This document shows positions 1 through 38,830 of a DNA stretch of 38,830 nucleotides, one piece after another; position 1 is the stretch's first letter; each line of letters opens with the position of its first letter. The stretch covers positions 1-38,830 of the forward strand of contig DVKD01000045.1 in the NCBI GenBank assembly GCA_018716285.1, in the 5' to 3' direction. The DNA is from Candidatus Merdivicinus faecavium (lineage in GTDB: Bacteria > Bacillota > Clostridia > Oscillospirales > Ruminococcaceae). The notes under the pieces are model-generated. The model did not search any database. It saw nothing but the letters and a program-made list of their open reading frames with translations, and was not told the DNA's origin. The position numbers and the translations under genes are program-made.

Positions 1-780
1 GTCGCCGTCACCTACGCGCCCGGCCTGATCGGGGCGCTACTCGTGGGGGTCAATTACGCAAAGGGCCTCGCCCTGGCCACCGGAAAGCCCCTTGTCCCCG
101 TCCACCATATCCGGGGGCATATCGCGGCAAACTACATCGCCCACCCGGAACTCGCCCCGCCCTTCCTCTGCATGGTGGCGTCCGGCGGGCACAGCCACAT
201 CGTCGAGGTGCTCGACTACACCTGTTTCCGGGTGGTCGGCCGCACCCGGGACGACGCGGCAGGGGAGGCGTTCGACAAGGCTGCCCGCGCGATGGGCTAC
301 CCCTATCCCGGCGGCGCGTCGATTGATAAGGCGGCCAAGCTGGGGAACCCCTCCGCCTATCCCCTGCCCCACCCAAAGGTGGACGGCAGCCCTTACGACT
401 TCAGCTTCTCCGGTCTCAAAACGGCCGTCTTAAACACCTTGAACCGCGCCGCTCAGAAGGGGGAACCGGTCGTCAAAGAGGACCTTTGCGCCTCCTTCCA
501 GCAGACGGTCTGCGATATGATCGCGGGGAAGCTCATGCTGGCGGCCGGGGAGTTCGGCTACCAGAAGATCGCCTTCGCAGGCGGCGTTTCGGCAAACTCC
601 GGGCTGCGGGAGCGGCTGACCGCCGAGTGCCGCAGGCGCGGGTACGAGTTTTTCGTCCCGCCCCTCTCCCTCTGCGGGGACAACGCCGCCATGATCGGCG
701 CGCAGGCATATTATGAATACCTGGCGGGGAATTTTGCGGGCGCGGACTTAAACGCCGTGGCCAGCAAGGGCATTGAATAA
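1..780 (+). CDS. tsaD: tRNA N6-adenosine threonylcarbamoyltransferase TsaD, 5' end cut by window
   Basis: The reading frame is open from the first base, so the N-terminus lies outside the window; 259 C-terminal residues of a protein usually about 340 long are present. TsaD transfers the threonylcarbamoyl group from threonylcarbamoyl-AMP to A37 of ANN-decoding tRNAs, working with TsaB and TsaE in the cytoplasm. Visible family motifs are VTYAPGLIGALLVG at the start, the metal-binding HHIRGH pair of histidines, FSFSGLKTA, GGVSANSGLRE and CGDNAAMIG near the C-terminus. It ends in TAA, 34 bases before sbcD on the same strand, and is probably co-transcribed with it. Nothing in the visible part looks damaged. 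Confidence 0.96.
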   Translation, partial: VAVTYAPGLIGALLVGVNYAKGLALATGKPLVPVHHIRGHIAANYIAHPELAPPFLCMVASGGHSHIVEVLDYTCFRVVGRTRDDAAGEAFDKAARAMGYPYPGGASIDKAAKLGNPSAYPLPHPKVDGSPYDFSFSGLKTAVLNTLNRAAQKGEPVVKEDLCASFQQTVCDMIAGKLMLAAGEFGYQKIAFAGGVSANSGLRERLTAECRRRGYEFFVPPLSLCGDNAAMIGAQAYYEYLAGNFAGADLNAVASKGIE

Positions 781-814
781 TGAACCCGTTGAACTGAGGA
801 GGCTGTTTTGCTGT

Positions 815-1969
815 ATGAAATTTATCCACACCGCTGACTGGCACATCGGCCGCAGCCTCTGCGGGGTCTCCCTGCTGGAGGATCAGCGGCATTTTCTGAG
901 CCAGCTCGCCGATTATTTGGCGAAGGAGCGCCCGGACGCCCTCCTGATCTCCGGCGACCTGTACGACCGCCCCGTCCCATCGGCCGAGGCGATGAAGCTG
1001 CTCGACGAATTCTTCTGCCGGGCGGTTTTGGAATTGGGAATCCCGGTCCTCGCCGTCGCGGGCAACCATGACTCGGGGGAGCGGCTCTCCTACGAGCGGG
1101 ATTTTCTCGCCCGCGCGGGACTGCATGTCGCGGGGGTGCTGTCCGACCCGGTCGAAACGGTCGCGCTCTCCGACGAATACGGCCCGGTGCAGTTCCACCT
1201 CCTGCCGTGGGTCGAGCCGGCGGCAGTCAATTCCCTCGAACCGGACGAGCCCCGGGTACGCTCCATGCAGGAAGCCTTTGACCGGATGGCGGCCAAGCTG
1301 CGCGCCAATATCGATCCCGGCGCGCGGCAGGTGCTGCTCTGCCACGGATTTTTTGAGGGCGGGGCTTCCCTCTTTGGGGAGGAGGAGCTGGGCGGGGCCG
1401 AGCTGGTCAGCCTGGCGGCTTTTGCAGATTTTGACTACATCGCCGCCGGGCACATCCACCGCCGGATGCCGCTGGGCAAAAACGCCCGCTACAGCGGCTC
1501 CATCTTAAAGTATTCCCCCAGGGAGGCCGCCAACGTCCCCGCGGTGCTCGTGATCGAGCTTGCGGAAAAGGGGTCGCTGTGGGTCGCAGAGCAGGTTTTC
1601 CGGCCGCTCCATGACCTCAAACGGGTCTCGGGGCAGTTTTCCGAGCTGCTGGATGGGCCGCCGTCGGACGACTACATCTTTGCGGAGCTGACCGACCGGG
1701 AGCTCATCCTCGACCCGGCCCGGCGGCTGAAAACGCGCTTCCCCAACCTGCTCGGCGTCTCCTACCGGGAACAGGAGCGGCAGGAGGCGGCCTTCACCGT
1801 CCGGACCGAGGACGCGCAGCAGCTTACGGTCCCTGAACTTTTTTTCCGTTTTTATGAAGATGTCGCGCAGGCGCCCTTATCTGCGGCAGCGAAGGAAGCG
1901 GTGGCCTCCGCCGCGGAACAGGCGCAGCAGCGCGCGCGACTAAACGCACAGAAGGAGGCGGCCAGATGA
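815..1969 (+). CDS. sbcD: Exonuclease SbcCD, subunit D (Mre11-like nuclease)
   Basis: 384 residues. SbcD is the Mn-dependent phosphoesterase of the SbcCD complex, which opens DNA hairpins and trims protein-blocked or broken ends. Metallophosphoesterase motifs appear in order: HTADWHIGRSLCG at the N-terminus, GDLYDRPVPS, GNHDSGERLS, a CHGFFEGG motif and GHIHRRMP. The frame stays open upstream to 773, but the ATG at 815 starts the conserved MKFIHTADWH and has AGGAGG at 797-802, so it is taken as the start; the 12-base spacing is a little long. Its stop overlaps the sbcC start (ATGA at 1966-1969), which indicates translational coupling. Confidence 0.95.
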   Translation: MKFIHTADWHIGRSLCGVSLLEDQRHFLSQLADYLAKERPDALLISGDLYDRPVPSAEAMKLLDEFFCRAVLELGIPVLAVAGNHDSGERLSYERDFLARAGLHVAGVLSDPVETVALSDEYGPVQFHLLPWVEPAAVNSLEPDEPRVRSMQEAFDRMAAKLRANIDPGARQVLLCHGFFEGGASLFGEEELGGAELVSLAAFADFDYIAAGHIHRRMPLGKNARYSGSILKYSPREAANVPAVLVIELAEKGSLWVAEQVFRPLHDLKRVSGQFSELLDGPPSDDYIFAELTDRELILDPARRLKTRFPNLLGVSYREQERQEAAFTVRTEDAQQLTVPELFFRFYEDVAQAPLSAAAKEAVASAAEQAQQRARLNAQKEAAR

Positions 1970-4959
1970 CCCCGCTCAAATTGACCTTTGCGGCCTTTGG
2001 GCCGTTCCGGCAGAAGCAGACTCTTGACTTTTCGGAACTGGGCGGGAGCCGGATGTTCCTCATCACCGGCAAGACCGGCGCGGGCAAGACCACCCTCTTC
2101 GACGCAATCTGCTACGCTCTGTACGGCGAGGCGAGCGGCGCTCTCCGCCGGGCTGACCAACTGAAAAGCGATTTTGCCGGGCCGGACGAGCGCTGTTTTG
2201 TGGAATTCACCTTCGAAACAAACGGGCGGGTCTATACCGTCAGCCGCGCCCCCACCCAGCAGCTTTCCCGCCTGCGCGGCGAGGGGGAGCGGACCGTCCA
2301 GACGACGGCTTCCCTCCGGTATGACACCGGTGAGGAAATTGCCGGTGTGAGCGCGGTCAACAGCGCGGCAGCGGAGATCCTTGGAATCAGCGCCGAGCAG
2401 TTTCGCAAGATCGTCCTCCTTCCCCAGGGGGAGTTCCGCAGTTTTTTGGACGCGGATTCCCGCAAGCGGCAGGAAATTTTCCGCTCGATCTTCAACACCC
2501 AGATCTTCGCCGCCTTTACCGAGGAGCTGAAGGCCAGGGAAACCGCTCTGAAGGAGCGGTACGACAGCGCGCTTCAGCTCCTTTCCGCCCTGGTCCGCAC
2601 CATCCCCCTCCGCAGCGAGGCGCTGGATATACTGCTGGCACGCGACCCTCTCCCCTTCCCGGCCATCCGGGAGGAGCTTTCCCGTCTGATCGGGGAGCGG
2701 AAAAAGGAGACCGCGCGGATGCGGGAGGAGCTGGATGCCCTTTCCCGCAAGCGTGCCGGGATCCGGCTTGAGGAAGCGCGGCTTGCAAACCGCAAGCTCG
2801 CCGAATGCGCCGAAAGCCGCGCCGCACTCGAAACCCTCGCCGCCCGCGCGCCCGAAATGGAGCGGGAAAAGGCGCTGCTTGGCAGGCTGGCCGGGGTAAA
2901 GCTGCTCAAAATCCGGGAGGATGCTGTCGCTGAAAGCGAGAGAAAGCTTGCCGCTGTCCAGCTCGAACAGGAGCGGACAAAGGCCGCTTACGGCCGCATC
3001 CTGCCCCAAATGCAGGCGGCGGAATCCGCTCTTCGGAAAGCCCAGGCGGAACAGGAGCGGCTCCCCGCCCTTCAGGCGGAAAAGGCGGAGCTTGGCCGGA
3101 TCCGGGAAAAGCTTGGGGAACTGGCCAAGCGGGAGGCGGAGCAGAAAGCGCTTTCCGCCAAAAGGCAGCACTGCGTCCAGCGGGCCGAGATTCTCAAGCT
3201 GCTGCGGCAGCGCTGCCAGTCCGCTGAAAAGGCGAAAAAAAGCGCCGCTGCGGCCGACAGCCTGGATGCGCTTGAGCAGGAGCTCTCCCGCTCCGCTCAG
3301 GCGAAGAGTGCGCATGACGCGGCGAAGCGGGACTACCTGACCGGATACAGCCGCTTTTTAGACGGGCAGGCGGGGATTCTGGCGCAGGATCTGCGCGACG
3401 GGTTCCCCTGCCCGGTCTGCGGCGCGGTCCATCACCCTGCCCCCGCGCCCCTCGCGCAGGATACGCCCTCCCAAAATGAGGTCGACCGGCTGCGCAGGCT
3501 GGCCGAACAGGCGGCGGAGCGGGTTTCGGCGGCGGGAGCGGCGGTTACGCAGGCGTGGCAGAAGGCTTCTCTCCTGCTCGAGGCGGAAGGGACAGCCATC
3601 CCTTCCCTGAAAGAAATCGAGGACAACTCCACTCTGCTCGAAGCGACTGCGGAACCGGCCCGCCGGGCTGCGCAAGCCGCGGAAAACGAGCGCATCTCCG
3701 CCGAGGAAGCACTGTTTGAGCGGAAGGTCGGCCAGAAGATCTGGGGCGACCGCAAATTCCAGGACCTCGATTATATCGAAAAAAAGCTCGAGGAGCTGCG
3801 GCAGGAATACGCAGAATGCAGCGGCTCCATGCAGGCCGCCATGAACGCCGCCGCCCAGCTTGCCGGGGAAATCCCGCCCGCTTACAGCAGCATGGAGCCG
3901 CTTCAGGCGCGGGAGACCGCCATCGACCGGGAGGCTGCCAGCCTTGCCGGCACGCTCGAGCAGGCAAACCGGGAACTGCGCGAGTCGGCCGCGGAGGAAT
4001 CCCGGCTGAGCGGCCTGCAAAAGGCGCTCGCCGGGCAGGCGGAGGAAGCGGAGGCGGACCGCGCTGCCCGGCAGGCGGATTTTGAGCGCCATTTTGCAGA
4101 GGCCGGGTACACCGGGATGGAGGGCTACCGCGCCGACCTGCGGGAGCTCCCCTTCTTCGACCGCAGGCAGAAGGAATACGACGCCTTCCAGGAACGGCTT
4201 GCCCGCGCGCGGGCAGTGGCCGAACGCCTCGCCGCCGAGACGGAGGGGATGACGCCCTATCCGCTCGAGAAAATGACCGCACAGGCCGACGCCCTCGACC
4301 GCGAGATCCGGGAGCTCACGAGCCGCACCGCGGAATGGGAGGCGGCGCTCAAAACGGCGGACGAAACGGCCGGCCGGATCGCCCGGGAGGAGGAAAAGCT
4401 CGCCGCCCTGACCGAGCAGTACCAGACCGCCTCCGCCCTTTATAAGGCTGCAAGCGGGAACAACCCGATGGCGATCAGCTTTGAGCGGTATGTGCTGAGC
4501 GGATTTTTCGACCAGATCGTCCAAAGCGCCAACCTCCGGCTGCAAAAGATGAGCAGCGGGCGCTATTCCCTCTCCCGCAAGGGGGAAAAGGGCAAGGGAC
4601 GCCGCCCGGCCGGGCTGGACCTCGAGGTGCTCGACGTCAACACCGGCAAATTCCGGGACACCGCGACCCTCTCGGGCGGGGAAAGCTTCCTCACCGCCCT
4701 TTCGCTGGCCCTCGCCGTTGCCGAGGTCATCACCCGCTACAGCGGCGGGGTGGAGATCAACACCATGCTCATCGACGAGGGCTTCGGGAGCCTCGACGCC
4801 GACTCGCTCGAGGTGGCGATGGACGCTTTGCAGCAGCTCCAGGGGGGCAGCCGCCTGATCGGGATTATCTCCCATGTCGAGACGCTCGCCCATTATATCC
4901 CGGCCAAGCTCGCCGTCACCGCGAGCAGGCAGGGCAGCTCGGCCCGCTTTCTCTGCTGA
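1966..4959 (+). CDS. sbcC: Exonuclease SbcCD, subunit C (Rad50-like SMC ATPase)
   Basis: 997 residues, typical for SbcC. It is the ATPase and DNA-tethering arm of the SbcCD nuclease. The N-terminal Walker A motif GKTGAGKTT is at about residues 33-41. Two long Glu/Arg/Ala-rich coiled coils follow, separated at about residue 481 by CPVC, the Cys-X2-Cys zinc hook that dimerises Rad50-type proteins. The C-terminal half carries the signature LSGGESFLTALSLALA at about residue 902 and the Walker B/D-loop region MLIDEGFGSLDADSLE. It starts inside the sbcD stop codon. Long open frames on the opposite strand across this gene are by-products of its GC-rich codon use. Confidence 0.96.
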   Translation: MTPLKLTFAAFGPFRQKQTLDFSELGGSRMFLITGKTGAGKTTLFDAICYALYGEASGALRRADQLKSDFAGPDERCFVEFTFETNGRVYTVSRAPTQQLSRLRGEGERTVQTTASLRYDTGEEIAGVSAVNSAAAEILGISAEQFRKIVLLPQGEFRSFLDADSRKRQEIFRSIFNTQIFAAFTEELKARETALKERYDSALQLLSALVRTIPLRSEALDILLARDPLPFPAIREELSRLIGERKKETARMREELDALSRKRAGIRLEEARLANRKLAECAESRAALETLAARAPEMEREKALLGRLAGVKLLKIREDAVAESERKLAAVQLEQERTKAAYGRILPQMQAAESALRKAQAEQERLPALQAEKAELGRIREKLGELAKREAEQKALSAKRQHCVQRAEILKLLRQRCQSAEKAKKSAAAADSLDALEQELSRSAQAKSAHDAAKRDYLTGYSRFLDGQAGILAQDLRDGFPCPVCGAVHHPAPAPLAQDTPSQNEVDRLRRLAEQAAERVSAAGAAVTQAWQKASLLLEAEGTAIPSLKEIEDNSTLLEATAEPARRAAQAAENERISAEEALFERKVGQKIWGDRKFQDLDYIEKKLEELRQEYAECSGSMQAAMNAAAQLAGEIPPAYSSMEPLQARETAIDREAASLAGTLEQANRELRESAAEESRLSGLQKALAGQAEEAEADRAARQADFERHFAEAGYTGMEGYRADLRELPFFDRRQKEYDAFQERLARARAVAERLAAETEGMTPYPLEKMTAQADALDREIRELTSRTAEWEAALKTADETAGRIAREEEKLAALTEQYQTASALYKAASGNNPMAISFERYVLSGFFDQIVQSANLRLQKMSSGRYSLSRKGEKGKGRRPAGLDLEVLDVNTGKFRDTATLSGGESFLTALSLALAVAEVITRYSGGVEINTMLIDEGFGSLDADSLEVAMDALQQLQGGSRLIGIISHVETLAHYIPAKLAVTASRQGSSARFLC

Positions 4960-4976
4960 GAAAAGGAGGAGTTCGG

Positions 4977-5351
4977 ATGAAACATTGGGAGAACAGGCTC
5001 TCCGCCGCCCTGCTGCTGGTTTCCGGCCTGACCCTCGCGGCGATTCTGGTGCTGAACCTCTGGATCGCGCCGCCGGGCTCGGGCATGGTGCTGATTGAGG
5101 CGGAATCTCAGGCGGAGGAATCGTCCATAGAATCCCTTCCGATGCCGGAGCCGCCCGGTCCGGTCAACCTCAACACGGCGACGCTGGAGGAGCTCGACAC
5201 CCTGCCCGGTATCGGGGAGGTCATTGCCGGAAGGATCCTCGCCTACCGGGAGGAGCACGGGGGATTTTCCAGCATCGAGGAACTGATGGAGGTCGAGGGC
5301 ATCGGCGAAAAGACCTTTGCTGAGCTTCGGGATCATGTCGCGTTGGAATGA
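4977..5351 (+). CDS. ComEA-like helix-hairpin-helix DNA-binding protein, membrane anchored
   Basis: 124 residues. A single N-terminal hydrophobic segment (about residues 10-28, LSAALLLVSGLTLAAILVLN) is followed by an acidic/proline-rich linker. A C-terminal double helix-hairpin-helix domain (about residues 60-122) carries the diagnostic VNLNTATLEELDTLPGIGE and FSSIEELMEVEGIGEKTF. This is the ComEA layout: a membrane-anchored domain that binds DNA outside the cytoplasmic membrane during DNA uptake. No ComEC or ComFA gene is visible, so natural competence cannot be claimed and a general DNA-binding role is possible. RBS AAAGGAGGAG lies at 4962-4971. It sits between sbcC and a nuclease-helicase, which supports a DNA-processing role. 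Confidence 0.87.
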   Translation: MKHWENRLSAALLLVSGLTLAAILVLNLWIAPPGSGMVLIEAESQAEESSIESLPMPEPPGPVNLNTATLEELDTLPGIGEVIAGRILAYREEHGGFSSIEELMEVEGIGEKTFAELRDHVALE

Positions 5352-5366
5352 CGAGGAGGAGATGGA

Positions 5367-7751
5367 TTGGAACAGGAGGTGAAGCTCCCGGTCCGGCAGC
5401 TGGTGGAATTCGTGCTGCGGGGCGGGAGCATCGACAACCGCTTCGGCGGGGCGGACCGCGCCCTCGAAGGGGGCCGGATCCATCGCCGCTTACAGAAGGA
5501 GGCGGGAGAGGGCTACCGCGCCGAGGTAAAATTCTCCCACACCTGCACCTTCGAGGGGACGGTTTTCACCGTAGAAGGCCGCGCGGACGGCATCTTCACC
5601 GGCGAGGATGGGCTGACGACGGTCGACGAGATTAAAACGACCGCCGCGCCGCTCGAGATCATCAGCGAGGACTTCAACCGCCTGCACTGGGCGCAGGCGA
5701 TCTGCTACGCCCATTTTCTCGCCGTACAGGAGGAAAAGGAGGCGGTCGCGGTCCGGCTCACCTACTTCCAGATTGAGACGGAGGAGGTCAAGCGCTTCAC
5801 CCGCCGGTACCGGGCGGCAGAGCTCGCGGAATTTTACACCGATCTTCTCCGCCGCTATAAGGTCTGGGCCGATTTTCAGAGCGGGTGGGAGGAGACCCGC
5901 AACTGCTCGATTCAGGCCCTCTCCTTCCCATTCCCGGAATACCGGAAAGGGCAGCGTCAGCTCGCCGTCGCGGTCTACCGGGCGATCCAGCGCGAGAGCC
6001 GGGTCTTCTGCCAGGCGCCGACCGGCATCGGCAAGACCATCTCCACCCTTTTCCCGGCCGTCAAGGCGATGGGCGAAGGGCTGACCGAAAAGATTTTTTA
6101 CCTCACCGCCAAGACGATCACCCGACAGGCGGCCGAGCAGGCGTTTTCGCTGCTGCGCAGGCAGCCCCTGCGGCTCAAAACGGTCACCCTGACCGCAAAG
6201 GACAAGATCTGCTTTTTGGAGGAGCGGCGCTGCAATCCCGTCGACTGCCCTTATGCGGACGGCCATTTCGACCGGGTGAATTCCGTCCTGTTTGCAATGC
6301 TCCAGAAGGAGGACGCCTTTTCCCGGGAAATCATCGAAAAGTATGCGCGGGAGGGGCGGGTCTGCCCCTTTGAGCTGGGGCTCGACCTCACCCTCTGGGC
6401 GGACTGCATCATCTGCGACTACAACTACCTCTTTGACCCGGTCGTCTCGCTCAAGCGCTTTTTTGCCGACAGCGGCGGGGAGTACGCCTTTCTCATCGAC
6501 GAGGCGCACAACCTTGTCGACCGCGCGCGGGAAATGTACTCCGCCCGGCTGAGCAAATCCTCCTTCCGCGCCCTCAAGACAAAGCTTGGCAAGGGAGCGG
6601 GCGAAAAGAAGCTCAAATCCGCCCTCGGGAAGGCGGACACCGCCCTCCGCACCCTGCGGAATGAGTGCGAGCCGGGGGTTACGACGGTGCGGGAAGAGCC
6701 GCCGGAGGAATTTTTCAAAACCCTCTCCCCGCTGGTCAGCAAAATGGAGGATTGGCTGCGGGGCAATCTCGACCATCCGCTGCACGGGGAGGTGCTCGAG
6801 CTCTATTTCCAGATCCTCGCCTACCAGCGGACGGGCGAGCTGTTTGACGAGCATTACGTCGCGATGCTGCGCCCCTTTGGCTATGACATCACCGTCACCC
6901 TCTTCTGCCGCGACCCCTCCGCCCTTCTGGATGAGGCATTGAAGAAAGGCCGGGCGTCCGTCCTCTTTTCGGCCACCCTCTCCCCCATGCCCTATTACCG
7001 GGAGGTGCTGGGCGGCGGGGAGGAGGCGAAGCTTTTGCAGCTCCCCTCCCCTTTCCCGCAGGAAAACCTCTCCGTCCTCATCGCCGACCGGGTGAGCACC
7101 CGCTACCAGGACCGGGAGAAAAGCTTCGATGAGATTGCCGGGCTGCTCGCCGCCCTGGCGCGGGGAAAAACCGGCAACTACATGTTCTTTTTCCCTTCAT
7201 ACGCCTACTGCCGGCAGGTGTATGAGAAATTCCTCCCCCTCTGCGGGGAGGAGATTCGCCCGGTCATGCAGGAGAGCGGGCTGACAGAGGAGGAGCGCGA
7301 GAAGTTTCTCGCCCAATTTGAGGAGGCTCCCGCAAAGTCGCTGGCGGCCTTCTGCGTGATGGGCGGCATTTTTTCAGAGGGGATCGACCTGCAGGGGGAG
7401 CGGCTGATCGGCGCTGCCGTCGTCGGGGTCGGCCTGCCGCAGATCGGGCCGGAGCCGGATGTTATCCGGGACTACTACCAGCAGAAAAACGGCAGCGGCT
7501 TTGATTACGCCTACCGGTTTCCCGGTATGAACAAGGTGATGCAGGCGGCGGGACGGGTCATCCGCGGCGGCAAGGACCGCGGGGTCGTTCTTCTCATCGA
7601 CGAGCGGTTTGCAAGCTACGGCTACCGCGCCCTCCTGCCCGCCCACTGGTCCCATGCGCGGCCGGTGCGCTCCAAAGAGCGGCTCGAAGAGGAATTGCAG
7701 CGGTTTTGGAGCTCTGCTGATAAAATTGACACAAAATTGGCAGAAATTTGA
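5367..7751 (+). CDS. DinG/XPD-type Fe-S DNA helicase with N-terminal PD-(D/E)XK nuclease-like domain
   Basis: 794 residues. The first ~180 residues look like a Cas4/RecB-type nuclease domain: VEGRADGIF, then TTVDEIKTT, then a conserved WAQAICYAHF. The rest is a superfamily-2 helicase of the DinG/XPD group, with Walker A APTGIGKT at about residue 216, IDEAHNL at about 375 and a C-terminal AAGRVIRG motif VI. Four cysteines between the motifs (KICF, RCNP, DCPY, VCPF) fit the XPD-family 4Fe-4S cluster. The start is taken as TTG at 5367, because GAGGAGGAG at 5353-5361 is well placed and the nearest upstream ATGs are in other frames. A likely role is unwinding and trimming damaged or branched DNA; the substrate is unknown. 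Confidence 0.88.
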   Translation: MEQEVKLPVRQLVEFVLRGGSIDNRFGGADRALEGGRIHRRLQKEAGEGYRAEVKFSHTCTFEGTVFTVEGRADGIFTGEDGLTTVDEIKTTAAPLEIISEDFNRLHWAQAICYAHFLAVQEEKEAVAVRLTYFQIETEEVKRFTRRYRAAELAEFYTDLLRRYKVWADFQSGWEETRNCSIQALSFPFPEYRKGQRQLAVAVYRAIQRESRVFCQAPTGIGKTISTLFPAVKAMGEGLTEKIFYLTAKTITRQAAEQAFSLLRRQPLRLKTVTLTAKDKICFLEERRCNPVDCPYADGHFDRVNSVLFAMLQKEDAFSREIIEKYAREGRVCPFELGLDLTLWADCIICDYNYLFDPVVSLKRFFADSGGEYAFLIDEAHNLVDRAREMYSARLSKSSFRALKTKLGKGAGEKKLKSALGKADTALRTLRNECEPGVTTVREEPPEEFFKTLSPLVSKMEDWLRGNLDHPLHGEVLELYFQILAYQRTGELFDEHYVAMLRPFGYDITVTLFCRDPSALLDEALKKGRASVLFSATLSPMPYYREVLGGGEEAKLLQLPSPFPQENLSVLIADRVSTRYQDREKSFDEIAGLLAALARGKTGNYMFFFPSYAYCRQVYEKFLPLCGEEIRPVMQESGLTEEEREKFLAQFEEAPAKSLAAFCVMGGIFSEGIDLQGERLIGAAVVGVGLPQIGPEPDVIRDYYQQKNGSGFDYAYRFPGMNKVMQAAGRVIRGGKDRGVVLLIDERFASYGYRALLPAHWSHARPVRSKERLEEELQRFWSSADKIDTKLAEI

Positions 7752-7752
7752 A

Positions 7753-7781
7753 TGGACATTGCGGTGAAAATCGTATATGAT
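7753..7781 (+). promoter_or_regulatory. Sigma-A-type promoter for the 7842 gene
   Basis: TGGACA (7753-7758), a 17-base spacer and TATGAT (7776-7781). Each box is one base from consensus. It lies in the 90-base gap after the helicase, about 60 bases before the next start codon. No terminator hairpin is visible between the helicase stop and this promoter, so readthrough may add to expression. Confidence 0.6.
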
Positions 7782-7841
7782 AGTAAGGAGAACTTTTTTC
7801 GTACACAACCTCCGAATTTTTGAAAATACAGGTGATAAAGC

Positions 7842-8648
7842 ATGTCCCAGGCAATCAAAATCGCATCCTTTAATTTAAAGCATGATTCCCCTTTTGCGCG
7901 GAAAAACACCTGGTTCTACCGCCGGGAGCTCATCAGCGAGCTGATCCGGCAGTCCAACGCCGCGATCATCGGGGTGCAGGAATTGATCCCCTCCATGCGG
8001 GAGGACATTATGGCGCGGCTGTCCGGCCGCTACAGTATCCGCGGCTTCGGGCGGAATAAGCGCATGGGGGACGAGCAATCAGCGATCCTGCTGAAAAATG
8101 ACGACGTCAAGGTCAGCTTTGACAAGGTTTTCTGGCTTTCCAAGCATCCGGAAAAGCTGGGCAGCCGGGCGTATTACGCGGTTTTCCCCCGCATCTGTAC
8201 CGTCTGCGAGGCGTATGTGGAGGAGCTCGGTACCAAGGTGCGGGTATACAACACCCACTTTGACCACATCTGCGGGATGGCGCGGGTTTTGAGCGTCCGG
8301 ATTATCCTTCAGTACATGCACGAGCTGAACCAAACCGAAAAGCTCCCCACCGTCCTGATGGGCGACCTGAACGCCAAACCCAACAGCAAGCCCATCCGCA
8401 TCCTGGCGGAGAACCTCCATGACTACGACGACCTGCGCCTGACCAGCATCTGGGAAAATTTCACCCAGGCCGAGATTTTCAACACCTATCACGGCTTTAA
8501 GGGCAAGCGCAAGGGCGACCCCATCGATTATATCTTTTTCAGCGAGGAATTCGAGCTGGAAGACGCCTATATCGACCAGACAAGCTTCGACGGGCGCTAT
8601 CCGTCCGACCACTACCCCCTCGTCGCGACGCTGCGGCTGAAAAAGTGA
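7842..8648 (+). CDS. Endonuclease/exonuclease/phosphatase-fold hydrolase (DNase I-like)
   Basis: 268 residues with the motifs of the EEP superfamily in order: IASFNLKHDS, IIGVQEL with the metal-binding Glu, YNTHFDH, VLMGDLNAKPNS and the C-terminal SDHYPLVATL. The fold is shared by DNase I, exonuclease III-type enzymes, sphingomyelinases and inositol phosphatases. There is no signal peptide, so it should be cytoplasmic. The substrate cannot be assigned: it lacks the extra motifs of ExoIII, and proteins like this are often annotated simply as endonuclease/exonuclease/phosphatase family. RBS AGGTGA precedes the ATG. The following gene is 24 bases downstream and probably co-transcribed. Confidence 0.88.
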   Translation: MSQAIKIASFNLKHDSPFARKNTWFYRRELISELIRQSNAAIIGVQELIPSMREDIMARLSGRYSIRGFGRNKRMGDEQSAILLKNDDVKVSFDKVFWLSKHPEKLGSRAYYAVFPRICTVCEAYVEELGTKVRVYNTHFDHICGMARVLSVRIILQYMHELNQTEKLPTVLMGDLNAKPNSKPIRILAENLHDYDDLRLTSIWENFTQAEIFNTYHGFKGKRKGDPIDYIFFSEEFELEDAYIDQTSFDGRYPSDHYPLVATLRLKK

Positions 8649-8672
8649 GTCTGCATAAATTGGGAGGTTCGC

Positions 8673-9137
8673 ATGAAGATTGAAAAACGCATCAAAACCG
8701 CGTTTGCCGTGATTGGCAAAGAGGGCTCCACCGCGGACGGGCCGGGCTTTATCCAAAAATTGTGGGCGGAGGCCAACGCCCATTTCAGCGAGGTGCAGCC
8801 GCTTGCAAAAAGGGACGAAAACGGCAGATTGGTCGGTATTTGGGGCGCAATGACCGACTGTTCCCGTTCGTACAAGCCGTGGGAGGATAACTTCAGCCGG
8901 GGGCTCTACCTGGCCGGCGTGGAATGTATCGATGATGCACAAGCACCCGCGGGCTGGACAAAATGGATCATTCCGGGCTATGAATATATTTGTGCAGAAG
9001 TGGAGAATGAGCATACCTTTTCGGAGGTGCTGGACTATATGCAGGCAAACCATATTCCGCTCGCCGGCGCTGTACACGATTTTTCCTGCCCCGCAACCGG
9101 GAAGGATTCTATGTTTTTCCCGGTTCGGGCGCTTTAA
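8673..9137 (+). CDS. GyrI-like / AraC effector-binding-domain protein
   Basis: 154 residues, a stand-alone small-molecule-binding domain of the kind found at the C-terminus of AraC-type and BmrR-type regulators and in GyrI. Family features are the opening strand KIEKRIKTAFAVIGKEG, the central YLAGVECID stretch, the WTKWIIPGYEYICAEVE strand and the HTFSEVLDYMQANHIPLAG helix. There is no helix-turn-helix, so it is not a transcription factor by itself; it may bind or detoxify a hydrophobic compound. RBS GGGAGG lies 6 bases before the ATG. It follows the EEP-fold gene closely and ends just before a strong bidirectional terminator. Confidence 0.82.
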   Translation: MKIEKRIKTAFAVIGKEGSTADGPGFIQKLWAEANAHFSEVQPLAKRDENGRLVGIWGAMTDCSRSYKPWEDNFSRGLYLAGVECIDDAQAPAGWTKWIIPGYEYICAEVENEHTFSEVLDYMQANHIPLAGAVHDFSCPATGKDSMFFPVRAL

Positions 9138-9151
9138 CAATTGCATAGAAA

Positions 9152-9186
9152 AAAACCGGCCCGTGGCAGCCACAGGTCGGTTTTTT
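9152..9186. terminator. Bidirectional intrinsic terminator between convergent genes
   Basis: A 12-base-pair stem (9155-9166 with 9170-9181, one C/A mismatch and one G/T pair) is preceded by an A-run and followed by TTTTTT. It can therefore stop transcription of the GyrI-like gene on the + strand and of the paaK-ior-ACT operon on the - strand. Confidence 0.9.
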
Positions 9187-9190
9187 GTTT

Positions 9191-9622
9191 TTACATATTG
9201 CGGATTTCCTCCTCCGAAATCAGCTGGATGCCGTGCTCTGCGAGCAGACGGTCCGCCTTCTGGCTGTCGCTGACCCGGAAGATGACGCTGGCCGCCCCCT
9301 CCGTCTTGGTGAGGAAAGCGTACATGTACTCGACGCTGATGCCGTTGTCCGACAGCAGCTTCATAGGGGCTGCCAGCCCGCCGGGCTGGTCGTTGATCCG
9401 AATGGCAAGCACGTCGGTCAGCGAAACGGTGAAGCCGTGGGCGCGCAGGACAGTGCAGCCGCGGTCAGGGTCGTTGAGGATGAGCCGCAGGATGCCGAAA
9501 TCGGCGGTATCCGAGACCGAAACGGCGCGGATGTCCACCCTTTCCTCCGCCAGCGCCGAGGTGATCTCCGCGAGACGGCCGGGCTTATTCTCGACAAAAA
9601 CAGAGAGCTGTCTGGTAGTCAT
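9191..9622 (-). CDS. Tandem ACT-domain amino-acid-binding protein
   Basis: 143 residues made almost entirely of two ACT domains: QLSVFVENKPGRLAEITSAL opens the first, and LAIRINDQPGGLAAPMKLL opens the second at about residue 70. ACT domains bind amino acids, often aromatic ones, as regulatory ligands. The ATG at 9622 is chosen over the upstream GTG at 9631 because AGGAAAGGG (9631-9639) is then correctly spaced. It is the last gene of the paaK-iorA-iorB operon, 19 bases after iorB. A role sensing phenylalanine, tyrosine or tryptophan and tuning the pathway is inferred from this context. No catalytic or DNA-binding domain is present. Confidence 0.88.
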   Translation of the reverse strand: MTTRQLSVFVENKPGRLAEITSALAEERVDIRAVSVSDTADFGILRLILNDPDRGCTVLRAHGFTVSLTDVLAIRINDQPGGLAAPMKLLSDNGISVEYMYAFLTKTEGAASVIFRVSDSQKADRLLAEHGIQLISEEEIRNM

Positions 9623-9641
9623 GATCTTCACCCTTTCCTAA

Positions 9642-10220
9642 TCAGGCATGGTAATTCCGGCCCAGTGCAAAGGCCTTTCTGTTGAGTTCCAGGAATTTCT
9701 GCGGGACGCATTCGTTGATGGCTTTCTGCCACATTTCCTCCGGAAAGTCCATCTCGTTGGCAACCGCGCCCATCAGGACGACATTGGTCGCTTTGGCGGA
9801 GCCGGCCTGCTGCGCGAGGGCGAGGGCGTCCACCAGCTTGAGGGAGACGCCGAGGGACCGGAGCTTGCCGGCGATATCCTCGGGGTAGGAGGCCGTTCCA
9901 GTGATGACCGGCATGGGGGCAATTTCCTGGCTGTTGACAATGAGGGCGCCGTCCTTTTTGAGGAAGGAGACCCAGCGGGCCGCTTCCAACAGCTCAAAGG
10001 AAATGATGATGTCCGCCTCCCCTTCATTGATGACCGGGGACCAGACCTTTTCGTCCGAATATTTGACATAGGTGACCACCGAGCCGCCGCGCTGGCTCAT
10101 CCCGTGGACTTCAGACACCTTGACGTCGTAGCCCGCCTGCATCACGACATGGCCGAGGAGCTTGCTCGCGAGCAGGCTGCCCTGCCCGCCGACGCCGACG
10201 ATCATGATATTTTTATTCAT
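9642..10220 (-). CDS. iorB: Indolepyruvate ferredoxin oxidoreductase, beta subunit
   Basis: 192 residues, a full-length gamma-domain-type subunit of 2-oxoacid:ferredoxin oxidoreductases. Motifs include MIVGVGGQGSLLASKLLG at the N-terminus, the conserved EVHGMSQRGGSV and DALALAQQAGSAKATNVVLMG. With IorA it catalyses arylpyruvate + CoA + oxidised ferredoxin to arylacetyl-CoA + CO2 + reduced ferredoxin. It starts 3 bases after iorA ends and its RBS (GGAG) lies inside the end of iorA, so the two subunits are translationally coupled. The exact oxoacid (indole-, phenyl- or hydroxyphenylpyruvate) cannot be told from sequence. Confidence 0.95.
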   Translation of the reverse strand: MNKNIMIVGVGGQGSLLASKLLGHVVMQAGYDVKVSEVHGMSQRGGSVVTYVKYSDEKVWSPVINEGEADIIISFELLEAARWVSFLKKDGALIVNSQEIAPMPVITGTASYPEDIAGKLRSLGVSLKLVDALALAQQAGSAKATNVVLMGAVANEMDFPEEMWQKAINECVPQKFLELNRKAFALGRNYHA

Positions 10221-10223
10221 AGC

Positions 10224-11960
10224 TTACTCCTCCTCTGCCGCAATGGCCTGGAACTTGCACAGCCCGGTGCAGACCCCGCAGCCGACGCACTGGGTGGCGT
10301 CGATGACCGCCTTGCCGCCGGAAATGCTGATGGCCGGGCAGCCGAGCCGCAGGCAGGCCTTGCAGCCGCGGCAGTTGTCGGTGACGATCTTGAGCGGCGC
10401 CTTGTGCTTGACATATTTGAGCAGGGCGCAGGGGCGGCGGGAAATGACGACCGACGGCTCGTCGGCAGCCAGCTCCTCCTCGATCGCCTGGCGGGTCTCG
10501 GTGAGATTATAGGGGTCGACAACCCGGACGCGGTTGATGCCGACAGCGGCGCAGAGCTTCTCCAGGCTGACTTTGGCGGTCGGATCCCCCTTTAAGGTGT
10601 AGCCGGTGGTGGGGTTCTGCTGATGGCCGGTCATGCCGGTGATGGAGTTGTCGAGGATGATGACGGTCGAAATGCCCTGGTTGTAGGCGATGTTGATGAG
10701 CCCGGTGATGCCCGAATGGATGAAGGTCGAATCGCCGATGACCGCGACCGAGCGGGCGGCGGATTCCTTGCCGCGCGCGAGGTTAAAGCCGTGCAGTCCG
10801 GAGACCGACGCGCCCATGCAGATGGTGGTGTCCATCGCCGAGAGCGGCGCGCTCGCGCCCAGCGTGTAGCAGCCGATGTCGCCCGAGACGGTAACCTTGA
10901 GCTGGTTTAGGACGTAGAAAAGTCCGCGGTGCGGGCAGCCGGCGCAGAGGACGGGCGGACGGCCGGGGATGGATTCCGGATAGGTATAGGGAAGCTCCTG
11001 GGGCCCGAAGAGCTTCTCGGCGATCAGCTTCTGGGAGAACTCGCCGGTCCATGGGAAGAGCTCCTTGCCGATGACCTGGACGCCGATTTTGCGGCAGTGG
11101 GTTTCGATGACGTCGTCCAGCTCCTCGATGACGTAGAGCTTCTCGACCTTGGCGGCAAAATCCTGAATCAGCCGGACCGGGAGCGGGTGGACCATGCCGA
11201 GCTTTAAGTAGCTCGCCTTGTCGCCGAGCACCTCGCGGGCATACTGGTAGGTGCTGCCCGCCGCGATTACGCCGATTTTGGTGTCGTTCCAGAAAATCTG
11301 GTTGAGAGAGCTGGTCTCGGCAAATTCGGTCAGCTTTTTGGTCCGCTCTTCGACCACGACGTGCTTCGCCTTGGCAAAAGCGGGCATCATCACGTATTTG
11401 GCGGGATTTTTCACATATTCCCGAACCGGCGGCACTTCCCGCTCGGAAAGCTCGACGAGGCTCTGGGAGTGGGAGATGCGGGTGGACATCCGCAGCAGGA
11501 CAGGGGTGTCGAACTGCTCGGAGAGCGCATAGGCCGCCTTGGTAAAGGCGCAGGCGTCGGCCGAGTCGGCCGGCTCGAGCATGGGGACTTTGGCCGCAGC
11601 TGCATAATGGCGGGAGTCCTGTTCGTTCTGGGAGGAGTGCATCCCGGGGTCATCGGCAACGCCGACAACCATGCCGGCGTTGATGCCGGCGTAGGAGACG
11701 GTAAAGAGGGGGTCGGCGGCGACGTTTAAGCCGACATGCTTCATGGCGCAGAAGGAGCGGCGGCCGCCGATGGCGCAGCCGATGGCGACTTCCATCGCGA
11801 CCTTTTCGTTGGGTGCCCATTCCGCGTAAATTTCGGGGTATCTGGCGGCGCACTCGGTGATTTCGGTGCTGGGGGTGCCGGGGTAGCTCGAGACGACCGC
11901 GACCCCGGCCTCGTAGAGGCCCCGCGCGACCGCGTCATTGCCAAGCAGTAATTCTTTCAA
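10224..11960 (-). CDS. iorA: Indolepyruvate ferredoxin oxidoreductase, alpha subunit
   Basis: 578 residues, the usual IorA length. An N-terminal pyrimidine-binding domain (LLLGNDAVARGLYEAGV; SSYPGTPSTEI) is followed by the thiamine-diphosphate domain with CAGCPHRG, GDIGCYTLG and GDSTFIHSGITGL. The C-terminus carries two ferredoxin-type 4Fe-4S clusters, CRGCKACLRLGCP and CVGCGVCTGLC. The only in-frame start is TTG at 11960; AGAAAGG lies 10 bases upstream and a TAG closes the frame further out. It is the second gene of the paaK-iorAB-ACT operon. Reduced ferredoxin from the reaction would feed anaerobic energy metabolism, which is an inference. Confidence 0.95.
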   Translation of the reverse strand: MKELLLGNDAVARGLYEAGVAVVSSYPGTPSTEITECAARYPEIYAEWAPNEKVAMEVAIGCAIGGRRSFCAMKHVGLNVAADPLFTVSYAGINAGMVVGVADDPGMHSSQNEQDSRHYAAAAKVPMLEPADSADACAFTKAAYALSEQFDTPVLLRMSTRISHSQSLVELSEREVPPVREYVKNPAKYVMMPAFAKAKHVVVEERTKKLTEFAETSSLNQIFWNDTKIGVIAAGSTYQYAREVLGDKASYLKLGMVHPLPVRLIQDFAAKVEKLYVIEELDDVIETHCRKIGVQVIGKELFPWTGEFSQKLIAEKLFGPQELPYTYPESIPGRPPVLCAGCPHRGLFYVLNQLKVTVSGDIGCYTLGASAPLSAMDTTICMGASVSGLHGFNLARGKESAARSVAVIGDSTFIHSGITGLINIAYNQGISTVIILDNSITGMTGHQQNPTTGYTLKGDPTAKVSLEKLCAAVGINRVRVVDPYNLTETRQAIEEELAADEPSVVISRRPCALLKYVKHKAPLKIVTDNCRGCKACLRLGCPAISISGGKAVIDATQCVGCGVCTGLCKFQAIAAEEE

Positions 11961-11995
11961 GAGGTTCCATCCTTTCTATACAGAGATCCGGCAGC

Positions 11996-13303
11996 TCAGC
12001 GGCTGCTGTTTTCGCTGCGGAGGTCGATGATCCGCTTCGCCTTGCCCTGGAAACGCTCGATGGACTTCGGCTCGCAGAGGGTGACGATGGTGTCGATGCC
12101 CAGAATCGTCTTGAGCTGGAAGCGGACGTTTTTCTGGATCTCGGCGAGCTTTTTGTACTCGTCGAGAAGGCTGCCGTCGATCAGTTCGACCTTGACCTCC
12201 AGGGTATCCATAAAGCCTTCCCGGCGGAGAACCAGCTGGTAGTGCGGCCCGATGTACGGCAGGCCGACGAGGGCGCTCTCGATCTGGGTCGGGAAGACGT
12301 TGACCCCGCGGATCTTCATCATATCGTCGCTCCGGCCCTTGATCTTGTCCATCCTGGCGAAGGTGCGGCCGCACTTGCAGGGCTCGTAATTCAGGCGGGT
12401 CAGGTCCTTGGTGCGGTAACGCAGAAGCGGGAAGCCCTCCTTGGTCAGGGTGGTCATGACCAGCTCGCCGGTCTCCCCTTCCCCGAGGACCTCGCCGGTA
12501 TCCGAGTTGATGAGCTCGGGCAGGAAGTGATCTTCCGCGATATGCATCCCCTCGCGGTAGATGCACTCGCCCGAGACGCCGGGCCCCATCAGTTCGCTCA
12601 TGCCGTAGTTGTCGGTGGCGAAGATGTGGAAGCTTTTCTCCACCTGATCGCGCATCTCGGGGGTGCAGCCTTCCGAGCCGAAGAGGCCGAGGCGGAGCTT
12701 CAGGTCGTTTATAACGCCCTTTTCCCGCGCAACCTCGCTCATGTAGAGGGCGTAGGAAGGGGTGCTGACCAGGGCGGTTGTGCCGAAATCCTTGAGGATC
12801 ATGACCTGCTTTTCGGTGTTGCCGCTCGAGATCGGGATGACCGAGGCACCGATCTTTTCGAGACCGTAGTGGAGGCCGAGCGCGCCGGTAAAGAGGCCGT
12901 ACCCGAAGGAGATCTGGACGATATCCTCGTCGGTGGTGCCGACTGCAACGCAGAGGCGGGCGACCAGGTCGGACCAGGTGTCGAGGTCGCGGCGGGTGTA
13001 TCCGACGACGGTGGGTTTGCCGGTCGTGCCGCTCGAGGCGTGGATCCGGACAATATTTTTGAGCGGCTGCGCAAAAAGGCCGTAGGGGTAGGTGTCGCGG
13101 ATATCTTCCTTGGTTGTGAAGGGGATGTACTGCACGTCCGAAAGCTGCTTGATCTTTTCGGGCTTCACACCGGCTTCATCCAGACGCCTGTGGTAGAATT
13201 CCACGTTGCGGTAGCAGTAATCCACCACCCATTTCAGCCGTTCGAGCTGTATTTCACGGATCTTTTCCCGCGGCATGGTTTCCAGGTCTTTTTGAAAAAA
13301 CAT
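11996..13303 (-). CDS. paaK: Phenylacetate-CoA ligase family protein (AMP-forming)
   Basis: 435 residues, typical PaaK length. The AMP-binding P-loop HASSGTTGKPTVVGYT is at about residues 90-105; SEGCTPEMR, DNYGMSELMGPGVSGEC and the C-terminal RGVNVFPTQIE/KGRSDDMMKIRG motifs follow. It activates aryl acetates to CoA esters, or could run in reverse on the arylacetyl-CoA made by IorAB next door. The ATG at 13303 is preferred to the one at 13312 because AGGAAAGG directly abuts the upper ATG but sits 9 bases before the lower one. It is the first gene of the operon and lies 25-30 bases downstream of a good sigma-A promoter. Confidence 0.93.
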   Translation of the reverse strand: MFFQKDLETMPREKIREIQLERLKWVVDYCYRNVEFYHRRLDEAGVKPEKIKQLSDVQYIPFTTKEDIRDTYPYGLFAQPLKNIVRIHASSGTTGKPTVVGYTRRDLDTWSDLVARLCVAVGTTDEDIVQISFGYGLFTGALGLHYGLEKIGASVIPISSGNTEKQVMILKDFGTTALVSTPSYALYMSEVAREKGVINDLKLRLGLFGSEGCTPEMRDQVEKSFHIFATDNYGMSELMGPGVSGECIYREGMHIAEDHFLPELINSDTGEVLGEGETGELVMTTLTKEGFPLLRYRTKDLTRLNYEPCKCGRTFARMDKIKGRSDDMMKIRGVNVFPTQIESALVGLPYIGPHYQLVLRREGFMDTLEVKVELIDGSLLDEYKKLAEIQKNVRFQLKTILGIDTIVTLCEPKSIERFQGKAKRIIDLRSENSSR

Positions 13304-13333
13304 TGCCAACATCCTTTCCTGTCGTTCCTTATT

Positions 13334-13362
13334 ATTGTACTATTTTTCAGGGCCATTTGCAA
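13334..13362 (-). promoter_or_regulatory. Sigma-A promoter of the paaK-iorAB operon
   Basis: On the - strand: TTGCAA (13362-13357), a 17-base spacer and TACAAT (13339-13334). The predicted transcription start is at about 13327, leaving a short leader before the paaK RBS. Confidence 0.72.
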
Positions 13363-13388
13363 GGGGATTCTACAAAATCCCCCTTTTT
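13363..13388 (+). terminator. Terminator-like hairpin abutting the paaK promoter
   Basis: GGGGATT (13363-13369), a 6-base loop and AATCCCC (13376-13382), then CTTTTT. The T-run follows the hairpin only on the + strand, so it would stop transcription running antisense out of paaK. It lies immediately upstream of the paaK -35 box. No + strand gene ends here. Confidence 0.5.
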
Positions 13389-13457
13389 GACGGCGGCTGC
13401 TATGTAGCGATGCATCAAAATAATTTATTGCTTTAAACAGGTGATAACATAACATTC

Positions 13458-13486
13458 ATTATATCACAGTTCCACCCTCTCTGCAA
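13458..13486 (-). promoter_or_regulatory. Second upstream promoter for paaK (extended -10)
   Basis: On the - strand: TTGCAG (13486-13481), a 17-base spacer and perfect TATAAT (13463-13458) preceded by TGA, an extended -10. Transcripts from here would carry a leader of about 150 bases before paaK, through the hairpin at 13363-13382. Confidence 0.55.
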
Positions 13487-13569
13487 GAAAGCTTTCCGAC
13501 AAAATCTGATTGCCTTTCTTGTAGATTCTCGCTAATTATCATTTTATTTCCAAAGTTTTATGAATGTGA

Positions 13570-13604
13570 ATCCCCCGTTGCTGAAGTGTTTCAGAACGGG
13601 GGAT
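13570..13604. other. Orphan 15-bp inverted repeat in the 13304-13724 intergenic region
   Basis: ATCCCCCGTT, a bulged G, CTGAA, the loop GTGT, TTCAG and AACGGGGGAT give a 15-base-pair hairpin with one bulge. On the + strand it is followed by ATTCTTTG, only weakly T-rich, so it is not a clear terminator. The rest of this 420-base gap holds two - strand promoters, one + strand terminator-like hairpin and the lipoprotein promoter. No other gene is seen in it. Confidence 0.5.
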
Positions 13605-13692
13605 ATTCTTTGAATGAGATAACAATTGAAAATTTTCACAAATATTCACCTTGAATTCAGATGTTTTGCACGATAGCTTCACATAGGGCCAG

Positions 13693-13698
13693 TATAAT
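13693..13698 (+). promoter_or_regulatory. Likely -10 box of the lipoprotein gene
   Basis: A perfect TATAAT 27 bases before the ATG at 13725. The best -35 match is TTGCAC at 13666-13671, 21 bases upstream. That is longer than the usual spacer, so activator help or a different sigma factor is possible. Confidence 0.42.
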
Positions 13699-13724
13699 CA
13701 AAGGCAAGAAAGGAGGACAAGGTT

Positions 13725-14096
13725 ATGAAAAAAATTCTACCGTATATCCTGTCCGCAATGATGGCTTTTACTCTTGCTTCGTGCAGCGAATCTGACACCG
13801 GAAGCAGCTCATCCAATTCTTCCAGTTCTTCCAGCAGTTCGTCGTCTGTCACCAGCACGGATGATGAATCCAGCGCCGAAGAAAGCAGCGAGGAAGAGTC
13901 CAGCGCGGAGACCTCTGAAGAATCTGATGACGGCACGAGCGCCGCAGAAGAGTCCGCAGTGGAAACCAGCGGTACAGAGGAATCCGGCACTGACGCAGAA
14001 AACAGCGACGCTTCACTGGTAACAGACGATACGTCCGGTGCTGATACAAGCAGCACGGAAGAAGAGAGCTCCGACGCTGCAGGAACAGCCGCCTGA
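13725..14096 (+). CDS. Ser/Glu/Asp-rich low-complexity lipoprotein
   Basis: 123 residues. A clear lipoprotein signal peptide ends in LASC with the acylated Cys at residue 20. The whole mature part is low complexity: a run of serines interrupted once by Asn at about residues 26-41, then Ser/Glu/Asp/Thr/Ala repeats to the C-terminus. It has no basic residues after the signal peptide, so it would be strongly acidic and unstructured. RBS AAGGAGG at 13710-13716 is strong, so it is probably a real gene. No fold or catalytic motif is present. It could be a truncated lipoprotein whose globular domain is lost, or a cell-wall spacer; the function is unknown. A reverse-strand open frame over the same bases is a by-product of the repeats. 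Confidence 0.75.
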   Translation: MKKILPYILSAMMAFTLASCSESDTGSSSSNSSSSSSSSSSVTSTDDESSAEESSEEESSAETSEESDDGTSAAEESAVETSGTEESGTDAENSDASLVTDDTSGADTSSTEEESSDAAGTAA

Positions 14097-14187
14097 AACC
14101 GCATACGGTAAATTCACCATCTTGACCGCCGCTTGGCAAACCAATGCCGGCGCTGAATACGACCGCTACATAGCTTGAAAGCAATCA

Positions 14188-14216
14188 GCCCTCCCCTTAC
14201 ACACCGCGGGGAGGGC
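14188..14216. terminator. Convergent terminator, lipoprotein gene / sigK
   Basis: A perfect 9-base-pair stem GCCCTCCCC / GGGGAGGGC around an 11-base loop lies between the two converging genes. The flanks are only moderately T-rich on either strand. Confidence 0.65.
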
Positions 14217-14228
14217 GCTTCCTGTTCT

Positions 14229-14924
14229 TTACGAAAGCCCGCAGTTGAGCGAGCCTTTGAGGCATTCGAGCGCCTTTTTCTCGATACGGCTGACATAGGA
14301 GCGGGAAATGTGCAGCTTTTTCGCGATTTCCCGCTGGGTCAGCGGGCGGCTTCCGGTCAGCCCGTAGCGAAGGCAGACGATGAGCCGTTCCCGCGGGTCC
14401 AGGCAGGTTCGGATGCAGCGGTGGAGCTCCTCTGAGTCAAGCCGCTGGTCGATCATTTCGGCGACGTCGCTGTCGTCCGCCATCAGGTCGAGGAGGGTCA
14501 AGGGGTTGCCGTCCTTATCCGACTCGATGGGGTCGGTCAGCGAGACGTCGCCGGAAGTCTTTTTCATACTGCGGAAGTACATGAGGATTTCGTTGTCGAT
14601 ACATTTTGACGCATAGGTTGCAAACCGCGTCCCCTTTTCATAGGAAAAGCTGGAGACCGCCTTCATCAGCCCCAGGGTGCCGATGGAAAGGAGGTCGTCG
14701 GGGTCGGTCTGCCCGCTTGCATATTTTTTGACGACATGGGCAACCAGACGGAGGTTGTGCTCGATCAGGATGTCCCGCGCTTTCTCATCCCCCTGCGCCA
14801 TCCTGGCAAAATACTTCTGCTCCTCAGCCGCGGGGAGCGGTTTTGGAAAGGAGCTGGTCCGGTCCAGGTGGAGGGCGAAATAGAGCAGGTTGGAGGCCAG
14901 AAAGGCCAAGAACTGTGACAACAT
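14229..14924 (-). CDS. sigK: Sporulation sigma factor SigK (late mother cell)
   Basis: 231 residues. Sigma-70 family protein directing late mother-cell transcription in sporulation. Region 2 shows EHNLRLVAHVVKKYA, DLLSIGTLGLMKAVSSF and GTRFATYASKCIDNEILMYF; region 4 ends with TQREIAKKLHISRSYVSRIE. The N-terminal ~25 residues are hydrophobic (LSQFLAFLASNLLYFAL) ahead of SSFPKPL, which matches the membrane-tethering pro-sequence of pro-SigK in Bacillus. The ATG at 14924 is preferred to 14933 because AAAGGAG abuts the upper ATG and is 9 bases from the lower. The gene is uninterrupted, with no skin-type insertion. Paralogue SigE also has a pro-sequence, but the start and spacing here look like SigK. 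Confidence 0.9.
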   Translation of the reverse strand: MLSQFLAFLASNLLYFALHLDRTSSFPKPLPAAEEQKYFARMAQGDEKARDILIEHNLRLVAHVVKKYASGQTDPDDLLSIGTLGLMKAVSSFSYEKGTRFATYASKCIDNEILMYFRSMKKTSGDVSLTDPIESDKDGNPLTLLDLMADDSDVAEMIDQRLDSEELHRCIRTCLDPRERLIVCLRYGLTGSRPLTQREIAKKLHISRSYVSRIEKKALECLKGSLNCGLS

Positions 14925-14944
14925 GGGCTTCATCTCCTTTTTAG

Positions 14945-14974
14945 AAACCTATGCGCCCGGCAGCTCGAATCTGT
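14945..14974 (-). promoter_or_regulatory. Possible sporulation-sigma promoter of sigK
   Basis: On the - strand, CATAGGTTT (14953-14945) resembles the CATANNNT -10 of SigE/SigK promoters and lies about 21 bases before the start codon. An AC-containing -35-like ACAG sits 17 bases upstream. This is weak pattern matching only, but it agrees with known sigK regulation. Confidence 0.3.
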
Positions 14975-14980
14975 CTGTCC

Positions 14981-15004
14981 AAAAAATCAGGGCCGGTCCG
15001 ATTT
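14981..15004 (-). terminator. Terminator of the dinB operon
   Basis: On the - strand, AAATCGG pairs with CCTGATTT around a short loop and is followed by six Ts (14986-14981). It overlaps the stop codon of the 87-residue gene and separates the dinB operon from sigK. Confidence 0.7.
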
Positions 15005-15250
15005 TACGGCGACAAACCAGCGGTTGTCATCCTGTAAAAAGAGCTCCCGTTCCCTGCCGCGGATGAGGCAGCGGTAGCGCAGGCCGTTCCCGCCCGCCTT
15101 TGTGCAGGCGGCTCTGCGGACGTCCAGGATGCGGTCGATAAAGAAGGGGCGCACCGTCCCCTCCGGCTCTTCCCAGTATAACACGCGAGGCAGTACCCTG
15201 CCGTCCGGCAGGAAGTCGGCTTCTACCTGCAGATAGCGGCGCTCGTACAT
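14987..15250 (-). CDS. Conserved-looking small protein of unknown function in the dinB operon
   Basis: 87 residues from the ATG at 15250 (MYERRYLQVEADF); an in-frame ATG at 15280 lies inside the preceding gene and has no better RBS. I do not recognise a named family. The sequence looks like a small beta-rich domain: alternating charged and hydrophobic strands (VLPRVLYWEE, PFFIDRILDVRRAA, LRYRCLIRGRERELFLQ) ending in WFVAV. There is no signal peptide, membrane segment or cysteine cluster. It starts 10 bases after the HMCES-type gene ends and its stop lies in the operon terminator, so it should be co-expressed with dinB under the LexA-like boxes. A damage-response accessory role is an inference from position only. 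Confidence 0.72.
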   Translation of the reverse strand: MYERRYLQVEADFLPDGRVLPRVLYWEEPEGTVRPFFIDRILDVRRAACTKAGGNGLRYRCLIRGRERELFLQDDNRWFVAVKSDRP

Positions 15251-15260
15251 CTTCCCTGCC

Positions 15261-15824
15261 TCAAGCCATCCGGACCGCAAGGGCGGCGGGCTCGCGCCCC
15301 AGCAGGATCGCCGCCTCCATCGGGTCGCTCAGCCAGCCCATTCCGTCCGCCGCCGCGATGACCAGCGGCATCCGCTCGTGGATCGGGGCGACGGAGAAAT
15401 TCGCCGCCGTCGTCAGGATGGCAAACTGCGGCAGGCTGCCGCTCTGGTCGTAGATCCCGGCCATCCAGGTCAGCGGTTCGTCCGGTTTGCGGCAATGGCA
15501 GCGCAGCCGCATCTCGTCATGGGTCCATTCATAAAAGCCGCTCGAAGGCACCAGGCAGCGCTGGCTGCACAAAAGCCCCCGGAACAGCGGCTTGCGGGAG
15601 GCTGTTTCGGCCCGCGCGTTGATGATGAGGCCCTTCCGCCAGGGATTGGGCAGGCCCCACACCGCCGGCACCAGCCGCGGCTGCCCCTGCGGCGCGATGA
15701 GGATGGGGACGGTGTTTCCCGGGAAAATCTCCCCCGTCCGGACCTCCGCGCCGTTTCGCTCGATTTCCCGCACAATCCGCCGGACCTCCTGTTCGTCAAT
15801 GGAAAAACCATACCGCCCACACAT
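15261..15824 (-). CDS. SOS response-associated peptidase, HMCES/YedK family (abasic-site shield)
   Basis: 187 residues. The family covers abasic sites in single-stranded DNA by forming a thiazolidine crosslink through Cys2. All key elements are present: MCGRYGF with the catalytic Cys2, IINARAETA with the Asn, LVPSSGFYEW with the Glu, and IHERMPLVI with the His. The start is fixed by the need for Cys2, and AAAGGAGGG lies just upstream. The long open frame extending back to 16517 lies over dinB and is not coding. It lies 86 bases downstream of dinB and 10 bases before the 87-residue gene. Shared control with the translesion polymerase makes sense for abasic-site tolerance. Confidence 0.93.
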   Translation of the reverse strand: MCGRYGFSIDEQEVRRIVREIERNGAEVRTGEIFPGNTVPILIAPQGQPRLVPAVWGLPNPWRKGLIINARAETASRKPLFRGLLCSQRCLVPSSGFYEWTHDEMRLRCHCRKPDEPLTWMAGIYDQSGSLPQFAILTTAANFSVAPIHERMPLVIAAADGMGWLSDPMEAAILLGREPAALAVRMA

Positions 15825-15910
15825 GAGGGCTCCCTCCTTTTTTCTTTCATCTAATATAAATATTCGTTCCGCGCTTTCCGGCGCTATGCCGCCATTGGAA
15901 CCCGCTTTTC

Positions 15911-17161
15911 TCAAAGGTTCGCCGCCGCGTTTTGGAAATTCTGCAGGGAGCTCTGGCTCTCGCGGCCGAGGTGGGCGAGCTGCGGGTCGGTCAGCAGCAG
16001 CGCCCGCCGGACGCAGTCCTCCCCGAACCGGCGGCGCACGCCGTCCACCGCGCCGTCGAGGCGCGCGAGCTGCCGGTGCTTCTGTTCGCCGAAGAGGAAG
16101 CACTGTTCGGCGCTCCCCGCCGGGAGAAGGTCGGTCACCCGCACCCCCAGCCCCCGCAGCGGGCGCGGCCAGCTGTAGACCCGCCGGAACAGCGCGTAAG
16201 CTTCCTCTGCAATTTCGGCGCAGACGTTGGTGCAGCGGCGGAGCGGCGCCTGTCGTTCCCAGCTTTTGAGGGTGTTGTCCCGCAGGAAGAGGACGAGGGT
16301 CTTCCCCATCAGCCCCTGCTCCCGCAGCCGGCGGGAGACCTGTTCGGCCATCATGTAGAGGACCAGCCGGGCCTCGTCGTCCGTCTTGAGGTCGCGGGGG
16401 CAGGTGGTGGAGTTGCCCACCGATTTGGCCTCGTCCTCCTCCCCCGCCCTGGCCACCGGGGAGCGGTCCAGCCCGTTTGCATAGGCGGAGAAGACTTCCC
16501 CCGTCTTGCCGAACCATTTGCGCAGCAGCCGCGGGTCGGTCCGCGCAAGGTCGCCGATGGTGTAGATGCCGTACTCGCGGAAGCTTTTGGCTGCGCTCCG
16601 CCCCACAAAGAGCAGGTCAGTCACCGGAAGGGGGAAGACGATTTCCCGGAAGCGGCTTTTGGGGATCTCCGTTGTCGCATCCGGCTTTTTTAAGTCGCTC
16701 GCCAGCTTGGCGAACACCTTGTTGAAGCTCACCCCCACCGAAACGGTGAGCCCGAGCTCCCGCCGGATCCGTTCCCGCAGCGTATCGGCGATTTCCCTGC
16801 CGGAGCCGAAGAGCAGCCGGCTCCCGGTGACGTCGAGCCAGGCTTCGTCGATGCCGAACGGTTCTACCTGGTCGGTGTACTCTTCATAGATTGCCCGCAC
16901 CTGGCGGGAAAAATACAGGTACCGGTCAAAATGGGGCCGCACCACCATAAGCTCCGGGCAGCAGCGCCTGGCTTCCCAGATCGTCTGGCCGACATGGACG
17001 CCGAAGGGCTTGGCAAGCTGGTTGCGGGTGAGGATGATGCCGTGGCGGCTCTCCGGGTCCCCTCCGACCGCTACCGGTTTGTCCCGCAGAGAGGGATCGT
17101 TCATACATTCCACCGACGCGTAAAAACTGTTCAAATCAGAATGAAGGATCACCCGTTCCAT
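15911..17161 (-). CDS. dinB: Y-family DNA polymerase (DNA polymerase IV, DinB)
   Basis: 416 residues, complete. A translesion polymerase that copies past damaged bases. Motifs: LHSDLNSFYASVE with the first metal ligand, YSARR-type region TRNQLAKPFGV, EPFGIDEAWLDVT with the catalytic Asp-Glu, and SVGVSFNKVFAKLASDLKKPD. The little-finger domain follows, and QCFLF at about residue 355 resembles a beta-clamp-binding motif. RBS GAGGAGG lies 7 bases before the ATG. It is the first gene of a three-gene unit with the HMCES-type protein and an unknown small protein. Its consensus promoter overlaps two LexA-like boxes, so SOS induction is expected. Confidence 0.94.
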   Translation of the reverse strand: MERVILHSDLNSFYASVECMNDPSLRDKPVAVGGDPESRHGIILTRNQLAKPFGVHVGQTIWEARRCCPELMVVRPHFDRYLYFSRQVRAIYEEYTDQVEPFGIDEAWLDVTGSRLLFGSGREIADTLRERIRRELGLTVSVGVSFNKVFAKLASDLKKPDATTEIPKSRFREIVFPLPVTDLLFVGRSAAKSFREYGIYTIGDLARTDPRLLRKWFGKTGEVFSAYANGLDRSPVARAGEEDEAKSVGNSTTCPRDLKTDDEARLVLYMMAEQVSRRLREQGLMGKTLVLFLRDNTLKSWERQAPLRRCTNVCAEIAEEAYALFRRVYSWPRPLRGLGVRVTDLLPAGSAEQCFLFGEQKHRQLARLDGAVDGVRRRFGEDCVRRALLLTDPQLAHLGRESQSSLQNFQNAAANL

Positions 17162-17175
17162 TGCGCTTCCTCCTC

Positions 17176-17190
17176 AGAACTTTTGTTTCT
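17176..17190. promoter_or_regulatory. LexA-like SOS box 1 at the dinB transcription start
   Basis: AGAAC-TTTT-GTTTCT fits the Gram-positive SOS consensus GAAC-N4-GTTY. It lies just downstream of the dinB -10 box, where a bound repressor would block transcription. Confidence 0.62.
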
Positions 17191-17196
17191 GTTTTT

Positions 17197-17225
17197 AGTA
17201 TAGAACAAAAATTCGAAAATGTCAA
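17197..17225 (-). promoter_or_regulatory. Consensus sigma-A promoter of dinB
   Basis: On the - strand: perfect TTGACA (17225-17220), a 17-base spacer and TATACT (17202-17197). The second LexA-like box fills the spacer. Confidence 0.85.
17202..17215. promoter_or_regulatory. LexA-like SOS box 2 within the dinB promoter spacer
   Basis: GAAC-AAAA-ATTC (17203-17214) is one base from the symmetric GAAC-N4-GTTC. It sits between the -35 and -10 boxes. Boxes 1 and 2 are 26 bases apart. Confidence 0.52.
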
Positions 17226-17280
17226 TGAAAAAGTGCCGGAAATCTTCTGGAAAAATATGGTCAATAGGCGTGTTTTTTCG

Positions 17281-17309
17281 TTGCATATTTTAGCAGAGGA
17301 TAGTATAAT
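17281..17309 (+). promoter_or_regulatory. Sigma-A promoter of the Gfo/Idh/MocA gene
   Basis: TTGCAT (17281-17286), a 17-base spacer and perfect TATAAT (17304-17309), about 44 bases before the GTG start at 17353. It is divergent from the dinB promoter. Confidence 0.75.
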
Positions 17310-17352
17310 GAGGTTAACAGCTGCGGATCGCAGCAAGTTTGGAGGGGATTTT

Positions 17353-18348
17353 GTGAAATTTGGCATCATCGGAAGCGCGCACGGGCATGTCTTTGAATTT
17401 GTGGAGAATATGCTGGACGCCGGCGCGGAGTTTTGCGGCGTCTGCGAGGACGGAACGGAGAATACGAAAAAGCTTTGCGCGCGGTACGGCGTGCCGGCGG
17501 TGGATGAGCCGGAGGAGCTTTTTGCGGCGGGGATCGAGGCTGCGGGCTGTTTCGGGCCCTGCTGCGAACGGATAAAGGCGCTTGAGCAATGCGCTGCGCA
17601 CGGCGTTCACGTCATGAGCGACAAGCCGCTTGTGATCGACCGGGCGGGCCTCGAGCGGCTGGAAGCGGTCATGGCCGGGGGGCGGATCCAGATCGGCATG
17701 ATGCTGACCGTCCGCTTCATGCCCTGCATCGCCGCATTAAAGGAGCTGCTCGACGGCGGCGCGATCGGCTCCCTGGTCCATATGGAGATGCTCAATCCCC
17801 ACAAGCTCTCCCCTTCCCGCCGGCCGGACTGGCACTTTAAGCGGGAGGAAGGCGGCAGCGTCGCCGCCGACCTCCTCACCCACAGCGTCGACCTGTTCCG
17901 CTGGCTGACAAACCGCAGCCCGATTGAAGCGATGAGCGCCTCCGTTTCCAAAAGCATCCTGCCGGAGAAGCCGGACTTTTTTGATCTTGCCGCCGCCCAG
18001 GTCCGCACCGAAAGCAAGGTGACCGGCTATTTCCGTTCCGACTGGCTGATGGCGGAGGGTCATTGGAACTGGGGCGATATGCGGATCTTCTGCGTCGGGA
18101 CAAAAGGCTGCATCGAGGTCCGCGCGACCGGCGATCCGCTCACCCGCCGCCCGGAGGTCATCCTCTATTCGCCGGAGGCGGAAACACACGCCGTCCCGCT
18201 CCCCGCGCAGGCTGGAAACGCCACCTGCGACTTTCTCGACCGCATCGCGGGCAAGCCGCACTGCATCACCCAAGAGGACGTCCTGCTGACATGCCGGACC
18301 TGCGTCGCGCTTGACGGGCAGGCGAAGCAGATTCGGCGGATGGATTGA
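17353..18348 (+). CDS. Gfo/Idh/MocA family NAD(P)-dependent oxidoreductase
   Basis: 331 residues. The N-terminal Rossmann fold opens with VKFGIIGSAHGHVFEFVENM; the family hallmark (E)KP appears as MSDKPLVIDRAGLERLE at about residue 90; the C-terminal dimerisation domain shows PDWHFKREEGGSVAADLLTHSVDLFRW. Members oxidise or reduce sugars and related polyols; the substrate is not predictable here and no sugar transport gene is adjacent. GTG at 17353 is chosen because GGAGGGG is 5 bases upstream and it begins the Rossmann strand. The frame is open back to 17161 but that part holds the promoter. It is monocistronic, ending in a strong terminator. Confidence 0.9.
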   Translation: MKFGIIGSAHGHVFEFVENMLDAGAEFCGVCEDGTENTKKLCARYGVPAVDEPEELFAAGIEAAGCFGPCCERIKALEQCAAHGVHVMSDKPLVIDRAGLERLEAVMAGGRIQIGMMLTVRFMPCIAALKELLDGGAIGSLVHMEMLNPHKLSPSRRPDWHFKREEGGSVAADLLTHSVDLFRWLTNRSPIEAMSASVSKSILPEKPDFFDLAAAQVRTESKVTGYFRSDWLMAEGHWNWGDMRIFCVGTKGCIEVRATGDPLTRRPEVILYSPEAETHAVPLPAQAGNATCDFLDRIAGKPHCITQEDVLLTCRTCVALDGQAKQIRRMD

Positions 18349-18360
18349 CGAAAGCAGCAA

Positions 18361-18395
18361 AAACTCCCGCGGCACACAGCATGCCGCGGGAGTTT
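18361..18395. terminator. Bidirectional terminator, oxidoreductase / ABC operon
   Basis: A perfect 14-base-pair stem (18361-18374 with 18382-18395) around a 7-base loop, flanked by A-rich sequence on the left and TTT on the right. It serves the + strand oxidoreductase and the - strand ABC operon. Confidence 0.88.
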
Positions 18396-18396
18396 C

Positions 18397-20271
18397 TTAT
18401 GCTTCCTGCTGTTCGGTGTAGTACTGCGCCTGAGCGTTCCAGAGCGCATAATATTTGCCGGCCGTATCTGCCGTCAGCTCTGCGTGGGAGCCCTTTTGGA
18501 CAACGGCGCCCCTGTCGAAGACGACGATCTCGTCGCAGAACTTGCAGGAGGAGAGGCGGTGGCTGATATAGATGGCCGTCTTATCCCCCGCAATCCCGTC
18601 GAACTTGCTGTAAATCTCCGCTTCCGCAACCGGGTCGAGGGCGGCGGTCGGCTCATCGAGGATGATGAAGGGCGCGTCCTTGTAAAGCGCCCGGGCGATA
18701 GCGATCTTCTGGGCCTCGCCGCCGGAAACCTCTACCCCATCCTTTGCAAACTCCCGGTAGAGCATGGTGTCCAGCCCGCCGGGCATCGCGGCCAGCCGTT
18801 CGCCGAAGCCCGCGTCGATGAGCGCCTTCTCCGCCCGTGCCCGATCATATTGCTGCGCCCCCGCGACATTTGCGCCGAGCGGCTGCGCGATCAGCTGGAA
18901 GTCCTGGAAGACGACGGCGAAGATGCCCAGATAGTCGCGGTAGCTGTACTTGCGGATGTCGATGCCGTTTAAGAGGATCCGCCCCTCCTGCGGGTCGTAT
19001 AAGCGGCAGAGAAGCTTGATGAAGGTCGTTTTGCCGCTGCCGTTCTCGCCGACGACGGCCAGCCGCCTGCCGACCTGGAACTTGATGCTGACATGGCGGA
19101 GCGCCCAGCTTTCCGCGCCGGGATAGCGGAAGGAAACGTCCTGGAATTCCACCTCATACTGGCGGTCGGAGCGCTTTTCGGTCGTCAGGCTGCCCTGGTA
19201 CATCGCGTTGGGAATGTCGAGGAAGCGGTAGGCTGTGCGCAGGAAAGCGGCGTTGCCCTTCATCCTGCCGACCGTCGTGAGCAGCAGGGTCAGGTTCTGC
19301 ATCATGGCGGTGGCGGCGCCGACATACTGGGTCACAGCCCCCGCCCCGAAGGCGCCGGCCCATGCCTTCAGGCAGACAAAGGCGTAGATGAAGCCGGTCA
19401 GAACGGCGCTGACGCTCCCGGCGAGCGCCGCCCATGCGCCCGCCGGGCCCCGCGCGTACCTGGACGCTGAATCAAGAAGCACGTCGGCTTCCAGGTAATG
19501 CCGGGCGAGCTCCTGCTGGCGGTACATCCGGACGTCCATCGCCCGCTCCTTTTCGTCCCCGATAAAGCCGAAGGCGCTAAAGAGGCGGTTGCCGAACTTC
19601 GTGTCCTCGGCGCTCTTCAGCTGGCACTGGGTGATCCGGTTGCGGCACATCGGGCTGAGCGCGGCGGCGAGCACCAGTATGGCGGCGAGCAGCAGGGCGA
19701 CCGCCGGGCTGTTGAACAGGGTGAGCGCCCCCGCCCCTTCCGGGACCGGCAGGGTGAACAGGCTGACGGTCAGGGCGGCCGCCCCCAGGAGGCCCGCGAC
19801 GCCCTGGACAAGCCGTTCAAAAAAATACGGGAGAGTTTGGAAGCCCCACCCGCCCCACTGGGAGTTTTGGCGGATCTGGCTGCGCAGGTCGCGGATCTCG
19901 GCCCTGTCCACGTCGGCGAAATCCATAGACAGCTGCTTGTTCATATAAAGACGGTTGATCCCGACAGAATACCGGCTCTGGAGAGCAGCCATCCAGCGCT
20001 TCAGCAGGCCGGCGGCAAGGGTGAGCAGCGCCGCGCTCCCCAGCGCGCCCAGCACGAGCGGCCAGAGCGCCTCCGGCCGACGCTGCCCGGCGAGCTCGTC
20101 CAGGATGCGGGCGGAGAACCAGACCGCCGCATAGGGGCTCAGGGCGCTGGCCACGGCGTGCAGCGCGGTGGCGGCAAAGACCCCCGGGCAGACGCGGCGC
20201 GCCTCCCCAATCGCCCGCCGGTGGAGGCGGAACGTCTCCCGCAGGGTGATTTTCTCAGAATTCCCGTCCAT
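18397..20271 (-). CDS. ABC exporter half-transporter (permease fused to ATPase), second gene
   Basis: 624 residues. The N-terminal ~340 residues hold about six hydrophobic segments, and the C-terminal ~240 hold the ATPase: Walker A GENGSGKTT, Q-loop VFQDFQL, signature VSGGEAQKIAIARAL, Walker B FIILDEP and IYISHRLSS. This is the layout of peptide or drug exporters working as dimers. The ATG at 20271 begins MDGNSEKITLRETF and follows GGAAGG; it overlaps the end of the upstream ABC gene by 17 bases, so the pair is coupled and probably forms a heterodimer. It is the last gene of the two-component/ABC operon. The cargo is unknown. Confidence 0.9.
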   Translation of the reverse strand: MDGNSEKITLRETFRLHRRAIGEARRVCPGVFAATALHAVASALSPYAAVWFSARILDELAGQRRPEALWPLVLGALGSAALLTLAAGLLKRWMAALQSRYSVGINRLYMNKQLSMDFADVDRAEIRDLRSQIRQNSQWGGWGFQTLPYFFERLVQGVAGLLGAAALTVSLFTLPVPEGAGALTLFNSPAVALLLAAILVLAAALSPMCRNRITQCQLKSAEDTKFGNRLFSAFGFIGDEKERAMDVRMYRQQELARHYLEADVLLDSASRYARGPAGAWAALAGSVSAVLTGFIYAFVCLKAWAGAFGAGAVTQYVGAATAMMQNLTLLLTTVGRMKGNAAFLRTAYRFLDIPNAMYQGSLTTEKRSDRQYEVEFQDVSFRYPGAESWALRHVSIKFQVGRRLAVVGENGSGKTTFIKLLCRLYDPQEGRILLNGIDIRKYSYRDYLGIFAVVFQDFQLIAQPLGANVAGAQQYDRARAEKALIDAGFGERLAAMPGGLDTMLYREFAKDGVEVSGGEAQKIAIARALYKDAPFIILDEPTAALDPVAEAEIYSKFDGIAGDKTAIYISHRLSSCKFCDEIVVFDRGAVVQKGSHAELTADTAGKYYALWNAQAQYYTEQQEA

Positions 20272-22068
20272 AAAATTCCCTTCCTTCCTGATAATAGCGT
20301 GCCTGGATGTCAAAAAGCTGCGCGTAGCCGCCGCCTTTTCGGAGCAGCTCCTCATGGCTCCCCTCATCCGCGATCATGCCGTCCTGCAAAAAGAGGATGC
20401 GGTCGCAGAAGCGGGTCGAGGCGAGGCGGTGGGAGATGAAGACGGCGGATTTCCCGGCAGTCATCTCGTTGTATTTGCGGTAAATATCGTCCTCGGCGAT
20501 CGGGTCGAGGGCGGCGGTCGGCTCATCAAGGATGAGGAACGGGCCGTCCTTGTAGAGCGCCCGCGCCAGCATCAGCCGCTGTTTCTGCCCGCCGGAGAGC
20601 TCGACGCCGTCTAGGTAGACGTTTTTGCCCAGATGGGTGTCAAGCCCTTTGGGGAAGGCGCGCGCCTGCTCCGCCAGGCCGGCTCTTTCCAGGCAGTCCT
20701 TTACCCGCCCGGTGTCGATGCCGGAGACGGATTGGGAAACCGCCTCCGCGACGGTGAGGTCGAGGTCGGAAAAATCCTGGAACACCGCGGAAAAGAGGCG
20801 GTAGTAGTCCGCGCGGTCAAATTCCCGGATGTCTTCGCCGTTTAGGAGGACGCGCCCCTCGTCCGGGTCGTAAAAGCCGCAGAGGAGCTTGACGAGGGTC
20901 GTCTTCCCCGCCCCGTTTAAGCCGACGACGGCCAGCTTTTCGCCGGGGCGGAGGGCCAGGTTCAAATCCCGGAAGATGGGCGTTTCCGCGCCGGGGTAGC
21001 GGAAGGAGACATGCTCGAGCCGCAGCTCATAGCGGTCCGCTTTGGGGACCGGCTTCCCCTCCGCGAAGCGGAAGGGTTCGGGGAGGTTTAAGTACTCCTG
21101 GACAACCGAAATGCCGATGCTCTCCTTGTGGAGGACGGCGGCCTCCTGCAAAATCCCTGTGACCCAGGCGGAAAAGCCGGTGAAGGCGGTAAAGTAGAGC
21201 AGAAATTCCGACGCGGACAGGCCGTTTTGCAGGGTCAGGGAAATTAAGTACCAGTACGCGATGCCATTGCGGGCGATCCCCAAAAGCACATCCACCACGC
21301 AGGACCAGGCGTACACCCGCTCCCGGCGGGCCGTAAAGGCTTCGTACAGCCGGAAGACGCTGTCATACACCGACCGGAGCCAGGGCATGAGGCCGAAGAT
21401 GCGGATATCCTTGGCGAGCGCGGGCGATTCGGCCTGCCCCTGGATGTAGTAGAGCTTCTGCAGGTACTCCCCTTCTTCCTCCCTGTGGCGGTAGCCCCAG
21501 TCGTTTATCCGCCTGCTGACGAAAAAGCCGGCGGCGGTCGTCAGGAGGATGACCAGGAGCAGCAAGAGATTGAGGTTTGCGAGCACCGTCAGGTAGGCGG
21601 CAAGCCCGGCGACGTTGAGCAGCAGATTGGACAGGGTGGTCCAGACATGCTCGGTCGCCTTGTCGTTGCTGTTGCAGCAGTCGTGCGCCTTTTCCTTCAG
21701 CTTGAGGACGTCCGGGTCGCAGGTGTTGGGGTAGGAGGTCGTGCAGGCTTTGTCGTTGAGGTCGTTGACAATGGATGTGCGGAGACGAATCCGCTGTTTA
21801 AGTTGACATACTCCAAAAGGCCGCTTAACAGGACGAGCGCCAGGGAGAACGCCGCGATGACGCCCAAAAGCTCCCCGAGCGGCGCTTTCTGCTCCACCCT
21901 TTGGAGGACCTCCGGCGCGATGTAGAGCTGGGCCAGGTTGATGCCTAAGGAGAGGGCGGCGAAACCCAGGCAGAGCCAGATGACGCTTTTCTCCCTTTTC
22001 CACGCCAGCCGGAGCATGCAGCGCACATTCTGCCGGACTGTGTAGCGGGGTTTTTCCGTTTGTTTCAT
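20255..22068 (-). pseudogene. ABC exporter half-transporter, first gene, interrupted by a -1 frameshift
   Basis: The intact protein would be about 600 residues. The N-terminal ~90 residues (MKQTEKPRYTVRQNVRCML to LLSGLLEYVNLN) are read from the ATG at 22068, behind AGAGGTG. The rest, from about RIRLRTSIVNDLNDKACTTSYPNT to the end, lies in the -1 frame, so the switch falls at about 21780-21800. The ATPase half is intact: GLNGAGKTT, VFQDFSDLDL, LSGGQKQRLMLARAL, FLILDEP and VFISHRLAS. The length from start to stop is not a multiple of three. Causes may be a small deletion, an assembly error or ribosomal slippage at CTTAAAC (21802-21796); a 5-base-pair hairpin follows it. Partner of the next ABC gene, behind putative LytTR sites. 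Confidence 0.78.
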
Positions 22069-22088
22069 GATGTTCACCTCTGGCCTTT

Positions 22089-22094
22089 ATTGTA
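22089..22094 (-). promoter_or_regulatory. Extended -10 promoter of the ABC genes
   Basis: On the - strand, TGT-TACAAT (TACAAT at 22094-22089) forms an extended -10 box. No -35 consensus exists 17 bases upstream, as expected for an activator-dependent promoter. The predicted start is near 22083, and the ABC start codon is at 22068. Confidence 0.55.
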
Positions 22095-22102
22095 ACATAA
22101 AA

Positions 22103-22153
22103 ATTCGTCCCCGGCGCATTTGGGGGACGAATCGTCAAAAATCGGGGACGAAT
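22103..22153 (-). promoter_or_regulatory. Putative LytTR operator: direct repeats plus an inverted copy
   Basis: On the - strand, ATTCGTCCCC occurs twice as a direct repeat (22153-22144 and 22132-22123) with an exact 21-base period. A third copy is inverted at 22112-22103 (GGGGACGAAT). Direct repeats about two helical turns apart are the usual LytTR target. Their centres lie about 45 and 65 bases before the predicted start. The proximal direct copy and the inverted copy also pair as a 10-base-pair hairpin followed by TTTTTA, so an alternative reading is an intrinsic terminator after the kinase gene. Confidence 0.55.
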
Positions 22154-22176
22154 TGCAGAATTTACCTCACAGGGAT

Positions 22177-22223
22177 CATCCCTGCGAGATCTCATCCCTG
22201 CGAGATCTCATCCCTGTGGGATG
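22177..22223. repeat. Short tandem repeat of 16 bp across the kinase stop codon
   Basis: CATCCCTGCGAGATCT is present twice exactly (22177-22192 and 22193-22208), followed by a partial third copy, CATCCCTG. The array begins with the near-palindrome CAGGGATCATCCCTG and ends with CATCCCTGTGGGATG, a small hairpin. It overlaps the last codons and the stop of the kinase gene. Confidence 0.72.
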
Positions 22224-22870
22224 AGGATTTCGGTGGTAAAGGCGCCGTCTTCGCTGTTGCGGCTTAAGTACCCGTCCAGCCGGTCGACAATGGTATCGAT
22301 CCGCACCAGCCCGAAGCCGTGCCCCTCCCCTTTGGTGGAGAGGTAGCGCCTGCCGGACTTTTTCCTCTTCTTTTCTGCGGTGAAGTTGGTGAAGGAGAGG
22401 TAGAGCTGGCTGCCCTTCATGTCCATGTAGACCCGGATCATGCGCTCCTCTTCCGGCAGTGCGAGACTTGCCTCGATGGCGTTGTCAAAGAGGTTGCCGA
22501 TGATGCAGCAGAGGTCGAGCTCCGACATCCGGAGCCTGACCGGGATGCGGGCGTCCACCCGGACGGGGATATTCCGCGAGCGGGCTAAGGAAATTTTGCT
22601 GTTTAAGATGGCGTCGGCCATCGGGTTGCCGGTCTTGACGGCGGTGTCGACCGTGCTCAAGTCGTGCTCCAGCTCGTCGAGGTAAGCGCGGACCCCGTCC
22701 ATGTCGCCGTTTGCGGCGAGGGCCTTGAGGAGCTGGATGTGGTTGCGGTAATCGTGCCGCCAGCCCCGCATCTGGCGGTACATATTCTCCACCTCCCGGT
22801 AGTGGGTCTCGATGAGCTCCCGCTGGTAGGCGGCGATCCGTTTATCGATCTGTTTGGAAAAAAGAGACAT
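22208..22870 (-). CDS. Soluble GHKL-type sensor histidine kinase
   Basis: 220 residues. It holds only the catalytic core of an AgrC/NatK-like kinase: the phospho-acceptor helix with RHDYRNHIQLL (His39), then a GHKL ATPase domain with GNLFDNAIEAS (N-box) and GEGHGFGLVRIDTIVDRLDG (G-boxes). Normal members have five to seven membrane segments in front; here none is present, and the start at 22870 lies only 9 bases after the regulator ends, so nothing is missing upstream. It may therefore sense a cytoplasmic cue or act through the neighbouring ABC transporter. It is the second gene of the regulator-kinase-ABC operon. Confidence 0.87.
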   Translation of the reverse strand: MSLFSKQIDKRIAAYQRELIETHYREVENMYRQMRGWRHDYRNHIQLLKALAANGDMDGVRAYLDELEHDLSTVDTAVKTGNPMADAILNSKISLARSRNIPVRVDARIPVRLRMSELDLCCIIGNLFDNAIEASLALPEEERMIRVYMDMKGSQLYLSFTNFTAEKKRKKSGRRYLSTKGEGHGFGLVRIDTIVDRLDGYLSRNSEDGAFTTEILIPQG

Positions 22871-22879
22871 GTGCCCTCC

Positions 22880-23578
22880 TTATGTATGGGCGATGATCGC
22901 CCGGTTGAGCGGCTCATTGGCGCCCCGCGGCAGGGGCAGCGCCGTCCCGTCGGACAGATGGACCTCCGTCCGCGTAACCCGCCGGATGCAGGAAAGGTTC
23001 AGGATCAGCGCCCGGCCCGCCCGGAAAAAGCGGCTGTCCAGCTCCTTTTCCAGGTCGCGCAGGGGACGCTTGAGGGTGTATTCCCGCCCGGCGTGGACGG
23101 TGACGTAGTTTTGCCGGACGTCCAGATAGCGGATCTCATAAAGGGGGATCCGCACAAGCTCCCCGGGCAGTTCGAGGTTCAGGCAGCGTTCGTCCTGTTT
23201 TAATTTTTCGAGCGCCCGGTCGAGCACAGGGAAGAACCGTTCCCGCTCCACCGGCTTCATCAGGTAATGGAGGGCGGCGACCTCGTAGCCCTCGGCGATA
23301 TAGTCGGAATAGCCGGTGATAAAGATGATCTGCACCGCGCGGTTCTCCTCCCGCACCCGCTTGGCCATCGTGACCCCGTCCATCGCCCCCATCTCGATGT
23401 CCAGCAGCAGAAGGTCGAACGCCTTGTCCTCCGCGTAGCGGAAGAGGAAGCTTTCCGCCGACGGGAAGGTCTCGATCCGCACCTCGATTTGCCGCTCTGC
23501 GGCCCAGCCGCGCAGCAGTTCCTGCACAAAAGCGGTGTCCGCCGCGCTGTCGTCGCAGATTGCAGCCCGGTATGCCAT
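22880..23578 (-). CDS. LytTR-family response regulator
   Basis: 232 residues. An N-terminal receiver domain has the acidic pair CDD (residues 8-10), the phospho-acceptor in LLLLDIEMGAMDG (Asp60), and later FITGYSDYIAEGYEVAALHYLMKP. A C-terminal LytTR DNA-binding domain (about 135-230) shows IRYLDVRQNYVTVHAG and the RAGRALILNLSCIRRV segment. The second ATG (23578) is chosen because GGGGGTG precedes it; the ATG at 23593 has no RBS. Partner kinase is the next gene. Likely targets are the direct repeats before the ABC genes. Confidence 0.92.
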   Translation of the reverse strand: MAYRAAICDDSAADTAFVQELLRGWAAERQIEVRIETFPSAESFLFRYAEDKAFDLLLLDIEMGAMDGVTMAKRVREENRAVQIIFITGYSDYIAEGYEVAALHYLMKPVERERFFPVLDRALEKLKQDERCLNLELPGELVRIPLYEIRYLDVRQNYVTVHAGREYTLKRPLRDLEKELDSRFFRAGRALILNLSCIRRVTRTEVHLSDGTALPLPRGANEPLNRAIIAHT

Positions 23579-23606
23579 TTTCCGCACCCCCATTCAGAAT
23601 ATGTTT

Positions 23607-23635
23607 ATTATACCGCTCCCCGGCGCTTTTTTCAA
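23607..23635 (-). promoter_or_regulatory. Sigma-A promoter of the response-regulator operon
   Basis: On the - strand: TTGAAA (23635-23630), a 17-base spacer and perfect TATAAT (23612-23607), about 29 bases before the start codon. No copy of the ATTCGTCCCC repeat lies nearby, so there is no visible sign of autoregulation. Confidence 0.8.
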
Positions 23636-23659
23636 CTCGTCAGAAAAGCCCGCGCACAG

Positions 23660-23700
23660 AAAACGAGTGAAGCGCCGTCATTTCACAGGCGCTTCACTCG
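23660..23700 (-). terminator. Terminator of spoVT
   Basis: A perfect 13-base-pair stem (23664-23676 with 23688-23700) around an 11-base loop. On the - strand it is followed by TTTTC. It begins directly after the spoVT stop codon. Confidence 0.87.
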
Positions 23701-23704
23701 TCCG

Positions 23705-24244
23705 CTATTCCTCCAGCTGGCGGCTTAAGAAGGCTGCCGCGGCCTGGGTCAGCTTCAGCTGGATCTCGCTGGGGGGCGTCTCGGGGGTTTGGGAGAGGAG
23801 CAGGACGCTCCCTGTCACATCCCCGCCCGCGATGACCGGGCAGCAGACCAGCGCCTGCCGCTCGAGCCCCTCGACCGGGCGGAGGCGGATGCTGCCCGCG
23901 GGCGGCGCGATACACTTGCGGGCCTCCATCGCCTCCTCCAGGGCCGGGGTGATCCGCCGCTCCAGCACGTCCTTTTTGGGGATGCCCGCGGCCGCGATGA
24001 CGTGGTCCCGGTCGCAGATAATAGCGGGGGCGGCGCACATTTTGTACAAAACGTCGGTGTACTGCCCGGCGCAGTCGTTCAGTTCCCCGATGGGAGAATA
24101 CTTTTTGAATACGACTTCCCCGTTCGTGCTGGTATATATTTCAAGCGGGTCGCCTTCACGGATCCGCATGGTGCGTCGGATTTCTTTGGGGATGACGACC
24201 CGCCCGAGGTCGTCGATCCGTCTCACAATACCGGTAGCTTTCAT
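23705..24244 (-). CDS. spoVT: Stage V sporulation protein T (AbrB-family regulator)
   Basis: 179 residues, matching SpoVT length. The N-terminal SpoVT/AbrB swapped-hairpin DNA-binding domain reads MKATGIVRRIDDLGRVVIPK...RIREGDPLEIY, followed from about residue 55 by a GAF-like domain. SpoVT modulates forespore genes of the SigG regulon in Bacillus. The ATG at 24244 begins the conserved MKATGIVRRIDDLG and is preceded by AGGAGG; an open frame upstream to 24319 is not part of the family. A sporulation-type promoter sits upstream. It is monocistronic with its own terminator, lying with sigK in the same 10 kb. Confidence 0.95.
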   Translation of the reverse strand: MKATGIVRRIDDLGRVVIPKEIRRTMRIREGDPLEIYTSTNGEVVFKKYSPIGELNDCAGQYTDVLYKMCAAPAIICDRDHVIAAAGIPKKDVLERRITPALEEAMEARKCIAPPAGSIRLRPVEGLERQALVCCPVIAGGDVTGSVLLLSQTPETPPSEIQLKLTQAAAAFLSRQLEE

Positions 24245-24297
24245 GTTGGTTCCTCCTAACAGAATGGATAGAAGCTGGTAAAGCGCTTCGGTACTGC

Positions 24298-24326
24298 TAG
24301 TATTTGCGCCCGCTGCCAAAATATGC
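24298..24326 (-). promoter_or_regulatory. Candidate SigG/SigF promoter of spoVT
   Basis: On the - strand, GCATA (24326-24322) fits the SigG -35 GNATR, and AATACTA (24304-24298) differs by one base from the -10 CATNNTA, with 17 bases between. Known SigG control of spoVT supports the call. Confidence 0.5.
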
Positions 24327-24346
24327 TTGACGGAAAACGGGAGACG

Positions 24347-25606
24347 CTATCGGATTTTGCGGCACTCGAGATAGTAGCGCTTGTCGCAGGCTTCCCCCAT
24401 CGAGAAGGTCTTGCGCGGCAGCGCCCCTTCGCAGATGACCGTTTTGAAGAGGTCCTGCTTGCCCATCGCGGGCAGAAGGAACCCGACCGCGCCTTTCTGC
24501 ACGAGCTCCCGGACGACCTCTTCCCCGTGGATATAATCGACGCGGCCCGGCCATTTATCCAGGTAATCGTCCAAAAATTCCTGCACGCTGCCGACCGCGA
24601 GGGTCCGCTCGGGATGGGCGATGGTCACGGCGCGCTCCCCTTCGCGGGTGAGCAGATAGACGGTCTGGGGCGGCTCGTTCCCCTGCCGGGAGGCGGCGTA
24701 CTGCTCAAATTCGGCGACAAGGCCGTCGCCGTCCGGCACAAAGGCGGCGCGGTGGATCGCCTCGAAGCGGAGGGAGGGGTCGTGGAGGTTGTTGAGCTCC
24801 ACCAGCGCGTAGCGGGCGGGGTGGGTTTCCCGCTCTGCGGGGCTTAGGAATTCCTTGATATTCTCCCAGCACTCCTTTGCGGAAGCGAGGGAGTGGTTGC
24901 CGTCCCCGACCGCGTAGAGGAGGACCGGCGCGTCCGGCGTCTGGTAGCGCGCGGCAAAGGCCGCCGGGTCGGCTAAGGCGGACAGCGCGTCCGCGACGAC
25001 GGCGTAAAGGCCGCGGTCGACCCGCCATCCGCTCACATGCCCGCCGTCCATCATGAGGTCGAAGTCATAGAGCTTCTGGCAGCTTGCCTTTTGGGCGGCG
25101 ACCGGCTCGATGACGGTCTGTTCCGCGTCGTCGATCAAAACGAGAATGTGCGGCATCTCGAGCGGCGCGTTCTCCCGGATGCGGACCCGCGCGGGGATGC
25201 GTGCGAGCACCGTCCCCTCGGTCGCGCGGACTAGGGAGGCCGAACCCTGGCGGTAGTCGTATTCTTCCAGGTCCAGAAGCCCGAGCAGCCCGCGGCGGAC
25301 CATGCCGTTATGAAGGGTCCGCTCGACATAAATCATGGAATCCGGATAGCTGGCAAACAGGCCCCTTTGGAGATAGTCCCGCATGGACTCGTTGATCTGG
25401 GCGATCTTTTCATTAAAATCAACCTTTTCGAGAAAGGCCTCCGGGAAAATCAGCTCTGCTGCGGAAGGCTTGCCGTCAACCAGTTCCTCTACTTTGCGCC
25501 AGTATTCCGGCTGGGAGGTGTACTGGTCGCAGGCAACCACGCTCCAGGTCTCCAGCGGGCAGTTGGGGAGGAGAATTTCACCGGGATAAAAGCCGATTTT
25601 TGACAT
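24347..25606 (-). CDS. DUF1015 family protein
   Basis: 419 residues. It matches the DUF1015 family from the opening GFYPGEILLPNCPLETWSVVACDQYTSQPEYW, the central YDFDLMMDGGHVSGW and the hallmark YAVGDGNHSLASAKECWE at about residue 230. The start at 25606 (MSKIGFYPG) has AAAGGA 8 bases upstream; the frame is open to 25660 but without an RBS. The biochemical role of the family is unknown; in other bacteria it is often found near phosphoglycerate dehydrogenase and serine genes, but none is adjacent here. No signal peptide or membrane segment is visible. Upstream lies the cloverleaf repeat region. Confidence 0.87.
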   Translation of the reverse strand: MSKIGFYPGEILLPNCPLETWSVVACDQYTSQPEYWRKVEELVDGKPSAAELIFPEAFLEKVDFNEKIAQINESMRDYLQRGLFASYPDSMIYVERTLHNGMVRRGLLGLLDLEEYDYRQGSASLVRATEGTVLARIPARVRIRENAPLEMPHILVLIDDAEQTVIEPVAAQKASCQKLYDFDLMMDGGHVSGWRVDRGLYAVVADALSALADPAAFAARYQTPDAPVLLYAVGDGNHSLASAKECWENIKEFLSPAERETHPARYALVELNNLHDPSLRFEAIHRAAFVPDGDGLVAEFEQYAASRQGNEPPQTVYLLTREGERAVTIAHPERTLAVGSVQEFLDDYLDKWPGRVDYIHGEEVVRELVQKGAVGFLLPAMGKQDLFKTVICEGALPRKTFSMGEACDKRYYLECRKIR

Positions 25607-25654
25607 ATTGCTCGTCCTTTCATAGGGGGATTTTGCCGATTGACATCTTGGCGA

Positions 25655-25687
25655 TACCATGCGGCGGAAAAGCCGGTATGGTACAAT
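25655..25687 (+). promoter_or_regulatory. Dyad with extended -10 promoter facing the cloverleaf repeats
   Basis: TACCAT (25655-25660) and ATGGTA (25678-25683) form an imperfect inverted repeat extended by GC-rich inner pairs. Its right arm overlaps TGG-TACAAT (TACAAT 25682-25687), an extended -10 box on the + strand with no good -35. Transcription from it would start inside the first cloverleaf unit, so its role is uncertain. Confidence 0.33.
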
Positions 25688-25769
25688 GTTTTTAAAAGGA
25701 ATCCGACAGGATTCGGAGGGGGACAGAGTCCCCCGCAGGCTTTCACAGAAAGCCTTTTGAGGTTATTAT
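25683..25769 (+). repeat. Cloverleaf repeat, copy A (87 bp)
   Basis: Copy B at 25845-25931 matches it with 5 differences in 87 bases. It folds with an outer stem (25691-25698 with 25754-25761) and three arms: GAATCC-GACA-GGATTC, a 7-base-pair GGGGGAC/GTCCCCC arm and a GCTTTC/GAAAGC arm. Two outer-stem differences from copy B (T for C at 25691 and 25693) keep pairing as G-U in + strand RNA; the other three differences fall in loops or the junction. Not a tRNA: there is no T-loop or CCA end. Open frames across it are by-products. Confidence 0.85.
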
Positions 25770-25845
25770 TCTGCGGGCAAAAATCCGGCAGGATTTTGGG
25801 CGGGCAGGGCCCGCAAGTTTTGCGGGAGCAAAACCGGACGCAGAA
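25769..25845 (+). repeat. Diverged cloverleaf repeat, middle copy (77 bp)
   Basis: The architecture is the same with a different sequence: outer stem TTCTGCG (25769-25775) with CGCAGAA (25839-25845); arm 1 AAAATCC-GGCA-GGATTTT (25780-25797); arm 2 GCGGGC-AGG-GCCCGC (25800-25814); arm 3 GTTTTGC-GGGA-GCAAAAC (25817-25834). Arm 1 keeps the core ATCCG-CAGGAT of the outer copies, while arms 2 and 3 have changed on both sides of each stem. Confidence 0.75.
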
Positions 25846-25931
25846 CAATGTTCTCAAAAGGAATCCGACAGGATTCAGAGGGGGACAAAGTCCCCCGCAG
25901 GCTTTCGCAGAAAGCCTTTTGAGGTTATTAT
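25845..25931 (+). repeat. Cloverleaf repeat, copy B (87 bp)
   Basis: About 94% identical to copy A. The outer stem CTCAAAAG (25853-25860) pairs fully with CTTTTGAG (25916-25923); the arms are at 25861-25876, 25880-25896 and 25901-25915. It starts at the base where the middle unit ends. From 25932 to 26007 there is only AT-rich sequence before the trxB promoter. Confidence 0.85.
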
Positions 25932-26007
25932 ACCATCCCTTCCCGCAAAAGTCACGTCGAAACAGTGAATTCGATGCAAAAATCTGAATTTTTTTTCCAT
26001 CTTCCGG

Positions 26008-26036
26008 TTGTGATTTCCGGAATTTTATGGTAAGAT
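26008..26036 (+). promoter_or_regulatory. Promoter of trxB
   Basis: TTGTGA (26008-26013), a 17-base spacer and TAAGAT (26031-26036) with TGG before it (extended -10). It lies about 67 bases before the trxB start codon. Confidence 0.52.
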
Positions 26037-26102
26037 AAGAAAAAGCATAATTTTTACTTCCTTTGTCCATATTAAGAAAAAAGAATCGGAGGGAAACGGA
26101 AG

Positions 26103-27002
26103 ATGACCGATCTATGCATTATCGGCGCGGGACCTGCCGGCTTTACCGCCGCGATTTACGCGGTGCGGGCGGGACTGTCCGTCCGCCTGTTTGAAAGCAG
26201 CCTTTACGGCGGGCAGATCGTCAACACGCCGGACGTCGACAACTATCCCGGCCTGCCGGGCCTGTCCGGTGCGGAGCTTGCGATGAAGCTTTACGAGCAC
26301 GCCGCCCGCTTCGGGGTGGAGCCGGAAACGCGCACCCTGACCCGTGTCGCGCTTCACGGGGAGGTCAAAACGCTTTACGCGGGAGAGGAGGCGATCCCCT
26401 GCCGCAGCGTCATCATCGCGACCGGCGCTTCCCACCGGAAGCTCGGCTGCCCGGGCGAGGAGCGTCTGACCGGCCGCGGCGTTTCCTACTGCGCGGCCTG
26501 CGACGGAGCGTTTTTCCGCGGCAAGACGGTCGCGGTAAACGGCGGCGGCAATACGGCGCTGGAGGACGCCCTCTTCCTCGCCAACGCCTGCGAGAAGGTG
26601 TACCTCATCCACCGCCGGGAGGAATTCCGCGCCGACCGCGCCAATATCGATGCGGTCAAAAAGCGGGCGAACATCGAATTCCTTCTCAGCCGCACGGTCA
26701 AAGAGATCCGCGGCGAGCAGAAGGTCGAGGAGATCGTCCTGTCGGGTACGGCCGGTCAGGAGGAGGTCACGCTGCCGGTTTCCGCCCTCTTCATAGCGGT
26801 CGGACTCCAGCCGAATACCGCCCTTTTTGAGGGGCAGGTGGCTTTGGAGGGCGGCTATATCAAGGCGGGAGAGGACTGCCGTACCAACGTCCCCGGCGTT
26901 TTTGCGGCGGGAGACGTCCGCACCAAGGATGTCCGCCAGCTGATCACAGCGGCCGCCGACGGCGCGGTCGCGGCCATTGCGGCCGGGAAATATCTGGCGT
27001 AG
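26103..27002 (+). CDS. trxB: Thioredoxin reductase (NADPH, FAD)
   Basis: 299 residues. It transfers electrons from NADPH via FAD and a redox disulfide to thioredoxin. Motifs in order: FAD-binding IIGAGPAGFTAAIYAVRAGL; YGGQIVNTPDVDNYPG; the redox-active CAACDG at about residue 133; the NADPH site VNGGGNTALEDA; HRREEFRAD; and the C-terminal GVFAAGDVRTKDVRQLITAAADG. HRR fits NADPH preference. RBS GGAGGG lies 9-14 bases before the ATG. No thioredoxin gene is adjacent. A 64-residue gene follows 65 bases downstream. Confidence 0.95.
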   Translation: MTDLCIIGAGPAGFTAAIYAVRAGLSVRLFESSLYGGQIVNTPDVDNYPGLPGLSGAELAMKLYEHAARFGVEPETRTLTRVALHGEVKTLYAGEEAIPCRSVIIATGASHRKLGCPGEERLTGRGVSYCAACDGAFFRGKTVAVNGGGNTALEDALFLANACEKVYLIHRREEFRADRANIDAVKKRANIEFLLSRTVKEIRGEQKVEEIVLSGTAGQEEVTLPVSALFIAVGLQPNTALFEGQVALEGGYIKAGEDCRTNVPGVFAAGDVRTKDVRQLITAAADGAVAAIAAGKYLA

Positions 27003-27066
27003 CGGATATTGCGGCGGATTCTGCCCATCCTAACCTATGCGGCCACTGCCGCAAGGAGGGCAAGCA

Positions 27067-27261
27067 ATGAAAAAGAAAAAGTGCGCAGGCTCCGCCGGCA
27101 ATTACGGCAAGCCCGACCTGACGGGCGGGGTGACGCCGGTCTTCTTAACCAACCCCCTGACCGCCTATACCGAAGAAGGGACGGAAAGCCGCCAGCGGCT
27201 CGAGCTGCCGGAGCGGAATGTCCTGCGCCTGCGGGAATTCGATATCGAGAACAAAAAATGA
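27067..27261 (+). CDS. Small basic-start protein of unknown function
   Basis: 64 residues from the ATG at 27067, with GGAGGG 27055-27060 correctly placed. I do not recognise it. It begins with a lysine run (MKKKKCAGSAGNYGKPD), then LTGGVTPVFLTNPLTAY and a charged C-terminus (RLELPERNVLRLREFDIENKK). There is one cysteine, no membrane segment, and the lysine run is not followed by a hydrophobic stretch, so it is not a signal peptide. Its good RBS and its place between trxB and a double hairpin suggest a real gene. A frame extension back to 27037 lacks an RBS. Confidence 0.6.
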   Translation: MKKKKCAGSAGNYGKPDLTGGVTPVFLTNPLTAYTEEGTESRQRLELPERNVLRLREFDIENKK

Positions 27262-27318
27262 CCGCCTTGCATCCTTGCAGGGCGGAAAGCCGTTCGCTCC
27301 AAGCGGACGGCTCTTTTT
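27262..27318 (+). terminator. Tandem hairpins ending in an intrinsic terminator before cls
   Basis: Hairpin 1 (27262-27271 with 27276-27285, 10 base pairs) begins directly after the stop codon of the 64-residue gene. Hairpin 2 (27288-27298 with 27302-27312, 11 base pairs, loop CCA) is followed by CTTTTT. It ends only 17 bases before the cls start codon. Confidence 0.85.
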
Positions 27319-27335
27319 CAGAAATGAGGACCTTG

Positions 27336-28856
27336 ATGAAAAAACTGCTCACCATATTAACCTCCCGCCTTTTTGTCGTCAGCGCCCTGATCCTCCTGCA
27401 GCTGGGCCTTTTGATCTTCGGGATCGTCCTGCTGCAGGGGTACTCGGTCTACTGCTATCTCGCGCTGGTGGCGCTCAGCTGGGTGCTGGTTTTCTATATC
27501 CTCTCCAAGCGGGACAACCCCATGTACAAACTCGCCTGGATCATTCCCATCCTTGCAGTGCCGGTTTTCGGGGGGATCCTCTACCTCATCTTCCGCAACC
27601 GCAACGTTTCCCCCAAGCTGCGGATGGATGTCCGCGATCTGATCGACAAGTCCCAGCCGTACAGCGTCCAGGATCCGGAGGTCCTTGCAATGCTGGAAAA
27701 GGATCCGGCAGCCGCGCGGCAGTCCGCTTACATCACCCGCAACGCCCATTATCCGGTTTTCCGCAACACCGAAACGGTCTACCTCTCCCCCGGCGAAAAA
27801 AAGCTGGAAGCCCTCTGCGCTGAACTCAAAAAGGCGAAAAAATTTATCTTCCTCGAGTATTTCATCGTTGAGGAGGGCGAAATGTGGGACAGCGTGCTGG
27901 AGATCCTGACGGAAAAGGCGCGCTGCGGGGTCGACGTCCGGCTCATCTACGACGATATGGGCTGCATCCAGACCCTGCCGCCCCACTACGACCGGCGGCT
28001 TGCGGAATTGGGCATCCAGACGCGGGTGTTCAACCCCTTCCGGCCCGCCCTCGACCTGTTCATGAACGACCGCGACCACCGCAAGATCTGCGTGATCGAC
28101 GGCGCTGTGGGGTTTACCGGCGGCATCAACCTGGCGGATGAGTACATCAACGTCAAACGGCTGCACGGCCACTGGAAGGACGCCTCCATCCTCCTGCGCG
28201 GGGAAGGCGTCTGGAACCTGACGGTGATGTTTTTGCAGCTTTGGGAGGCGCTGAGCGGCAGAAACGAGGCGTACGACCGCTGCCGGCCGGAGGAGCGGTT
28301 TTACGCGGACGACGGCTTTGTCCAGCCGTTTGCCGACAATCCGGTCGACGAGGAGCTGACCGGCGAGTGCGTTTACCGCGGCCTCATCCAGTCGGCGGTC
28401 CGGACCATTCACATCCAGACCCCATACCTTATCCTGGACCACGAGATGATGACGACCCTCTGCCTGGCGGCAAAAAGCGGGGTGCGGGTGCAGATCGTCA
28501 CCCCGCATATCCCGGACAAGTGGTACGTGCATGAGGTGACCCGGGCGAACTATCCGCAGCTTCTGGAGGCCGGGGTGGAGATCTACGAGTACACCCCCGG
28601 CTTCATCCACTCCAAAATCGCGGTCGCCGACGGGAAATATGCCGTGATCGGGACGGCCAATTTTGACTTTCGGAGCTTCTATCTCCACTATGAGTGCGGC
28701 GTCTGGCTCTGCGGCGCGGGGGCGGTCGGAAGCATGGAGGAGGATTTCGAAAGGATCCTCGCCCAGTCCCAGCGGATTTCGCCGGAGGAATGCAGGCTGC
28801 CGTGGTACCGGGCGGCTGTGCGAAGCTTTTTGCAGCTTTTTTCGCCGCTGATGTAG
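27336..28856 (+). CDS. cls: Cardiolipin synthase (phospholipase D family)
   Basis: 506 residues. It makes cardiolipin from two phosphatidylglycerols at the membrane. There are two N-terminal membrane segments (about residues 10-30 and 35-52), then a short KLAWIIPILAVPVFGGILYLI stretch and two HKD catalytic motifs: HRKICVIDGAVGFTGG at about residue 250 and HSKIAVADGKYAVIGTANFD at about 425. The ATG at 27336 is chosen because GAGG at 27327-27330 is well placed; the ATG at 27324 has no RBS. The open frame back to 27009 runs through the terminator hairpins and is not coding. How it is transcribed past the terminator 17 bases upstream is unclear. Confidence 0.94.
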   Translation: MKKLLTILTSRLFVVSALILLQLGLLIFGIVLLQGYSVYCYLALVALSWVLVFYILSKRDNPMYKLAWIIPILAVPVFGGILYLIFRNRNVSPKLRMDVRDLIDKSQPYSVQDPEVLAMLEKDPAAARQSAYITRNAHYPVFRNTETVYLSPGEKKLEALCAELKKAKKFIFLEYFIVEEGEMWDSVLEILTEKARCGVDVRLIYDDMGCIQTLPPHYDRRLAELGIQTRVFNPFRPALDLFMNDRDHRKICVIDGAVGFTGGINLADEYINVKRLHGHWKDASILLRGEGVWNLTVMFLQLWEALSGRNEAYDRCRPEERFYADDGFVQPFADNPVDEELTGECVYRGLIQSAVRTIHIQTPYLILDHEMMTTLCLAAKSGVRVQIVTPHIPDKWYVHEVTRANYPQLLEAGVEIYEYTPGFIHSKIAVADGKYAVIGTANFDFRSFYLHYECGVWLCGAGAVGSMEEDFERILAQSQRISPEECRLPWYRAAVRSFLQLFSPLM

Positions 28857-28883
28857 CGGCAGTGCGCGATGAGTAAAAATGGA

Positions 28884-28912
28884 TTGACAAATTCATTGAA
28901 AAATGCTATGAT
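28884..28912 (+). promoter_or_regulatory. Sigma-A promoter of the metG T-box leader
   Basis: Perfect TTGACA (28884-28889), a 17-base spacer and TATGAT (28907-28912). The expected start is near 28919, giving a leader of about 284 bases. Confidence 0.85.
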
Positions 28913-28918
28913 GAAAGA

Positions 28919-29162
28919 AAATGGAAAACGTGATGAAGGAAAGAGTACCCTCCTTTCGGACGCGCAGAGAGTTTCCGGCTGGTGTAAGGAAACAGGAAGA
29001 AGGCGGGGAAGATGGTTCCGGAACGGTGCGTTCGAGGAGGCTTCTTAGGGCGCGACAGGTCCGCCTGTTACAGCGGTTTGAGGTTTTCCGCCCCCGCGCG
29101 GAGAACGAAGCGAAGTGGTACCACGGATCTCCCCGTCTTCTGCAAACAGAAGACGGTTTTTT
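28919..29162 (+). promoter_or_regulatory. T-box riboswitch of metG (methionyl-tRNA sensing)
   Basis: An antiterminator with all parts visible: GAAG (29112-29115), the 7-base bulge TGGTACC (29116-29122), ACGG (29123-29126), a 6-base loop, CCGT (29133-29136) and CTTC (29137-29140). The bulge TGGT can pair with the ACCA end of uncharged tRNA. Stem I features upstream are AGTA (28944-28947) and AGAGAG (28966-28971); ATG at 29012-29014, preceded by GAA, is the best candidate specifier codon, matching methionine. The antiterminator shares bases with the terminator at 29133-29162. Confidence 0.92.
29133..29162 (+). terminator. Regulated terminator of the metG T-box
   Basis: A perfect 10-base-pair stem CCGTCTTCTG / CAGAAGACGG (29133-29142, 29147-29156) with loop CAAA, then TTTTTT. 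Its left arm is also the right side of the T-box antiterminator, so the two are mutually exclusive. Confidence 0.92.
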
Positions 29163-29202
29163 CGTTTGTGCCGCAGAATTTACCGAGAAAGGAAATGGGA
29201 TT

Positions 29203-31149
29203 ATGGATCAGAAAAAGTTTTACATTACCACTGCTATCGCCTACACCTCCCGCAAGCCGCACATCGGCAACACCTATGAGATCGTGCTGACCGACGCCAT
29301 CGCCCGGATGAAGCGGATGCAGGGCTACGACGTCTTCTTCTGCACCGGCACCGACGAGCACGGGCAGAAGATCGAGGAGATTGCCAGGGAAGCCGGCGTG
29401 ACCCCCAAAGCATACGTCGACCAGGTCTCCAGCGAGGTCCGCCGCATCTGGGATGCGATGAACACCACTTACGACTATTTCATCCGCACCACCGACGATT
29501 ACCATGAAAAGGTCGTGCAGAAGATCTTCAAAAAGCTCTACGAGCAGGGCGACATCTACAAGGGCGAGTACTCCGGGATGTACTGCACCCCCTGCGAGTC
29601 CTTCTGGACCGAAAGCCAGCTCAAGGACGGCTGCTGCCCCGACTGCGGGAGGCCGGTCAAGCCGGCGAAGGAGGAAGCCTACTTCTTCCGGATGAGCAAG
29701 TATCAGGACCGGCTGATGAAGCACATCGAGGAGCATCCCGACTTCATCGTCCCCGAATCCCGCAAGAAAGAGATGATCAACAACTTCTTAAAGCCCGGCC
29801 TGCAGGACCTCTGCGTCTCCCGCACCTCCTTCAAATGGGGCATCCCGGTCGATTTTGACGACCGGCACGTCGTCTATGTCTGGCTTGACGCGCTGACCAA
29901 CTATATCACCGCCCTGGGCTACGACCCCGACCACATCGGTGAAAACTACAAGAAGTACTGGCCTGCCGACGTCCATGTCATCGGCAAGGACATCCTGCGC
30001 TTCCACACCATCTACTGGCCCATCTTCCTGATGGCGCTCGGCCTACCGCTGCCCAAGCAGGTCTTCGGGCACCCGTGGCTCCTCTTCGCCTCGGACAAGA
30101 TGAGCAAGTCGAAGGGCAATGTCATCTACGCCGACGACCTGGTCCGGCTGTTCGGGGTCGACGCGGTCCGCTACTACCTGCTTTCCGCCATGCCCTACGC
30201 GCAGGACGGCAGCATCACCTACGAGATGTTCATCACCAAATATAACGCCGAGCTCGCCAACACCCTGGGTAACCTCGTCAACCGCACCGTCGCGATGGCG
30301 AACAAGTACTTCGGCGGCGAAATCGACGCGGCTTCGGCCGAAAACGAGCTGGATGAGGACCTGAAAAATACGGCGCTGTCCGCCCTTTCCGGCGTTGTGT
30401 CCGCGATGGAGGAGTATAAGACCGCCGATGCTTTACAGAAGATCATCGCCCTGGCGCAGCGCTCCAACAAATATATCGACGAGACCATGCCCTGGGCGCT
30501 CGCCAAGGATGAGGCGCAGCATGCCCGTTTGAAAGTTGTCCTCTCCAACCTGATCGAGTCCATCCGCTATCTGGGCGTCCTGCTCTCCCCCTTCCTGCCG
30601 GACACCTCCGCCTCCATTCTGGAGCAGATCAACGCGCAGGGCAGCGACCTGGCCTCTTTGGAGAACTTCGGCGCTGGTGCAGCCCGCAAGGTCGGCACAG
30701 CGAAGGCGCTGTTTGCCCGCCTGGATGAAGCGGAGACCATGAAGCGGATCGACGCGGAGATCATCCAGCCGCAGATCGCCGCCGCCAAGGCGGAGCAGAA
30801 GGAGGAAAAGCCGGAAGGGGTCGCCCTGATCGGCATCGAGGACTTTGCGAAGGTCGAGCTGCGCGCCGCCAAGATCCTCTCCTGCGAAAAGCTCAAAAAA
30901 TCCAAGAAGCTGCTCCGGCTCATTGTGAACGACGGGGACGGCGAGCGGCAGGTCCTTTCCGGCATCGCCCAGTGGTATGCGCCGGAGGAGCTGGTCGGCA
31001 GGACCATCGTTCTCGTCGCCAACCTCAAGCCCGCCAAGCTCTGCGGGGAGGAAAGCTGCGGAATGATCCTGGCTGCCGACTGCCCGGACGGCGACGTCAA
31101 GGTCCTTTTCCTCGACGACGCCATCCCCGCCGGTGCGAAAATCCGCTGA
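29203..31149 (+). CDS. metG: Methionyl-tRNA synthetase with C-terminal tRNA-binding domain
   Basis: 648 residues. It charges tRNA-Met. A class I core with the HIGH-type motif YTSRKPHIGNTYE, a zinc knuckle with CTPC and CCPDC, and KMSKSKGN at about residue 298. An anticodon-binding domain follows, and an EMAP/Arc1p-like tRNA-binding domain from about residue 545 (IEDFAKVELRAAKILSCEK, VLSGIAQWYAPEEL). The ATG at 29203 begins MDQKKFYITTAIAYTS and follows AAAGGA; the open frame back to 28921 is the T-box leader and is not coding. Expression is expected to rise when methionyl-tRNA is short. tatD follows 18 bases downstream. Confidence 0.97.
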   Translation: MDQKKFYITTAIAYTSRKPHIGNTYEIVLTDAIARMKRMQGYDVFFCTGTDEHGQKIEEIAREAGVTPKAYVDQVSSEVRRIWDAMNTTYDYFIRTTDDYHEKVVQKIFKKLYEQGDIYKGEYSGMYCTPCESFWTESQLKDGCCPDCGRPVKPAKEEAYFFRMSKYQDRLMKHIEEHPDFIVPESRKKEMINNFLKPGLQDLCVSRTSFKWGIPVDFDDRHVVYVWLDALTNYITALGYDPDHIGENYKKYWPADVHVIGKDILRFHTIYWPIFLMALGLPLPKQVFGHPWLLFASDKMSKSKGNVIYADDLVRLFGVDAVRYYLLSAMPYAQDGSITYEMFITKYNAELANTLGNLVNRTVAMANKYFGGEIDAASAENELDEDLKNTALSALSGVVSAMEEYKTADALQKIIALAQRSNKYIDETMPWALAKDEAQHARLKVVLSNLIESIRYLGVLLSPFLPDTSASILEQINAQGSDLASLENFGAGAARKVGTAKALFARLDEAETMKRIDAEIIQPQIAAAKAEQKEEKPEGVALIGIEDFAKVELRAAKILSCEKLKKSKKLLRLIVNDGDGERQVLSGIAQWYAPEELVGRTIVLVANLKPAKLCGEESCGMILAADCPDGDVKVLFLDDAIPAGAKIR

Positions 31150-31167
31150 TTTCCGAGGAAAATTGCG

Positions 31168-31950
31168 ATGCAAGGAGAAACACTTTACACCGGAATTTTT
31201 GACTCCCATGCCCACTATAACGACGAACGCTTCGACGCGGACCGGGAGGCGCTGCTCGCCTCCCTCCCGTCCCAGGGGGTCTGCGGGGTGGTCAATGCCG
31301 GCACGAATGTAGAGAGCTCCCGCCAGTCGGCCGCGCTGGCGCGGGAACAGGAAATCTTTTACGCGGCGGCAGGCTACCATCCCGAGCAGGCTGCCGAATA
31401 CACAGACGAGGGGATGGCGGAGATTTTTGCGCTCTTAAAAGAGCCGAAAACGGTAGCCATCGGAGAGATCGGGCTGGATTATTACTGGCCGGAGCCTTCG
31501 CGGGAGGTTCAGCAGCGGGTGTTCCGCCTCCAGCTCGACGCCGCGCGGCAGCTTGACCTGCCGGTCATCATCCACTCCCGGGACGCGGCGGAGGACACGG
31601 TCCGCATCCTGCGGGAATTCCCCGGGGTGCGCGGCGTGATTCACTGCTTTACCGGCTCGGCGGAGACAGCCCGGATCCTGGTTGAGATGGGATTTTATAT
31701 CGGCTTCACCGGCGTACTGACCTTCCAGAACAGCAGAAGGCCGGTAGAGGCGTGTAAAGCTGTTCCGCTTGACAGGATACTTTTGGAGACGGACTGCCCC
31801 TATATGGCCCCTGTCCCCTACCGCGGCAAGCGCTGCTGGTCGCCGATGATCGCGCGGACGGCCGAGCGCGCCGCTGAGATCAAGGGGATCGACCCGCAGC
31901 AGATGATCGACATCGCGCGGGAAAATACGAAGCGGCTTTTCAGCCTGTAA
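31168..31950 (+). CDS. tatD: TatD-family metal-dependent deoxyribonuclease
   Basis: 260 residues. A TIM-barrel amidohydrolase-type nuclease linked to DNA repair and DNA turnover. Metal ligands and motifs appear in order: FDSHAHYND, IGEIGLDYYW, VIIHSRDA, VIHCFTGS and LLETDCPYMAPVP. The ATG at 31168 follows GAGG (31155-31158) with 9 bases between. It lies directly after metG, an order common in Firmicutes, and probably shares the T-box-controlled transcript. It ends in a 23-base-pair terminator. Confidence 0.95.
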   Translation: MQGETLYTGIFDSHAHYNDERFDADREALLASLPSQGVCGVVNAGTNVESSRQSAALAREQEIFYAAAGYHPEQAAEYTDEGMAEIFALLKEPKTVAIGEIGLDYYWPEPSREVQQRVFRLQLDAARQLDLPVIIHSRDAAEDTVRILREFPGVRGVIHCFTGSAETARILVEMGFYIGFTGVLTFQNSRRPVEACKAVPLDRILLETDCPYMAPVPYRGKRCWSPMIARTAERAAEIKGIDPQQMIDIARENTKRLFSL

Positions 31951-31999
31951 AAACAGATACGGCGCACCGCCTTTCGGCGGTGCGCCGTATCTGTTTTTT
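31949..31999. terminator. Very strong bidirectional terminator, tatD / recN
   Basis: A perfect 23-base-pair inverted repeat (31949-31971 with 31976-31998) with loop TTTC, A-run at one end and T-run at the other. It overlaps the tatD stop codon and ends one base before recN ends. Confidence 0.95.
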
Positions 32000-32000
32000 A

Positions 32001-33692
32001 CTATTTGGGCTGTGGACTGCTGCCCTGCTGTTCGGGGGCAAGGAGCATCTGCCGCGCGGTCTCGCGAGCCAGGCTGCTCACCTGGTCGGTCGCCATGATG
32101 CGGGCCAGTTCCTCGACCCTCCCCTCGGTATCCAGCGGGAGGACTTCCGTATACGTCCTTCCCCCTTCGGAGGATTTGCGGATCAGGAAATGGGAATGCC
32201 CGAGCGCCGCGATTTGCGCCGAATGGGTGACGCAGAGGACCTGGTGGGCGGCCGCCACCTCCCGCAGCTTGAGGCCGATCTTCTGGGCGGCCCGGCCGCT
32301 GACGCCGGCGTCGATTTCATCGAAGATGAGGGTGCCGGTGCCGTCCTTTTCCGCGAGGGCGCTCTTGATGGCCAGCATGATGCGGGAAAGCTCGCCGCCG
32401 GACGCAATTTTGGAGATGGGTTTGGGCGGCTCGCCGAGGTTTGCGGAAATCAGGAACTCGACGGTCGCGTCGCCCGCGGCGCAGAGCTTGGTCGGGGTAA
32501 ATTTCGCCTCCAGCCGGAGGTTGGGCATCTCGAGGAAACGCGCTTCTCCCGCGACCTTTTCCATAAACCGGTCCGCGGCCTCCCGGCGGTGGGCGGAGAG
32601 CTGTTGCGCGAGGGCGGCGGTTTCCTTTTTGAGGTGCGCGGCCTCGCGGTTGAGGGTGCGGATCTGCTCCTCGGAGCTCTCGATCGCAGAAAGCTCCCGT
32701 TTGGCGTCCTCCAGGTAGTCGAGGATCTGGGAGACGGTGCCGCCGTACTTCAGCTTGAGGCGGTTGAGCTCATTCAGCCGCGACTCAACCAGGTCCGCCT
32801 CCTGCTGGTCGTATTCGAGGGCGGACAGCTGCTCCTGCAGGGCGGAAGAGAGGGAGGAGAGGTCGAGGGCCAGCCCTTCGAGGGTTTCCCCTGCCGCTGC
32901 GAATTCCGGAAAATCGGAGATGGCAGCCAGCTCGCTGCGGGCATTCCCGGCCAGGTCGACGGCGCCGATGAGCTCATCTTCATCCCCGCTGAGGGCGATG
33001 CAGGCGTTCTGCAGCGCCCGGGCGACTCGCTCGACGCTGCGGAGACGCTGGGATTTTTCGGTGAGCCGCTCCTCGATCCCCTGCGTGAGGCGGGCGGATT
33101 GGATCTCCTCGATCTGGTAGCGGAGCATCTCGGCGCGTTTTTCCTTGCCGGTTTCCTGTTTTGTCAGAAGCTGGATGCGGCGGGCCACTTTGCGCAGCTC
33201 GGAAAACTTCTGCTGGTAAGCCGTCAGTTCCTCCTGCAGGTCCCCGAAGCTGTCGAGCAGTTCCAGGTGGCGTTCGGGGGAAAGCAGGGTCTGGTTGTCG
33301 TGCTGGCCGTGGATGTTGACCAGGCTGCCGCCGATTTCGCGCAGCAGGCTGATGGGCGCGGGCCGCCCGTTTAAGCGGGCGACGCTGCGGCCGTCCGCGT
33401 GGATGGAGCGCTCGATCACCAGCTCGCCGCCCTCGAGCTCATAGCCGTTTTGCAAAAGAAGGCGGAGGACAGCTTCCGGCAGGTCGCGAAAAACGGCAGT
33501 GACACCCGCCTTGGAGGTTCCGGTCCGGACAATGTCCCGGCTGGTCCGCTGCCCGAGGCAGGCGTTGATGGCGTCGATGACGATCGATTTACCAGCGCCG
33601 GTCTCGCCGGTAAAAACGCTGAAGCCGGTCGGGAATTCGATATAGGTTTTTTCGATAACCGCCAGATTCTCAATATATAACGCTGAAAGCAT
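32001..33692 (-). CDS. recN: DNA repair protein RecN
   Basis: 563 residues, standard length. An SMC-like ATPase acting early in double-strand break repair. Walker A GETGAGKSIVIDAI is at the N-terminus; a coiled-coil centre follows; the C-terminal half has IASGGELSRIMLAIKSAL and the Walker B LIFDEIDAGVSGRAA. RBS GAGGAGGG overlaps the end of argR. It is the last gene of the ispA-dxs-tlyA-nadK-argR-recN run. A long open frame on the + strand over this gene (31980-33374) is a by-product. Confidence 0.96.
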   Translation of the reverse strand: MLSALYIENLAVIEKTYIEFPTGFSVFTGETGAGKSIVIDAINACLGQRTSRDIVRTGTSKAGVTAVFRDLPEAVLRLLLQNGYELEGGELVIERSIHADGRSVARLNGRPAPISLLREIGGSLVNIHGQHDNQTLLSPERHLELLDSFGDLQEELTAYQQKFSELRKVARRIQLLTKQETGKEKRAEMLRYQIEEIQSARLTQGIEERLTEKSQRLRSVERVARALQNACIALSGDEDELIGAVDLAGNARSELAAISDFPEFAAAGETLEGLALDLSSLSSALQEQLSALEYDQQEADLVESRLNELNRLKLKYGGTVSQILDYLEDAKRELSAIESSEEQIRTLNREAAHLKKETAALAQQLSAHRREAADRFMEKVAGEARFLEMPNLRLEAKFTPTKLCAAGDATVEFLISANLGEPPKPISKIASGGELSRIMLAIKSALAEKDGTGTLIFDEIDAGVSGRAAQKIGLKLREVAAAHQVLCVTHSAQIAALGHSHFLIRKSSEGGRTYTEVLPLDTEGRVEELARIMATDQVSSLARETARQMLLAPEQQGSSPQPK

Positions 33693-33702
33693 ACAGCCCT
33701 CC

Positions 33703-34170
33703 TCATTCGCCCAGAGAAATCATCTGCTCGATCCGCCGGACCAGATGGGCGGCGGCCTCCTCGCTTCGCATCAGCACAAAAATCGTATCGTCACCGGCCA
33801 GGGTGCCGACGATCCCCTCCATCTCCGCCATACCGTCCAGCGAGGCGCAGGCGGCGTTGGCCATCCCGGTGTGGCACTTGATGACGGCGGTGTTGAGGGC
33901 GTAATCCACGGAAAGCACCGACTCGAGAAAGACCGCGCGGAATTTCTTTTCCATATTATCCGTCTGCTTTTTGCGGGTGGTGGTGTACTGATATTTTCCC
34001 TCCGCTGTCAGCGTTTTGACGAGGTTTAATTCCTTAATGTCGCGGGATATGGTCGCCTGGGTGGTCTGAAATCCTTCCTGCGCCAGAAGCTTCAGCAGAT
34101 CTTCCTGGGTGTATACTTCATTTTTTTCGACAAGCTCGATGATCTTTGCGAGCCGCAATGCTTTCATCAT
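33703..34170 (-). CDS. argR: Arginine repressor ArgR/AhrC
   Basis: 155 residues. An arginine-responsive regulator: N-terminal winged helix (RLAKIIELVEKNEVYTQEDLL, TTQATISRDIKELNLVK) and C-terminal hexamerisation/arginine-binding domain with GTLAGDDTIFVLM. It starts at the ATG at 34170 (an in-frame ATG follows immediately) behind GGAAGGGG. It sits between nadK and recN, the usual position in Bacilli and Clostridia. No arginine gene is in the window, so its targets lie elsewhere. Confidence 0.95.
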   Translation of the reverse strand: MMKALRLAKIIELVEKNEVYTQEDLLKLLAQEGFQTTQATISRDIKELNLVKTLTAEGKYQYTTTRKKQTDNMEKKFRAVFLESVLSVDYALNTAVIKCHTGMANAACASLDGMAEMEGIVGTLAGDDTIFVLMRSEEAAAHLVRRIEQMISLGE

Positions 34171-34200
34171 TGTTCCCCTTCCTTTCGCGGAGGATTCCGT

Positions 34201-35058
34201 TTATTCATATGCCCGTCGGAGCAGCTTGTTGTTGAGGACCTCGTAAAACTGGTTGCCGGTCAGGTTGATGAGCGGAACTCGGACCTCGCTTCTGCGGACG
34301 GTCAGCAGATCGCCGTAGAAGAAGGGCCCGCCTTCCACTCCGTCGACAGTGACAAAGAGCTTCTGTCCCGGCACCGTCGGGCGGATCTGCAGGACGCTTT
34401 CCCCGCTGAAAAGGATGGTCCGGCTGAAGAGCGAATGCGGGCAGATGGGGGTCATGCAGATGCCGTCGATGGTGGGGTCGACGATCGGGCCGCCGGCTGA
34501 AAGGGAGTAAGCGGTTGCGCCGGTCGGAGTCGCGAGGATAATGCCGTCAGCCCGGTAGCTGCCGACCAGCTTCTCCCCGCAGCAGACCTCCATGTCGACG
34601 ATCTTGGCCATCTCGCTTTTGGAAACCACCGCGTCGTTGAGGGCTAAGAAGCGCTGCGTCTTTCCGCCCGCCGTATAGTCGACCGCAAGGAGCATCCGAT
34701 GTTCGAGCTGGTACTCCCCTGTCGCCAGCCTGGACAGCAGGTGGAGCTGATTCGGCTCGAGGGTCGCGAGAAATCCGAGCCGCCCCAGATTGATGCCGAG
34801 CACCGGCCGCACCCTGGGCATCATGCATTTGGCCGTGTGGAGGATGGTCCCGTCCCCGCCGATGGCGATACAGACGGCGCATTCCTCATAAACCTCCTCC
34901 GCCGGCCCGAAGCGGACGCCCGCAAGGTGGGAAAACCGCCCTGCAAGCGCTTCCTCCATCAGCGGCTCCATCTGAAGCTGCCGGACGATGCGGCAGACTT
35001 CTTCCGCGCAGGCGGCGGCGCCTTCTTTGTCAAGATTGGGCTGAATCAGCAGCTTCAC
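34201..35058 (-). CDS. nadK: NAD kinase
   Basis: 285 residues. It phosphorylates NAD to NADP. Motifs: AIGGDGTILHTAK, GINLGRLGFLATL, LNDAVVSKSEMAKIVDMEV and DGIILATPTGATAYSLSAGGPI. GTG at 35058 (VKLLIQPNL) is preferred: AAAGGA (35073-35068) sits 9 bases before it, but only one base before the in-frame ATG at 35067. The start lies 29 bases inside the end of tlyA, so translation is coupled. Confidence 0.95.
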   Translation of the reverse strand: MKLLIQPNLDKEGAAACAEEVCRIVRQLQMEPLMEEALAGRFSHLAGVRFGPAEEVYEECAVCIAIGGDGTILHTAKCMMPRVRPVLGINLGRLGFLATLEPNQLHLLSRLATGEYQLEHRMLLAVDYTAGGKTQRFLALNDAVVSKSEMAKIVDMEVCCGEKLVGSYRADGIILATPTGATAYSLSAGGPIVDPTIDGICMTPICPHSLFSRTILFSGESVLQIRPTVPGQKLFVTVDGVEGGPFFYGDLLTVRRSEVRVPLINLTGNQFYEVLNNKLLRRAYE

Positions 35059-35875
35059 AGCGTCCATCCTTTCGGTCAAGGGCAAGGTGGGAGCTCTCCA
35101 CCAGCTTCACGAGGTCGCCGTCGGTCACCAGCGGCGGCTCATTCGATTTGCGGAAGTAAAAGAGGTATTCGATATTCCCTTCCGGCCCCTTGATCGGGGA
35201 AAAATGCGCGCCCAGGACAGAGAGCCCCAGATCCCCGCAGAAGGCGTAGATCTTGCGGAGCACCTCGAGGTGGATCTCCGGCTCTCTAACGACCCCTTTT
35301 TTGCCGACCTTGCCCTTGCCGGCTTCAAACTGCGGCTTGACCAGGCAGACCCCCTCGCCGCCCTCCTTCAAAAAGCGGTGGAGGACCGGCAGTACGAGGG
35401 TCAGCGAGATGAAGGAGACGTCGACCGAGCCGAAATCCAGCGGCTCCGGGATCTGCTCCTCGGTGACATAGCGGATGTTGGTCCGCTCGAGGTTGACGAC
35501 CCGGCTGTCGGTGCGGAGCTTCCAGGCGAGCTGGCCGTAGCCCACGTCGATGGCATAGACCCGGCTTGCGCCATGCTGGAGCATACAGTCGGAAAAGCCG
35601 CCGGTCGACGCGCCGATGTCCGCGCAGACAAAGCCGGTCAGGTCGAGATGATGCGCCTCAATCGCCTTCTGCAGCTTGAGGCCGCCGCGGCTGACATAGG
35701 GCAGTTCCCCGCCTGCGACCCGGATCTCGGCGTCGTCGGGCACCATCGCGCCGGCCTTGTCGACCTTTTCTCCGTTTACAAAGACCACTCCCGCCATGAT
35801 CAGCGCTTTCGCCCGCTCGCGGCTGGGCGCCAGGCCCTGTTCTGCCAGAAGGATGTCCAGTCTGTTTTTGCTCAT
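35030..35875 (-). CDS. tlyA: TlyA-family rRNA 2'-O-methyltransferase
   Basis: 281 residues. An N-terminal S4 RNA-binding domain (RLDILLAEQGLAPSRERAKALI, residues 5-60) is fused to an FtsJ-like S-adenosylmethionine methyltransferase domain with ADIGASTGGFSDCML, VYAIDVGYGQLAWKL and FGSVDVSFISL. TlyA of mycobacteria methylates cytidines in 16S and 23S rRNA; the name hemolysin used for some homologues is historical. The ATG at 35875 overlaps the dxs stop (ATGA, 35875-35872). RBS AGAGGAG lies within the end of dxs. Confidence 0.94.
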   Translation of the reverse strand: MSKNRLDILLAEQGLAPSRERAKALIMAGVVFVNGEKVDKAGAMVPDDAEIRVAGGELPYVSRGGLKLQKAIEAHHLDLTGFVCADIGASTGGFSDCMLQHGASRVYAIDVGYGQLAWKLRTDSRVVNLERTNIRYVTEEQIPEPLDFGSVDVSFISLTLVLPVLHRFLKEGGEGVCLVKPQFEAGKGKVGKKGVVREPEIHLEVLRKIYAFCGDLGLSVLGAHFSPIKGPEGNIEYLFYFRKSNEPPLVTDGDLVKLVESSHLALDRKDGRCEAADSAQS

Positions 35876-37728
35876 GATGAAAGCTCCTCTTGCAATATGG
35901 TTGTCATAGAATCCTGGTCGAGGCGGTATTCCGCCAGAAGGCCGGGGACGCTGCCCTGCCGGATAAAGGCGTTGGGCAGGGTGAAGGCCGTAAAATGCCC
36001 CTGATACCCCTCTTCGTTCAGCCTGCGGCAGAGGTGCTCGCTGATCGAGCCGTTCTGCACCGCCTCTTCAAAAAAGACGATCCGCTCATAGCCCAGCAGC
36101 TTTTCGACCAGCTTGTCCGAAAGCGGCCAGATGCGGTTGAGCTGGAAGAGGGCGGGCGGCTCTTTCTGCGCGCGGGCGGCGGGATACAGGGAGTGGAAGA
36201 TCCGGCCGTAGGAGACGGCGGCAAGCCGCGTAGTCCCTTCCCAGAAGGAGAAATCCCCCGCCGGGTTGCAGCCCGCGATCTGCGTCTCCGGCTCGCTGCC
36301 GCGCGGGTAGCGGACCGCCACGACCCCTTCGGTGTCGTAGAGGGCGCGGCGGAGCTGGATCTCCAGTTCATGGTAGGTTGAGGGAGAGAAAATCGTCACC
36401 CCCGGGATGCCGGTCAGGAAGGAGACGTCGTAGATCCCCTGGTGGGTCTCTCCGTCCTCCCCGACCAGGCCGGCCCGGTCGACGGCGAGGACGGCGTGCA
36501 GCCGGTCGATGGCCGCGTCGTGCAGAATCTGGTCATAAGCCCGCTGCAAAAAGGTCGAATAGACCGCGAAAACCGGCAGATACCCCTTTGCAGCCAGCCC
36601 GGCCGAAAAGGTCATCGCGTGCTGCTCGGCGATGCCGACGTCAAAAAAGCGGTTTTTATGCTCCGTCGCGAAATGGACGAGCCCCGTTCCCTCGGTCATC
36701 GCCGCGGTAATGCCGCAGATGCGGTCGTCCCTGTCCGCCAGATGGGTCAAAAGGGCGCCGAAGGTGGTCGAAAAGCTGTCGGCGGGCGCGACGTCGGGAT
36801 TGCCTGTCTCGATGTCGAAGCCGCCCACCCCGTGGTAGGCCATCGGGTTTTTCTCGGCATACTCGTACCCTTTGCCTTTGACCGTCTCCACATGGACAAA
36901 GGCCGGGCGGTGCAGCTCCCGCGCCCGGCGGAGAGTCTGCTCAAGCTCGGGCAGATTATGGCCGTCCACCGGGCCGAAATAGGCAAAGCCCAGCTCTTCA
37001 AAAAAGGTGGAGTGGTAGAGCAGGACCTTGAGCAGGGATTTGGAGGAGGTGAGCCACTCCTTGATCCCCTTGCCGATGAAGGGGGTGTGGTCGAGGATCA
37101 TTTCCACCCGCTCCTTGAGGCGGAGATAGGAGGGCTTGGAGCGGATGAGGGCCAGGTAACGGGCAAAGGCGCCGACATTACGGCTGATCGACATCGCATT
37201 GTGGTTCAAGACGATGACGAGGTTATTCTTGCTCCGCCCGGCGTTGTTGAGCGCCTCGTAGGCCAGGCCGCCCGTAAAGGCGCCGTCCCCGATGACCGCG
37301 ACCGAGCAGAGGTCGGATCCGCTCATCTTATTGGCGCAGGAAGCGGCGTAAGCCGCCGAAATTGAGGTCGAGCTGTGCCCGACGGTAAAGGCGTCGTAGG
37401 GGCTTTCGGCCGGCTTCGGGAAGCCGGAGAGCCCGCCCGGCTGCCGGAGGGTGTCGAACCGGTCCCGCCGCCCGGTGAGGATCTTGTGGGTATAGCACTG
37501 GTGGCCGACGTCCCAGATGAGGGTGTCCTCCGGCGTGTGAAAAACCCGGTGGAGGGCGATGGTCAGCTCGACCACCCCAAGGTTGGAGGCGAGATGGCCG
37601 CCCGTCTTGGAGACGTTTTGGATTAAGAAGTCCCGGATCTCGGCGCAGAGCGCATCCAGGGTGGGATAATCCATCCCCCGGATGTCGGCTGGTGTGCTGA
37701 CCCGATTGAGGATGTGATACTGTTCCAT
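35872..37728 (-). CDS. dxs: 1-deoxy-D-xylulose-5-phosphate synthase
   Basis: 618 residues. The first enzyme of the MEP isoprenoid pathway: pyruvate + glyceraldehyde 3-phosphate to DXP, using thiamine diphosphate. Motifs: LIWDVGHQCYTHKILTGR, the TPP-binding GDGAFTGGLAYEALNNAG, YFGPVDGHNLPELE, FDVGIAEQHAMTFSAGLA and DRAGLVGEDGETHQG. The ATG at 37728 (MEQYHILNRV) follows GAGAGG; an open frame back to 37851 overlaps the upstream gene and is not coding. Together with ispA it makes isoprenyl diphosphates. Confidence 0.96.
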   Translation of the reverse strand: MEQYHILNRVSTPADIRGMDYPTLDALCAEIRDFLIQNVSKTGGHLASNLGVVELTIALHRVFHTPEDTLIWDVGHQCYTHKILTGRRDRFDTLRQPGGLSGFPKPAESPYDAFTVGHSSTSISAAYAASCANKMSGSDLCSVAVIGDGAFTGGLAYEALNNAGRSKNNLVIVLNHNAMSISRNVGAFARYLALIRSKPSYLRLKERVEMILDHTPFIGKGIKEWLTSSKSLLKVLLYHSTFFEELGFAYFGPVDGHNLPELEQTLRRARELHRPAFVHVETVKGKGYEYAEKNPMAYHGVGGFDIETGNPDVAPADSFSTTFGALLTHLADRDDRICGITAAMTEGTGLVHFATEHKNRFFDVGIAEQHAMTFSAGLAAKGYLPVFAVYSTFLQRAYDQILHDAAIDRLHAVLAVDRAGLVGEDGETHQGIYDVSFLTGIPGVTIFSPSTYHELEIQLRRALYDTEGVVAVRYPRGSEPETQIAGCNPAGDFSFWEGTTRLAAVSYGRIFHSLYPAARAQKEPPALFQLNRIWPLSDKLVEKLLGYERIVFFEEAVQNGSISEHLCRRLNEEGYQGHFTAFTLPNAFIRQGSVPGLLAEYRLDQDSMTTILQEELSS

Positions 37729-37739
37729 TCTATCGCCTC

Positions 37740-38183
37740 TCAAGCTATCGGGACCAGGAACGCCAGCGCAATGCCCAGGATTGCCCCGGCCAGCACTTCC
37801 AGCGGGGTATGGCCGAGAAATTCCTTCAGGTTTTTCTGGGCCTGCGACCAATCCTGTTCCAAAATGAGCCGGTTTAACACCTTCGCCTGTTCGCCCGCCG
37901 CGCGGCGGACGCCGGTTGCGTCGTACATCACAACGGCGGCGACAATCATGGCAATGGCAAACATCGGCGAAGCTAAGCCGCAGGTCCGGCCGACCGCGAC
38001 AGCCAGCCCGCAGACGGTCGCACTGTGGGAGCTCGGCATTCCGCCTGCGCCGACCAGGCGTTCAAAGCTGAAGTGCCGGTTGCGGACGGCATAAAAAATC
38101 ACCTTGATTACCTGAGCCGACAGCCAGCAAAGCATGGCGGTCCAGAGGACGCGGTTTTGAGCCAGTTCAGCAAAAAATTCCAT
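37740..38183 (-). CDS. Divergent PAP2 family membrane protein (DUF212)
   Basis: 147 residues. Three to four hydrophobic segments and the phosphatase-like motif GGMPSSHSATVCGLAVAVG, with a second motif region GHTPLEVLAGAILG near the C-terminus. This is the DUF212/YuiD type, distantly related to PAP2 lipid phosphatases. The activity is not firmly known; an isoprenyl-phosphate substrate would suit its position between ispA and dxs, but that is an inference. The start at 38183 follows AAAGGG. It ends 11 bases before dxs begins. Confidence 0.9.
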   Translation of the reverse strand: MEFFAELAQNRVLWTAMLCWLSAQVIKVIFYAVRNRHFSFERLVGAGGMPSSHSATVCGLAVAVGRTCGLASPMFAIAMIVAAVVMYDATGVRRAAGEQAKVLNRLILEQDWSQAQKNLKEFLGHTPLEVLAGAILGIALAFLVPIA

Positions 38184-38200
38184 GTCTACGCCCTTTCTGT

Positions 38201-38830
38201 TTAGTAATTTCTGTCTAAGAGCTGTCTGGTAAGCGCGGCCAGTTCCCCGCTGTGCGGATAGGCTTCCAGCACATGCAGGGCCTTTTGGGTATAGGCCGCT
38301 GCGCGGCGGCGGGATTCTTCCAGGCCGTAGAGGGAGACAGAGGTTGCTTTGCCGTTGGCTGCGTCGGAGCTCAGCGGCTTGCCGAGGAGCGATTCGTCCC
38401 CGACAACGTCGAGAATATCGTCGATAATCTGGAAGGCGATCCCGAGGCTGTCCGCATATTCCCGCGCGTCGCGGGCGGCTGCCTCGTCCCCGCCTGCGGC
38501 CGCAACGCCGAGCAGGCAGGCCGCCTGCAGGAGGGCGGAGGTCTTGAGCCGGTAGGTGAGCTCGAGGGTGGGCGCGTCGGGGGCCTGCGTTTCGTTTTGC
38601 AGGTCGAGCACCTGCCCGCCGATCATCCCGCAGGTGCCCGCGCAGCGGGAGAGGATCCGCACGGCGCGGACGATCCGGTCAGGCGGAAGGTCTGCCCCGG
38701 CGAGCGTCTCAAAGGCCCTGGTGAGAAGGCCGTCCCCGGCTAAGAGGGCGGTCGCCTCGCCGAACTGCTTGTGGCAGGAGGGCCGCCCGCGGCGGAAATC
38801 GTCGTTGTCCATGCAGGGGAGGTCGTCGTG
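38201..38830 (-). CDS. ispA: Polyprenyl (farnesyl-type) diphosphate synthase, 5' end cut by window
   Basis: 209 C-terminal residues; the frame runs off the window edge. It condenses isopentenyl diphosphate with allylic diphosphates. The first aspartate-rich motif begins at the edge (DDLPCMDNDDFRRG), with the four-residue spacing typical of bacterial short-chain IspA enzymes. KQFGEATALLAGDGLL, GQVLDL, the KT dyad LKTSALLQAA and the second aspartate motif QIIDDILDV follow. It lies upstream of the DUF212 gene and dxs in the same run. The product chain length is inferred from the first motif only. Confidence 0.94.
   Translation of the reverse strand, partial: HDDLPCMDNDDFRRGRPSCHKQFGEATALLAGDGLLTRAFETLAGADLPPDRIVRAVRILSRCAGTCGMIGGQVLDLQNETQAPDAPTLELTYRLKTSALLQAACLLGVAAAGGDEAAARDAREYADSLGIAFQIIDDILDVVGDESLLGKPLSSDAANGKATSVSLYGLEESRRRAAAYTQKALHVLEAYPHSGELAALTRQLLDRNY

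What the first reader, a model, noticed from the sequence alone, without database searches (positions are those of the whole stretch)
25683..25931. Three tandem cloverleaf-folding elements, two near-identical and one with the same shape but a different sequence
Seen directly: each 77-87 bp unit has an outer stem closing three short hairpin arms. Copies A and B differ at 5 of 87 positions: two outer-stem changes convert G-C to G-U in + strand RNA, and three fall in loops or the junction, so none breaks a pair. The middle unit keeps all four stems while arms 2 and 3 and the outer stem have changed on both sides, which looks like covariation. I know no named family it matches. It may be a structured RNA, a multi-hairpin mobile repeat like REP/BOX elements, or a recombination substrate.
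Basis: partly seen in the sequence, partly recalled or inferred. Interest (0 to 1): 0.8.

Follow-up and report, generated by a model that had tools for sequence, protein, structure and literature searches.

The report
Mobile hairpin repeats behind bacterial promoters
Small, tightly folding DNA repeats have spread in many gut Oscillospirales genomes by settling just behind the core (-10) box of gene promoters, so that the message would begin with a stack of hairpins; how they move is unknown.

Summary
The three tandem cloverleaf units are real (fold z -4.2 to -6.6) and belong to a larger insertion (about 25653-25935). On the - strand it starts right after the -10 box (25927-25932) of a DUF1015 gene's promoter, with a -35-like hexamer 17 bp further out; three congeners have that promoter without the insertion. 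Repeats with the same border occur in Anaerotruncus, Neglectibacter, Intestinimonas and other genomes: 121 and 135 border matches in two Anaerotruncus genomes, reversed control 0. Of 95 terminal borders, 43 have a TTGACA-like hexamer 16-18 bp outside (11.4 expected). The next gene is co-directional in 17 of 19 and 16 of 20 arrays. Three empty sites between two Anaerotruncus genomes put the insertion directly 3' of the -10. Border arms covary, partly with variant -10 boxes, though stricter tests are weak. No Rfam family, phage copy or mover was found. Best reading: a MITE-like structured repeat settled behind promoters. Movement by an unknown trans-acting enzyme, and choice of target through the -10, are inferred.

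The parts
25950..25955 (-). -35-like hexamer (GTGACT) of the promoter that reads into the array
   Evidence: 17 bp from the -10; same place as ATGACA in the orthologous promoters of G001, G003 and G004; class statistic
25923..25935 (-). promoter-side border TGGTATAATAACC; its TATAAT (25927-25932) is the -10 box of the DUF1015 gene
   Evidence: coordinates; orthologous -10 without insertion
25845..25931 (-).
   Evidence: (folded as 25847-25933)
25770..25846 (-). B-type cloverleaf unit, same shape, different sequence
25683..25769 (-). second A-type cloverleaf unit
   Evidence: sequence; same place and form as the end hairpin of Anaerotruncus units
25653..25662 (-). gene-side border GCATGGTATC, a degenerate direct repeat of the -10 border
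   Evidence: sequence
24347..25606 (-). DUF1015 protein gene (419 aa); the array lies between it and its predicted promoter
   Evidence: PF06245 E 1e-55; start ATG preceded by AAAGGA
26103..27002 (+). divergent gene, Pyr_redox_2 (thioredoxin-reductase-like by my reading), on the other side of the promoter
   Evidence: PF07992 E 2e-50

Best explanation
The array is a set of small non-coding mobile repeats (MITE-like palindromic units of about 110-160 bp) that sit, in one orientation, immediately 3' of the -10 hexamer of promoters. SHOWN: copies are dispersed; presence and number differ between genomes; at the empty sites seen the insertion point is directly behind a -10; a -10-like border is carried at both ends; the downstream gene is usually co-directional; the border strand can pair with the unit on either side; the gene-side end and its inner arm mostly match. 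INFERRED: the units are moved in trans by an unidentified recombinase that recognises the folded single strand, and the target is chosen through the -10, possibly because its non-template strand is single-stranded in the open promoter complex and can pair with the unit's complementary arm. Tandem arrays then grow by further insertion at the repeated border or by unequal recombination. Consequence for the host (inferred): the mRNA starts inside the repeat and carries a stack of hairpins, and units whose end reads TGGTATAAT add further extended -10 boxes, so expression may change with copy number. In the window the inner border reads CAGAATAATAACC, a poor -10.
For: Copy number: 25 model matches to A units and 22 to B units in the window genome, some being the other strand of the same copy; 121, 135 and 72 border matches (a palindromic unit can count twice) in A. 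colihominis DSM 17241, JM4-15 and Marseille-P2935, reversed control 0, 0 and 1. Position: TTGACA-like hexamer (at least 4/6) at spacing 16-18 in 43 of 95 terminal borders against 11.4 +- 3.2 (max 22 in 1000 shuffles), peak at 17. Orientation: 17 of 19 (G061) and 16 of 20 (G062; one without a downstream gene in view; in 3 of the 16 the ORF is over 1 kb away) co-directional. Empty sites: L246 vs L265, L267 vs L245 and L269 vs L249; window promoter vs G001, G003, G004. Arms matching -10 variants such as TGATAAAAT, and covariation in 18 end hairpins.
Against: No mover found: Y1 transposase gave no match in either Anaerotruncus genome, IS110 none in G000, G006, G062, G145 and G286; other transposase families were not searched. 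52 of 95 borders have no hexamer of 4/6 at 16-18 bp. A broader test anchored on the H1 palindrome, which mixes both orientations, is weak: 45 of 333 vs 31.0 +- 5.0, shuffles reach 51. The gene-side end is not a plain copy of the target: 8 units have P=TATAAT but D=TATCAT. The arm test anchored on loop and context only is borderline: 18 unique arm pairs, 8 of 25 deviations compensated and 16 not, pairing 0.874 against a shuffle maximum of the same 0.874; the 18 hairpins were picked by eye. The window's A/B units share with the H1-type units only the ~18 bp border, the place and the architecture: the A model finds nothing outside the genus in 61 genomes, and the H1 pattern has 0 matches in G000.
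Confidence: 0.6

Rival explanations
1. Host regulatory leader: the arrays are cis-acting leader RNAs (attenuator- or stability-type) kept because they help the gene, and spread by recombination rather than as parasites.
For: Place in the presumed 5' leader and co-directional gene; alternative pairing of the border strand; conserved cloverleaf.
Against: The same locus is filled in one species and empty in another; pairing across the -10 cannot form in RNA started there; wobble pairs show no bias towards the transcript strand, and in the outer stems favour the opposite strand. Whether the downstream genes share a function was not tested.
Confidence: 0.2
2. Guide-bearing site-specific element: the arm complementary to the -10 acts as the target guide, comparable in logic to IS200/IS605 guides or IS110 bridge RNAs (recalled).
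For: Terminal promoter copies TGATAAAAT in L086, L269 and L278 go with matching arms (also inside L268), and the empty ortholog of L269 has TGATAAAAT natively; a unit circle or tandem junction TGGTATAAT|AACC would itself be an extended -10.
Against: Known enzymes of those kinds do not track the repeat; arms could match by common descent of one subfamily or by later correction; several units with a variant promoter copy keep the usual arm (L122, L123, H arm of L326).
Confidence: 0.25
3. Ordinary REP/BIME- or BOX-type intergenic repeats with no target choice; those behind promoters are simply the ones tolerated.
For: Multi-copy, palindromic, modular, intergenic; BOX is likewise modular (passages of PMC3049150).
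Against: The insertion point is the base behind the -10 in the empty sites seen and the -35 peak is at 17 bp; tolerance alone would not give a fixed base. But only a handful of empty sites were seen, and the border pattern used to collect copies itself contains TGGTATAAT.
Confidence: 0.15
4. Transcription terminator or attenuator array.
For: GC-rich hairpins between promoter and gene.
Against: By eye the sequence shows no T-run behind the hairpins on either strand (the terminator scan was not run); no Rfam match at gathering score in the array.
Confidence: 0.03

Closest known systems
BOX / RUP / SPRITE repeats of Streptococcus pneumoniae (PMC3049150; passages seen)
   Same: Small, modular, multi-copy, strongly folding, thought parasitic; likely to affect co-transcribed genes.
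   Different: The passages report over-representation between convergent genes (and a slight one between divergent genes) and do not tell of a fixed place behind the -10; here arrays sit behind -10 boxes and carry a -10-like border at both ends.
Correia elements (CREE) of Neisseria (review PMC10969869; passages seen)
   Same: MITE with sigma70-like promoter sequences, mostly immediately upstream of genes; one copy lies immediately downstream of the mtrCDE promoter.
   Different: Delimited by 26 bp inverted repeats (passage of PMC3049150) and not described in these passages as targeting the -10; here units are tandem, in one orientation, with direct-repeat borders.
REP/BIME with RAYT (Y1) transposases
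   Same: Palindromic intergenic repeats in composite arrays.
   Different: No Y1 match in either Anaerotruncus genome, which hold 121 and 135 border matches.
IS200/IS605 and IS110 (bridge RNA) elements (recalled)
   Same: Target or end recognition through base pairing; insertion 3' of a short target; promoter made at a junction.
   Different: Enzyme distribution does not match; no gene was seen in the units.

Membership tests
MITE (miniature inverted-repeat transposable element) | short, non-coding, multi-copy, strongly base-paired | tested here: met
MITE (miniature inverted-repeat transposable element) | presence/absence at orthologous sites | tested here: met
   3 clean empty sites between parts of two Anaerotruncus genomes
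MITE (miniature inverted-repeat transposable element) | target site duplication | tested here: inconclusive
   TGGTATAAT-like direct repeats at both ends, but the two copies can differ, and the gene-side copy in L267 differs from the native -10
MITE (miniature inverted-repeat transposable element) | terminal inverted repeats shared with a transposase-bearing element | tested here: inconclusive
   borders are palindromic; no autonomous parent was met; only Y1 and IS110 were searched
REP/RAYT | Y1 (PF01797) transposase in the genome | tested here: not met
   no match in G061, G062, G003, G006; 1 in G000, 9 in G063, 1 below cut-off in G001
IS110-type RNA-guided element | DEDD IS110 transposase in the genome | tested here: not met
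   over cut-off in 3 of 12 genomes (G001, G003, G061); below cut-off only in G063, G135, G185, G303; none in G000, G006, G062, G145, G286
BOX element | boxA-boxB-boxC modules of pneumococcus | not tested
   only the architecture was compared, with passages of PMC3049150
Known Rfam RNA | match at gathering score | tested here: not met
   none in the array nor in the units of 8 other loci; best weak hit PrrB_RsmZ, 20 bits against a cut-off of 44, E 0.013
Intrinsic terminator | hairpin followed by a T-run | tested here: not met
   sequence read by eye on both strands; the terminator scan was not run

The most novel reading that the evidence does not exclude
A promoter-seeking mobile element whose own arm is a guide: it pairs with the -10 box, single-stranded in the open RNA polymerase complex, and inserts right behind it, so transcription itself marks the landing site; subfamilies with changed arms (TGATAAAAT type) land at promoters with the matching -10.
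Probability: 0.22. Interest if true: 0.9.

Novelty: new variant of a known kind. Interest (0 to 1): 0.7.

Why it matters
A repeat that settles behind -10 boxes, with 19 and 20 oriented arrays in the fetched parts of two Anaerotruncus genomes alone, would rewrite the mRNA 5' ends of many genes in common gut bacteria. It would mark promoters in uncultured Oscillospirales, offer a source of expression differences through array length, and, if insertion is tied to open promoter complexes or to pairing with the -10, make a link between transcription and transposition directly testable.

Tried and rejected
tRNA/tmRNA: none in the window. Rfam: nothing at gathering score in the array or in units of 8 other loci; PrrB_RsmZ at 20 bits is below its cut-off of 44 and taken as chance. 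Y1/RAYT and IS110 as movers: distribution does not fit. Phage vector: no match in phages for the window array or one Anaerotruncus array; the exact H1 pattern 0 in viral contigs; the four viral contigs show no unit around the 18-mer (by eye). Plasmids: none for the window array, one record for the Anaerotruncus array, A. colihominis VE303-02, where the next listed gene is convergent, an exception to the rule. Site 2 turned out not to be this element. Simple target duplication as the whole story: rejected because P and D can differ. Retroposition from a transcript started at +1: disfavoured because the first foreign base follows the -10 directly. Weak or negative tests: and some measures (there, pair types reached by 29/500 shuffles). 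Literature: searches listed no paper on these repeats that I recognised; titles and abstract starts were seen, plus passages of PMC3049150 and PMC10969869.

Full report
WHAT IS THERE. The window is the whole of contig C30 of an unnamed 2.66 Mb assembly. Between the start of a DUF1015 gene on the - strand (24347-25606; PF06245, E 1e-55) and a divergent Pyr_redox_2 gene (26103-27002) lie the three units. The A units 25683-25769 and 25845-25931 differ at 5 of 87 positions. All three units fold better than any of 200 shuffles, on both strands. A fourth, short hairpin unit lies at 25654-25684, so the whole insertion is about 25653-25935.

COPIES. The array finds 16 blastn matches in its own genome, several at contig ends, as expected of an assembly broken by repeats. 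A covariance model of A units gives 25 matches (15 with E below 1e-14; some are the other strand of one copy), one of B units 22. A and B units alternate, up to seven in a row. Within the genus 4 of 7 genomes, own included, have DNA matches; with the A model 4 of 61 genomes, all of the same genus.

A WIDER FAMILY. Counting also the own genus and borders with up to two mismatches, 155 of 207 borders have a unit-like motif within 130 bp. Many are in tandem at 90-120 bp. In these the A unit is reduced to one hairpin, GGTATAATAACCGC-NNN-GCGGTTATTATACC (H1), followed by a middle hairpin and an end hairpin such as ATTATACCATG...CATGGTATAAT (H3). H1 is found in 17 of 295 genomes of the window's order, 11 of 149 genera, reversed control 0; in a phylum sample it is in 1 of 398, and that one is of the same order. 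The link between the window's A/B units and the H1-type units rests on the shared border, place and architecture, not on the interiors; this is an inference.

PLACE. Read on the - strand, the window's right border is TGGTATAATAACC. Both sides of the region were matched in three of the six congeners. None of the three has the array: G001 and G003 have ATGACA-N17-TATAAT (TGATATAATAACG), G004 ATGACA-N17-TATACT; the window has GTGACT-N17-TATAAT and then the array. Over 95 unique terminal borders (of 102 collected; the rest were duplicates or lacked TATAAT at that place), 43 have a hexamer with at least 4 of 6 matches to TTGACA at spacing 16-18, against 11.4 +- 3.2 in shuffled flanks, with the peak at 17. 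52 of 95 do not. A second test anchored on H1 regardless of orientation is weak (45 of 333 vs 31.0 +- 5.0, shuffles reach 51), and borders preceded by an end hairpin, that is inside arrays, show no excess (4 of 92 vs 9.6). In the stretches fetched from two Anaerotruncus genomes, the gene downstream of the array reads in the same direction in 17 of 19 and 16 of 20 arrays (simple ORF calls; in three of the 16 the ORF is more than 1 kb away). The cruder count over terminal borders is 65 of the 85 with an ORF on that side, of 102.

EMPTY SITES. DSM 17241 (G061) and JM4-15 (G062) were compared over the fetched parts only; 10 of 26 G061 arrays had both flanks in the fetched part of G062. Three sites are cleanly filled in one and empty in the other. 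(1) L246 vs L265: empty TTTACA-N17-TATAAT, then GATTGCAG; filled ACTGGTATAAT, two units, CATGGTATAAT, then GATTTCAA. (2) L267 vs L245: native TGATATAAT kept on the promoter side; the gene-side end is CATGGTATTAT. (3) L269 vs L249: native TGATAAAAT; the filled site has TGATAAAAT at both ends, and the inner arm of the end hairpin reads ATTTTATCAT. Three further pairs aligned, and L261 vs L237, are filled in both with different units. A 116 bp difference also inspected (site 2) is unrelated sequence.

PAIRING. In the unit types seen, the border strand can pair upstream (A outer stem or H1) or downstream (B outer stem or H3). Eighteen end hairpins from different loci, picked by eye, are 99.4% paired over 10 arm pairs with 15 double-change cells, 0 of 500 shuffles as high. 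A set chosen only by loop and context is borderline: 18 unique pairs, 8 of 25 deviations compensated, 16 not. Terminal promoter copies TGATAAAAT go with matching arms in L086, L269 and L278 (and inside L268), but arm and promoter copy also differ in several units. H1 spans the -10, upstream of the expected start, so this pairing cannot form in a transcript begun there. In the window's genus the hairpins' wobble pairs show no strand bias (G-U 10 vs A-C 8; 3 vs 7), while the outer stems have more G-U on the + strand (41 vs 13; 24 vs 1), which is opposite to the predicted transcript; most of these are a few positions that never vary. This speaks for a constraint on DNA, or on the opposite strand, rather than on the leader RNA.

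MECHANISM. I take the units to be MITE-like elements moved in trans. Y1 and IS110 transposases do not track them, and no autonomous parent was met. Insertion directly behind the -10, in one orientation, with a -10-like end carried along, would fit an enzyme that acts on single-stranded hairpins and lands in the open promoter complex; this step is inference. Regular arrays such as nine units at 110 bp in L253 suggest growth in place as well.

NOVELTY. Rfam has no such family at gathering score. Six paper searches listed no description that I recognised; the library is partial. BOX and Correia elements are the nearest kinds in the passages seen; I know of none fixed behind the -10.

Noticed in passing
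window 28924-29143 (+): T-box leader (RF00230, 98.3 bits), overlapping the start of a mechanical ORF at 28921-31149.
   Followed up: no
L248, L249, L256 (G061), L095, L162 (G062), just outside the promoter-side border: A second short palindrome, of the form CAAGCCCGAAWGGGCTTG, recurs directly upstream of several array borders; possibly another repeat family that uses the same place.
   Followed up: no
L016 about 1099, L018 about 899, L026 (-) about 1563: A units that have lost one or two whole hairpins but keep the outer stem, as if hairpins were removed cleanly.
   Followed up: no
L253 3886-4881 (G061:C1, about 395.9-396.8 kb): Array of nine units at 110 bp period, about 1 kb long, 29 bp before a 1072-aa ORF.
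   Followed up: partly
L326 (A. colihominis VE303-02 plasmid NZ_CP094683.1, 8251-8380): One unit on a 52 kb plasmid whose promoter copy, inner arm and end all carry TACAAT; a DUF1015 gene lies nearby, the same domain as the gene behind the window's array (perhaps chance).
   Followed up: partly
spacing 29-31 from the border TATAAT: A smaller secondary peak of TTGACA-like hexamers about 30 bp from the border, unexplained.
   Followed up: no
G063 (Ruminococcaceae bacterium Marseille-P2935): Nine Y1 transposase matches, four of them with stop codons inside, in a genome that also holds 72 border matches.
   Followed up: no
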